A stretch of 47,031 nt of DNA from an uncultured Synergistales bacterium. Its GTDB lineage: Bacteria; Synergistota; Synergistia; Synergistales; Aminobacteriaceae. The number at the start of each line of letters is the position of its first letter. Position 1 is the stretch's first letter. The notes below the pieces were generated by a model. That model did no database searches, was not told where the DNA came from, and saw only the letters and a program-made list of their open reading frames with translations. Shown piece after piece: positions 1 through 47,031 of the stretch. Made by a program: the position numbers and the translations under genes. The stretch is taken from contig CAJOGI010000010.1 of NCBI GenBank assembly GCA_905234075.1, positions 1-47,031 on the forward strand. The letters run 5' to 3'.

Positions 1-58
1 ACCCAGCGGCGGCAGGGCGATGTCGTATAATTTTTATAGGGAGAGTGAATTTTTACAC

Positions 59-505
59 ATGAATAAAAAAATTTTAATTCTGTCATTAATTTTTCTGCTT
101 ATAAATTCTGCGTGCTCATACTGCGCAGACACCGCCGGACTTGAGCGCGAGGCGTTGGCACTGCGCGTCGAGCTTAACAGGCTCGGAAGCAACGGCGATC
201 CTTTTGAACGGGAAAAAATTTTGCAGAAGATTATCGACACTTGCAAAGGCACTGAAGAAGCCGTAAGGGCATACTGGGATTTAGCTGACTTGTATCTCGA
301 CGGCTTTCCCGAAGAAATGCGGCAGGAGGCCTGCGAGATGCTCGAACTCTGTCTGAAAAATTATCCTGATTCCCCGAGTGCCTCAATGATTAAATGCAGG
401 CTTGTTGATTTATACGATGCTAAGAACGAACGGCGCGACGAACTTATAGAACAGCTCAAAGATGATAAAACACTGCCGAATATTTTAAGGACTTCGATAA
501 AATAA
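59..505 (+). CDS. exported TPR-like small protein
   Basis: A 148-residue protein that opens with a lysine-rich start and hydrophobic core, giving a likely signal peptide ending near CSYCA. The rest is helical and reads like a tetratricopeptide pair: AYWDLADLYLDGF followed by ACEMLELCLKNYPDSP, a pattern seen in YfiO/YbgF-like envelope proteins. The ATG at 59 is preferred because AGGGAGAG lies about 14 bases upstream; an in-frame ATG at 20 would place residues before the signal peptide. It precedes a secretin gene on the same strand, so an accessory envelope role is possible. Exact function is not recognised. Confidence 0.7.
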   Translation: MNKKILILSLIFLLINSACSYCADTAGLEREALALRVELNRLGSNGDPFEREKILQKIIDTCKGTEEAVRAYWDLADLYLDGFPEEMRQEACEMLELCLKNYPDSPSASMIKCRLVDLYDAKNERRDELIEQLKDDKTLPNILRTSIK

Positions 506-568
506 ATAAAAATAAAATTTTTCATAAAATACATATTCGATAGCTGCGTAATTTTTATTAGAACGTAG

Positions 569-574
569 TATAAT
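569..574 (+). promoter_or_regulatory. candidate -10 box upstream of the secretin gene
   Basis: A perfect TATAAT lies 48 bases before the secretin ATG in a gene-free stretch of about 100 bases. No convincing -35 hexamer is seen 16-18 bases upstream, so this rests on the -10 alone. Confidence 0.4.
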
Positions 575-621
575 TAAAAATACTTAAAAATTTTTCAGAA
601 TAAAGTGAAGTGAGTTTGTTT

Positions 622-2256
622 ATGTCGAAAAAATTATGCACGTTATTTTTATTGATCTCTATATTTTTTTTCTGTTGCCCTCCGCCGCTGCAGGCCGCCC
701 GCAAAGAAAAAAATACTATCTCATTAAATGATGTCAGCTCATATCAGCTCGGAATGAGCGAATTTGTTTTGAAGCTGTCCGGGAAAAATCTGCCTGCCCC
801 GTACGTCGAGGCTGAAGGCAATTCGATGTCAATAATTTTTAACGGTGCATGGGCGAAAAACATAAAGAAAATTAATCTTCTCATGGGTGATTTTCATCAG
901 GAAGTCCCGGCCATTGTAAATTTTTCGGCTGAAAATATTTCTGATGATGAGGGCAAAAGAGTTTTTATTGAGCTTGAGACAGACAAAATAATCGAATCAA
1001 CTTCGGCAGCGCAGAATTACGACGGCTGGTCGCTGAGAATAAAACTTGAGGAGCAAAAAAATAATTTCGTAAAATTTGAGCCAACTCCGATTAGCGTGAG
1101 AGTGCCGGAGTCTTTTCTGCCCTTCAAAATGAAAACGATAATAACGACAGAATTTCGAGACGCAAACCTTCAAGACATTTTCAGAATGATAATGGAAGAG
1201 TCCGGGAAAAATATAATAATCGATAATTCTTTCCCTAAGGATATAACTTTGAGCATGTCGCTTGTGGGGATTGAGGCCGAAGAATTAATTAATTATTTAA
1301 TGAATCAGTATGACTTGACGTGCTACCCTGCCGGCGTGAATACGATAGCGTTCGGAACGCGCGACAGCCTCTCGAAACTTTCAGGCAAGAACGAAATAAA
1401 ATCGTTCAAAATTGCTTATGCTGATTTAGCTCAGTTTAATACGATGCTGAAAAATTTAACGGGACTGACGGACGCAGAATACACTCAGGACGAGCGAATG
1501 AGGACCGTGCATATCAACACTAACCCCGCAAAAATGCGCCGTGTCGAGGACGCAATCACAAGGCTTGATGTTCCTGCGCGTCAGGTACTGATAAGGGCGA
1601 GCATTTTTGAATTTAACGACTCTGCCACGCAAGATGTTCAGGTTGCAATTAACGCAGTTTATGACAAGTGGACATTCATGAGCGATCCGAAAAACACCGC
1701 CGGCTTGATCTCGTATGTTGATCGGACGTATTCGCTGGGGCGTTCAAATTTTGACAGATACATAACAGGCACTCTTCAGGCTCTTGAAAATAAAAGCAAG
1801 GGCAGAACGATCGCTAACCCGTCTGTCATTGCCATTGACGGTCAAGAAGCTACAATAGATTTAAAACAAAAAATTTTATACAGCAAAGGATTTAATGAAA
1901 AAGGAAACGTCGAATGGGGAAGCGAGGAGGTTGGCCCAGAACTTAAATTTACACCGAAAATCGAAGAGAACGGCTATGTTTATCTCGATATTAATATCAC
2001 AACGGGCGATTATCTCGGCAAGGATACGGACGGAAATATTCAGACTGCAAAGCGCGACGTTACGACAAAAATCCGGGTTCGCGACGGTATGCCGTTCGTT
2101 ATAGGCGGCCTTCATCAGGACGGACAAATCACAACGGAGGCAAAATTTCCTATCTTGGGAGATATTCCGCTGCTCGGCGAGCTGTTCAAATATAAGAATA
2201 ACGAGCATAATAAAACTCAGGCTGTTATGATAGTAACGCCTTATATTTTGAATTAA
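622..2256 (+). CDS. secretin (PilQ/GspD-type outer-membrane channel)
   Basis: Predicted outer-membrane secretin of a type IV pilus, type II secretion or competence machine. A signal peptide (LFLLISIFFFCCPPPLQA) is followed by an AMIN-like beta domain in the first 170 residues, a short secretin N-domain (FRDANLQDIFRMIMEESGKN), a second N-domain with VEDAITRLDVPARQVLI, and the C-terminal pore domain ending VIGGLHQDG...FPILGDIPLLGELFK and VMIVTPYIL, the hallmark of the family. At about 544 residues it is shorter than most PilQ proteins. A GTG at 610 is an alternative start. No pilus motor or pilin genes lie in the window, so the system it serves cannot be named. Confidence 0.88.
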   Translation: MSKKLCTLFLLISIFFFCCPPPLQAARKEKNTISLNDVSSYQLGMSEFVLKLSGKNLPAPYVEAEGNSMSIIFNGAWAKNIKKINLLMGDFHQEVPAIVNFSAENISDDEGKRVFIELETDKIIESTSAAQNYDGWSLRIKLEEQKNNFVKFEPTPISVRVPESFLPFKMKTIITTEFRDANLQDIFRMIMEESGKNIIIDNSFPKDITLSMSLVGIEAEELINYLMNQYDLTCYPAGVNTIAFGTRDSLSKLSGKNEIKSFKIAYADLAQFNTMLKNLTGLTDAEYTQDERMRTVHINTNPAKMRRVEDAITRLDVPARQVLIRASIFEFNDSATQDVQVAINAVYDKWTFMSDPKNTAGLISYVDRTYSLGRSNFDRYITGTLQALENKSKGRTIANPSVIAIDGQEATIDLKQKILYSKGFNEKGNVEWGSEEVGPELKFTPKIEENGYVYLDINITTGDYLGKDTDGNIQTAKRDVTTKIRVRDGMPFVIGGLHQDGQITTEAKFPILGDIPLLGELFKYKNNEHNKTQAVMIVTPYILN

Positions 2257-2257
2257 G

Positions 2258-2281
2258 TAGGAGGTAGGAAGTAGGAAGTAA
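2258..2281 (+). repeat. heptad repeat array between secretin and FAD oxidoreductase genes
   Basis: Tandem 7-base units (GTAGGAG, GTAGGAA, GTAGGAA) follow the secretin stop codon directly. A short complementary stretch, CTTGCTTC, follows a few bases later and could make a small hairpin. The next gene starts 28 bases on without a clear ribosome binding site of its own. Belongs to the dispersed family described in the findings. Confidence 0.75.
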
Positions 2282-2308
2282 AAAACATCTTGCTTCTTAA
2301 ATTTTTAT

Positions 2309-4219
2309 ATGTTAAAAAAAATTTTTTTATTAATTGCAATTTTTATTACTCTGTCATCGGCTAGTGCTTACGCTGAAAAATTTTTGACAAGCTATGATAT
2401 TGTCGTCGCAGGCGGAGGCACGGGCGGAACTGCGGCGGCCATTCAAGCGTCAAGAATGGGAATGAGCGTCTTAATCGTCGAGCCGACTTACATGTTAGGA
2501 GGGCAGGCAACTGCGGCAGGCGTTTCGACTATGGACGACATGAGCCGAATCGAGAGCGGAATTTACAAAGAATTTATAGACCGCGTTAAAAAATATTATT
2601 CCGGCATGAAAAAATCTATCAACACTCCATATTGGAAGGAACACGGGAAAGCCTTTGAGCCTTCAGTCGGCGATAAAATCCTCAAAGAAATGACCGCAAG
2701 TGCGGATATTCTTTATCATGCAAATATAATTGAAGTTGATAATAATGAAAGGTGCGTGAGCGTTCAGACCCCTGAGGGCGTGAAAGAAATTAATTATAAA
2801 ATTTTGATCGACGCGACAGAATACGGGGACATTTTACCTTTAGCCGGAGCGCGTTACCGTTCGGGCAACGGCATCTCGCCTAACATAAGCAAAAATTCTT
2901 TTATTCAAGACATAACGTGGACGGCAATAATCAGAAAATATCCCGAAGGCGTGCCGGAAAATTTGAAACCTAAAAATCCTTTGCCTGACTACGAGAAAGC
3001 AAAGAAAAATTATAAGAATTACGTTACCGCGAACGGCTTTGATTTTCATGGAAAGTATCCCGTAAAAATGCCCGTTAATTTAATTTCTCATAACGCCTAC
3101 AGAGCCGTGCCGGACTCGTTCACGCCGGGAAGCTACACGGGCGCAAGAAAGAACTGGGCAAAAATTACAAAGACCGGCGTAAATTGGGGCAATGATTATC
3201 CGGGCATGTATATGTTAATGAACCATTACGGGCTTAATGTTATGTTCTTGGAAGATAAAGAGACACGCGCTCAAATGGAACGGGACGCGCTGATTAAAAC
3301 ACTTCACTTTATTTATTACATTCAGCACGAACTCGGCGCGGATTGGTCAATCGATGAGAACGAATACGGAGAAATTCCCGAAGCCGCTAAAGATTTTCCC
3401 CACGAATGGAAAGAAATTGCGCGTCATATTCCGCCGATCCCTTATGTGAGAGAGTCAAGGCGCGTGCTTGGAGCTTACACGTTAAATTCTAAAGCAGTTC
3501 ATGAAAATTCATTGAGCTGGCGCAACGGCCATAAATATCAGGAATTTAGCGACGCTATAGCAATCGGCGGCTATAATCTCGATTTACACGGCGGGGACGA
3601 CGACGACGACATCGAGAGAGAACTCGGCGAGAAGCAGTCATCAATCTGGAGCAACATACCGCAGGGGCCCTTTCAAGTTCCGATGAAAATTTTAATTCCT
3701 GAAAGCACGGATAATTTTTTAGCGGCGGAGAAAAATTTATCAATGTCCCGATTAGTTTCGAGCGCGTTGAGACTCCAGCCTATCACAATGATGACGGGAC
3801 AGGCCGCAGGAGCTTTAGCCGCGACCGCAATAAAATTAAATCTTCAACCGCGAGACGTTCACCCTTTACACGTTCAAAAGAGGCTTGCTGAAGACGGCGT
3901 GGTGTTATCGCTTTGCTGTTACTCTGACGTTCCAAGAGAGCATAAAAATTTTGCGGGCGTTCAGATAGCTAGCCTTTATCAATTATTGAGGCCGAGAACA
4001 TATCCGAGCATGGAGGGCGCGAATATAAATTCGTCAGGTACAAAAGGACAACGAGGCCGTTTCGCTCCTGATAAATTAATAACGAAAAAAGATTTTGAAG
4101 ACATGATAGCAAAAGCAGAAAAAATCATGGGCGAAAAATTAAATCTTCCGCATATACCCGTAACAATGACGAGAGGCGACGCGGTAGACATGATAGTGAA
4201 AGCTATGGACGAAATTTAA
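2309..4219 (+). CDS. exported FAD-dependent oxidoreductase
   Basis: A 636-residue protein with a clear signal peptide ending near SASAYA, then the dinucleotide-binding motif VVAGGGTGGTAAAIQASRMG and VLIVEPTYMLGGQATAAGV, typical of the FAD_oxidored family (flavoproteins acting on unknown substrates). A late GQAAGALAATAI segment closes the FAD domain. The last 100 residues (KKDFEDMIAKAEKIMG...TRGDAVDMIVKAMDEI) resemble an S-layer-homology-like or dockerin-like helical tail, which is a weak resemblance. The signal peptide implies action outside the cytoplasm, perhaps with FAD taken out by Tat or loaded covalently; this is inference. It ends in a hairpin terminator built from heptad repeats. Confidence 0.85.
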   Translation: MLKKIFLLIAIFITLSSASAYAEKFLTSYDIVVAGGGTGGTAAAIQASRMGMSVLIVEPTYMLGGQATAAGVSTMDDMSRIESGIYKEFIDRVKKYYSGMKKSINTPYWKEHGKAFEPSVGDKILKEMTASADILYHANIIEVDNNERCVSVQTPEGVKEINYKILIDATEYGDILPLAGARYRSGNGISPNISKNSFIQDITWTAIIRKYPEGVPENLKPKNPLPDYEKAKKNYKNYVTANGFDFHGKYPVKMPVNLISHNAYRAVPDSFTPGSYTGARKNWAKITKTGVNWGNDYPGMYMLMNHYGLNVMFLEDKETRAQMERDALIKTLHFIYYIQHELGADWSIDENEYGEIPEAAKDFPHEWKEIARHIPPIPYVRESRRVLGAYTLNSKAVHENSLSWRNGHKYQEFSDAIAIGGYNLDLHGGDDDDDIERELGEKQSSIWSNIPQGPFQVPMKILIPESTDNFLAAEKNLSMSRLVSSALRLQPITMMTGQAAGALAATAIKLNLQPRDVHPLHVQKRLAEDGVVLSLCCYSDVPREHKNFAGVQIASLYQLLRPRTYPSMEGANINSSGTKGQRGRFAPDKLITKKDFEDMIAKAEKIMGEKLNLPHIPVTMTRGDAVDMIVKAMDEI

Positions 4220-4225
4220 TTCAGT

Positions 4226-4261
4226 GAGAAGTTAGGAATTTTTCTTAGCTCCTCTTTTTTT
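4226..4261 (+). terminator. intrinsic terminator formed by heptad repeats
   Basis: GAGAAGTTAGG pairs with CTTAGCTCCTC across an AATTTTT loop (11 pairs, one mismatch, two wobbles) and is followed by a run of T. Both arms are degenerate copies of the dispersed heptad. It lies between the convergent FAD oxidoreductase and flavodoxin genes. Confidence 0.7.
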
Positions 4262-5080
4262 ACATAACCATTTCCGCCACGAAAGGAACTTTTACTGCGC
4301 CGGAAAACTTTTTAACTAATTCAGGAACTTCCGGGCCGTCAGGACTTATTGCGTGCTTGGGACATCTGTTGATACAGGCCCAGCAGCCTATACACTTATC
4401 GAGGTCAAAAGTTTTATTCTCGATATCGATTGCGTCAACGGGGCAATGACGGACACAGGTTCTGCATTTTATGCAAGCGTCCGAAATTTTTTTCGCTCTG
4501 AACGGGAAGACGTGATGTCCGTCTTCGACTGCGCGGTATGAGGCGGCTTTCTCGGCATCGTCCTCAGAAGTTCCTTCGCCGATCTTGTCATGTAAAACGT
4601 AATCGCCTTTTGAAACTTTTTCGTAAACGCGCCTGCCGAAATCCAGCATTAATTTTTCATCTTCAGCGTTCGGCCTGCCTTCGTTGCCTAAGGAAGCTGC
4701 GAGCGAGTGTGCTGTCGGGAACGCTCCCATAGCCGCAACTTTGAAGCCCTGTTTTTCGGCGTGTGCTTTAATTTCTTCGAGCAGTACAACTTTCATGAAG
4801 TAAGTGTTCGAGAAAGTTGTAACGCCCACGAACGGTGCGCCGTTTCCGTGAAGACAGCCGAAAATTTCATCAAATTTTGTGAGCACGAGGCTCGCTGTCA
4901 TTGTGCAGAAGAAGACAAGATCGTCAGGGCCGAAATTATATTCTTTCTGACGGCTTGAGGGCGTTAATAAATCATGAGCTTCAACAGGAACGTCAGTAAT
5001 AGCAGAGGCTATTTTTTGATGACTTTCTCGCTTGAACCGCTTGGACTGAAATAAACTAAATGTACTTTTTTAATTGACAT
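4260..5080 (-). pseudogene. flavodoxin/ferredoxin (EFR1-type) gene with a frameshift
   Basis: Reading from the ATG at 5080, the first 23 codons encode a flavodoxin FMN loop (VYFSPSGSSEKVIKK) and then hit TAG. One base of shift restores the frame as IASAITDVPVEAHDLL and continues to the stop at 4260. The break is at a run of six A on the coding strand (plus 5012-5017); seven A would give an intact protein of about 273 residues. The C-terminal part carries two 4Fe-4S motifs, CIKCRTCVRHCP and CIGCWACINRCP, so the ancestral product was an electron-transfer protein of the EFR1 type. The later ATG at 4901 would lack the FMN loop. It is either a real pseudogene, a slippage-rescued gene, or a sequencing error in the homopolymer. 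Confidence 0.75.
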
Positions 5081-5250
5081 TTTATTTATAGTTATACCTG
5101 CCTCTCAAATAATGAAAAAATATATTAACATGGTAAAAATATCGGCGCAATGAAGTTCAGCAGTATTAAACAAAAGCGAAATAAAAAATTAATTATGCTA
5201 AAATTTCGCTAAGTTATTAAATTCCCGAATAAAATTTTAGGAGGTTTTTC

Positions 5251-6070
5251 ATGAAAAAATTTTTGGCTCTATCGCTGCTCGTTTTGACGTTTTTGGCGTC
5301 CGCTGCGTCCGCTGAAGTTGTAGTCGGCAGGCACAGCATGTTGAACTTCACGGAAGCAGAGCTCGTCAAACTCATGCAGGAAAGTATTCACAGAGAGTTT
5401 TATGTCGGACTTGACGTAACATTAATTTCTTTGAAATATTATGATTCTCTCGTGTTGCTTTAGCTTGCTTTGGACAAGGGCGAAATCGGAGTTATGACGC
5501 TTCCGATGTGCGTTGGACAGTTTGTGCTTCATTCAAATCCGAATTATACGATTAAAGGTCTTGACTGGTGGTTCCTTTCATCTGCCTGCACATTTAACTG
5601 CGCGTTCTTAGAAAGCAATAAAGAACTTCAGGGACGTTTTAATGCGGCTATTAAGGACATGAAGAACAAGGGCGGTTCTTGCGTTGCTGGAAGAAAAATA
5701 TATAAACAATCTTGACGTTAATAATATTGTCCCTATTGAAATTCCCAAGTTTGACGATGCCCCGACAATCACCGTTGCTATTACGGGCGATATGCCTCCG
5801 ATCGACTATGTTGCTCCTAATGGAACGCCGGCAGGATATAACACGGCTGTTCTTTCTGAAATCGCCAAGAGGCTCCATGTAAATATTAAACTTGAAAATA
5901 TTGACACAGGCGCACGTGCAGCCGCTCTTCAGTCCGGGCGCGTTGACGTAGTTTTCTGGTTCCAGAGCAACCTTGACAGCAACGTTCCGGCCATTGACGT
6001 TCCAGAGGGCATAATTCTTTCAGAGCCTTACTATAAATGGAATGAGCAGTATTTCATCGGCAAGAAATAA
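5251..6070 (+). pseudogene. broken solute-binding protein gene (family 3, permuted lobes)
   Basis: A strong ribosome binding site (AGGAGG) precedes a signal peptide ending ASAASA. The frame is cut by an in-frame TAG at 5461-5463 (VLL stop LALDKGEIG) and by a one-base insertion near 5670-5685, after which the frame resumes as LALLEEKYINNL and runs to 6070. Before the breaks the protein reads like the second lobe of a family-3 binding protein (YYDSLVLL, GEIGVMTLP, MKNKG); after them like the first lobe (ITVAITGDMPPIDYVAPNGT, ALQSGRVDVVFWF). The intact ancestor would have bound small polar solutes, likely amino acids, for an ABC importer not present here. Two separate lesions make a single sequencing error unlikely. 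Confidence 0.8.
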
Positions 6071-6089
6071 TTTTTAATCATGAGCCGGG

Positions 6090-6128
6090 AATTAGGGGTA
6101 AGGAATTGAAAAATTATTTGCTCCTATT
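6090..6128 (+). repeat. heptad-derived inverted repeat before uridine phosphorylase
   Basis: AATTAGGGGTAA and TTGCTCCTATT form an imperfect inverted pair separated by a short AT-rich loop, in the 88-base gap after the broken binding-protein gene. It may act as a terminator, but the T-run is interrupted. Confidence 0.5.
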
Positions 6129-6158
6129 ATTTTCTTCTTAGAAAGGAAATAAATTATC

Positions 6159-7070
6159 GTGAAAGAAATTTTTTTAGTAAGTACATTTTTATTTTTATTT
6201 TTATTTTTGATTTTAATTTCTTCAGCGGCTGCCATAGAAAATTGGACTTCAGACGCTGACCGCCCGACAATGGAAGACAATTTGCAGTATCACATTCAAT
6301 GCAGGAGCGGAGATATTAATAAATATGTTTTACTGCCCGGAGATCCCGGACGTGTGGACTTAATCGCAAAGGAATGGGACGAAGCAAAATTTGTCGCGTT
6401 TAACCGCGAATATAAAACCTTCAGCGGAAAAATCGGCGATGTTTCTCTCAGCGCATGTTCAACAGGAATCGGCGGGCCTTCGACTTCAATCGCCATTGAA
6501 GAACTTGCGGAGCTTGGAGCAGATACCTTTATCCGTGTCGGAACGTGCGGAGCGATACACGAGGGCATAAAATGCGGCGACATTATAATCTGTTCGGGGG
6601 CTGTGCGTCATGACGGCGCAAGCGATGAATATATTGAAACGGCATACCCTGCGCTTGCTAATCACGAAATAGTTTTAGCTCTCATTCAGGCGTGTGAAAA
6701 ATTAGGGAAAAATTATCACGTCGGAATTTCTTGTTCAACCTCAACATTTCACACTGGACAGGCAAGACCGGGATTTAAGGGCTATACGCAGTCATTCTTT
6801 GAAAATAAAATCAAGGACTTGCAGAACGCTAGAGTATTAAATTTTGAAATGGAAGCCGCTACGGTTCTGACGCTTGCAGGAATTTACGGGTTCCGCGCCG
6901 GAGCAGTCTTTGTTGTCGTGGCTGACAGGAATAATAATACTTTCACATATACAGGAATTGATGACAGCGTGAAAATTGCAAACGAGGCCGTAAAAATTTT
7001 AGCATCGTGGGATAAAGTGAAGAGCGAAAAAAATAAAGAATTTTTCTATCCCGATTTATTGAAAAAATAA
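6159..7070 (+). CDS. udp: uridine phosphorylase-like nucleoside phosphorylase with signal-like N-terminus
   Basis: A member of the PNP/UDP family, which cleaves nucleosides with phosphate to a base and ribose 1-phosphate. Motifs seen are VLLPGDPGRVD, GTCGAI, and the late NFEMEAATVLTLAGIYG where the uridine phosphorylase group binds ribose. The start is GTG at 6159, supported by AGAAAGGA eight or nine bases upstream. This adds about 27 residues, KEIFLVSTFLFLFLFLILIS then SAAA, which look like a signal peptide and are unusual for a normally cytosolic enzyme. The DNA there is a T-rich near-repeat of ATTTTT. An internal ATG at 6270 (MEDNLQYH) would give a conventional cytosolic enzyme. Confidence 0.85.
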   Translation: MKEIFLVSTFLFLFLFLILISSAAAIENWTSDADRPTMEDNLQYHIQCRSGDINKYVLLPGDPGRVDLIAKEWDEAKFVAFNREYKTFSGKIGDVSLSACSTGIGGPSTSIAIEELAELGADTFIRVGTCGAIHEGIKCGDIIICSGAVRHDGASDEYIETAYPALANHEIVLALIQACEKLGKNYHVGISCSTSTFHTGQARPGFKGYTQSFFENKIKDLQNARVLNFEMEAATVLTLAGIYGFRAGAVFVVVADRNNNTFTYTGIDDSVKIANEAVKILASWDKVKSEKNKEFFYPDLLKK

Positions 7071-7078
7071 AAAAAAAT

Positions 7079-7112
7079 CCCCTTCGTCTAATTTTTCGGC
7101 GGAGGGGGTAAT
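7079..7112. terminator. bidirectional terminator hairpin
   Basis: CCCCTTCG at 7079-7086 pairs with CGGAGGGG at 7100-7107 (one G-U wobble), flanked by an A-run before it and AT-rich sequence after it. It separates the convergent uridine phosphorylase gene and the exported-protein gene ending at 7116. Confidence 0.75.
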
Positions 7113-7115
7113 TAA

Positions 7116-7856
7116 TTATTTTCTGCTTCTGCTTTTACTTTTTGTTTTCGTTGTTGTTTTTTCTTCTTCGTGGGCAAAGAGGCTTTTCGTTGACGCTTTC
7201 ACTAAATTTTCAACAACTTTCATGACGGGGCCGCCCTGATATTCGCGGTATATTGCGCCGTTTGCCGCCGCCACATAATCGCCCTCAGGGTCGTTCGTTA
7301 AAAAAAGTTTAGGTGAAAAATTTGTGCTTAAATATGTAACGTCATGAGCCGGAGTGATTTCTGTTTTTTCTTCAGGTATTCTCAGCGTCTCAATGATATT
7401 GCCTTTAGCGTCGCGCTTCTGAATTTCTTTATATTCCGTGTAAGTCCTGACTTTTTCGGGAACATGCTCGGTAACAAATTTTTGAGACAAGTCCGCCGTT
7501 ATGAAAGCAGTGTAGCCCATTTCTAAAGCGGCTTTGAAAAATTCACGGCCTTCCGGAATTTTATCGCCGTAAATAAATTTCATGTCCTCGATTAAAGCAT
7601 CGCGGCCCTTGATTGTAATTTTTCCCTTGCCCATTGAAGAGCCTATGCCGTCAGCCGCCCATGCAATTAAATTCGCGTTTAATTGTTTTTGCGGCATTAA
7701 TTGATTTCCTGCGTTAAGTTCCGAATTAATCGGCATGATAAAAATTTTTTTCAGCTCCGAAAATTTTAATGACGGATCCTGCCAAACTTCAACGTCAGCA
7801 AAACAAATTGAGCATAAAAAAAAGCAATAAAGAACAACAATAAAAATTTTTTTCAT
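7116..7856 (-). CDS. exported protein of unknown function
   Basis: A 246-residue protein with a clear signal peptide (KKIFIVVLYCFFLCSICFA). The mature part begins VEVWQDPSLKFSELKKIFIMPI, a pattern seen in small bacterial envelope proteins that share a fold with LptE/TolB-like N-domains, but no named family is recognised. The tail after residue 225 is low-complexity and very basic (TTTKTKSKSRSRK). It lies 14 bases downstream of the cation antiporter gene on the same strand and has the binding site AAGGAGTGTG before its ATG. Confidence 0.7.
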   Translation of the reverse strand: MKKIFIVVLYCFFLCSICFADVEVWQDPSLKFSELKKIFIMPINSELNAGNQLMPQKQLNANLIAWAADGIGSSMGKGKITIKGRDALIEDMKFIYGDKIPEGREFFKAALEMGYTAFITADLSQKFVTEHVPEKVRTYTEYKEIQKRDAKGNIIETLRIPEEKTEITPAHDVTYLSTNFSPKLFLTNDPEGDYVAAANGAIYREYQGGPVMKVVENLVKASTKSLFAHEEEKTTTKTKSKSRSRK

Positions 7857-7870
7857 TTTTCACACTCCTT

Positions 7871-9181
7871 CTATAATTCGTGAGAGCGTTGAGTTAAACG
7901 AAGCCTCCTGTTGAATAAATCGTCCTCGATTTCGTCTGCCTGCTCTCCGACCATGAATTTATCTTCAAAGACTGAATCTCCTGCGACGTCTGTCTGACCT
8001 TTGAATGCACTCTTTAACACTATGGGCGTTATGATAGTACATACGATTATCATAATAATAATCGGGCCTAAAAAATCTTCGCTGATTAAATTCATTGCCA
8101 TTCCCTTACCTGCAACGATAAGCGCGACCTCTCCTCTGCATACCATGCCAAGCCCTATCTGATAGCTTTGTCTGCCGTCGAAGCCGCAAAGTTTTGCTCC
8201 AAGTCCGCAGCCTCCTAATTTTGAAATAACGCTGACGATTACAAGAGCAATAGTGAAAATCACAAGCTCATATGACATTGTAGGAAGCGTAACTTCGAGT
8301 CCGATATTCGCAAAAAATATCGGGGTCAATAATAAATACGCTATTGTGTCGAATTTGCTGGCGATGTACTGCCCTTTGGGAGCCATTGCTATAATCATTC
8401 CTGCTGCAAACGCGCCGATTATATCTGCAACTCCGAAGACGACTTCAGCCGCCCAAGCCATGAATAAACAAAAAGCAAAGCCCATTACGGGGTAGCGTCT
8501 TAAATTTCTAGCGGCCTGTATTCTGTCCGACCAGACCATGTAATAGTAATAAGAAAATCCGGCAATGCCCACAAAAAGGAAAAAGCCCACGATTTTTATT
8601 AAAACTAGCATTAAATTAACTTCTTCTCCGGCCATTCCCGTTATTAAAGTCAAACAGATTAAGCCTAAAATATCGTCTATCAATGCCGCTGCTAGTATCG
8701 TGTTGCCGACCTTCGTTGACATCTTGCCGAGTTCTTTTAACGTCTCAACCGTAATCGAAACTGACGTTGCAGTTAATACAGCCCCGACAAAAATAGCAGA
8801 CGCAAAAGTTACGTTCTTGTCAAAAATGTACATCAGGCCCGCGCCCATTCCCAACGGGACAATAACGCCGGAGAGAGCTACAGCGAAGCCGACTTTGCCC
8901 GAAGCCTTTAACTCGTCAATGTTCGTTTCCATTCCTGCCGTGAACATTATGACAATTACTCCGAGTTCAGCAAGACGGCTCAATAACGGCGAGGGCATTA
9001 AACAAAAAGGAAAGCCGAAAATTTTTGACGTTAATGCTCCGAGTACAGCAGGCCCGAAAAATAATCCGGCCATTAACGCGCCGACAACTTGAGGAAGCTG
9101 TGCCCGGCGTGAAATTATGCTGAAGATTTTTGTTGACATTAAAATTACGCAAAGGCTCAAGAGATAGTTGTAGCCTTCCAA
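7871..9181 (-). CDS. cation:proton antiporter (CPA2, KefB/NapA type)
   Basis: A 436-residue polytopic membrane protein with about a dozen hydrophobic segments. LPQVVGALMAGLFFGPAVLG near the start and the unwound-helix region TAALIDDILGLICLTL, with the paired acidic residues DD, fit the CPA2 family that exchanges Na+ or K+ for protons. It lacks the C-terminal RCK/TrkA-N domain of KefB/KefC and ends in a short charged tail. The start is TTG at 9181, chosen because GGAAG lies eight bases upstream and no in-frame ATG is better placed. It is probably co-transcribed with the exported protein downstream. Confidence 0.9.
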   Translation of the reverse strand: MEGYNYLLSLCVILMSTKIFSIISRRAQLPQVVGALMAGLFFGPAVLGALTSKIFGFPFCLMPSPLLSRLAELGVIVIMFTAGMETNIDELKASGKVGFAVALSGVIVPLGMGAGLMYIFDKNVTFASAIFVGAVLTATSVSITVETLKELGKMSTKVGNTILAAALIDDILGLICLTLITGMAGEEVNLMLVLIKIVGFFLFVGIAGFSYYYYMVWSDRIQAARNLRRYPVMGFAFCLFMAWAAEVVFGVADIIGAFAAGMIIAMAPKGQYIASKFDTIAYLLLTPIFFANIGLEVTLPTMSYELVIFTIALVIVSVISKLGGCGLGAKLCGFDGRQSYQIGLGMVCRGEVALIVAGKGMAMNLISEDFLGPIIIMIIVCTIITPIVLKSAFKGQTDVAGDSVFEDKFMVGEQADEIEDDLFNRRLRLTQRSHEL

Positions 9182-9206
9182 AATAAATTACTTCCTTTCT
9201 TTCTTA

Positions 9207-9323
9207 GTTAGGAGGTAGGAATGAAAAAATTTTTATTTAATTATTATTCTCCATCTTCTTTAATAATAATGCGTTTTATAAAATTAATTACGATTTAAGA
9301 AAAATAACTCCTAATTCCTACCT
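9207..9323. repeat. inverted pair of heptad arrays flanking an 84-base AT-rich loop
   Basis: GTTAGGAGGTAGGAA at 9207-9221 is complementary to AACTCCTAATTCCTACC near 9306-9322. The interior is AT-rich and contains only a possible 25-codon frame that I do not call. The element fills the gap between the ribokinase stop and the antiporter start, both on the minus strand, and could end or weaken transcription between them. Confidence 0.65.
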
Positions 9324-9324
9324 G

Positions 9325-10263
9325 TTATAATTCGTAATCATCGCCGGAAGCCTCGCCCAGCAATGCCCCTACCTGATGTCTCCAAGGGAGCGAAGGGTGC
9401 GCCCCTATTTTCGTACATGCTAAAGCTCCGCAGGCCGAACCGAAACGCGCCGCACGTCTTATCGGTCTTCCCTCGCCCAACGCGACACAGAAGCCCGCGC
9501 AAAAAGCGTCTCGCGCCCCAGTGCTGTCAACAGAGCGGATATTAAAAGCATCAAACGTAAAATTCTCGCCGGCCTCGTCAAAAATCATTCCTCCCTTAGA
9601 ACTTTGAGTAACAACAAGACATTTAATGCCCCTGTCGAGAATTTCATGAGCCATTGAATAAATTGAAGCGTCATGATTTTTCGTCTCTGCATAAAAACTT
9701 AGAGCCTTTTCATTTAATATTAAATAGTCAATATTTTTCCATGCTTCTTTGGAAAGTGAGTAAGGCGGTTCTGCTGAGAGAAAAGTTTTACAGCCGGTCT
9801 GCCTTGCAAGTTTCAATCCTGCCGTAACGGTCTCCGTAGGGCTTTCCATTTGAAAGAGTGCGGAGTCCGAAGACTCGAAAATATTTTTTGCATCGAAGAT
9901 AGCTTTTTCATCAAGCAAAGAATTTGCGCCGTGAGCAATAACGATTGAATTATCTCCATCGTCTGTAACTGTTATAACTGCCGTACCCGTTGCGAGTTCT
10001 TTACGTGTCTGAAGGTGTGAACAGTCAACGCCGTTTTCAGTTAGGACTGATCGCAAACGCCTCCCGAAGTCGTCATCTCCTACACAGCCTATCATATAAG
10101 AGCGGGCGTTTAATCTTGCGACCTCTAGTGCTTGATTAGAGCCCTTGCCTCCTCCTGCCATTCCGAACGGACCGCCTACTATTGTTTCTCCCTGCTGCGG
10201 ACAATGCGGTGCGCGTATAACTAAATCGATATTGAGTGAACCTACTATTGCAACTGCTGACAA
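9325..10263 (-). CDS. rbsK: ribokinase
   Basis: A PfkB-family sugar kinase of 312 residues, best matched to ribokinase, which makes ribose 5-phosphate from ribose and ATP. The N-terminal motif GGGKGSNQA (residues 38-46) binds ribose, and the C-terminal catalytic loop is STGARDAF (247-254) with the base Asp252. In typical members this loop is GAGD; here the second Gly of the anion hole is Arg251, which may weaken catalysis. Ribose could come from nucleoside breakdown by the phosphorylase nearby. The repeat hairpin follows its stop. Confidence 0.88.
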   Translation of the reverse strand: MSAVAIVGSLNIDLVIRAPHCPQQGETIVGGPFGMAGGGKGSNQALEVARLNARSYMIGCVGDDDFGRRLRSVLTENGVDCSHLQTRKELATGTAVITVTDDGDNSIVIAHGANSLLDEKAIFDAKNIFESSDSALFQMESPTETVTAGLKLARQTGCKTFLSAEPPYSLSKEAWKNIDYLILNEKALSFYAETKNHDASIYSMAHEILDRGIKCLVVTQSSKGGMIFDEAGENFTFDAFNIRSVDSTGARDAFCAGFCVALGEGRPIRRAARFGSACGALACTKIGAHPSLPWRHQVGALLGEASGDDYEL

Positions 10264-10305
10264 ACTTTTTCCCCCTCATAAAAATTTTTTTATAATTTGC
10301 GTAAG

Positions 10306-10311
10306 ATTATA
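10306..10311 (-). promoter_or_regulatory. candidate -10 box for ribokinase
   Basis: TATAAT on the minus strand, in the 70-base gap between fic and rbsK. No good -35 hexamer is seen at the usual distance, so the call is tentative. Confidence 0.4.
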
Positions 10312-10333
10312 CACGCAATTTTTACAAGGGTTT

Positions 10334-10897
10334 TTATTTTGAAATTAAGAATGACGAATAACCTTCATAATAGTAACTTCGGTCAATGCCTTTCATAAAA
10401 ATTTCGCGGTCGTTAATTTTTTCGGTGAGCGCATTTTTCAGCAAAATTTTTATTTCAGTGTCTCGAACGGGGCTGCGCTCCATAGCAAATAAATAATCTT
10501 CTCTATCAATTTTGCTCCAGTCAATAACTTTTCCCAATGACTTTTTCAAAATTAAATCGAGCCACATTCGCATAGAGCGTCCGTTGCTTTCTCTGAATGG
10601 GTGAGCGATATTCATTTCGACGTATTTTTCTATGATTTCATCAAAAGTTGACTGAGGCATCTGCTCAATTTTTTCTAAAGCAGCTTCAAGATAAATCGCA
10701 GGAACGAATCTGAAATGGCCTTTGGCGATATTAACGTGTCGAATTTTTCCTGCGAAGTCATAAATTTCAGAGAAGAGTTTTTTGTGTATTTCAGCAAGTG
10801 TCTTAAAAGTTCCCGGAGTTAGTGCGTCAAGTTTTCCGCTCCCGAAAAGTTCAATAGCTTTTAACTTGCTTATCCGCTCTTCTTCGTTGTCGCTCAT
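10334..10897 (-). CDS. fic: class III Fic-domain protein (predicted AMP transferase)
   Basis: A 187-residue Fic protein, the size of the stand-alone NmFic-type enzymes. These transfer AMP from ATP to protein hydroxyls, in known cases to DNA gyrase or topoisomerase IV, and hold themselves inactive with a C-terminal helix. The core motif is HPFRESNGRSMR (residues 99-110), with the catalytic His99 and the last Arg present, but Ser103 replaces the Gly of HPFx(D/E)GNGRxxR. The C-terminal SYYYEG (174-179) matches the inhibitory (S/T)xxxE(G/N) motif, so no separate antitoxin is needed. It is the last gene of the nadE-queA run, 10 bases after queA. Confidence 0.9.
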   Translation of the reverse strand: MSDNEEERISKLKAIELFGSGKLDALTPGTFKTLAEIHKKLFSEIYDFAGKIRHVNIAKGHFRFVPAIYLEAALEKIEQMPQSTFDEIIEKYVEMNIAHPFRESNGRSMRMWLDLILKKSLGKVIDWSKIDREDYLFAMERSPVRDTEIKILLKNALTEKINDREIFMKGIDRSYYYEGYSSFLISK

Positions 10898-10907
10898 TCC
10901 TAACCCT

Positions 10908-12005
10908 TCATTCTAAAAACATCGCATCGCCGAATGAAAAGAATCGCCAGTTATTTTTTGCGCAGTCTTCATAAATTTCAAGAAGCCGAGACAAAATTTC
11001 TTCTTCATGTCCGAAATGTCCTGCTTTGTTCGCCGCAAATGAAGCCACGAGCATTATTAAAGAACTTTCAGGCAAATGAAAATTTGTGATGAGAGCGTCA
11101 ACGGTTTTGAATTTATAGCCCGGATAAATATATAAACCCGTCTCAATAATTCCTGATTTAATTTTGCCGTCATCGTCTGAAAAAGTTTCGAGAGTTCTTG
11201 CGGCTGTAGTTCCCGAAGCAATTACGCGCCCGCCGTCATTTTTGCACTCGTTAATTAAATTCGCGGTCTGCTCCGAAAGTTCGCAGTGCTCTGTATGAAT
11301 TTTATGCTCGCGTATATCCTGAACCATGACGGGTCTGAAAGTTCCAAGCCCTACATGCAAAGTAACATAAGAAATTTTTACGCCGATTTCTTTAATTTTT
11401 TCTAAAAGTTCGGGCGTAAAGTGCAGGCTTGCAGTCGGAGCAGCCACTGAACCGTCATGACGCGCAAAAACAGTCTGATATGCAGAGCGCATGTCGTTAT
11501 TATTTTTTATGTACGGAGGCAGCGGCACTTGGCCTGACTGTTCAAGAAAATTCATGAAGTCCTCACGGGAATTGAAATCAAATTTAATTTCCCTGATGCC
11601 TTCATTTTTTTCTGAAAGGACATGCAAAAAATTTTCGTTGACTTTAATTTTTGAGTGGACGTGAATTTTTTTTGCAGGTTTCACGAGAGCTTCCCACGTC
11701 AAAAAATCAGGCGTTAAATTTCTCAATAAAAAAACTTCGCACTGACCGCCCGTCTCTCTTGTGCCTTTTAACCTAGCAGGGATAACTTTAGTGTCATTTA
11801 AGATTAATAAATCATTCGGGCGAAAAAATTTTGTGATGTCCCGAAAAATATTATCGCGTAAAATTTCATTTTCTTTCACGTTCCAGACTAAGAGCCGCGA
11901 AGAATCACGGGGGCTTGCAGGAAACTGAGCTATATTTTCCGGCGGAAGGTCATAAGAATACGAGCTTAATTTATATAAATCGCTGTGAGAGATGATTTTT
12001 TTCAC
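10908..12005 (-). CDS. queA: S-adenosylmethionine:tRNA ribosyltransferase-isomerase
   Basis: QueA makes epoxyqueuosine in the wobble base of tRNAs for Asn, Asp, His and Tyr. The 365-residue length is usual. Family signatures include YDLPPENIAQFPASPRDSSR near the start, NDTKVIPARLKG, HTEHCELSEQTANLI and ALITNFHLPESSLIMLVASF. The start overlaps the stop of the SpoIID gene by four bases, so translation is likely coupled. Being beside ruvAB is a frequent arrangement. Confidence 0.97.
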   Translation of the reverse strand: MKKIISHSDLYKLSSYSYDLPPENIAQFPASPRDSSRLLVWNVKENEILRDNIFRDITKFFRPNDLLILNDTKVIPARLKGTRETGGQCEVFLLRNLTPDFLTWEALVKPAKKIHVHSKIKVNENFLHVLSEKNEGIREIKFDFNSREDFMNFLEQSGQVPLPPYIKNNNDMRSAYQTVFARHDGSVAAPTASLHFTPELLEKIKEIGVKISYVTLHVGLGTFRPVMVQDIREHKIHTEHCELSEQTANLINECKNDGGRVIASGTTAARTLETFSDDDGKIKSGIIETGLYIYPGYKFKTVDALITNFHLPESSLIMLVASFAANKAGHFGHEEEILSRLLEIYEDCAKNNWRFFSFGDAMFLE

Positions 12006-13417
12006 TTGAATTTTTTAATAACCGTTCCGGGATAATAATGAGTCAAAATTCTTTCAGCCGTCCAGCCCTGTTCGGCCATTGCCATAGCTCCCCATTGACA
12101 CATGCCAACGCCGTGCCCCCAGCCGCGCCCGTAAAAAATAAATTCGTTGTCTTTTTTCTCGATTGAGTAGCCGTATTTATTTAATGCAGGCTTTGAAGTT
12201 GAAGTCTGCGAAGGGATTTTAATTTGCTGACGTGAGCTTCTTTCAAGTCCTGTCTTGTAGTAATTTTTTTTCTTTTCAGGATTTGTGAGCATGTCAATTA
12301 ATTCTGTCGTTGTGAAAATTCCGTCCGCCGTCATTTTGGCGATGCCCTGACTTTCTTCAAAGGTCATATTTTGCGCAGAAGTTTGTTTTTTGCTGCCCGT
12401 TCCTACAAGTCCGCCGGCAGTTGAATTATTTTTAGCTGCGTTAAAAGTTCCGCCCGACGGCGTGAACATTGTGCTTTTTAACGTTCTGGGGTCTAAATTT
12501 AATCTGAACTGGCTGGCCTTCATCGACTTAGTTCCGTTTGAGCCGATGAACGTCATATTAATTGCTCGTCCTCCCTCGTCAACATCAGAGACTTGAATTT
12601 CTTTAACTGTTCCGATGTCGGAGCCTGTAACTTTTTTTACGACGCTTCGTATTTTTTCGGACGAAAATCTAGCGTTCCAGACCGACACGGGCGATTTATA
12701 ATCCACGACTTCAGGAACGCCCGTTAAATACGGAATGTCACGCCCCCAAACGTCTTTAATATTCGCAGTGTGTCCGCCGCTGTCAGAATGAAAATAGGTC
12801 TGTGCTAGTTCAGCTCCGTAAGTCAAAACTAAACTCGCCGTGCTCATGACAGCCTGATTAGTTTTTGACGTCTCAACTCCTGCGCCCTTGTAAACCTGAT
12901 CCGAGTCAGTGTCAACAACGTCATAGCCTTTTTCGGCCCTGTTGAAACTTTGACGCAAAACATAAGTCCTCGCCGTGATAGCCTGCGCTCTTAATGCTTC
13001 AGAGTGCCAAGACGCTCCGACTTCGGCAGGAAGGACACCGCATAAATAATTTTCAAGTCCCACGACGTTTAACAAGCCGCCGCGCTGTGTGATTAAGAAT
13101 GAGCCGCGATAAGTTTTGCCAGCGAATTTTAACAGGCCCGGCCCGGAAATTCTCAAAGGCATTAAAAACGAATGACCCATAATATTTGCGCTGTTGCCAT
13201 TAACTGAAATATTTGCACTGTCGCCCAAGTTAGCGAGCCTTCCTTCAGCGTCGCTCATCGTCAAATTTCCGCTCGTAATTCCGATTGAATAACTGCCTGA
13301 ACCTGATAATCTTACGTAAACATCACGCGCTTCAATTTTATTTTCGTTAATAAAAAAACATAAAAAGAAAATAAAAAAAATTAAAGGCGTTTTCAAATTT
13401 TGTGAAATTTTAATCAT
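12002..13417 (-). CDS. SpoIID/LytB-domain cell-wall protein
   Basis: An exported 471-residue protein with an N-terminal signal or anchor (FFIFFLCFFI). It has the SpoIID features LENYLCGVLPAEVGASWHSEALRAQA, AYFHSDSGGHTANIKDVWG-like sequence with the key HSDSGG, and the closing GWGHGVGMCQWGA. SpoIID in Bacillus is a lytic transglycosylase that trims stem-less peptidoglycan; relatives in non-spore-formers act in division or wall turnover. A Ser/Thr/Asn-rich linker near residues 320-360 interrupts the domain. It overlaps both neighbours by four bases. Nothing here suggests sporulation. Confidence 0.9.
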   Translation of the reverse strand: MIKISQNLKTPLIFFIFFLCFFINENKIEARDVYVRLSGSGSYSIGITSGNLTMSDAEGRLANLGDSANISVNGNSANIMGHSFLMPLRISGPGLLKFAGKTYRGSFLITQRGGLLNVVGLENYLCGVLPAEVGASWHSEALRAQAITARTYVLRQSFNRAEKGYDVVDTDSDQVYKGAGVETSKTNQAVMSTASLVLTYGAELAQTYFHSDSGGHTANIKDVWGRDIPYLTGVPEVVDYKSPVSVWNARFSSEKIRSVVKKVTGSDIGTVKEIQVSDVDEGGRAINMTFIGSNGTKSMKASQFRLNLDPRTLKSTMFTPSGGTFNAAKNNSTAGGLVGTGSKKQTSAQNMTFEESQGIAKMTADGIFTTTELIDMLTNPEKKKNYYKTGLERSSRQQIKIPSQTSTSKPALNKYGYSIEKKDNEFIFYGRGWGHGVGMCQWGAMAMAEQGWTAERILTHYYPGTVIKKFK

Positions 13418-14382
13418 CTCCCGTCATAAAAATTTTTTATTCTGGTCTTAACATTTTCTTGCAAATTTCTGTAGAAAAATAAATAATCGTAAACATGATA
13501 CGCGCCCAAAGGCAGGTTCGACACTACGGGCGGATAGTCCGCGCTTATGAGGCCGGGAACTTTCAAAACTCCGCGCTCCGTGTCGATATAACAGCCGCAG
13601 AAATTTTTAATCTCGCTCTTAATTTCTCCGCTGTAGTCCGTGAAACACGCGCCTAAATTCAAATTTTTTTCGGCAGGTGTTCCGTCAGTCTTCCAGTTTA
13701 ACGGATTAATTGCAAATACTTGCATATCTTCGGGATTAATTGAGCTTGAATGAATTTCAGGATCTTCACAGTCAAACGTTATGACAACTCCGACATCATT
13801 TTCAGACTGAGCGGGTTTAATGTGCGGATTTTTTTTGACAAACTCTTTTTCAAGCCTCCAACCTATCGCGTAAACAGCTACGAGACGCGAATTTAATTCT
13901 TCATCTTTGAAAAAATCTTCGAGAATTTTATAACACATTTCCGCGCCTTGTGAAAATCCTGCAAGAATAATCGGCCTGTTTTTATTTTCATGTTCTAAAT
14001 AATAAGAAAACGCCTCTTTAATATCACCATAAGCAATATCAAAAAACGGCGTTCTTAACTCTTCCGAAAGATTATAGGCTTTTATTGCCATTTGCCTGTA
14101 ATAGGGCGCGTACATTCGTGTATTCTCTTCATAAATTCCGCGCTCCATGTTCAAAGCACCGAGAAAATTTCCCATAGTGAAATTATCTGAAAGCGACATG
14201 TTATATTCGTCATTCACATCGACGGTCGGACATATTAGAAATAAATCTACGGAGCCTGAGCCTTCAGAAAAATACGCCCAATATTTTTTATCAGAGTAAA
14301 TATTTTCGCCGTGAGCTGTAGATATTAATAAAAATGAAAGTAATAATGCGAAAAAAATTTTTTTATTAAAATTAAAAATCAA
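13414..14382 (-). CDS. exported DUF3089 alpha/beta-hydrolase
   Basis: A 322-residue protein with a signal peptide ending near STAHGE. DUF3089 signatures are [16 protein letters not shown] and the nucleophile elbow AGFSQGAEM, where the Ser sits in GxSx[22 protein letters not shown] near the end supplies the likely catalytic His region. Members are predicted lipases or esterases with no settled substrate. The gene overlaps ruvB by 11 bases and spoIID by four, so it is expressed with the Holliday-junction genes despite the unrelated role. Confidence 0.85.
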
Positions 14383-15394
14383 TTAAAACTTGCCTCCCTA
14401 AATATGAATAAGCATTAACCGTTGCTTTACGTCCACGCGGGGTACGCTCTAATAATCCTTTTTGAATTAAATAAGGCTCGTAAATATCTTCAATGGTCTG
14501 AGCGTCCTCGTTCAGTGCCGCTGCTAATGTGCTTAGGCCGACCGGGCCGCCGTTAAATAAATCTATAATAGCACGTAAGATCTTTCTGTCGCCTTCGTCA
14601 AGTCCCGAAGCATCAACTTCTAACATGTCCATAGCGCGTATAGCTGTCTCTGCATTAATTTCGCTATCAACTCCGTTTTGAACAGCAGCAACATCACGGA
14701 CACGCCGCAATAATCTCAAAGCTATTCGCGGAGTTCCACGTGAACGTTTTGCAATTTCTATAGTTGCTTCTTTATTTATGTTGACGTTCAAAACGCCGGC
14801 AGCACGCAATAAAATTTTTGAAAGTTCTTCGTCTGTGTAAAGTGCTAACTGTTCGACAATTCCGAAACGCGCTCTTAACGGCGAAGTTAAAAGTCCGAGC
14901 CTTGTCGTGGCTCCGCATAAAGTAAATTTAGGAAGATTCAATGCTATTGTTCGAGCTAAAGGGCCTTTACCGACAACAATATGAAGCGTGAAATCCTCCA
15001 TAGCCGGATATAAAATTTCTTCGACTTGAGGCGGCATACGGTGAATTTCATCAATAAATAAAACATCGTTGCGCTCAATGTTCGAGACTATCGCAGCCAA
15101 GTCTCCTGCACGTTCAAGAGCAGGGCCTGTCGTTGTGCGTAACTGTCCGCCCATTTCCTGAGCAATTATTCCTGCAAGCGTAGTTTTACCCAAGCCCGGA
15201 GGGCCGTATAACAAGACATGGTCTAAAGGCTCGCCGCGTCCTTTTGCCGCTGAAATATAAATTTTTAATTTCTCTTTGAGTTTTTCCTGACCCGTAAATT
15301 CATCAAGATATTTCGGCCTGACGCTGATGTCATCAGGCGAGCGCGGAGCGTCAAAAAATCTTACGGGCGAGTTAATAATTTCTTCTTCAGGCAT
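14372..15394 (-). CDS. ruvB: Holliday-junction branch-migration ATPase RuvB
   Basis: A 340-residue AAA+ motor that with RuvA drives branch migration of Holliday junctions. Walker A is GPPGLGKT (residues 64-71), Walker B is DEIH (115-118), and the C-terminal winged-helix domain begins around [14 protein letters not shown] and includes [12 protein letters not shown], which contacts DNA. It starts three bases after the ruvA stop. Confidence 0.98.
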
Positions 15395-15397
15395 TTT

Positions 15398-16003
15398 TTA
15401 TTTGTGCAGCTCCCTCAATGACATTCTCAATAAATCTTCTTCGCTTAATTTATTAAAATCCTCGCCGTGTGCAGCGCGCAATAAATTAATAACACCTCCG
15501 GCATCTGAACGTGAAAAACCAAGAGATAACAGTGCATCAATGACGCTTTCAGCATGGCCCGACGAAGATTTAGAAACTGCCTCTGATTTTTTGCTCATGA
15601 CTTTTAAGCCTGCAATGTTCTTTAACTCGAAGCAAAGACGCTCGGCAGTTTTTTTGCCAATTCCAGGAACGCGCATAAAAGCATTTACATCAGCAGAAGA
15701 AATAGCGTTCACTACATCGTCAATAGAAAGTTCGGATAAAATAGCGATAGCCGTGCGGCCTCCAACACCTTTGACACTCGTCAGTCTTAAAAAAAATTCG
15801 CGCTCTCTTTCCGATGTAAAGCCGTAAATGACGGCCCCTGCTTCTGAAATTTGAAGGCTTGTCGTGATTGTCTTCGCTTTGCCGATTTCGCAGGAACTTA
15901 AAACGGAACGAGAGCAGAAAATTTCAAAGCCTATTCCGTTTACGTCAAGAATAATAATATTATCGAGAATGTCTAAAACTTTTCCGCTTAATGAACGAAT
16001 CAT
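15398..16003 (-). CDS. ruvA: Holliday-junction DNA helicase subunit RuvA
   Basis: A 201-residue RuvA, which holds the four-way junction for RuvB. It shows the N-terminal OB fold (MIRSLSGKVLDI), two helix-hairpin-helix motifs (VKGVGGRTAIAIL and VPGIGKKTAERL), and a C-terminal three-helix domain that contacts RuvB (VIDALLSLGFSRSDA). It overlaps ruvC by four bases. Confidence 0.97.
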   Translation of the reverse strand: MIRSLSGKVLDILDNIIILDVNGIGFEIFCSRSVLSSCEIGKAKTITTSLQISEAGAVIYGFTSEREREFFLRLTSVKGVGGRTAIAILSELSIDDVVNAISSADVNAFMRVPGIGKKTAERLCFELKNIAGLKVMSKKSEAVSKSSSGHAESVIDALLSLGFSRSDAGGVINLLRAAHGEDFNKLSEEDLLRMSLRELHK

Positions 16004-16485
16004 GACATGATTTTTAATGCGAAGCCCGTTATGGCTGCTGCTAGAGCATCGGCTGTGTCGTCTGGCTTGGGAATTTCATCGAGAGCTAAAAATCTCTGTA
16101 CCATTCCCTGAACTTGGGATTTAACAGCGTCCCCAGTGCCGCACAAGGCTAATTTAATTTGATTGGGCTTTGGCTCAACAACGGGCAGATTATTTTGAGC
16201 CGCAAGCAGCATTACAACACCGCGAGCCTGAAAAACATATTCGGCTGTCGTTACGTTGTGCCCGAAAAATAAACGCTCTACCGAAACAAAATCGGGCTTG
16301 CAGATTTTTATCTGCGTCTGCAGTTCGTCATAAATTCTTAACAAGCGTTCAGTAAAGCTCATTTTCGGCGATGTCTCTATGCAGCCGTAGTTCAAAGCCC
16401 TTAACTTAAATCCCGACTGCGCGACAGCTCCATAGCCTACTCGTGCAAGGCCGGGATCTATTCCTAAACATACAGTATCTGACAA
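16000..16485 (-). CDS. ruvC: crossover junction endonuclease RuvC
   Basis: A 161-residue resolvase that nicks Holliday junctions. The acidic catalytic set appears as GIDPGLARVGYG near the start, VSVERLFFGHN in the middle, and PDDTADALAAAI near the end. The start is TTG at 16485, giving MSDTVCLGIDPG; no in-frame ATG lies between it and the catalytic Asp. It follows yebC by 14 bases. Confidence 0.96.
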   Translation of the reverse strand: MSDTVCLGIDPGLARVGYGAVAQSGFKLRALNYGCIETSPKMSFTERLLRIYDELQTQIKICKPDFVSVERLFFGHNVTTAEYVFQARGVVMLLAAQNNLPVVEPKPNQIKLALCGTGDAVKSQVQGMVQRFLALDEIPKPDDTADALAAAITGFALKIMS

Positions 16486-16499
16486 AGTTATAAAATAAT

Positions 16500-17255
16500 T
16501 TATTCGTCTTCAATCTGTGAAGCAACTTCGTCAGGAATTTCAAAATTTGAGTAAACGTTCTGAACGTCGTCGTGCTCTTCGAGAGCATCAACCAGCCTCA
16601 AAACTTTTCGCGCTGCTTCGGGGTCTGAAACTTCGACGGGAGTTTTCGCTATCATTGAAACTTCCGCGTTATCAACGACGTATTTATTATCTTCAAGTGC
16701 TTTTTGAAGCGTATCGAGGTCGCTAGGTTCGCAGTAAAGAGTGAAGCCCTCGTCGTTTGCTTCCATGTCCGACATTCCCGAATCAAGGCCGAGCGTCATT
16801 AAATCATCTTCATTAAGTCCTTTGCCTTTGACTTCGATAACGCCCTTGCGGTCAAACATCCAAGCAACGCTCCCGGACTCGCCCATTTGTCCGCCGTTGC
16901 GCGATAACAAGGCGCGGATTTCCGGTGTCGTTCTGTTTCTGTTATCCGTCATGACGTTTACGAGCACTGCAATTCCTGAAGGCCCGTAGGCTTCGTATGT
17001 AAGTTCATCGTATGAAATATCGCCGAGTTCGCCTGTTCCGCGTTTGATTGCGCGTGTAATGTTATCGTTGGGAACACTGACGGCCTTTGCACGTTCTATT
17101 GCGGTCTTGAGGCGCATATTCATTGCCGGATCTCCGCCGCCGTCTTTAGCTGCGATAATAATTGCGCGTACTAATTTTTGAAAAAGATTTCCTCTCTTTG
17201 CGTCCTGAGCCGCTTTGCGGTGTTTAATATTTGCCCATTTTGAATGTCCTGACAT
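16500..17255 (-). CDS. yebC: YebC/PmpR family protein
   Basis: A 251-residue member of the YebC family, long annotated as transcription regulators and more recently linked to relief of ribosome stalling at proline-rich stretches. The start MSGHSKWANIKHRKAAQDAKRG is diagnostic, as is the GPSGIAVLV...DNRNRT segment. It lies upstream of ruvC, a very common bacterial pairing. A clean binding site (AGGAGTGATATAAACC) precedes the ATG. Confidence 0.97.
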   Translation of the reverse strand: MSGHSKWANIKHRKAAQDAKRGNLFQKLVRAIIIAAKDGGGDPAMNMRLKTAIERAKAVSVPNDNITRAIKRGTGELGDISYDELTYEAYGPSGIAVLVNVMTDNRNRTTPEIRALLSRNGGQMGESGSVAWMFDRKGVIEVKGKGLNEDDLMTLGLDSGMSDMEANDEGFTLYCEPSDLDTLQKALEDNKYVVDNAEVSMIAKTPVEVSDPEAARKVLRLVDALEEHDDVQNVYSNFEIPDEVASQIEDE

Positions 17256-17284
17256 GGTTTATATCACTCCTGTTAAAAATTAAA

Positions 17285-17998
17285 TTAAAATTTGAAAATT
17301 GGAATTGGTTTGCGCTTATGTTCGCTTCGCCTGTGCATAACGTCAATACGCTCTCGTGCTTTTTCGTCGTCAATTTTTCCCGTTGCTAAATATTCATCGA
17401 GAACATCATAACTGAAGCCCATATCGCCTTCGTCCGTCTGCCCTTCATAAAGCCCCGCGCTTGGAGCTTTATTAATAATTTTTTCGGGAACGTTGAGAAT
17501 TTTTGCCGCCTCTCTGATTTCGCGCTTCAGAAAATTTGCAAGCGGCATTAAATCTACTCCGCTGTCGCCGAATTTTGTGAAGTAGCCCGTTTCATATTCT
17601 GATTTATTGCTTGTTCCGCAGACGAGAAAATTTTTTGACTGAGCAGCAGCATATAAAGTTACCATTCGCAGACGAGCTTTTAAGTTAGATTTTACGAGGG
17701 AATTTAATTCGCTGCCTATAGCGTCAAGTTCTAAATCAAACACCCCAGAAAGGTCAACGCGCATAAAATTTATATCGAGTGCCTTGATTAAAAGCCTAGC
17801 GTCCGCTTCGTCGTCGTCAATGCTGTGGCAGGGCATAATTATTCCGAGCACTTTATCGCGCCCAAGTGCCTCGCGTCCGATTGCCGCAAGCACAGAGCTG
17901 TCAATTCCCCCCGACAGGCCAAGAACTATACCGGAAGCGTGAGCAGTTTCAACTTCATCACGGAGCCATTGTTCGCACCGGTTAATAATATTTCGCAA
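17285..17998 (-). CDS. nadE: ammonia-dependent NAD+ synthetase
   Basis: A 237-residue NadE that amidates deamido-NAD with ammonia and ATP. The PP-loop SGGIDSSV and the pocket motifs GTSNKSEYETGYFTKFGD and APSAGLYEGQTDE are visible. There is no glutaminase domain, so it relies on free ammonia. The start is TTG at 17998; upstream in-frame codons lack an ATG, and GAGGGGAA sits about 12 bases before it. It is the first gene of the operon running through yebC and ruvCAB to fic. Confidence 0.93.
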   Translation of the reverse strand: MRNIINRCEQWLRDEVETAHASGIVLGLSGGIDSSVLAAIGREALGRDKVLGIIMPCHSIDDDEADARLLIKALDINFMRVDLSGVFDLELDAIGSELNSLVKSNLKARLRMVTLYAAAQSKNFLVCGTSNKSEYETGYFTKFGDSGVDLMPLANFLKREIREAAKILNVPEKIINKAPSAGLYEGQTDEGDMGFSYDVLDEYLATGKIDDEKARERIDVMHRRSEHKRKPIPIFKF

Positions 17999-18033
17999 GT
18001 TTGAAAAATTCCCCTCATTAAAAAATATCTCGT

Positions 18034-18039
18034 ATTATA
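18034..18039 (-). promoter_or_regulatory. candidate -10 box for the nadE-fic operon
   Basis: TATAAT on the minus strand, 36 bases before the nadE start, in the divergent region shared with rpsB. The -35 position has only a weak match. Confidence 0.45.
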
Positions 18040-18108
18040 CACTCGTTTTCATGAGAAATTAGGGACTCAATTTTTTTTTTTGCGAAGGGCTTAATCTTTC
18101 CATAAACA

Positions 18109-18117
18109 TGATAAAAT
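18109..18117 (+). promoter_or_regulatory. candidate extended -10 promoter for rpsB
   Basis: TGATAAAAT fits the extended -10 pattern TGnTAnnnT and lies about 119 bases before the rpsB start, leaving a long leader. A TTGCGA further upstream is better spaced for the adjacent TAAACA, so the exact hexamers are uncertain. Confidence 0.45.
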
Positions 18118-18235
18118 AATAACGTTTTAAGATTTCACACGCTCGTGTTGAGTTAAAGGTGCCGTGTAAATTTCTAACGGTTTGAAAACGGGCGGAGGAT
18201 TTTTAATAAATAACCTTTAGGAGGTAGAATTTTTT
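18118..18235 (+). promoter_or_regulatory. rpsB leader with small hairpins
   Basis: The untranslated leader before rpsB contains a small hairpin (TCACAC, loop GCTC, GTGTTGA with one bulge, about 18135-18154), a CCGT/ACGG pair further on, and ends with the strong binding site AGGAGGT. S2 proteins commonly repress their own mRNA through a leader structure, so this is a plausible operator, but I cannot match it to a known motif. Confidence 0.3.
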
Positions 18236-19054
18236 ATGGCAGTAGCAAGTATGAAGCAGTTGCTTGAATGCGGAGTCCATTTCGGACATCAGACACGCCG
18301 CTGGAATCCCAAGATGAAACCTTATATTTTCACGGAGCGTAATGGCGTTTACATCATCGACCTTCAGAAGACAGTAAGAGGTCTTGACCGTGCTTATGAT
18401 TTTATTCGCGAGACAGCGGCGGCCGGCGGTCATGTTCTTTTTGTCGGCACTAAGCGTCAGGCGCAGGAGACAATCCGCGACGAAGCAACAAGGTGCGGTC
18501 AGTATTATATTAATCAACGCTGGCTCGGCGGACTTATGACTAACTTCCCGACAATCCGCAGACGTATCTCAAGAATGTTAGAGCTCCGCAGGTACGACGA
18601 AGAGGGCAAGTGGGAAGACTACACGAAAAAAGAAGCCGCTATGATTAAAAAAGAGCAGTTGAAGCTCGAAAAATATCTCGGCGGTATCGCAAATATGACG
18701 GCTGTACCCGACGCGATATTTTTAATCGACCCGCGCCGTGAGGAAAACGCAATCGCAGAAGCACGTAAACTTCATATCCCGGTCGTTTCGATTGTTGACA
18801 CAAACTGCGACCCCGAATTGATTGACTACCCGATACCCGGCAACGATGACGCTATCAGAGCTATTAAATTAATTACAGGCTTGATGGCCAACGCGGTAAT
18901 CGAGGGCAGACAAGGTGAAGATGCCGTTATCATTCCCGTACAGGAACTCAGCGGCCCCGATGCAGTCAGCGCAGACGAGTTAATCGCAACAAAAGAGCGT
19001 CTCTATGAGAGCTACGAGGGCAACATCGACGACGAAAACATGGAGGATAAATAA
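18236..19054 (+). CDS. rpsB: 30S ribosomal protein S2
   Basis: A 272-residue ribosomal protein S2. The start [32 protein letters not shown] is diagnostic, with IDLQKT and [13 protein letters not shown] following. The C-terminus has an acidic extension of about 40 residues. It leads the usual rpsB-tsf-pyrH-frr cluster and is preceded by a perfect AGGAGGT site. Confidence 0.99.
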
Positions 19055-19056
19055 TT

Positions 19057-19929
19057 ATGGCCGAGATTACAGCCGCAAAAGTTAAAGAGTTACGCGAGCG
19101 CACGGGCTCCGGCATGATGGACTGCAAAAAAGCACTTGCCGAGACCAACGGCGACATGGAAAAAGCGATTGATTATCTTCGTGAAAAAGGTTTAGCGAAA
19201 GCCGCGAAGAAAGCTGAACGCACGGCAAGCGACGGAAGGATTTTCCATATCGTAAGCGAGGACGGAAAGCGCGGAGTTATGATTGAGCTTAACAGTGAGA
19301 CGGATTTTGTCGCGAAGACTGACGAGTTCAACGACTTGGGCAATAAATTAACCGCTCACCTTTTTGAAAAGTCATATAACGACCCGGCGGCTCTGCTTGA
19401 GAGTACTCACGAGACCGGCGTAAAAGTTAATGATTTGGTTACGGCAGTCATCGCTAAACTCGGTGAAAATATTGTCTTAAAGCGTTTCGCAAGATTCGAC
19501 GCTCCCAACGGCCGCGCTTTTTGCTACATTCACAGCAATTACAAAGTAGGTGCGCTTGTCGAACTTGACGCAGACAACACCGCAGCAATTAACTCGCCGG
19601 AATTTGCGGAGCTTGGGCACGAAATTTGTATGCAGATTGCGGCGGCTAACCCGTTATACCTTGTTCAGGAGGACGCACCCGAAGAGGTTTTAGAGCGTGA
19701 AAAAGCCGTTTACCGTCAGCAGCTTCTTGATGAAGGCAAGCCTGCGGACAAAATCGAAAAGATTTTACCGGGCAAGATTAGAAAATATTTTGAAAATACG
19801 TGCCTTCTTGAGCAGGAATATATCAGGGATTCTGACAAGAAAGTTAAGGATTTAATCGCCGAAACCGGAAAGAAACTCGGCGCAAAAATCAGCGTAAAAT
19901 GCTTCGAGAGATTTTCAATAGGAGAATAA
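19057..19929 (+). CDS. tsf: elongation factor Ts
   Basis: A 290-residue guanine-nucleotide exchange factor for EF-Tu. It opens with the UBA-like domain VKELRERTGSGMMDCKKALAETNGD, followed by the diagnostic dimer-face motif EDGKRGVMIELNSETDFVAKT. It begins two bases after the rpsB stop. It is followed by a long hairpin of heptad repeats rather than directly by pyrH. Confidence 0.98.
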   Translation: MAEITAAKVKELRERTGSGMMDCKKALAETNGDMEKAIDYLREKGLAKAAKKAERTASDGRIFHIVSEDGKRGVMIELNSETDFVAKTDEFNDLGNKLTAHLFEKSYNDPAALLESTHETGVKVNDLVTAVIAKLGENIVLKRFARFDAPNGRAFCYIHSNYKVGALVELDADNTAAINSPEFAELGHEICMQIAAANPLYLVQEDAPEEVLEREKAVYRQQLLDEGKPADKIEKILPGKIRKYFENTCLLEQEYIRDSDKKVKDLIAETGKKLGAKISVKCFERFSIGE

Positions 19930-19940
19930 TTTTTAATAAT

Positions 19941-20018
19941 GAGGGATTAGAGATGAGGAATAAGGGATTAATTTTGCTTTTCAATCCCTAATCCCTAACT
20001 CCTAATCCCTAATTTTTT
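19941..20018 (+). terminator. long heptad-repeat hairpin with T-run, just before pyrH
   Basis: Arm one (19941-19970) is built of GGGATTAG, GATGAGG and AAGGGATT units; arm two (19983-20012) is TCCCTAA and TCCTAA units complementary to it over about 29 positions with few mismatches. A short loop separates them and six T follow. This has the form of an intrinsic terminator, yet its T-run ends three bases before the pyrH ATG and leaves pyrH with no visible ribosome binding site. Confidence 0.7.
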
Positions 20019-20021
20019 ATT

Positions 20022-20732
20022 ATGCCAAAGTTCAAAAAAATTTTATTAAAAATGTCGGGCGAAGTCTTAGCAGGTGAAAACCACACCGGGCTTGACTTCA
20101 AAACGGTCAATAATTTTGCAAAAAATTTAGCTAAAATCAGAAATTCCGGGATTGAATTATCAATCGTAGTCGGCGGCGGCAACATGATAAGAGGCCGTGA
20201 TGCTCTTGATTACGGAATTGAACGGGCAAATATTGATTCTATCGGAATGTTGGGAACGGTCATGAACGCACTTGCGATTAAAGCGGCTCTTGAAAATCTC
20301 AAAGTCCCTGCTCAAGTTCTTTCAGCCGTCGGAATGCCGCCCATAGCAGATTTATATAACAGAGAACGCGCAAAAAATTTATTAAGCTCCGGGCACGTAG
20401 TTATCTTCGCGGCAGGAACTGGGCACCCGTTTTTTTCGACAGATACGGCGGCGGCGTTGAGAGCTTCCGAGCTTGGCCTTGACTGTGTTATAAAAGCTAC
20501 GAAGGTCAACGGAATTTACGATAAAGACCCTATGAAATATAATGATGCTAAATTTTTTCCCGAAGTTACGTACAGCGACGCAATAAAATTAAATCTCAAT
20601 GTTTTTGATACTGCGGCCTTTGCGTTGTGCCGCGAAAATAAAATTCCGATATGGGTCATAAGTATTCAAGACTCCGACTGGGTGAAAAATATTACAGAAG
20701 GAGCCAATGTCGGAACAATAGTAAGAGAATAA
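20022..20732 (+). CDS. pyrH: uridylate (UMP) kinase
   Basis: A 236-residue bacterial UMP kinase of the amino-acid-kinase fold, making UDP for RNA and wall precursors. Motifs are LLKMSGEVLAG near the start, IVVGGGNMIRG, FAAGTGHPFFSTDTAAALRA and the late KATKVNGIYDKDP. The ATG follows the repeat hairpin immediately and has no Shine-Dalgarno sequence. Translation may depend on leaderless or coupled initiation, or on a transcript made by processing. The order after tsf is conventional. Confidence 0.97.
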   Translation: MPKFKKILLKMSGEVLAGENHTGLDFKTVNNFAKNLAKIRNSGIELSIVVGGGNMIRGRDALDYGIERANIDSIGMLGTVMNALAIKAALENLKVPAQVLSAVGMPPIADLYNRERAKNLLSSGHVVIFAAGTGHPFFSTDTAAALRASELGLDCVIKATKVNGIYDKDPMKYNDAKFFPEVTYSDAIKLNLNVFDTAAFALCRENKIPIWVISIQDSDWVKNITEGANVGTIVRE

Positions 20733-20750
20733 AAAGGAGGATTACTTGCA

Positions 20751-21308
20751 ATGCCGAAAGATGAACTTGCTGAACTGAAAGAAAATATGGACAAGGCCAT
20801 AGCTTTTTTACAGAATGAATATCTCTCAATCAGGACAGGCCGCGCACATCCGGGACTTGTCAGCGATATTAAAGTCGATTACTACGGAACGCCAACGCCG
20901 ATAAAACAGCTTGCGAATGTAACCGTGCCGGAAAGCCGCTCGCTTCAGGTTGCACCGTTCGACAAAACAAGCCTCAAAGCAATCGAGAAAGCAATTTTAG
21001 CCGCTAATATAGGCATGACACCGCAAAGCGACGGGACAGTTTTACGAATGACCCTGCCGGAACTCACAAAGGCAAGGCGCGTTGAGCTGACGAAATTATT
21101 AGCGCGTAAGGCTGAAGAATCAAAAGTCGTCATCAGAAACTACAGACGCGACGCTATCGAAAATTTGAAAAAACAAGAGAAAGCCTCCGAAATTACAGAA
21201 GATGATCTGAAGAAATTTACTAAGGACGTTCAGGACATCACGGACAAGTACATAAAGAAGATTGACGAAGTTTATAAAGTCAAAGAAAAAGAAGTTCTCG
21301 AAGATTAA
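20751..21308 (+). CDS. frr: ribosome recycling factor
   Basis: A 185-residue RRF, which with EF-G splits post-termination ribosomes. FLQNEYLSIRTGRAHPGLVSDIKVDYYGTPTPIKQLANV and KKQEKASEITEDDLKKFTKDVQDITDKY are diagnostic. A good AGGAGG site lies 9 bases before the ATG. Confidence 0.98.
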   Translation: MPKDELAELKENMDKAIAFLQNEYLSIRTGRAHPGLVSDIKVDYYGTPTPIKQLANVTVPESRSLQVAPFDKTSLKAIEKAILAANIGMTPQSDGTVLRMTLPELTKARRVELTKLLARKAEESKVVIRNYRRDAIENLKKQEKASEITEDDLKKFTKDVQDITDKYIKKIDEVYKVKEKEVLED

Positions 21309-21353
21309 TTTGAAGATTAAATTAACGAAATGCCAAAGGAGGAATGATTCGCT

Positions 21354-22157
21354 ATGGAAGAAGTAAGCCAGTATAATTCACCGGGCTACACAACGTTCAA
21401 AATGAAGCTCAAGAGGCTCATAGGAATTGACTTAAATTCTTATAAAGAGCAAATCCACCGCAGAACTCACGAATTAATGAACCGCTGGGGCTGCAAGACT
21501 TACGATGATTATTTTGAGACAATCAACAAAGACGAGAAGAAGCTACGCGAATTTCTTGATCATCTTACGATTAACGTCTCTGAATTTTTCCGCAATGATT
21601 CTCAGTGGTGGAAAATGCGCGACAAAATTATTCCTGAGTTAATTCAGAAGCGCGGCTCAAGACGTTTGAAGCTCTGGAGCGCGGGCTGTGCAACCGGCGA
21701 GGAGCCTTATTCGCTTGCGATTTTGTCGGCTGTCTGCGGTCTCGACACCATGAACCCCGTTTTGGCTGCTGATATTGATCAGGGAGCTATCTCAATCGCT
21801 CAAAAAGCATCGTACAGAAAGACACAGTTATTAAACGTTCCCAAAGAATATTTAGCGAAATATTTTACGACGAAAGATGCCGGAACTACATACGAAGTCA
21901 ACGCGGATATAAAGCGCAGGGTTTCTTTCAAGCGCATGAATATGATTGAGGACCCGTTCGGCGCAAATTTTGATTTAATTTTATGCCGCAACGTCGTCAT
22001 TTATTTCACTGCCGAGACAAAAGCAAAATTATATAAAAAGTTTTTTGACGCACTCGCGCCCGGCGGTTATTTCCTTGTAGGCTCGACGGAGCAGATTTTC
22101 GGCTATCAGCAGATAGGTTTTGAGTCTGCAGGGCCGTTCCTTTACACGAAAAAATAA
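21354..22157 (+). CDS. cheR: CheR-type protein-glutamate methyltransferase
   Basis: A 267-residue methyltransferase that in chemotaxis methylates receptor glutamates using S-adenosylmethionine. The N-terminal helical CheR domain (FKMKLKRLIGIDLNSYKEQ...LTINVSEFFRN) is followed by the SAM-binding motif LWSAGCATGEEPYSLAI and LILCRNVVIYFT. There are no receptors, CheA or CheY genes in this window, so its partner is unknown; location within a translation-factor cluster is unusual. A strong AGGAGG site is present. Confidence 0.95.
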   Translation: MEEVSQYNSPGYTTFKMKLKRLIGIDLNSYKEQIHRRTHELMNRWGCKTYDDYFETINKDEKKLREFLDHLTINVSEFFRNDSQWWKMRDKIIPELIQKRGSRRLKLWSAGCATGEEPYSLAILSAVCGLDTMNPVLAADIDQGAISIAQKASYRKTQLLNVPKEYLAKYFTTKDAGTTYEVNADIKRRVSFKRMNMIEDPFGANFDLILCRNVVIYFTAETKAKLYKKFFDALAPGGYFLVGSTEQIFGYQQIGFESAGPFLYTKK

Positions 22158-22163
22158 TTAGGA

Positions 22164-22508
22164 ATGTACGAATTTTCGCTGACTAATTCGGTCGCAAACA
22201 CTGCTTTAGCTTTATGTAAAAAGGCTGGCTGGAGCAAAATCCGGCGCATATTAGTAAAAGTCGGCGGCATGAGGAAAATAAATCCTGAGCTTATGTCGTT
22301 TATTTTTACATCGCTTGTAAAAGATACTCCGGCGGAGGATGCGCTTCTGTCGGTCATGATAATACCGGTTACTCTGCATTGCTATACATGCGGTCATGTC
22401 AGCGTACGCGAAGACACTCAGTTTTTATGCCCTTCATGCGAAAGCAGAAATGTTCAGTTACTTTCTGGGCTTGAGTTTAATATTGAAGTACTCGAAGTTG
22501 AAAGTTAA
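22164..22508 (+). CDS. hypA: HypA-like metallochaperone with altered N-terminus
   Basis: A 114-residue protein matching HypA, the nickel and zinc chaperone of [NiFe]-hydrogenase maturation. The zinc site is intact: CYTC (Cys73, Cys76) and CPSC (Cys89, Cys92). The normal start MHE, whose His2 binds nickel, reads MYE here, with Tyr at position 2. The preceding TTAGGA touches the ATG too closely for a normal ribosome binding site, so coupling to cheR (six bases upstream) is likely. No other hyp or hydrogenase genes lie in the window. Its nickel-transfer role is doubtful. Confidence 0.85.
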   Translation: MYEFSLTNSVANTALALCKKAGWSKIRRILVKVGGMRKINPELMSFIFTSLVKDTPAEDALLSVMIIPVTLHCYTCGHVSVREDTQFLCPSCESRNVQLLSGLEFNIEVLEVES

Positions 22509-22531
22509 TTAAATTATATTTTAGAAATAAA

Positions 22532-22583
22532 GAGTTAGGAATTAGGAGCTAAATAAAAAATTCTTAATCCCTAATTCTTAATT
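22532..22583 (+). repeat. heptad inverted repeat before uvrD/pcrA
   Basis: GAGTTAGGAATTAGGAGCTA (22532-22551) pairs with the TTAATCCCTAATTCTTAA stretch (22564-22581) through a short AT-rich loop. No long T-run follows, so termination is uncertain. The helicase ATG comes 9 bases after it with only a weak AAAG in front. Confidence 0.7.
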
Positions 22584-22592
22584 AAAGTAAAG

Positions 22593-24614
22593 ATGAATGA
22601 ATCAAAAAATATATTGCAATCATTATCACCGATACAGCAGGAGGCTGTAATTTATATTGACGGGCCTTTACTTATCCTTGCAGGTGCGGGGAGCGGTAAG
22701 ACCCGTGTTTTAACTCATAAAGTAGCATGGCTCGTTGAAGAAAATATTTCAGCTCCCCAGAATATTCTTGCCGTAACATTCACGAACAAAGCCGCCGGAG
22801 AAATGAAGTCGCGCATTAATTCACTTGTAAGCGGTCCGGCATCAGGAAAAATTCAAGCCGGAACTTTTCACGCATACGGGCTCAGATTTTTATTCAGATA
22901 TTCACGCGCAGCCGAAGAGATAGCCGGGCTTCACGAAGGCTTCTCCGTTTTCAGCCGCAGCGACAGCCAAGCATTATTAAAGCAGTTGTTAAAAGAAATG
23001 AAATTCCCTGAAAAAGAAAACACTCCGGCTATGGCGATGGATATAATCTCACGCGACTATATGGCGTGGACACCGCTGGGCCACGACACAACGATAACGG
23101 ACGAAAATTATTTCAAGCTCGCAAAAGAATACAGAAAACGACTGCGCGAATTAAACGCCGTAGATTTTGATGACTTGATGATCTTGCCGCTGGAAATTCT
23201 TAAACAGGATATAGATTTGCGGAAGCATGAACAGGAAAAAATTAAATGGCTCTTAGTTGATGAGTATCAAGACGTAAACATGCCGCAGTATTTATTATTG
23301 CGCTATCTTGTAGGACCTGACTGTATTATTAATGTCGTCGGCGACCCGGACCAGTCCATATACGGCTGGCGCGGTGCTGAGATAAAAATGATTTTGAACT
23401 TTGAAAAAGATTTTGACGGCGCAAAAAAAATTGTCCTCAATGAAAATTACAGGTCAACAGGAAATATTTTAGCCGCGTCTAACGCTTTAATCCGCAATAA
23501 TTCAAACAGGCTCAAAAAAAATCTGAAAACTTCACGCGGAATGGGCGAGAAGATTCATGTATTCTTAGCTCAGAATGATTTTCAGGAATCTGATTTTATT
23601 GTCTCAGAGATTGAAAAATTACAGAAAATTTATAATTACAGTTACGGCGACATAGCAATTTTATACAGACAAAACGCAATGAGCCGGGTTTATGAGCAGA
23701 AATTTCTTGAAGAAAAAATCCCGTATAGAATTATTCGCGGCCTTTCGTTTTATGACAGATTAGAAGTCCGCGATGTGCTTTCGATTTTAAGGACGGCTGT
23801 CAATCCCTTTGATAAAGCGGCGTTTGAAAGAGTTGCTTCTTTTGCTATAAAAGGTCTTGGCCCGAAAAAGCGCGTTGAGCTTGAAGAATGGCTCGTGAAT
23901 TTGAACGAGAGAGACCCCTCAAAAATTTGGTCTTTAATAGCCGGCGGAGCTTGGGTTGCACGCGGAAATTTCGGCGAGGCTCTGAGAAGTTTTGCGTCCC
24001 ACATGTGCGCAATTCTTGAACTTGCTGAAGAGGGAATCAGTCCCGCGATTGACTACGTACTCAAAGAAATGAAATACGAAGAGTATTTGAAAGCGCACGA
24101 CCCTGAAAATTACAGAGACAGAATTGAAAATGTCAGAGAATTAAAATCCGTCGTGCCTGAAGGCGATTTAAGCGAAACTCTAGCCGAAGCAGCCTTGTTC
24201 ACCGACGCGGACGCAAGAAACGAAGAACTCGACGATGCTGTAGGGCTATTAACTCTTCACGCTTCAAAGGGGCTTGAATTTCCTGTTGTCTTTATCGTGG
24301 GCATGGAGGAGGATATTTTTCCGCACACACGCTCGCAGGAAAACGATGACGAATTAGAAGAAGAACGGCGTTTATGTTACGTCGGAATGACACGGGCAGA
24401 AGAGAAATTATATTTGACTTCGGCAGGCTCGCGGCGTTTATTCGGCGGTGTCGTTGAGCATGACAGGTCGAGATTTTTATACGAGATACCTGACGAATAT
24501 AAAAAGACCGAAGACAGAGGCTCACGGCGCAACACAATTTTATTTACGGATTATAACGGCGGAAGGCGGAATTATGGCGGTCGCGGCAATTACGGGAGAC
24601 ATCGGGGCTGGTAA
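22593..24614 (+). CDS. pcrA: UvrD/PcrA-type DNA helicase
   Basis: A 673-residue superfamily 1 3'-5' helicase for repair and replication. Walker A is AGAGSGKT (residues 30-37), with motif II DEYQDVN, motif III VGDPDQSIYGWRGA, motif IV-like FVVSEIEKL region, motif V TLHASKGLEFPVVFIVG and motif VI VGMTRAEEKLYLT. The last 20 residues form a Gly/Arg/Tyr-rich tail (GGRRNYGGRGNYGRHRGW) that may bind nucleic acid. The gene overlaps coaE by 41 bases. Confidence 0.96.
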   Translation: MNESKNILQSLSPIQQEAVIYIDGPLLILAGAGSGKTRVLTHKVAWLVEENISAPQNILAVTFTNKAAGEMKSRINSLVSGPASGKIQAGTFHAYGLRFLFRYSRAAEEIAGLHEGFSVFSRSDSQALLKQLLKEMKFPEKENTPAMAMDIISRDYMAWTPLGHDTTITDENYFKLAKEYRKRLRELNAVDFDDLMILPLEILKQDIDLRKHEQEKIKWLLVDEYQDVNMPQYLLLRYLVGPDCIINVVGDPDQSIYGWRGAEIKMILNFEKDFDGAKKIVLNENYRSTGNILAASNALIRNNSNRLKKNLKTSRGMGEKIHVFLAQNDFQESDFIVSEIEKLQKIYNYSYGDIAILYRQNAMSRVYEQKFLEEKIPYRIIRGLSFYDRLEVRDVLSILRTAVNPFDKAAFERVASFAIKGLGPKKRVELEEWLVNLNERDPSKIWSLIAGGAWVARGNFGEALRSFASHMCAILELAEEGISPAIDYVLKEMKYEEYLKAHDPENYRDRIENVRELKSVVPEGDLSETLAEAALFTDADARNEELDDAVGLLTLHASKGLEFPVVFIVGMEEDIFPHTRSQENDDELEEERRLCYVGMTRAEEKLYLTSAGSRRLFGGVVEHDRSRFLYEIPDEYKKTEDRGSRRNTILFTDYNGGRRNYGGRGNYGRHRGW

Positions 24615-25158
24615 ATCGACAGTCTCAAAACTTTTAGCGGAAAAATTTTCATGCCCTTTATTAAATGCAGATTTAATTGCGGCTGAATTGTGGCATGACG
24701 AAAAAGTAAAAAATATTTTTATATCACGCTGGGGCGAAAAAATTTTAGATACGTCGGGGAATATTATTAAATCTGAAATTTCCCGGCGAATTTTTTTTGA
24801 CCCTGACGAATATAAATTCTGCAACTCAATCCTTCACCCGTTAATAATTAAAGATTTAGGGGTTAGGAGTGAGGAGTTAGGAGTTAAAAGCAAAAATATT
24901 TTTCTCGAAATTCCGTTACTATTCGAGGCCGGAGTGCCGGACTTCGTTGAAAAAATTATTTATGTTGCGGCGGACTTTGAAATTAGAGCGAGAAGATGTT
25001 TTATTCAGCGCGGCTGGAGCGTTGATGAATTGAAAAGGCGCGAAAGTTTTTTGCTGCCGCGTGAAAAAAAAATTTCTTTAAGTGGTTACGTGATTGAAAA
25101 TAATGACGGCTTAGAAGAATTAAAAAAGGAGCTAAGAATTTTAATTCCTAACTCCTAA
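24574..25158 (+). CDS. coaE: dephospho-CoA kinase
   Basis: A 194-residue kinase for the last step of coenzyme A synthesis. The P-loop is GDIGAGKS near residue 8 and NADLIAAELW, ILHPLI and FLEIPLLFEAGVPDF are further family marks. The ATG at 24574 is chosen because the P-loop begins right after it and GGAAGG precedes it; an upstream frame to 24448 exists but lacks homology. An insertion of LGVRSEELGVKS (residues 95-106) lies between the HPLI and LEIPLLFE segments and is encoded by heptad repeats. The last residues and stop are also repeat DNA. Confidence 0.92.
   Translation: MAVAAITGDIGAGKSTVSKLLAEKFSCPLLNADLIAAELWHDEKVKNIFISRWGEKILDTSGNIIKSEISRRIFFDPDEYKFCNSILHPLIIKDLGVRSEELGVKSKNIFLEIPLLFEAGVPDFVEKIIYVAADFEIRARRCFIQRGWSVDELKRRESFLLPREKKISLSGYVIENNDGLEELKKELRILIPNS
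24855..24887 (+). repeat. heptad repeat array inside coaE
   Basis: About four tandem 7-base units (GTTAGGA, GTGAGGA, GTTAGGA type) in frame, coding for LGVRSEELGV. It sits in a surface-loop position of CoaE and keeps the frame. Confidence 0.85.
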
Positions 25159-25172
25159 TTCCTAACTCTTAA
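25128..25172. repeat. heptad inverted repeat at the coaE 3' end
   Basis: GGAGCTAAGAATT and the following AATTCCTAACTCCTAA units form an inverted pair spanning the last codons and stop of coaE, then continue toward the convergent ppdK stop. It may serve as a bidirectional terminator between the two genes. Confidence 0.65.
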
Positions 25173-25174
25173 TT

Positions 25175-27820
25175 TTATTTCAGAACTCCGAGTGCTGCGT
25201 GTGCTGCGGCGATTCTCGCGACAGGAACTCTGAACGGCGAGCAGCTCACGTAATTCAAATTAACGCTGTGGCAGAAAGCTATGCTTGCCGGGTTTCCGCC
25301 GTGCTCTCCGCAAATTCCGACCGACATATTCGGATTTACGCTGCGGCCTTTCTCGACTGCCATTTTAACAAGCTGTCCGGGACCGTCTCTGTCGAGTTCA
25401 GCGAACGGATTTTCTTTGAATACTCCCTTGTCGATGTACTGGAAGAGGAATTTATTTTCAGCGTCGTCGCGTGAGTAACCGAGCGTCGTCTGCGTCAGGT
25501 CATTCGTTCCGCATGAGAAGAACTGTGCATACTCTGCTAACTGGTCGGCAACGAGGGCGGCTCTGGGAACTTCAATCATCGTTCCGACGAGATAATTAAA
25601 TTTCACTCCGCTTTCTTTCATAACTTCGGCGGCTATTCTGTCGGCCATTTCCCTAAAGAATTTCATTTCGGGCTTCGTTCCGACCAACGGGATCATGACT
25701 TCGGGCTTGACTGTAACTCCGGCCTTCGTTAAATCTACGACAGCTTCAAAAATTGCGCTCATCTGCATTTCGTAAATTTCAGGATAAATCATTCCCAAGC
25801 GGCAGCCCCTGAAGCCTAACATCGGGTTATTCTCGTGGAGCTGGTGAACGCGCTCAAGAGTTTCATTTAATTTCTTGGCCTCTTCAGGCGTTGCTGTCTT
25901 CAATGCTTCGAGAATGTTCGGCTCTTTCGGTAAAAATTCATGAAGCGGCGGGTCAAGCAGTCTGATAATAACAGGCAGGCCGTCCATAGCTTTGAAGATT
26001 CCCGTGAAGTCGTCCTTCTGCATGACTTTTAACTTTGCAAGAGCGTCCTTGCGTCCCTCTTTGCCTTCCGCGCTTCCCGTTAAAGCCACAATAAGTCTCT
26101 GCATTACGGGCAGCCTGTCAACGCCCATGAACATGTGTTCAGTTCTGCAAAGCCCCACGCCCTTAGCTCCGAACTCTCTAGCTCTCTTAGCGTCTTCGGG
26201 TGTGTCGGCGTTCGTCCAGACTTTTAACTTTGCATTTTCATCGGCCCATTCAAGAATTTTTTTGAAGTCTTCCGTAAATGTAGCATCGACCATTTTTGCT
26301 TCACCGGCCAAGAAATTTCCTGTCGTTCCGTCAACGGTTACCCAGTCGCCTTTTTTGAAAACGCGATCGCCGACAGTTAAAGTCTCTTTGTCAACGTCAA
26401 TGACAGCCTCTTCACAGCCGCATACAGCAGGCTTGCCCATTCCGCGAGCAACGACAGCAGCGTGTGATGTCATTCCGCCCCTCGAAGTAACAACGCCCTG
26501 AGAAGCGAAAAGTCCGTGAATATCATCGGGGCTTGTTTCAGGTCTTGCCAAAATTACGGGCTTGCCGGTTCTTGCCCATTCTTCGGCCTCGTCAGCAGAG
26601 AAGACTAACATTCCTGCGCCGGCTCCCGGTGAAGCCGGAAGTCCTTTTGTGATTACGTCCTGCTTTGCTGATTTATCGACTTGACGGTGTAAAAGCATTT
26701 CGACCTGTTCAGGCGAAACTCTAGTTACTGCGGTCTTAGTGTCGATTAAGCCCTCGTTCACCATGTCAACGGCAACTTTGACGGCCGCGCTTGCTGTGCG
26801 TTTTCCTGCTCTGGTCTGAAGAAGGAACAATTTTCCGCGCTCAATCGTGAACTCGATGTCCTGCATTTCATGGTAAGTTTTTTCGAGGTGGCTCGTAAGT
26901 CTGCAAAGTTCCTTATAAATTTCCGGCATTTTCTGCTCAAGCTCTGCGATCGGCATCGGCGTTCTGATACCTGCGACAACGTCCTCGCCTTGAGCGTTGA
27001 TTAAAAATTCGCCGTAAAGTTTATTTTCGCCGGTTGAGGGGTTGCGCGTGAAGCATACGCCTGTTCCGCAGTCGTCGCCAAGATTTCCGAAAATCATAGC
27101 AATAACGTTTACAGCCGTTCCAAGATTGTCGTCAATCTTGTTGATTTTTCTGTAAGTTACTGCGCGTGGAATGTTCCAGCTCTTGAAAACAGCCTCGATC
27201 GCTCTTCTAAGCTGAACCCAAGGATCTGAAGGAAAGTCGTTTCCTGTTGCCTTTTTATAAATAGCTTTGTACTCGACTAATAATTTTTCGAGTGCTTCGG
27301 CAGGAATTTGATAATCCTGCTCAACTCCTGCGGCCTTTCTCGTTGCTGCTAAGGCGGCTTCAAATAAATCAAAATTTACTTCGTCAACAACGCTTGAGAA
27401 CATTTGAATAAATCTTCTGTAGCTGTCGTAAGCAAATCTCTTGTTGCCGGAACTTTCAGCAAGCCCCTTGACCGTCTCATCATTGAGGCCGAGATTTAAT
27501 ATTGTCTCCATCATTCCGGGCATTGAGATCGGCGCACCCGAACGCACTGAAACGAGCAAAGGATTTTTGCCGTCATTGAAGCCCTTGCCTGTCTCTTTTT
27601 CGAGCTGTGCAACGGATTTTTTCACATCGTCCCAAACTTCGTCCATGATTTTGGGGTCCTGCATGTATTTGCGGCAGACTTCAGTTGTTAAAATAAATCC
27701 TGCCGGCACTGGGAGCCCGGACTGTGCCATTTTGCAAAGGTTTGCGCCCTTGCCTCCAAGTAACAGACGCTTCTCGCCGTCGCCGTCTTTCAGGCTGTAG
27801 ACGTAACGTTCTGTAGGCAT
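25175..27820 (-). CDS. ppdK: pyruvate, phosphate dikinase
   Basis: An 881-residue PPDK, which interconverts pyruvate, ATP and phosphate with PEP, AMP and diphosphate; in anaerobes it often runs in the glycolytic direction with PPi. The N-terminal ATP-grasp region shows LLGGKGANLCKMAQSGLPVPAGF and LVSVRSGAPISMPGMMETILNLG; the phospho-His domain has GGMTSHAAVVARGMGKPAVCG; the C-terminal PEP-binding barrel has SCGTNDLTQTTLGYSRDDAE and GICGEHGGNP. The usual length is about 875. It is alone on its strand, with its promoter in the 27.8-28.1 kb gap. Confidence 0.98.
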   Translation of the reverse strand: MPTERYVYSLKDGDGEKRLLLGGKGANLCKMAQSGLPVPAGFILTTEVCRKYMQDPKIMDEVWDDVKKSVAQLEKETGKGFNDGKNPLLVSVRSGAPISMPGMMETILNLGLNDETVKGLAESSGNKRFAYDSYRRFIQMFSSVVDEVNFDLFEAALAATRKAAGVEQDYQIPAEALEKLLVEYKAIYKKATGNDFPSDPWVQLRRAIEAVFKSWNIPRAVTYRKINKIDDNLGTAVNVIAMIFGNLGDDCGTGVCFTRNPSTGENKLYGEFLINAQGEDVVAGIRTPMPIAELEQKMPEIYKELCRLTSHLEKTYHEMQDIEFTIERGKLFLLQTRAGKRTASAAVKVAVDMVNEGLIDTKTAVTRVSPEQVEMLLHRQVDKSAKQDVITKGLPASPGAGAGMLVFSADEAEEWARTGKPVILARPETSPDDIHGLFASQGVVTSRGGMTSHAAVVARGMGKPAVCGCEEAVIDVDKETLTVGDRVFKKGDWVTVDGTTGNFLAGEAKMVDATFTEDFKKILEWADENAKLKVWTNADTPEDAKRAREFGAKGVGLCRTEHMFMGVDRLPVMQRLIVALTGSAEGKEGRKDALAKLKVMQKDDFTGIFKAMDGLPVIIRLLDPPLHEFLPKEPNILEALKTATPEEAKKLNETLERVHQLHENNPMLGFRGCRLGMIYPEIYEMQMSAIFEAVVDLTKAGVTVKPEVMIPLVGTKPEMKFFREMADRIAAEVMKESGVKFNYLVGTMIEVPRAALVADQLAEYAQFFSCGTNDLTQTTLGYSRDDAENKFLFQYIDKGVFKENPFAELDRDGPGQLVKMAVEKGRSVNPNMSVGICGEHGGNPASIAFCHSVNLNYVSCSPFRVPVARIAAAHAALGVLK

Positions 27821-27858
27821 GATAAATCACCTCATTATAAAAATTTTTTACGTAATAG

Positions 27859-27864
27859 ATTATA
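27859..27864 (-). promoter_or_regulatory. candidate -10 box for ppdK
   Basis: TATAAT on the minus strand, 39 bases before the ppdK start, ahead of the AGGTG binding site. The -35 region is only AT-rich. The rest of the 310-base gap (27821-28131) is very AT-rich, with several A- and T-runs and no gene that I can support. Confidence 0.45.
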
Positions 27865-28087
27865 AAAAAATTTGCTAAAAAATAATTGCGCCGTTTATAG
27901 TAAATTGAGCAGAAAAAAATTTTGCGATTCTATTTTTTTAATTTTCTCTGTAAATTTTTGTCGGGTATGAAAAAAATAAAAGTTTTTGTAATTGTAAAAG
28001 TAGTTGTAAAAAAATTTTCTTCGTGAATTTTCTGACAAAGTGAAAATATTTTAGCATAAAAATTTTTCTTGGGTGTAATAAAAAAAC

Positions 28088-28116
28088 TTGCGAAAAAAAA
28101 TTTTTCGTGATAACAT
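28088..28116 (+). promoter_or_regulatory. promoter of the tRNA-Glu gene
   Basis: TTGCGA at 28088-28093, a 17-base spacer, and TAACAT at 28111-28116 with TG one base upstream (extended -10). It ends 15 bases before the mature tRNA start, a good distance for a stable-RNA promoter. Confidence 0.6.
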
Positions 28117-28131
28117 TCCCCCGTACGAAAT

Positions 28132-28207
28132 GGCCTTATCGACTAGTGGTCTAGGTCGTAGCCCTCTCAAGGCTAAAACACGAGTTCGAACCTCGTTAAG
28201 GCTACCA
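28132..28207 (+). tRNA. tRNA-Glu (anticodon CUC)
   Basis: The 76-base sequence folds into a full cloverleaf: acceptor GGCCTTA with TAAGGCT (G1-U72 wobble), D stem GACT/GGTC, anticodon stem TAGCC/GGCTA around the loop CTCTCAA, T stem ACGAG/CTCGT with loop TTCGAAC, discriminator A and an encoded CCA. Anticodon CTC reads GAG. A terminator follows 33 bases later. Confidence 0.93.
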
Positions 28208-28240
28208 TAAAAAAAATAAGACCTAATTATGAAAATAACG

Positions 28241-28272
28241 GCTTCCGTAAAATCAATGCGGAGGCTTTTTTA
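28241..28272 (+). terminator. intrinsic terminator after tRNA-Glu
   Basis: GCTTCCG (28241-28247) pairs with CGGAGGC (28259-28265), one wobble, followed by six T. Confidence 0.85.
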
Positions 28273-28304
28273 TTTTGAAGGCAATGGAATTTTCTTGCTG
28301 TGTG

Positions 28305-28332
28305 TTGATTTTTTTTGAGAAAATGCTACTCT
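28305..28332 (+). promoter_or_regulatory. candidate promoter for the acidic protein-ftsY operon
   Basis: TTGATT at 28305-28310, a 16-base spacer and TACTCT at 28327-28332 with TG one base before it. It lies after the tRNA terminator and about 45 bases before the next start codon. Confidence 0.45.
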
Positions 28333-28375
28333 TTTTCATGGTAAGACGCGGTTTTAAGGACGGACAAATTATAAA

Positions 28376-30706
28376 ATGAATGAAAAAACAGCTGAAGAAA
28401 AATTAAGACAAGCCCTCGCAGGTGAAACGCCGGACAGCAGAAAAAAAGGACGATCGCTGCAAAGGGCAGTAAAACGGGCAAAAAAAATATCAGGAACAGC
28501 AAAAAAAACAGACCCGTTCATGGAAGACTTTGAGAAAAAAATAGAGCAAAGCCTTAATGTTGAGAGTACATTCAAAGCACCTTCCCCAAAACAAGCGAGA
28601 ACAATAATAAATAATAACGACGAACTGGGAATTATTACGCCTAAACAGGCAGGAGTTAGGAGTGAGAAGTTAGGAGTTATTGACGAGCCGGAAATTATCG
28701 ATACTCCTATAGAAAATTCCGAGCCCGTTGTCATTGAAGAAACAGAAGAACAGCCCGAAAATTTAGAGATTTCTGAAGAGCCGGAAGTCATTGACGCTCC
28801 TGTAGAAAATTCTGAAGTAATTTCTGAAATAGAGACAACGCCGGAGCAAGAAGAAAACCTCCTACCTCCTACCTCCTCATTCCTACCTGAACAAGAGCTT
28901 CCGGAAATTCCTTTAATTGAGGACGAAAATCAGGAAGAAGGGAACTTGCCCGACATTCCCGTAATAAGTGCTGAAGAAGATTATGAAGATGCCGAAGAAG
29001 CCGGCGAAAACGAAAATAAATCTTTGCCCGAAACTTTTTCGCCGTCTGCTGATGTTGTCTTAAATGTTGCTGAAGAAATTCCGCAGGCACAAGAAACCGC
29101 TCCAAGCCCTGAGGGCGCGGCTGTCCCCGTTTCAGTTGCAATGCCGGAGACGACTAAGACGGCTGAAGATAAATTAATGGCAGACATTGCAGAAGCCATG
29201 ACGGGAAATCCCTTAACGCTTGAGACACGCGAAACGCCTGAGCCTTATAAACTTCCCGAAAATTTTTTGAGCGAGGCCGATAATAATGACCCGTCCCGGC
29301 AGTCCGCCGAAGAAAAATTAATTGCTAATATAGCTCAGGCTATGTCAGAGTCTCCGCTTGAAACTGCACAGAATAACGCCTCCCAAAATCTTGAGGAAGA
29401 AATAAATAATCTTGATTTTGTTCCGTCGTTCCCGGATCACGAGGAGCGTTTAACAGAAGAGTTTGATTTTTCGCAATACGAAGAAGATACTCCCGAAGAG
29501 TCTGAGCCGGAGCAGCAGCCCGAAGATGAGCCGGAAAAGCCAGAGACTGAAATCGAGTCGGCCTTTGATGAAGTGCCTTTGCCTGAGCCGGTCCATGAGC
29601 CTGACCCTGAACCGGCCGAAGAGCTTGAAGAGGTAGGAGTTAGGAGTGAGGAGGTAGGAGGTATTAACGAGCCTGCTCAAGAAATTATTGACGAGCCGGA
29701 AATTATCGACACTTCCACAGAAAATTCCGAGCCTGTTGCTATTGATGAGACAGAAGAACAGCAGAAAGAACTAGAGGAATTTGAAGAGGTAGGAGTTAGG
29801 AGTGAGGAGGTAGGAGTTATTGAAGAGCCTGCGGAAAATTCCGAGACTGCTCAAAAAATTATTGACGAGCCCGAAATTATCGATACTCCCACAGAAGAAG
29901 AGCCGGAACAAGAAGAAAACCTCCTACCTCCTACTTCCTACTTCCTACCTGAAGACACGGAGGAATTACAAGAACAAGAAATGCCGGAACAAACATTAAT
30001 AGAAGAAAATAAAGATATAGAAGAAGATGTAACTACAGAACTTTCGCCCGAAAGTAGTTTTGAAGATACGGAAGATAATGCGGACGATTTTGATATTAAT
30101 TCGCTTGGTGCTCTCAGCGCGGCGGCTTCGGTTATGCCGGACTATGATGAGCCCGTTGAGGAATTTCCGCAAGAGCCTGAGCAAAACTACGAGGACAGCA
30201 ATTTTGATGACGGCTTTGGAAAAAATATGCCGACTCTTAACGACGTGATAATTAACCCCGAAGAGGAAAAAGAGAAGGAAAAAATTATGGGTATTCGAGA
30301 AAAAATGGCAGGAAGAAAAGATAAAACTATGAAAGAAACATCAGGAGACAGCAAAAAGAAAAAAATTTCAGCATTTTCGGGCGGGATTTTTATGCCGTTG
30401 CTGTTGATTTCGCTGCTTGCTGTAGGCGGTTTTATAGCGTGGCAGTTAATGCAGCTCAACGATAAATTAACGGGCGGCCTTATGAACATGGGAATGAGCG
30501 CAGGAACTTTTGACGCGGTGCCTGCTGAAAAAAATCCCTCGTATGAATACGCAATAGATTTTATTTTTGATACAAATTTGTCAACGCGAATGGCCCAGCG
30601 CGGTAAAGAGGGCTGGCAGGTCGTAGGATCGCGCCGGACTCAAGACAGCATAACCGGCCAGTTAGGTTATGAATTTATTTTCATGCGCAAAACTCCGGGT
30701 AAATAA
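28376..30706 (+). CDS. large acidic, repeat-rich membrane protein upstream of ftsY
   Basis: A 776-residue protein of unknown function. Residues 1-650 are low-complexity and rich in Glu and Pro, with three related short motifs (AEEKLRQALAG, AEDKLMADIAEAM, AEEKLIANIAQAM) and long repeated blocks of the type EPEIIDTPTENSEP. Five heptad-repeat arrays are translated in it, as GVRSEEVGV-like or LLPPTSSFLP peptides. One transmembrane segment lies near residues 668-690 (MPLLLISLLAVGGFIAWQL), and the last 55 residues (YEYAIDFIFDTN...RGKEGWQVVGS...YEFIFMRK) resemble the small DUF4177 fold. It ends two bases before ftsY. A scaffold or membrane-tether role is only a guess. Confidence 0.75.
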   Translation: MNEKTAEEKLRQALAGETPDSRKKGRSLQRAVKRAKKISGTAKKTDPFMEDFEKKIEQSLNVESTFKAPSPKQARTIINNNDELGIITPKQAGVRSEKLGVIDEPEIIDTPIENSEPVVIEETEEQPENLEISEEPEVIDAPVENSEVISEIETTPEQEENLLPPTSSFLPEQELPEIPLIEDENQEEGNLPDIPVISAEEDYEDAEEAGENENKSLPETFSPSADVVLNVAEEIPQAQETAPSPEGAAVPVSVAMPETTKTAEDKLMADIAEAMTGNPLTLETRETPEPYKLPENFLSEADNNDPSRQSAEEKLIANIAQAMSESPLETAQNNASQNLEEEINNLDFVPSFPDHEERLTEEFDFSQYEEDTPEESEPEQQPEDEPEKPETEIESAFDEVPLPEPVHEPDPEPAEELEEVGVRSEEVGGINEPAQEIIDEPEIIDTSTENSEPVAIDETEEQQKELEEFEEVGVRSEEVGVIEEPAENSETAQKIIDEPEIIDTPTEEEPEQEENLLPPTSYFLPEDTEELQEQEMPEQTLIEENKDIEEDVTTELSPESSFEDTEDNADDFDINSLGALSAAASVMPDYDEPVEEFPQEPEQNYEDSNFDDGFGKNMPTLNDVIINPEEEKEKEKIMGIREKMAGRKDKTMKETSGDSKKKKISAFSGGIFMPLLLISLLAVGGFIAWQLMQLNDKLTGGLMNMGMSAGTFDAVPAEKNPSYEYAIDFIFDTNLSTRMAQRGKEGWQVVGSRRTQDSITGQLGYEFIFMRKTPGK
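28650..28679 (+). repeat. heptad array 1 inside the acidic protein gene
   Basis: GGAGTTAGGAGTGAGAAG and a further TTAGGAG unit, read in frame as AGVRSEKLGV. Confidence 0.85.
28857..28890 (+). repeat. heptad array 2 (opposite orientation) inside the acidic protein gene
   Basis: CTCCTAC units, the complement of GTAGGAG, read in frame as LLPPTSSFLP. Complementary to arrays 3 and 4, so the mRNA could fold on itself. Confidence 0.85.
29630..29663 (+). repeat. heptad array 3 inside the acidic protein gene
   Basis: GGTAGGA, GTTAGGA, GTGAGGA, GGTAGGA units, read as EVGVRSEEVGG. It heads a block that recurs about 160 bases later. Confidence 0.85.
29786..29819 (+). repeat. heptad array 4 inside the acidic protein gene
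   Basis: Nearly identical to array 3, read as EVGVRSEEVGV and followed by a similar DEPEIIDTPT segment, which points to duplication of the whole block. Confidence 0.85.
29919..29950 (+). repeat. heptad array 5 (opposite orientation) inside the acidic protein gene
   Basis: CTCCTAC and TTCCTAC units, read as LLPPTSYFLP. It is complementary to array 4 over about 30 bases across a 100-base loop. Confidence 0.85.
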
Positions 30707-30708
30707 CG

Positions 30709-31638
30709 ATGGCTTTTTTTTCAAAATTAAAAAACAGCTTAAAAGGCGTTCGCGAAAAATGGAGCGGAGGAATTTCAAAATTATTTTCCGCTAAAAATTT
30801 TGACGCTGATTTTTGGGACAATCTCGAAGAGCAGTTAATAGCCGGAGACACCGGGCTTGACTTTGCCGAAGAGACAATAGAATTTTTGAAAGATGAGGCC
30901 AAGAGCAAAAAATTAAAAACGCCTGCTGAACTAAAAAATATTTTTGTCGAAAAAATCACGGGCGAATTAAATTCAGTCAATGGCATGGGGAAAAGTTTTG
31001 AATTAAATAAAACTCCTTTAATTTTATTGATGATCGGCGTGAACGGAAGCGGCAAAACAACTTCTGCAGGAAAACTCGCGACAATGTATAAAAATCAGGG
31101 CAAAAAAGTCATCATGGCTGCTTCTGATACGTTTCGTGCGGCGGCTGTCGAGCAGCTAAAAATCTGGGGCGAGCGTTCCGGCGTTCGCGTAATTGCTCAA
31201 GGGCAGGGGAGCGATCCTGCGGCGGTTGCTTTTGACGCATGGAAGGCCGCTGAAAGTTCTAAGGCTGACGTTTTAATCGTAGACACTGCCGGAAGGCTTC
31301 ACGATAAACATAATTTAATGGAAGAGCTGAAAAAAATTCATAGAGTCCTTTCGCGTGAGGCAGGGCCCGAAAGATTAGAAACTGTTTTAGTTTTAGACTC
31401 CGTACTCGGTCAAAATTCAGTTGCCCAAGCCGAGACGTTTAATAATATTATTCCTGTTTCTTCAATTATTTTGACGAAGTATGACAACACTTCCAAAGGC
31501 GGCGTAGTGATTTCAATCGCTAGAAAACTGCGCGTGCCTGTTCGTTATATAGGGCTCGGCGAAGGAGCGGAGGACTTGAATAATTTTGCCCCGTCCGAAT
31601 TTGCAAACGCTCTAATGGAGACAGAAATAAACCCGTGA
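30709..31638 (+). CDS. ftsY: signal recognition particle receptor FtsY
   Basis: A 309-residue SRP receptor GTPase that brings ribosomes making membrane proteins to the translocon. The P-loop is GVNGSGKTT (110-118), with DTAGR (192-196) and [10 protein letters not shown] (256-265; the usual form is TKLDGTAKGG). It has the short N-domain but no long acidic A domain; the acidic membrane protein just upstream could serve that purpose, which is inference. It overlaps the next gene by four bases. Confidence 0.97.
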
Positions 31639-32621
31639 ACACTCTCGGAACTGATTTAACATCTTTAACGCCGGATTCGACTTTAATATATTTTCTGCGG
31701 ACTTTGTTCGGAACAGCCGCAGAATTTGCTGTTTATATTCCCGACACCGGCGACGCTATAGTCATCAATAAAGGCCAGCTCGTGTCGATGGTCGAGAGAA
31801 ACTGTGCTGATGCTATGATTAAAAGGCTCCCTCAATTAGCAGAGCGAAATATTTTTCAGCCGCTTGACGTTAAAAAAATTGAATCGCCCGAAGATTTTAT
31901 AGCCCTTTACGTAAAAAATACCGGCTCTTTCGTTGCTTCTCTTGAGGTTGCTTTGACACCCGACGCTGTACAATTTCCAGAATGGTGGAACGCTCCTGTT
32001 CCTTTTGCAATGTCCTCGCGGGGTGTCCTGAAACTTAATGATAGAGCTCTCAGCATGTTTGGGACAGGACTTGAAAAATTGAACGCCGCAGAACTTCCCG
32101 ACCGTGATGAATTTATCGTGAGGCTTGACGGATTAAACGGGACAAGATTTATGGCTTTCAAAATGCTGAGGCCGGGAATTTTTTCGATCGATGACTGCAC
32201 CGAAGATTTAACGGACGCTCAGGATATTACATGGTGGGCAGCGGTCGGACAGACTTGGATTAAAGAAATCGAATCACGCGGAGGAACTTGGCAGCGTCTC
32301 AACAATCCCCCCGAAGATAAAGATCCGAAAACTTTTAGAGCCTGCGAATGGAACGGCGAAATTCAAGGCTGGCTAAATATAGAAATGCCGCGAAAAAAAG
32401 TTAGAAGTGATGAGTTAGGAGTTAGGAGTTCTAAAAAGAAAATCCAAAAGGCCGAGCCTATCCCGGAACATCAAGAAGAAATTAAAGAAGTTAAAAAAGA
32501 AGAGGACATTCCAAGCGAAGAGCCCACAGTCAGAAAATCTGATGACATAATCGGAAAAATCGGGCCCCAGACTATGGCACTCCTAGCCGCTGGACAGACA
32601 AGAGACAATTCAACTTTTTAA
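31635..32621 (+). CDS. unknown protein translationally coupled to ftsY
   Basis: A 328-residue protein with GTG start at 31635 overlapping the ftsY stop (GTGA). The first 230 residues are globular with no signal peptide or membrane segment and include several Trp-rich stretches (FPEWWNAPVP, ITWWAAVGQTW). Residues after 250 are charged and low-complexity and include a heptad-encoded RSDELGVRSSKKK. The closing IIGKIGPQTMALLAAGQTRDNSTF is distinct and could be a binding motif. I do not recognise a family. Confidence 0.65.
   Translation: MNTLGTDLTSLTPDSTLIYFLRTLFGTAAEFAVYIPDTGDAIVINKGQLVSMVERNCADAMIKRLPQLAERNIFQPLDVKKIESPEDFIALYVKNTGSFVASLEVALTPDAVQFPEWWNAPVPFAMSSRGVLKLNDRALSMFGTGLEKLNAAELPDRDEFIVRLDGLNGTRFMAFKMLRPGIFSIDDCTEDLTDAQDITWWAAVGQTWIKEIESRGGTWQRLNNPPEDKDPKTFRACEWNGEIQGWLNIEMPRKKVRSDELGVRSSKKKIQKAEPIPEHQEEIKEVKKEEDIPSEEPTVRKSDDIIGKIGPQTMALLAAGQTRDNSTF
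32400..32431 (+). repeat. heptad array inside the gene after ftsY
   Basis: GTTAGAA, GTGATGA, GTTAGGA, GTTAGGA units, read as VRSDELGVRSS in the linker between the globular part and the charged tail. Confidence 0.85.
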
Positions 32622-32647
32622 TCTTTAATCTAGAAAGTACTTTCTGT

Positions 32648-33022
32648 CTACTTGTAAACAGCGTCTCCGTTTCTTCTAAGAGTAATTTCAGAAATGCTGA
32701 AGAGGTCAAAGTTATACCACTCGTCATATGTTCCATCGGCAAATTCTGCTCTTAAATCCCAGTAGCGTGCATCTTCCCAAGGGCTAAATTCAATTTCAAT
32801 TTCATAGCCGTGTTTAAGCACATAATCGCCAAGTTCGTCTTCAGCTCTCCATTTGTTGGCTCTTGTAGGGCTAAGAAAAATACTGACGATAGTGTCGCCG
32901 GTTCTATTAATGAGCGTGAAATCCTGAACGGGGCCATAAGCAGCAAAGACTGTGTCTGCCGCAAAAAGGACAAGAGCTAAAGAAAAGAGCGCGATTGAAA
33001 ATTTTATTTTATTGAAATTCAT
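32648..33022 (-). CDS. small exported protein
   Basis: A 124-residue protein with signal peptide ending near TVFA. The mature domain (YGPVQDFTLINRTGDTIVSIFLSPT...NKWRAEDELG...GYEIEIEFSPWEDARYWDLRAEFADG) is all-beta in appearance and resembles small bacterial proteins that coat or sense the envelope, but I cannot name a family. It has a strong AAGGAG site and a TATAAT about 24 bases before the start. Confidence 0.7.
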   Translation of the reverse strand: MNFNKIKFSIALFSLALVLFAADTVFAAYGPVQDFTLINRTGDTIVSIFLSPTRANKWRAEDELGDYVLKHGYEIEIEFSPWEDARYWDLRAEFADGTYDEWYNFDLFSISEITLRRNGDAVYK

Positions 33023-33045
33023 AAAAAAAACTCCTTTGTTGAAAT

Positions 33046-33051
33046 ATTATA
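33046..33051 (-). promoter_or_regulatory. candidate -10 box for the small exported protein gene
   Basis: TATAAT on the minus strand with TTGCTT 15 bases further upstream, just before the AAGGAG site of the 124-residue protein. Confidence 0.5.
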
Positions 33052-33082
33052 AGTATGTTTGATAAGAAGCAATTATACAGCA

Positions 33083-33193
33083 CTCTTGAAAAATTTTTTA
33101 GGAGGGTTTTTGGCGTCATTTTTTTTCGTGTTCTTAGCTGAGAACGAAAAATTTTGCAACTGATAAAACAAACATTTTTCAAGGAGTTCTTTG
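33083..33193 (+). repeat. duplicate of the terminator-promoter segment found before the DUF3798 gene
   Basis: This stretch is clearly homologous to 35017-35145: the same hairpin (CTCTTGAAAAA with TTTTTTAGGAG), then TTCTTAGCTGAGAACGAAAA, CAACTGATA and a CAAACATTTTTC-AAGGAG stretch. Here the -10 is degraded (TAAAAC for TATAAT) and the binding site leads into a remnant of another gene rather than a complete one. Confidence 0.8.
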
Positions 33194-33194
33194 C

Positions 33195-33272
33195 GATTAT
33201 GTAAATCAATTCGAGACGCTCCCGGAAAAATATAAAGAGCCTCAAGGCAGACTTGCACGATTACTTCGGTGA
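33195..33272 (+). pseudogene. C-terminal remnant of a deleted 5'-nucleotidase copy
   Basis: The 25 codons before TGA read DYVNQFETLPEKYKEPQGR then LARLLR, almost the same as the end of the 5'-nucleotidase downstream (DYVSQFETLPEKYKEPQGR at 34921-34977). It joins directly to the duplicated promoter and binding site, so the body of a gene copy has been lost. From 33273 to 33378 I see nothing but AT-rich spacer and the binding site of the next gene. Confidence 0.8.
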
Positions 33273-33378
33273 TAGAATATTTTTTAACCACACTAAAAAA
33301 AATTGAAAGTACGAAAAAATTTTGCCGGACGCTACACCACACTTTCAAAGAATTTTCATTGAGAAGAGGTTGCTTGTA

Positions 33379-34992
33379 ATGAAAAAATTTTAGCGTTTTT
33401 ATTTGTTGCTGTTCTTTTCGCCGCGTCGTGCGAAGGGGCAGTGCCGCAAGATGATATTATTATTCTCTACACTAATGACGTTCACTGCGGAATTGATGAT
33501 GTTATAGGCTACGCAGGTGTCTCAGCATACAGGCAGGAAATGCAGAAAGTAACACCGTATGTAATTCTTGCTGATGCCGGAGACTGGGCAAGCGGCGGCA
33601 CAATAGGAACAATCTCGCTGGGCGGTTACATTGTTGAAATTATGAACGCCGTAAAATATAACGTAGCTGTTCCCGGCAATCATGAATTTGATTTCGGAAT
33701 GGAACAGTTCAAGAAACTTGCCGCGAGCCTGGACTGCGGTCTTACTGCCTGCAATTTTAGAGATTTACGCACGGGCGAGCTTGTTCTAAAGCCTTATAAA
33801 ATTTTTGAATACGACAATGTAAAAATTGCTTTTATCGGAGCTGCTACGCCTGATACTGTTGTAACATCAAATCCCTCGTTCTTTAAGGACAAAGATAAAA
33901 ATTACATCTACGGCTTTAGCGGTGAAGATAACGGCAAAAAATTATATGAGACAATTCAAAAGGCCGTTGATGAAGTTAGAGGCTAAAGGCGCAGATTATG
34001 TAATTCTTGTCGCTCACTTGGGCGAATATAAAAGAGATGTTACGAAACATTGGAGCACACCGACCGTTGTTGCCAACACGAGAGGAATTGACGCAGTCAT
34101 TGACGGACACTCCCATGAAGTTACGCCGGAATTAAAAATTAAAAATCTTGACGGCAAGGACGTAATCATAACGCAGACCGGGACGAAGTTAAACCATTTA
34201 GGAAAAATGACGCTTAACAAGGAAGGCAAAATCTCGACCGTTCTTTTAAGTTCAGCGGACGTAAAAGCCAAAGATGAAAAAATCGTCAAGCTCATTGAAG
34301 ATATTAAAGCAAAATATGAGGGAACTCTTGAGCAAAAATTATCTCATGCGGATTTCGATTTGCCTGCTATAAATAGTAATGGAGAATGGCTCATCAGAAA
34401 CGGCGAGACAGGGTTATGCAACCTTGTAACTGATGCTTTTCTTGTGGCCGCAGCTAAAACTCCTACCGGCAAAGCTGACATAGCTTTGTTAAACAGCGGC
34501 GGTATCAGAGCCAACATAAATGCCGGAGATGTTACGCTAAACAGTGTCGTGAATGTTCTGCCCTTCATTGATTATATTTGCATTGCTGAAGTTCCCGGAC
34601 AATCAATTCTTGACGATCTTGAAATAGGAGCAAGGAACATGCCCGGCAATGAGGGAGGACTTTTACACGTTGCCGGCATGACTTACAAAATAAATACAGG
34701 TATTCCCACGCCCGTCATAATGGACGATAAAGGCAACACTGCTATCTCCGGAGACAGAAGAGTTTGTGATGTCTATGTGAACGGCGAGCCTATAGACCCT
34801 AAGAAAATTTATAAAGTTATTTCTATTGATTATGTTTTGCTTGAAAACGGAAACGGGCATGTATTCAAAGGAACAAAAATAATTGAGCCTCCGTTTTCTA
34901 TAGCATATGAAGTATTGGGAGATTATGTGAGCCAGTTTGAGACGCTCCCGGAAAAATATAAAGAGCCTCAAGGCAGAATAAAAATAAAATAG
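33379..34992 (+). pseudogene. 5'-nucleotidase gene with two frameshifts
   Basis: The ATG at 33379 is followed by AAAAAA TTT TAG; one more A would read MKKILAFLFVAVLFAASC, a signal peptide, in frame with the body. The metallophosphatase domain follows (IILYTNDVHCGIDD, GNHEFDFG), then a one-base insertion near 33976 breaks the frame at EVRG; it resumes as EAKGADYVILVAHLG and DGHSHE. The C-terminal substrate-binding domain has NSGGIRANI. The intact ancestor would be a periplasmic enzyme of the UshA/NutA type that releases nucleosides. The nucleoside-like transporter downstream supports that. Neither lesion is large; a sequencing error could explain one of them. Confidence 0.8.
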
Positions 34993-35016
34993 AATTAAGT
35001 TAAAGAAAATTAACAG

Positions 35017-35049
35017 CTCTCTTGAAAATTTTTCAGGAGAGTTTTTTTT
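35017..35049 (+). terminator. terminator after the 5'-nucleotidase gene
   Basis: CTCTCTTGAAAA pairs with TTTTTCAGGAGAG (one wobble) and eight T follow. A related copy lies at 33083-33110. Confidence 0.8.
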
Positions 35050-35098
35050 GCGTTATTTTTTTTCATGTTCTTAGCTGAGAGCGAAAAAATTTTGTAAC

Positions 35099-35107
35099 TG
35101 ATATAAT
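35099..35107 (+). promoter_or_regulatory. extended -10 promoter of the DUF3798-ABC operon
   Basis: TGATATAAT matches the extended -10 consensus TGnTATAAT, 42 bases before the start codon. The -35 region is weak, as is common with an extended -10. The upstream TTCTTAGCTGAGAGCGAA is shared with the duplicate at 33.1 kb and could include a regulator site. Confidence 0.65.
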
Positions 35108-35149
35108 ATTCTTACATTCAAACATTTTCTTTATAAGGAGGAGTTTATA

Positions 35150-36478
35150 TTGAAGTTCAGATTTACATTATCAATAATGCTCGCGTTAGCATTGTTTGCA
35201 GGTTCAGCAATGGCTGCCGGCCTTCCGTCTGTTGACGATATGAAAGGCGCGGTTAAAGACGCGGTCAAAGAAGGCGTGAAGGAAGCCCTTACCGATGCAA
35301 TGAAGAAAGAGCCGGAGAAAAAAGAAGCTCCCTTCCATATCGGTATCGTTACTGGAACAGTCTCACAGAGCGAAGACGACCTGCGCGGTGCTGAATTAAT
35401 GATTAAGATGTACGGCGACAGCGCGAACGGCGGAATGATCACGCACATCACATACCCGGATAATTTCCCGTCAGAGCAGGAAACGACAATCAGCCAGATA
35501 CTCGGCCTCGCCGACGACCCCAAAATGAAAGTAATCGTTGTCAATCAGGCTGTGCCGGGAACTGCCGAAGCCTTCAGAAGAGTGCGCGAAAAGAGAAGCG
35601 ATATTCTTTTACTTGCCGGCGAACCCCACGAGGACCCCGGCGTAATTTCCGAAGCCGCTGACATTTCCGTCCACACTGACCATATCGGACGCGGTTACAC
35701 AATTCCTCTCGGAGCTAAGAAGATGGGCGCAAAGACATTCATTCATATTTCATTCCCGCGCCACATGAGCTACGAGACTTTAGGACTTCGCCGCGCAATC
35801 ATGGAAGAAGCCTGCAAAGATTTGGGAATTAAATTTGTTTTCGAGACAGCCCCCGATCCTACAAGCGATGTAGGAATGGCCGGAGCACAGCAGTATATTC
35901 TTGAGAACATGCCCGCATGGATTGAAAAGTACGGCAAAGACGCTGCCTTCTTCTGCACGAATGACGGACACACCGAGCCTTTATTACGTCAGGTCGCTGC
36001 ACTCGGCGGTTATTTTGTAGAGGCTGACCTTCCCTCACCGTTAATGGGCTATCCCGGAGCATTAGGCATTGACCTTTCAAAAGAGCAGGGTGACTGGCCG
36101 GCAATTTTGAAAAAAGTTGAAAAAGCTGTTGTCAAAGCAGGCGGCGGCGGACGCATGGGGACATGGGCTTACTCTTGGGGCTACACGACAACGGCGGCGT
36201 TGGCTGAATACGGCAAGCGTTACGTTGAAGGAACGTTCACAAATAAACTCGGAACTGCTCAGGCTCTCAGGGAAATGAGAAAGGCTTATGACGAGTTCTG
36301 CCCGGGTGCAAAGTGGGGAGCAAGTTACTTCGTGGACGCAGTATCAGGCGTAAAGAATACAAAATTTGTTCTTCTTCGTCAGGACACTTACGTTTTAGGC
36401 GGCGACTATCTCGGGCTTGCTGATGTTGAAATCCCGGAAAAATATTTCCATATCCGCATGACCCCTGCCGCAAAATAA
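35150..36478 (+). CDS. DUF3798 periplasmic binding protein
   Basis: A 442-residue protein with signal peptide ending AGSAMA and no lipobox Cys. A charged amphipathic stretch (MKGAVKDAVKEGVKEAL) precedes a periplasmic binding fold (HIGIVTGTVSQSEDDLRGAELM, VIVVNQAVPGTAEAF, FFCTNDGHTEPLL). It matches the DUF3798 family, which lies near BMP/sugar binding proteins. Followed by an ATPase and two permeases, it is most simply their substrate-binding component. The start is TTG at 35150, supported by AAGGAGGAG. A terminator or attenuator follows it. Confidence 0.88.
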   Translation: MKFRFTLSIMLALALFAGSAMAAGLPSVDDMKGAVKDAVKEGVKEALTDAMKKEPEKKEAPFHIGIVTGTVSQSEDDLRGAELMIKMYGDSANGGMITHITYPDNFPSEQETTISQILGLADDPKMKVIVVNQAVPGTAEAFRRVREKRSDILLLAGEPHEDPGVISEAADISVHTDHIGRGYTIPLGAKKMGAKTFIHISFPRHMSYETLGLRRAIMEEACKDLGIKFVFETAPDPTSDVGMAGAQQYILENMPAWIEKYGKDAAFFCTNDGHTEPLLRQVAALGGYFVEADLPSPLMGYPGALGIDLSKEQGDWPAILKKVEKAVVKAGGGGRMGTWAYSWGYTTTAALAEYGKRYVEGTFTNKLGTAQALREMRKAYDEFCPGAKWGASYFVDAVSGVKNTKFVLLRQDTYVLGGDYLGLADVEIPEKYFHIRMTPAAK

Positions 36479-36507
36479 TCAAAAATTTTTAGAAATTAAA
36501 AAATTAA

Positions 36508-36547
36508 GGGGAGTGCGCTGAAGAATAAAAACGCATTCCCCTTTTTT
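36508..36547 (+). terminator. hairpin between binding protein and ABC ATPase genes
   Basis: GGGGAGTGCG pairs with CGCATTCCCC (10 pairs, one G-U), followed by six T. As the genes on both sides belong together, it probably lets only part of transcription through, giving excess binding protein over transporter. Confidence 0.85.
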
Positions 36548-36560
36548 AGAGTTAGGAACG

Positions 36561-38237
36561 GTGATTTTTTTGTCAGATAATAATAACGCTCCATTGCTCC
36601 AACTGGATCACATAGGAAAAGAATATTACGGCAACAGAGTTTTAAGCGACATTTCTTTTTCAATCGAAGCAGGAGAAATTCTCGGCCTCGTCGGTGAAAA
36701 TGGAGCAGGGAAATCAACATTGCTAAATATTTTATTCGGAATGCCCGTTATCTCTTCAACAGGAGGCTATGAAGGAAGTTTATATCTCGACGGAAAGCAG
36801 GTTAATTTTACTTCGCCGACACAGGCTCTTGCCGCAGGGATAGGCATGGTGCATCAGGAATTTTCACTAATTCCCGGTTTTACTGCGACTGAAAATATTT
36901 TATTAAACCGCGAAGTTTTGAATGGCTCTTTAATGAGTTACGTCTTCAGCGAGAGAGTTTCAACGCTTGACCGCGACGCAATGAAAGCAAGAGCCAGCGA
37001 AGCCATTAAAACGCTTGGCGTTCACATCAGCCCCGACATGACTGTTAATGAAATGCCCGTAGGCTACAAACAGTTTATCGAAATCGCGCGTGAAATTGAC
37101 AGAAAAAATACTCGTCTATTGTTTCTTGATGAGCCGACAGCCGTATTAACGGAGCAGGAAGCCGACATTTTATTAATAGCATTGGGTAAATTAGCCAAGT
37201 CCGGAATTGCTATTGTATTTATATCTCACAGATTAAACGAAGTAAAAACACTTTGCGACAGAATTTTAGTATTAAGAGACGGAAAATTAATCACTGACCA
37301 AAAAGCAAGCGGGCTTACAACACGTCAGATAGCGTCTTTAATGGTAGGCCGCGAGAGTTTACGCAAGGAAGAACCCGTTGAAATTCCTGATGAGCCTGTT
37401 GAAGAAGCAAACGTTAATGACGCTCTTACAACAACTGTAAAAAAGAAAAAGAAAAAGCCGGCTTTGAAAGTCGAACATTTATGGGTCGACATGCCCGGAG
37501 AGACCGTCAGGGACGTATCATTTGAAGTTCAGAAGGGCGAAATTTTTGGTATAGGCGGTCTTGCAGGTCATGGAAAGTTAGGCATACCCAATGGAATTAT
37601 GGGGCTTTACCCGGCCGGCGGAAAAGTCAGGCTATTTGGCAAAAAACTAACTCTCAACAGGCCCAGAGCAGCATTAGGACGCAAAATGGCTTTTGTATCT
37701 GAAGACCGTCGCGGCGTAGGCTTGCTGCTCGATGAGCCATTAGATTGGAACATAACTTTCACAGCCATGCAGATGCAGGGAAGATTTTTAATTGGTATTC
37801 CGCATATCTTCCAGCTTAGAAATGAGCTTGCAATGGCAAAAGAGACGCGGAAATTTATTGAAAGCCTCAGCATTAAATGCACGGGCCCCAACCAAAAAGC
37901 AGGCGAATTATCGGGCGGTAATCAACAAAAAGTTTGTTTAGCTAAGGCGTTTGTTTTGCGTCCTGATATTTTGTTAATCTGCGAACCGACACGCGGAATT
38001 GACATCGGCGCAAAAACTTTGGTGCTTGACACTCTCAAAGAATACAACAAAGAACACGGCACAACGATTATTATTACAAGTTCGGAGCTTGAGGAATTGC
38101 GAAGCGTCTGCGACCGTGTAGCGATAGTTGACGAGGGAAAAATCGCGGGAGTTTTGCCGGCCTCAAGCCCTGCCGAAGAATTTGGTATGCTGATGATGGG
38201 CGAAAAACTTCGCTCAGCCCTAGCATATACAGAATAA
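36561..38237 (+). CDS. ABC transporter ATPase, two nucleotide-binding domains (sugar/nucleoside class)
   Basis: A 558-residue tandem ATPase of the RbsA/YufO type that powers import of simple sugars or nucleosides. The first domain has Walker A GENGAGKST (45-53), a divergent signature VGYKQFIEIA and Walker B LLFLDEPTA. The second has a degenerate Walker A region (GLAGHGKLG), but a full LSGGNQQKVCLAKAF signature and LLICEPTRGID. A charged linker with a Lys run (KKKKKKPALK-type, near residues 294-301) joins them. The start is GTG at 36561 next to AGGAACG; TTG at 36570 is possible. Confidence 0.93.
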   Translation: MIFLSDNNNAPLLQLDHIGKEYYGNRVLSDISFSIEAGEILGLVGENGAGKSTLLNILFGMPVISSTGGYEGSLYLDGKQVNFTSPTQALAAGIGMVHQEFSLIPGFTATENILLNREVLNGSLMSYVFSERVSTLDRDAMKARASEAIKTLGVHISPDMTVNEMPVGYKQFIEIAREIDRKNTRLLFLDEPTAVLTEQEADILLIALGKLAKSGIAIVFISHRLNEVKTLCDRILVLRDGKLITDQKASGLTTRQIASLMVGRESLRKEEPVEIPDEPVEEANVNDALTTTVKKKKKKPALKVEHLWVDMPGETVRDVSFEVQKGEIFGIGGLAGHGKLGIPNGIMGLYPAGGKVRLFGKKLTLNRPRAALGRKMAFVSEDRRGVGLLLDEPLDWNITFTAMQMQGRFLIGIPHIFQLRNELAMAKETRKFIESLSIKCTGPNQKAGELSGGNQQKVCLAKAFVLRPDILLICEPTRGIDIGAKTLVLDTLKEYNKEHGTTIIITSSELEELRSVCDRVAIVDEGKIAGVLPASSPAEEFGMLMMGEKLRSALAYTE

Positions 38238-38249
38238 GGAGGCTAAAAG

Positions 38250-39392
38250 ATGATAAAAAATTTTATTAAAAATGCAGGCTGGCCTCGAATTATAATAGCT
38301 CTTTTTTTGTTGGCGTTATTCATAACTGCTCCGTTTGTCGGCGTAAATGTTTTCACGTCATTCAATAATACAGTCGTAAGATTTGGCATGAACGGCATTA
38401 TGGTACTTGCTATGATACCGATGGTACAGGCCGGCTGCGGATTAAATTTCGGCCTTCCTTTGGGCATTATAGCAGGACTTTTGGGCGCAACGCTCTCAAT
38501 AGAATTAAACACGGAAATTTTAGCAAAGTTAGCAGAATTAGGAGAGCAGTATAAAATTTCGTGGCTCACTCAGGAATTTTTGACAACATACCGGGAGCCC
38601 ATCGGCTTTGCTTCTGCAATAATAATCGCTATACCCGTTGCGGCGGTGCTTGGCTGGTTATACGGCAAATTATTGAACCGCGTCAAAGGCGACGAAATGA
38701 TGATAGCAACTTATGTCGGCTTCTCGTCAGTTTCTTTCATGTGCATAGCGTGGCTTTTATTGCCTTATAAGCACCCGACAATGGTCTGGGGATATGCCGG
38801 GCGCGGCCTGCGTACAACAATAAGCGTCGAGGGTTATTGGCTTCACGTGTTAAATGACTGGCTCGCGCTTAAATTTGAGGACACCGTGAAAATCGGCGAT
38901 AAAGTTCTTGACGTTAATTTAGCAATTCCAACCGGTATGTTAATTTTCTTTGCTATAATAGCCTTCATTGTTTGGATATTCATGAGAACTAAAACAGGAA
39001 CGGCAATGACAGCGGTCGGCTCTAATCCCGAATTTGCACGTGCTTCAGGTGTTAATGTTGATAAAATGCGGACAATTTCTGTCGTAATGTCAACAATACT
39101 CGGCGCAATCGGCATAATAGTTTATGAGCAGAGCTTCGGATTTATTCAGCTCTATATGGGGCCGTTCTATATGGCTTTGCCTGCTGTAGCTTCGATTTTA
39201 TTGGGCGGTGCGAGCGTCAACAAAGCCACGATATTAAATGTCATCATTGGAACATTTTTGTTTCAAGGAATTTTAACAATGACACCGACTGTATTTAACA
39301 GCGTATTTCAAACGGATATGTCGGAAGTAATAAGATTAATCGTCAGCAACGGAATGATTTTATACGCTCTGACAAGAAAGGTGCGTGCATAA
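38250..39392 (+). CDS. ABC transporter permease, BPD_transp_2 family (first)
   Basis: A 380-residue polytopic membrane protein with about nine segments, of the family of ribose, galactose and nucleoside permeases. It includes GCGLNFGLPLGIIAGLLGA near the start and the coupling-helix region GTAMTAVGSNPEFARASGVNVDKMR, then LGGASVNKATILNVIIG. It begins 12 bases after the ATPase, with an AAGGAGG site. Confidence 0.93.
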   Translation: MIKNFIKNAGWPRIIIALFLLALFITAPFVGVNVFTSFNNTVVRFGMNGIMVLAMIPMVQAGCGLNFGLPLGIIAGLLGATLSIELNTEILAKLAELGEQYKISWLTQEFLTTYREPIGFASAIIIAIPVAAVLGWLYGKLLNRVKGDEMMIATYVGFSSVSFMCIAWLLLPYKHPTMVWGYAGRGLRTTISVEGYWLHVLNDWLALKFEDTVKIGDKVLDVNLAIPTGMLIFFAIIAFIVWIFMRTKTGTAMTAVGSNPEFARASGVNVDKMRTISVVMSTILGAIGIIVYEQSFGFIQLYMGPFYMALPAVASILLGGASVNKATILNVIIGTFLFQGILTMTPTVFNSVFQTDMSEVIRLIVSNGMILYALTRKVRA

Positions 39393-39395
39393 ATC

Positions 39396-40574
39396 ATGAT
39401 AAGAAAACTTTTTGACATAATCGCTAACAACGCCGTGCCTGCGGTCTTCATAATAATTTCAGCGTTTGCAATTCCTTTGAGCGGATTTTCAGCAAGCTAT
39501 TTAGTTCAGGAATTATTGACGAGAATTGGCAGAAATTCATTTTTAATTCTCTCGTTATTAATTCCTATTATGGCTGGCATGGGTTTGAACTTCGGCATGG
39601 TCTTGGGCGCAATGGCCGGTCAGATTGGCTTATTATTAATCTGCGACTGGGGCATCGTCGGAATACCTGGAATGGTCTTGGCCTGCTTAATAGGAACTCC
39701 GATAGCAATCGTGCTGGGAATTTTCTGCGGACATATATTAAACCGCGCAAAGGGCCGCGAAATGGTAACGTCTTATATTTTAGGCTTCTTCATCAACGGC
39801 GTTTATCAAATGGTCGTGTTGTATTTAATGGGCTGGATAATTCCGATTACAAATCCTAATTTATTATTATCACGCGGCTACGGCGTAAGAAATGCGGTAA
39901 GCCTCTCAGGTATCCGCGCTGTACTCGATAATTTAATCCCGACTATAATTACTAATCCTGAAGGCGCGAAGCAATTTTTGAACATCAACGGTTCAGGCTC
40001 GTTCCTGTTGTTACAGCTTCCTTTTTTTGACGGCGCGATTAGACTGCCGCTCGCAACTTTCATAATAATCGCTTTGTTCTGCGTGTTCATAATCTGGTTC
40101 AGGAAAACTAAATTGGGACAGGACATGCGTGCAATCGGTCAAAGCCAGAGCGTTGCTGACAGTGCCGGGATCCCCGTCAACCGCACAAGAATTATTGCAA
40201 TCGTAATTTCGACGGTGCTTGCGTGCTACGGCCAGATAATTTATTTACAGAATATGGGCACTTTGAACACATACAACAGCCATGATCAAGCCGGAATGTT
40301 CTCAATCGCGGCTCTTTTAATCGGCGGAGCCAGCGTCTCAAAAGCAACGATCACTAATGTTTTTGTGGGCGTTGTATTATTTCACCTGATGTTCATTGTT
40401 GCACCGATGGCCGGGAAAAATTTAATAGGCGAGGCTCAAATCGGCGAATACTTCAGAGTTTTTGTGTCGTACGGAATAATTGCAATAGCTCTCGTCCTTC
40501 ACGCATGGAAGCGCAACCGTGAACGCGAGGCCGCACGCAGAAGCCTCAGGGGAAATAAAGGAGGTAATGCCTAA
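39396..40574 (+). CDS. ABC transporter permease, BPD_transp_2 family (second)
   Basis: A 392-residue partner of the first permease, with which it makes a heterodimeric channel. Matching positions are GMGLNFGMVLGAMAGQIG, the coupling-helix stretch GQDMRAIGQSQSVADSAGIPVNRTR and IGGASVSKATITNVFVG. The C-terminus is basic (RKRNREREAARRSL-like). It starts three bases after the first permease and its stop overlaps the next start by one base (TAATG). Confidence 0.93.
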   Translation: MIRKLFDIIANNAVPAVFIIISAFAIPLSGFSASYLVQELLTRIGRNSFLILSLLIPIMAGMGLNFGMVLGAMAGQIGLLLICDWGIVGIPGMVLACLIGTPIAIVLGIFCGHILNRAKGREMVTSYILGFFINGVYQMVVLYLMGWIIPITNPNLLLSRGYGVRNAVSLSGIRAVLDNLIPTIITNPEGAKQFLNINGSGSFLLLQLPFFDGAIRLPLATFIIIALFCVFIIWFRKTKLGQDMRAIGQSQSVADSAGIPVNRTRIIAIVISTVLACYGQIIYLQNMGTLNTYNSHDQAGMFSIAALLIGGASVSKATITNVFVGVVLFHLMFIVAPMAGKNLIGEAQIGEYFRVFVSYGIIAIALVLHAWKRNREREAARRSLRGNKGGNA

Positions 40575-40966
40575 TGTTCGTTGCTTTCTTAAAATTTTTA
40601 ATGCGCTGGTTTCAAAGGCTCGTTGTGCTGGCGGCGTTAATCGCTCTCGGCGTGTGGCTGTTCTATATCGGACGCGAGCATCAGATTTTTCTTGACAACA
40701 AGACTTTAGGGGACTTTAAAGCTCTTGAGCAGATTAACGTTAGAGTTAATGACAGCGAGATCGCAGAACTGATGCAGCGAGAACGGGACGTTAGGAAAGT
40801 CGTCGGGCCGGAGTTTGAAATTAAAGCCGAAGTCTTTAACGAGGACGGCGAAATAATTAATCGTATTGCCAAAAAAATAAAAATTAATTTCAGCAAGGAT
40901 ATTATGATTAACTTGCCGGCTTTTGCGGCAGGCGAAGAGAATTTTATCGTGCCGGCTCCAAGATAA
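40574..40966 (+). CDS. small membrane-anchored protein of the ABC operon
   Basis: A 130-residue protein with one N-terminal membrane segment (LVVLAALIALGVWLFYIG), then about 100 residues on the outer face with beta-like alternation (INVRVNDSEIAELMQRERDVRKVVG, FEIKAEVFNEDGEIINRIAK). Overlap with the upstream permease stop shows it belongs to the transporter operon. It may correspond to DUF6672, a family often found beside such transporters, though I cannot verify this. It could help assembly or seat the binding protein. Confidence 0.7.
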   Translation: MFVAFLKFLMRWFQRLVVLAALIALGVWLFYIGREHQIFLDNKTLGDFKALEQINVRVNDSEIAELMQRERDVRKVVGPEFEIKAEVFNEDGEIINRIAKKIKINFSKDIMINLPAFAAGEENFIVPAPR

Positions 40967-40976
40967 TTTTTTAGAA

Positions 40977-41014
40977 ATAGGAGTTAGGAAATTTTTTCCT
41001 GCTCCTATTTTTTT
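40977..41014. terminator. heptad-repeat terminator between the ABC operon and nif3
   Basis: ATAGGAG pairs with CTCCTAT and, inside it, AGGAA pairs with TTCCT across a short T-rich loop; a run of seven T follows. It sits between convergent operons and is built from one heptad and its complement. Confidence 0.8.
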
Positions 41015-41015
41015 G

Positions 41016-41777
41016 TTAAAATCTTATCGGTCTTTTCAGTGCTTTAACATCTAATAAAACTGTTTTAAGCCCGGCTTCTGAAATTTTTTCTGCAAGTTTT
41101 GAAAGCGAAGCGCGTTCCATTTCGCCATGTTCGCATAATCCGATTGAAAGTCCTGCTCGTGTCGCGTCAATTAATTCGTGATATTTCATGTCGGCTGTTA
41201 AATAAATGTCGGCTTTGTGAAGTTTCGCGGCACTCCAAAATTCCGCGCCTGATCCTCCGCACAAAGCGACGCGGGAAATTTCTTCCGGCATTTTTTCGGA
41301 ATAAAAATCCAAGCGTGAAAGTTCCCATGAATTTTTTACACGCTCTAAAAATTTTTCGGTTGAAATTTTTTCTGAAATTTTGCCGATTATTCCAAAGTCG
41401 TCAAGAGTTTTTATGTCAACAAGTCCGAGCAAGTCAGCCAGCGTAAAATTAACGCCCTCTTCGGCTTTGTCCCAGTTAGTATGAGCCGCGATGATGTTAA
41501 TTTTTCGCGTCAGAGCCTCGTAAATCGTTCGGCCTGTGTCAGTGTCAATGTTAATTTTTTTCAAAGCCCTGAATATTAACGGGTGATGACATAATAAAAC
41601 TTCGCAGTTATTTTCGCTTGCATTGATAACGGCTTCGGGCAAAGCGTCAAGACAAACCGCGACTTTATTAACTTCGGCATTATAATTTCCGACCTGCAAG
41701 CCGGAGTTGTCCCACTCTTCAGCTAATGAAAACGGCGCAAAAGTATCAATGTGATTTAATAGATCTCTGACTTTCAT
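41016..41777 (-). CDS. Nif3-like dinuclear metal-centre protein
   Basis: A 253-residue member of the Nif3/YbgI family (GTP cyclohydrolase I type 2 homologue), toroidal hexamers with a two-metal site of unknown physiological role. Metal ligands are seen in LCHHPLIF, AAHTNWDKAEEGVN and, near the end, GLCEHGEMER. EEWDNSGLQVG near the start is diagnostic. It is the last gene of the purine cluster on this strand, two bases after dNK. Confidence 0.95.
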   Translation of the reverse strand: MKVRDLLNHIDTFAPFSLAEEWDNSGLQVGNYNAEVNKVAVCLDALPEAVINASENNCEVLLCHHPLIFRALKKINIDTDTGRTIYEALTRKINIIAAHTNWDKAEEGVNFTLADLLGLVDIKTLDDFGIIGKISEKISTEKFLERVKNSWELSRLDFYSEKMPEEISRVALCGGSGAEFWSAAKLHKADIYLTADMKYHELIDATRAGLSIGLCEHGEMERASLSKLAEKISEAGLKTVLLDVKALKRPIRF

Positions 41778-41779
41778 AA

Positions 41780-42418
41780 TTAATTAAAATTTCGTTCGGG
41801 GAAAAACTTTTTAACGTCATTGAGAAATTTATCGATCATTGACGGCGTTTCGATGAACTTCGGGTCTGATAAATCAAGCTCAAGATAATTTAACTCGCCC
41901 TTAATTTCAGACTTCACAAAATCCAAGAACGGCACGTAAGCATCATAAAGACTTCTCCAATATTCTTCGCCTGCGTCGATTTCGTCCTGCCTTCCGCGTA
42001 AGTGAATGCGCCTCATGATTTCATCAAAAGGACATTTCACGAGAATTAATAATTTTGGATTTTTAACGTAATGCAGCAGTGAATCATAGAGCGTCAAATA
42101 GCAGCCGAGCTGGCTGTCTTTGAAATAACCCTTGCGGTAATAGAGCATTGCATAAACTTTGTCGCCAAAAATACTGCGGTCAAGAATATAATCATTCTCT
42201 TCGGAAGCGCAGAGATATTGTCCGAAGCGTGTAACCAAAAAATTTAACTGCATTGGGAAAGCCCAGCGCGGTTCATGATGAAAACGGCTCAATAAATCTA
42301 AAGGGTCGCGAAATTCTTCCGGCATGACCTTAAAACCTAAACGCTCGGACAATAAATTCACTATTGTTGATTTACCGCTTGCCGTCATTCCCTCGACGAT
42401 AATTTGAATTTGTCCCAT
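41780..42418 (-). CDS. deoxynucleoside kinase
   Basis: A 212-residue kinase of the dNK family (dCK/dGK/dAK), which phosphorylates deoxynucleosides for salvage. The P-loop is GMTASGKST (near residue 10); DRSIFGDKVYA gives the conserved DRS, and RIHLRGRQDE the arginine-rich lid. The substrate cannot be told from sequence. Overall context (purD upstream, purine cluster) suggests a role in purine deoxynucleoside salvage, which is inference. Confidence 0.9.
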   Translation of the reverse strand: MGQIQIIVEGMTASGKSTIVNLLSERLGFKVMPEEFRDPLDLLSRFHHEPRWAFPMQLNFLVTRFGQYLCASEENDYILDRSIFGDKVYAMLYYRKGYFKDSQLGCYLTLYDSLLHYVKNPKLLILVKCPFDEIMRRIHLRGRQDEIDAGEEYWRSLYDAYVPFLDFVKSEIKGELNYLELDLSDPKFIETPSMIDKFLNDVKKFFPERNFN

Positions 42419-42420
42419 AA

Positions 42421-43683
42421 TTAATTATTTCCTCCTCCGATATCGGATCTGTATCTCATTCCCTCAAAATTAATTAATTTTACGGCTTCGTAGGCTTTTT
42501 CACGCGCTATAGTGAAATCATCAGCTATGGCATTGACAGCCAAAACGCGCCCTCCTGCGGTGAAATATTTACTGCCTTCGCGTTTTGTTCCTGCGTGGAA
42601 AATTTCAACGCCCGGAATTTTTTCAGCTTCTCCAAAATTAATTTCATAACCCGTCAAATATGCTCCGGGATAACCGCTCGACGCGAGAACAACACAGCAT
42701 GACGCGGAATTTTTGAATTTAACTTCAATTTCGCTTAATCTCTCTTCGCGGACTGCAAGCATGATCTCAAATAAATCACTGTCGAGCAAAGGCAAAACTG
42801 CTTCGGCTTCAGGGTCGCCAAACCTGCAATTATATTCAATAACTTTCGGGCCGTCTTTGGTGAGCATTAAGCCGAAATATAAACAGCCTTTGAAAGTTCT
42901 GCCTTCAGCGTTCATTGCGTTTACAGTCGGGAGAAAAATTTTTTTCATGCACTCGTCTGCAATTTCATCAGTATAATAAAAATTTGGAGCTACAACTCCC
43001 ATTCCGCCGGTGTTAGGGCCTTTGTTGCCGTCATAGGCGCGTTTGTGATCCATTGAAGAAATCATAGGCACGATAGTTTTTCCGTCAGTAAAAGCTAAAA
43101 CAGTAACTTCAGGCCCTCGCAGACATTCTTCGATTAAAATCTTCTCGCCGCTTTTGCCAAAAGTTTTATCTTTCATGCAGGCCATTATCGCCTCGCGAGC
43201 CTGCTTGAAATTTTCAGCAACCGTAACTCCCTTTCCTTTTGCCAAGCCGTCAGCCTTGATAACTATCGGGCAGTCCGACACAGCAACATAAGAGAGAGCC
43301 TCATCAATTTTTGAAAAAGTTTTATATTTTGCCGTTGGTATGTTGTATTTTGTCATAAACTCCTTAGCAAAAATTTTGCTGCTCTCGATTATTGCGGCTT
43401 TTTGTGAAGGACCAAAGCATTTAACGCCTATTTCTTCGAGCCTGTCAACCGCGCCCAATGCCAACGGATCATCAGGGGCGACAATGGCAAAATCAATCGA
43501 GTTATCTTTTGCAAAATTTACGATGCCGTCTATATCTTCGGCGGAAATTTTCACACACTCGGCAAAATTTGAAATTCCTCCGTTGCCGGGAAGCGCGTAA
43601 AAATTTTCAACTTTTGGATTTTTAGCGATGTATTTAGCGATTGCGTGTTCACGGCCCCCGCCGCCTATTAAAATTACGTTCAT
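42421..43683 (-). CDS. purD: phosphoribosylamine-glycine ligase (GAR synthetase)
   Basis: A 420-residue ATP-grasp enzyme for the second step of purine synthesis. Start motif ILIGGGGREHAIAKYI, GNGGI, ATP-grasp DGLAKGKGVTVAE, and SSMDHKRAYDGNKGPNTGGMG and EYNCRFGDPEAEAVL are all present. It starts after the small hydrolase (15 bases) and ends two bases before dNK. Confidence 0.98.
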   Translation of the reverse strand: MNVILIGGGGREHAIAKYIAKNPKVENFYALPGNGGISNFAECVKISAEDIDGIVNFAKDNSIDFAIVAPDDPLALGAVDRLEEIGVKCFGPSQKAAIIESSKIFAKEFMTKYNIPTAKYKTFSKIDEALSYVAVSDCPIVIKADGLAKGKGVTVAENFKQAREAIMACMKDKTFGKSGEKILIEECLRGPEVTVLAFTDGKTIVPMISSMDHKRAYDGNKGPNTGGMGVVAPNFYYTDEIADECMKKIFLPTVNAMNAEGRTFKGCLYFGLMLTKDGPKVIEYNCRFGDPEAEAVLPLLDSDLFEIMLAVREERLSEIEVKFKNSASCCVVLASSGYPGAYLTGYEINFGEAEKIPGVEIFHAGTKREGSKYFTAGGRVLAVNAIADDFTIAREKAYEAVKLINFEGMRYRSDIGGGNN

Positions 43684-43698
43684 GCTGTTAAACTCCTT

Positions 43699-44304
43699 TC
43701 AATTTGCTGTTACAGTTTTGAGCCAGTGATACAAAAAATCCATTTGCTCAGGCGTATGAAACCAGTGCTCTCCGTTTTTCATGACGGTTAATTTTGCGTT
43801 ATGTTTATTGATAAAGTCATTGACTGTTTCAAAGGAAGTTAAATTATCTTTTTCACCGTATAAAATTTCTGTTTCAATATTCCATTTTAACGGGTTATCT
43901 CGAACATAACGCAAATATTTGCAGGAAAGTTTTTCTCCAAAATCCGTAATTATTTCGCCTTTTTCAAAAAGTTCTTTTTCTGTTACACCTGCCCAGTTCA
44001 TCATGTCAAGTATTAACTTTTCCATATCTAAAATCGGCGATATGAAAAACGCTTTTTCAACAGGGCTGTTTTGCAAAGCAAGCATAGAAAAATACGCACC
44101 TATACTATTTGCAAGAATAAATATTTTCTCGTAGCGTTCACTTAATTTTTTGAATGAAGTCAAGATAATTTCTCCTGCTTTGTCAGGCATTAAGTAATTA
44201 AAATCCACGCCACAGCAATCGTAATTTATACAATACGGCCTGTATTGTTCGACTTCCTGCGAATTACCGCCCTTGCCGTGAATATATAGCAATGCTTTAT
44301 TCAT
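43699..44304 (-). CDS. small alpha/beta-hydrolase
   Basis: A 201-residue hydrolase. The order is the oxyanion segment LLYIHGKGGN, the nucleophile elbow ANSIGAYFS (Ser in GxSxG form A-N-S-I-G), an acid in LYGEKDNL, and the His in NGEHWFHT. Its length and layout fit small esterases such as the YqiA-like group. It sits within the purine cluster, 9 bases after the AICAR transformylase, with no evident role in that path. Confidence 0.85.
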   Translation of the reverse strand: MNKALLYIHGKGGNSQEVEQYRPYCINYDCCGVDFNYLMPDKAGEIILTSFKKLSERYEKIFILANSIGAYFSMLALQNSPVEKAFFISPILDMEKLILDMMNWAGVTEKELFEKGEIITDFGEKLSCKYLRYVRDNPLKWNIETEILYGEKDNLTSFETVNDFINKHNAKLTVMKNGEHWFHTPEQMDFLYHWLKTVTAN

Positions 44305-44313
44305 AATTTTAAT

Positions 44314-45447
44314 TTAATGATGAAATAATCTATGCCCGGTCATTACCATTGCGATATTTTTTTCATCGCAGGCTTTTATTACTAAGTCATCACGGATTGA
44401 TCCGCCGGGCTGGGCGATATAAGTTACTCCGCTTTTTGCTGCACGTTCGATGTTGTCAGGGAACGGAAAGAAAGCATCGCTGCCAAGCGAAACGCCTTTA
44501 TAATTTGCAAGAAATTCTTTGCGCTCGTCAGGCGAAATTATATCGCGTTCAGTCAAACATAAATTAATCGCATTATCTCGTTCGGGACGGCCTAGACTCG
44601 AATCAAATTCAAGATTTAAGATTTTCGGGTGTTCGCGCAAAATTCTCAAATCAGCCTTATCGCACGCAAGTTTCACGCAATGAAGCCTCGACTGCTGACC
44701 GGCTCCGACTCCTAAAGTCTGCCCGTTATAAGCAACACAGACTGAATTTGATTGTGTATATTTCAGCGTGATTAATGCAAGTACTAAATCTCTCTTGGCC
44801 TCGTCAGGAAAATCTTTTTTAAGCGTAACGGGCGTATTAAATTTTTCAGGCTCGATAACGGGCGCGGTGCTTCTCGACTGTTCAAAAGAAATTCCAAAAA
44901 CGTCCCGCGTCTCAATTAATTCCGGCTCGTAATCAGCATCAATTTTTACAACGGCATAATTTCCTTTGCGCTTGCTTTTTAATATTTCTAACGCTTCGGG
45001 CGTGTAGTCAGGAGCTATAACGCCGTCAGAAACTTCGCGCTTTATATAATTCGCCGTAACTTCGTCGCATGTGTCGCTCAACGCTATCCAATCGCCGAAA
45101 GATGATAATCTGTCCGTCCCTCTTGCTCTTGCATAAGCGCAGGCTAAAGGCGAAGAATTTATGTCAAGTTTCTCATCAACGAAAAATAATTTTTTTTCAT
45201 TATCGTTTAACGGGAGACCGAGTGCTGCTCCTGCCGGGCTTACGTGCTTGAATGACGCAGCAGCAGGCAATTTCAAATTTTTCCGCAGCTCTTTCACTAA
45301 CTGCCAAGAGTTCAAAGCGTCAAGAAAATTTATATAGCCCGGCCGGCCGTTGAGAATTTCAATCGGCAGTTCTTTGCCGTTCCTCATGAAAATTCTTGCC
45401 TGTGCCTGATCAGGGTTACAGCCGTATTTTAATTTATATTCGCGCAT
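44314..45447 (-). CDS. stand-alone AICAR formyltransferase (PurH C-terminal type)
   Basis: A 377-residue protein that matches the AICAR transformylase half of PurH; it adds formyl from 10-formyl-THF to AICAR. Motifs are KYGCNPDQAQA near the start, SFKHVSPAGAALG, GVGAGQQSRLHCV and SDAFFPFPDNIERAAKSGVTYIAQPGGS. The N-terminal MGS-like IMP-cyclohydrolase half of normal PurH is missing; that step is likely done by the PurO-like domain fused to PurN in the adjacent gene. Confidence 0.93.
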   Translation of the reverse strand: MREYKLKYGCNPDQAQARIFMRNGKELPIEILNGRPGYINFLDALNSWQLVKELRKNLKLPAAASFKHVSPAGAALGLPLNDNEKKLFFVDEKLDINSSPLACAYARARGTDRLSSFGDWIALSDTCDEVTANYIKREVSDGVIAPDYTPEALEILKSKRKGNYAVVKIDADYEPELIETRDVFGISFEQSRSTAPVIEPEKFNTPVTLKKDFPDEAKRDLVLALITLKYTQSNSVCVAYNGQTLGVGAGQQSRLHCVKLACDKADLRILREHPKILNLEFDSSLGRPERDNAINLCLTERDIISPDERKEFLANYKGVSLGSDAFFPFPDNIERAAKSGVTYIAQPGGSIRDDLVIKACDEKNIAMVMTGHRLFHH

Positions 45448-45458
45448 GTCATCATCTC

Positions 45459-46733
45459 CTAAATTTTTTGAGTGTTGAATAATTTATCTTGATAGCCCGA
45501 AAAATCGCTTTCATAAAATCTCACGTAGAGAGCCACTCTGTAATCTTCGCCAAGCTCTGCCCACAAAGAATTTGAAAATTCTTCAATGTCATCAGAAATT
45601 TTTACTTCTCTGGGCTCGCCCGTGAATGAGGGCAGATTTTCTCCGGGCCTTGCGTCATGGTCGTAAGTGTGAATTAAATTTCCCCTGCCGTTCTCAAATT
45701 CATACTCAAAGAAAAATTTTCCGGCTCGTTTCAAAATGCTCTGCTTATAGCCCGATTTATTAATAATTGCGCTGATTCGGGGCGTGTAGTGCGGAGCGTC
45801 GGGTTCATATTCGCGAGTTCTCAAGGCTTCCTCAAAAGTTTTCCCGTCCTTCAGAAAATCATAAACCGTGTCGGTCTGATCTCCGTTCGTTATGATTATA
45901 TTGTCATTAAAAATTCTCAAAGGCGAATATAAAATTAATGACGGGTCGAACCGGCTCGCCGGACTCTCAGGATTTTTATCCTGTTTAGTGAGCTTTATTA
46001 TTAACTCGTCGCCGGAACGTTCAAAAATTCTTGCCTTGCTTGACGCACTGCGTCCCATTATGAAATATGCAAGAGCAATTTTTCCTGAAGGTGTCATGCC
46101 TGTAATTATTCCGCGTCCGGGATATTTTATAGGATACGGAAAAATTTTTGCTGACTTTCTGCAAACGGCCTCAACCGCTCGCGGCAATATAACCCACTCG
46201 GCCTGCTCCATAACTCTGCGCTGTAATCTTTCGGGAGTATCATCAGGCAAAATTATTACAGGCTTTTGCGCTAAAATTTCTCCGCCGTCTGGAATTTCAT
46301 TCACTAAATGAACCGTCGCGCCCGTGATTTTTACTCCGCTCTTCAAAACTTCCTCGTGAACTTTCAAGCCGTAAAAACCTTTTCCGCAAAATGAAGGAAT
46401 TAATGAAGGGTGAATGTTGATAATTTTTGCGCCCGACTTCTCAATAAAATTTTTGCTCAAAATGTGCATGAAACCGGCCAAGACTATTATTTCGGGATTA
46501 AATTTTTTTAGGAGTTCCAAAATTTTATTTTCAAAATTAACTCCTAACTCATTGAAGTCCGCAACGTCCGCAGAAATTCCAGCCTTCTTGGCGCGTTCGA
46601 GAGCGTAAGCATTTTTTCTGCTCGAGATAACCTGCACAATTTTCCCGGAATTTAATATTCCATTATTTTGTGCGTCTATTAATGCCTGTAAATTCGTGCC
46701 GCCGCCCGACACTAACACAGAAATTTTCAGCAA
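45459..46733 (-). CDS. purN: PurN-PurO fusion: GAR transformylase plus archaeal-type IMP cyclohydrolase
   Basis: A 424-residue protein of two parts. Residues 1-197 are PurN, using 10-formyl-THF to formylate GAR: LVSGGGTNLQALID, NIHPSLIPSFCG, GATVHLVNEIPDGGEIL. Residues from about 203 match the IMP_cyclohyd family first known in archaea (PurO): YPGRGIITGMTPSGKIALAYFIMGRS. So one chain would carry out the third step and the last step of IMP synthesis. The start is TTG at 46733, overlapping the purM stop. A short heptad match (NELGVNFEN, residues 61-69) falls in a PurN loop. No internal start or break separates the halves. Confidence 0.92.
   Translation of the reverse strand: MLKISVLVSGGGTNLQALIDAQNNGILNSGKIVQVISSRKNAYALERAKKAGISADVADFNELGVNFENKILELLKKFNPEIIVLAGFMHILSKNFIEKSGAKIINIHPSLIPSFCGKGFYGLKVHEEVLKSGVKITGATVHLVNEIPDGGEILAQKPVIILPDDTPERLQRRVMEQAEWVILPRAVEAVCRKSAKIFPYPIKYPGRGIITGMTPSGKIALAYFIMGRSASSKARIFERSGDELIIKLTKQDKNPESPASRFDPSLILYSPLRIFNDNIIITNGDQTDTVYDFLKDGKTFEEALRTREYEPDAPHYTPRISAIINKSGYKQSILKRAGKFFFEYEFENGRGNLIHTYDHDARPGENLPSFTGEPREVKISDDIEEFSNSLWAELGEDYRVALYVRFYESDFSGYQDKLFNTQKI
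46536..46550 (-). repeat. short heptad match inside purN
   Basis: Minus-strand GAGTTAGGAGTTAATT-like sequence encoding ELGVN. Only about two units, so relation to the family is likely but not certain. Confidence 0.5.
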
Positions 46734-47031
46734 AGTTTTATTCCTCCCTCACCGCTGATAATTTCGCCGATTAAATAAGAATTTTCGATTGAGTTCAAAA
46801 TTTCTCCGGCATTTTCGGGACTTGTTATTAAAGTCATTCCCACGCCCATATTAAAAACGTGATACATCTCGTCAAGTTCAATTCTTCCGGCCTTCATTAA
46901 TAATTCAAAAATTTTCGGAGTTTTTATTTTTGAAAGCTCTATTTCAGCCGTGAGATTTTTGGGAATTGCTCGCGGTATGTTCTCGTAAAAGCCTCCGCCC
47001 GTTATGTGAGCGATTGATTTAATTTTTGAGA
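46727..47031 (-). CDS. purM: phosphoribosylformylglycinamidine cyclo-ligase, C-terminal part
   Basis: The start of the gene lies beyond the window. The visible 101 codons read AHITGGGFYENIPRAIP, then MYHVFNMGVGMTLI and end ISGEGGIKLC before TGA. These are the conserved end of PurM, which makes AIR in the fifth step of purine synthesis. Its stop (46727-46729) overlaps the purN TTG start, showing tight coupling. Confidence 0.95.
   Translation of the reverse strand, partial: SKIKSIAHITGGGFYENIPRAIPKNLTAEIELSKIKTPKIFELLMKAGRIELDEMYHVFNMGVGMTLITSPENAGEILNSIENSYLIGEIISGEGGIKLC

Follow-up and report, generated by a model that had tools for sequence, protein, structure and literature searches.

A dispersed heptad palindrome before pyrH, very probably in place of an ancestral terminator-like hairpin, in a clade of rumen Synergistaceae

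Introduction

The genes tsf, pyrH and frr follow one another in the window (the whole stretch of DNA analysed here, 47,031 nucleotides, part of the 1.84 Mb genome G000, whose nearest named relatives are rumen Synergistaceae MAGs). A hairpin accompanied by a run of T lies between tsf and the essential gene pyrH, and pyrH carries no Shine-Dalgarno (SD) sequence before its start. How can an essential gene be expressed from behind such a structure, and where did the structure come from? The features on which the answer depends are the following.

19057-19929, + strand: tsf (elongation factor Ts), last codons ATA GGA GAA TAA (open reading frame; orthologues lie upstream of pyrH in the genus)
19920-19924, + strand: SD-like AGGAG across the final codons of tsf, a candidate distal half of a split ribosome binding site for pyrH (codon comparison)
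19935-19969 and 19983-20017: arms of the inverted repeat (arm search on the window sequence)
19935-20017, no strand: heptad palindrome or RNA hairpin, very probably in place of an ancestral GC-type terminator-like hairpin (fold z-score; orthologous spacers)
19938-19970, + strand: 5' heptad array of TTAGGAR type, left palindrome arm (array scan)
19983-20014, - strand: 3' heptad array of CCCTAAT units, right palindrome arm (TRF period 7 and array scan)
20013-20018, + strand: T6 run, after or within the stem base; a comparable T tract is kept only in the window and in genome G042
20022-20732, + strand: pyrH (UMP kinase), start without SD (open reading frame, orthologues, SD scan)
20751-21308, + strand: frr, with an ordinary SD, AAGGAGG (open reading frame and SD scan)
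22521-22583, no strand: second heptad palindrome, 9 nt before the SD-less start (22593) of a uvrD-like gene; present in G007 and G018, absent in G042

The hairpin and the pyrH start

An earlier note on this DNA, made from the letters alone, had described a near-perfect hairpin of heptads with about 29 pairs, followed by six T that end three bases before the pyrH ATG. The heptads are there, forming both arrays listed above, and the T6 run does end 3 nt before the ATG at 20022. The inverted repeat is likewise real and better than chance: its minimum free energy (MFE) was -26.7 kcal/mol (z -2.96), a value equalled by 1 of 200 shuffles and by none of 125 windows of equal AT-richness, so that it has the stable hairpin expected of an intrinsic terminator. 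It is not near-perfect. The ungapped arms are 77% complementary, and the MFE structure contains internal loops and 31 pairs in total, of which 23 join one arm to the other, 8 are G-C and 4 are G-U; in this register part of the T run sits within the stem. A terminator scan of the pyrH upstream region, which allowed loops of up to 8 nt, did not include the hairpin among its matches; the loop here is larger. The only known RNA family matched in the window was a tRNA.

The annotated start of pyrH is correct, since MPKFKKILLKMSGE opens the protein and relatives match from residue 1. The absence of an SD, also claimed by the earlier note, was confirmed over the 22 nt upstream of the ATG. A promoter scan listed no -10/-35 pair close before 20022, the nearest one ending at 19940.

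A hairpin between tsf and pyrH is common to the genus

Searches for pyrH succeeded in nearly every genome of the genus, and each locus was taken with 2 kb flanks; pyrH and tsf of G039 and G028, both incomplete genomes, were not found. Comparison of the tsf-pyrH spacers revealed a hairpin almost everywhere. All 27 spacers of the GC type contain one, typically CCCC-R-GTGTGAA...TTTGCGC-Y-GGGG followed by a T-rich stretch. In the alignment of these 27 spacers 90.6% of cells were paired and 7 of 13 pairs showed changes on both sides. Of 500 shuffles, 0 or 1 attained such values, and sliding the partners against each other destroyed the signal. A hairpin is also present at this junction in Fretibacterium (L095, L096). 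On these comparisons, the tsf-pyrH hairpin goes back to the ancestor of the genus. The motif occurs essentially once per genome, at tsf-pyrH, besides a few unrelated pattern matches, and we therefore rejected the idea that the ancestral hairpin is itself a dispersed repeat.

In E. coli, too, a Rho-independent terminator follows tsf and is read through, so that transcripts continue into pyrH-frr (PMC6131387). The two junctions are alike in holding a hairpin at the same place; they differ in that E. coli has one conventional terminator, whereas the palindrome in the window is AT-rich, is built of repeats and has a T tail that lacks conservation. The earlier note had regarded the junction as part of a normally continuous operon and a hairpin before an essential gene as surprising. 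Neither view survives the comparison: in this genus a hairpin is the rule, and because it is ancestral, expression of the essential gene across it is normal here. Among the options offered by the earlier note, readthrough is the most plausible.

Heptad arrays and the apparent loss of ancestral terminators

In five genomes (the window's own G000, together with G007, G018, G009 and G042) the tsf-pyrH junction lacks the GC hairpin and contains a heptad palindrome at that position instead. A tree built from tsf plus pyrH places the five genomes together. G020 (L082), which has a GC hairpin and no SD, falls inside or beside them, a placement that is weakly resolved (55-69% support), and G017 (L064) is the next branch outside the heptad clade. 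At its own tsf-pyrH junction G017 has an SD and a different palindrome, unrelated to the heptads in sequence. The G017 palindrome (L064 / L166) is GC-richer, CTCCCCTTTCTAAGGGGAG...TCAACTTTAGTTGA, and itself supplies the SD, GAGAGG.

TTAGGAR heptads are abundant in G000, G007, G009, G018, G042 and G039, with 0 or 1-3 occurrences elsewhere in the genus; in G000 the pattern matched 427 times and the reversed pattern 22 times. A scan of 705 kb of G000 for arrays gave 157, and the reversed control gave 22. The array lengths have a sharp maximum at 32-33 bp, 291 of 342 arrays consist of 4-5 units, and close neighbours nearly always face each other (+-), so that they form palindromes. Across about 1.76 Mb from five genomes, the arrays were strongly depleted from gaps between divergent genes (14 of 242 gaps, compared with 120 of 440 gaps without arrays; odds ratio 0.16, p 5e-13). 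They start at a median of 3 nt past the upstream stop codon, the stop codon lies inside the array in 94 of 256 cases, and the G-rich strand is the sense strand after stops in 189 of 279 (against 90). Some arrays within the 705 kb of G000 are located inside genes.

The arrays also differ between close relatives. A 32-bp array of G007 is missing from the window at 15388, and the palindrome before the uvrD-like gene is missing in G042. G000 and G007 have very different palindromes before pyrH, and nearly identical ones at 22521-22583. Judged by these sequence differences, heptad arrays move or turn over.

The replacement at tsf-pyrH has counterparts at other loci. Between rpmF and htpG, non-heptad relatives mostly have a GC hairpin (GCCGGAGGT...CCTCCGGCTTT); G000, G018, G009, G039 and G042 have heptad palindromes there, and G028 has a heptad-like one. 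We then matched gene 3' ends to 400 kb of a single reference genome, G038, using simple home-made ORF calls and a home-made terminator detector. Among loci with a canonical terminator in G038, and with duplicate loci removed, a terminator of non-heptad type survived at 1 of 15 in heptad gaps and at 13 of 19 others (p 3.6e-4; raw counts 1/22 and 15/25). The result was the same with windows of 200 and 260 nt as with 110 nt, beyond which an inserted palindrome could push a terminator. Heptad gaps were not enriched for G038 terminators (22 of 47, compared with 25 of 58 other gaps), which gives no support to a preference of the heptads for terminator sites; the arrays appear instead to settle near stop codons generally, with the old terminator lost afterwards. 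Taken together, the comparisons make it very probable that the hairpin before pyrH is a copy of the dispersed heptad repeat and that it has replaced the ancestral hairpin.

Heptads occur in other lineages as well. G081, from another genus of the family, has 41 TTAGGAR matches and its congener G082 has none, a patchy distribution. G023 and G021 carry many arrays of a different unit, TAGGGNN, amounting to a heptad expansion in other lineages of the genus. In G023 (L087) a TAGGGNN-type palindrome lies directly before an intact ancestral tsf-pyrH hairpin, an arrangement that, from its sequence, looks like an intermediate state.

Translation of pyrH and an SD-like site at the end of tsf

SD use is clear in G000, where 277 of 582 genes have at least 5 matching bases, compared with 67 after shuffling, and the 16S 3' end carries the usual CCTCC. 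Nonetheless, 133 of the 582 genes have no SD at any early start. Read by eye, pyrH lacks an SD in 10 relatives without heptads, including the probable sister G020 with its GC hairpin; in G017, the next branch, pyrH has one. Because relatives with ordinary hairpins share it, the SD gap need not stem from the palindrome, and the alarm that the earlier note attached to it is not supported.

One codon at the end of tsf distinguishes the heptad genomes. The last Gly codon of tsf is GGA in all five and GGC or GGT in all 30 others (29 in a second scoring), genomes in which GGA accounts for 38% of Gly codons. No other codon among 297 conserved columns of tsf, pyrH and frr is fixed in the clade while missing outside it. 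The change converts GGCGAGTAA to GGAGAGTAA and thereby creates an SD-like (A)GGAGA at the tsf stop. In the linear sequence this site lies 73-97 nt from the pyrH AUG; with the palindrome folded, predicted structures reduce the distance to medians of about 14-19 nt.

We considered whether the tsf-end SD and the folded palindrome might together form a split ribosome binding site for pyrH, an idea that we hold tentatively and regard as somewhat doubtful. Precedents exist in phage T4 genes 25 and 38, where, as mutations support, a hairpin within a split site cuts the spacing from 22-27 to 5-11 nt (PMC3014915). The likeness is that an SD too distant from the AUG is brought close by an intervening hairpin; here, in contrast, the shortening from 73-97 to about 14-19 nt comes from prediction only, and the SD lies inside the end of the preceding gene. 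Several points argue against a split site. In the modelled folds the spacing of 14-19 nt exceeds the 5-11 nt seen for T4. Most sampled folds also leave the tsf-end SD paired (accessibility 0-7%), although a terminating ribosome could melt it. Relatives with a GC-type hairpin, no SD and GGCGAG at the tsf end manage without an SD-like site. Finally, the GGA switch was noticed after looking and may be a single event.

A further point against a split site is that an SD upstream of an abutting palindrome is not supported as a general rule: read by eye, such SDs occur at about 2 of 11 genes of this kind. At htpG, an SD-like GAGGAG at the end of rpmF is present in G000 only, and not in G018, G009 or G042.

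Candidate explanations for the pyrH palindrome

The explanation that best accommodates these results begins with a REP-like dispersed palindrome of two facing arrays, each with about 4.6 TTAGGAR heptads. In one clade of a genus of rumen Synergistaceae, such arrays would have settled just past stop codons and displaced GC-type intercistronic terminators, and at tsf-pyrH the palindrome very probably took over the site of the conserved terminator-like hairpin. RNA polymerase would read through it, by analogy with the E. coli tsf terminator. With GGA as the last Gly codon of tsf, (A)GGAGA would serve as an SD-like site at the tsf stop; the folded palindrome would loop out and leave this site about 14-19 nt from the AUG in predicted folds, and ribosomes finishing tsf would be handed on to pyrH in the manner of a split ribosome binding site. 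As a whole, this combination of repeat replacement, readthrough and split site is probably correct, if by no means securely so. Its strongest form, that a selfish heptad palindrome was co-opted, with the terminator displaced, the tsf Gly codon changed to give an SD and the palindrome bridging that SD to the AUG, is less likely and we put it forward as speculative.

Alternatively, a mobile or slippage-born repeat may have been inserted neutrally or parasitically and tolerated because neither termination nor an SD was needed, with the GGA codon a coincidence. The array absent from the window at 15388, the palindrome absent before the uvrD-like gene in G042, the strong difference between the pyrH hairpins of G000 and G007 and the arrays inside genes are all consistent with this. 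However, neutral insertion sits less well with the bias of the arrays to positions after stops and their depletion from divergent gaps, with the GGA switch as the sole clade-fixed codon in 297 columns, and with a hairpin kept in five of five species. We regard it as rather unlikely, though a serious contender.

It is unlikely that the heptad hairpin acts as an intrinsic terminator or attenuator and has inherited from the ancestral terminator the task of lowering pyrH-frr relative to rpsB-tsf. Its position is that of the conserved terminator-like hairpin, a T6 follows the stem in the window and a T5 in G042, and T-rich tails are commoner beside palindromes (37 of 114) than 20-52 nt away (28 of 228). 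Yet the T tract is weak in G009 and absent in G007 and G018, and in co-directional gaps T tails are as frequent on the antisense strand (14 of 47) as on the sense strand (13 of 47). Because tails are equal on both strands and the tract is missing in G007 and G018, the T6 is weak evidence for termination, and we rejected this strand-symmetric tail as proof of it. The paucity of G-C pairs (8 of 31) and the ability of the U run to pair within the stem also speak against a terminator.

A further reading makes the stem an RNase III-type processing site, where cleavage would part the tsf and pyrH messages and make the latter nearly leaderless. The stem is long, imperfect and located in intercistronic mRNA, and RNase III involvement has been proposed for the NEMIS palindromes of Neisseria (PMC2229807). 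Cleavage would, however, remove any SD at the tsf end, and we consider this reading quite improbable. Repeat-rich junctions are prone to misassembly, but an assembly artefact, one of the refutations foreseen in the earlier note, can be excluded for practical purposes: five species, each assembled separately, have a palindrome at this junction between intact copies of tsf and pyrH.

Discussion

The closest known kin of the TTAGGAR arrays, as judged from sequence, are the heptameric repeats of Xanthomonas and Nostoc, GGGAATC and GGGGA(C/T)T, whose function is unknown (PMC4692102). Those repeats share with the present arrays the 7-base unit, a preference for about four units and a mostly intergenic location (PMC4692102). 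In both, the G-rich strand is sense near or overlapping stop codons, repeats are scarce between divergent ORFs and vary between close species, and in Xanthomonas pairs face each other as inverted repeats. Unit count, orientation, scarcity in divergent gaps and facing pairs were thus all found here; GGG tracts were not. The TTAGGAR unit, from another phylum, has GG only, and lacking GGG it offers no basis for the three-quartet G-quadruplex proposed for the Xanthomonas and Nostoc repeats. The arrays described here differ further in standing where relatives have GC-type terminators.

REP and MITE-type palindromes are also dispersed near gene ends, with proposed roles in termination and mRNA stability (PMC3733652, PMC2229807). 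The heptad palindromes resemble them in this dispersal and differ in that their arms are tandem heptads and that arrays also occur singly.

Bacterial heptameric repeats have been catalogued without a known function, and their presence at the terminator sites of relatives provides a testable link to transcript 3' ends. If the split site is real, pyrH would offer a rare example in which a dispersed repeat forms a structural part of an essential gene's ribosome binding site, and this hairpin-bridged site would lie within a genome-wide swap of terminators for heptad repeats. It is the exchange of terminators for heptads, together with the coincident SD-like change at the tsf end, that deserves attention.

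Other repeats in the window

Five further heptad arrays (28651-28679, 28857-28888, 29626-29663, 29782-29819 and 29919-29950) lie inside an ORF of 776 aa (28376-30706). They sit within Glu/Pro-rich repeats whose segment lengths differ in G007, and they are reminiscent of palindromic elements that have inserted into coding genes. At 27914-28068, a dispersed repeat some 150 bp long belongs to a family separate from the heptads, with dozens of related copies in G007 (about 71-83% identity). Opposite 16479-16502 of the window, G007 (L161) is about 110 bp longer and contains palindromes of GTCAGCTAACGCTGAC type and CCTCCCCTT... type, possibly a second mobile palindrome family. Lastly, the segments 33102-33251 and 34921-35092 hold two direct-repeat pairs (57 nt at 91% and 54 nt at 87% identity), which are about 1.7-1.9 kb apart and adjoin a region that differs in sequence in G007.
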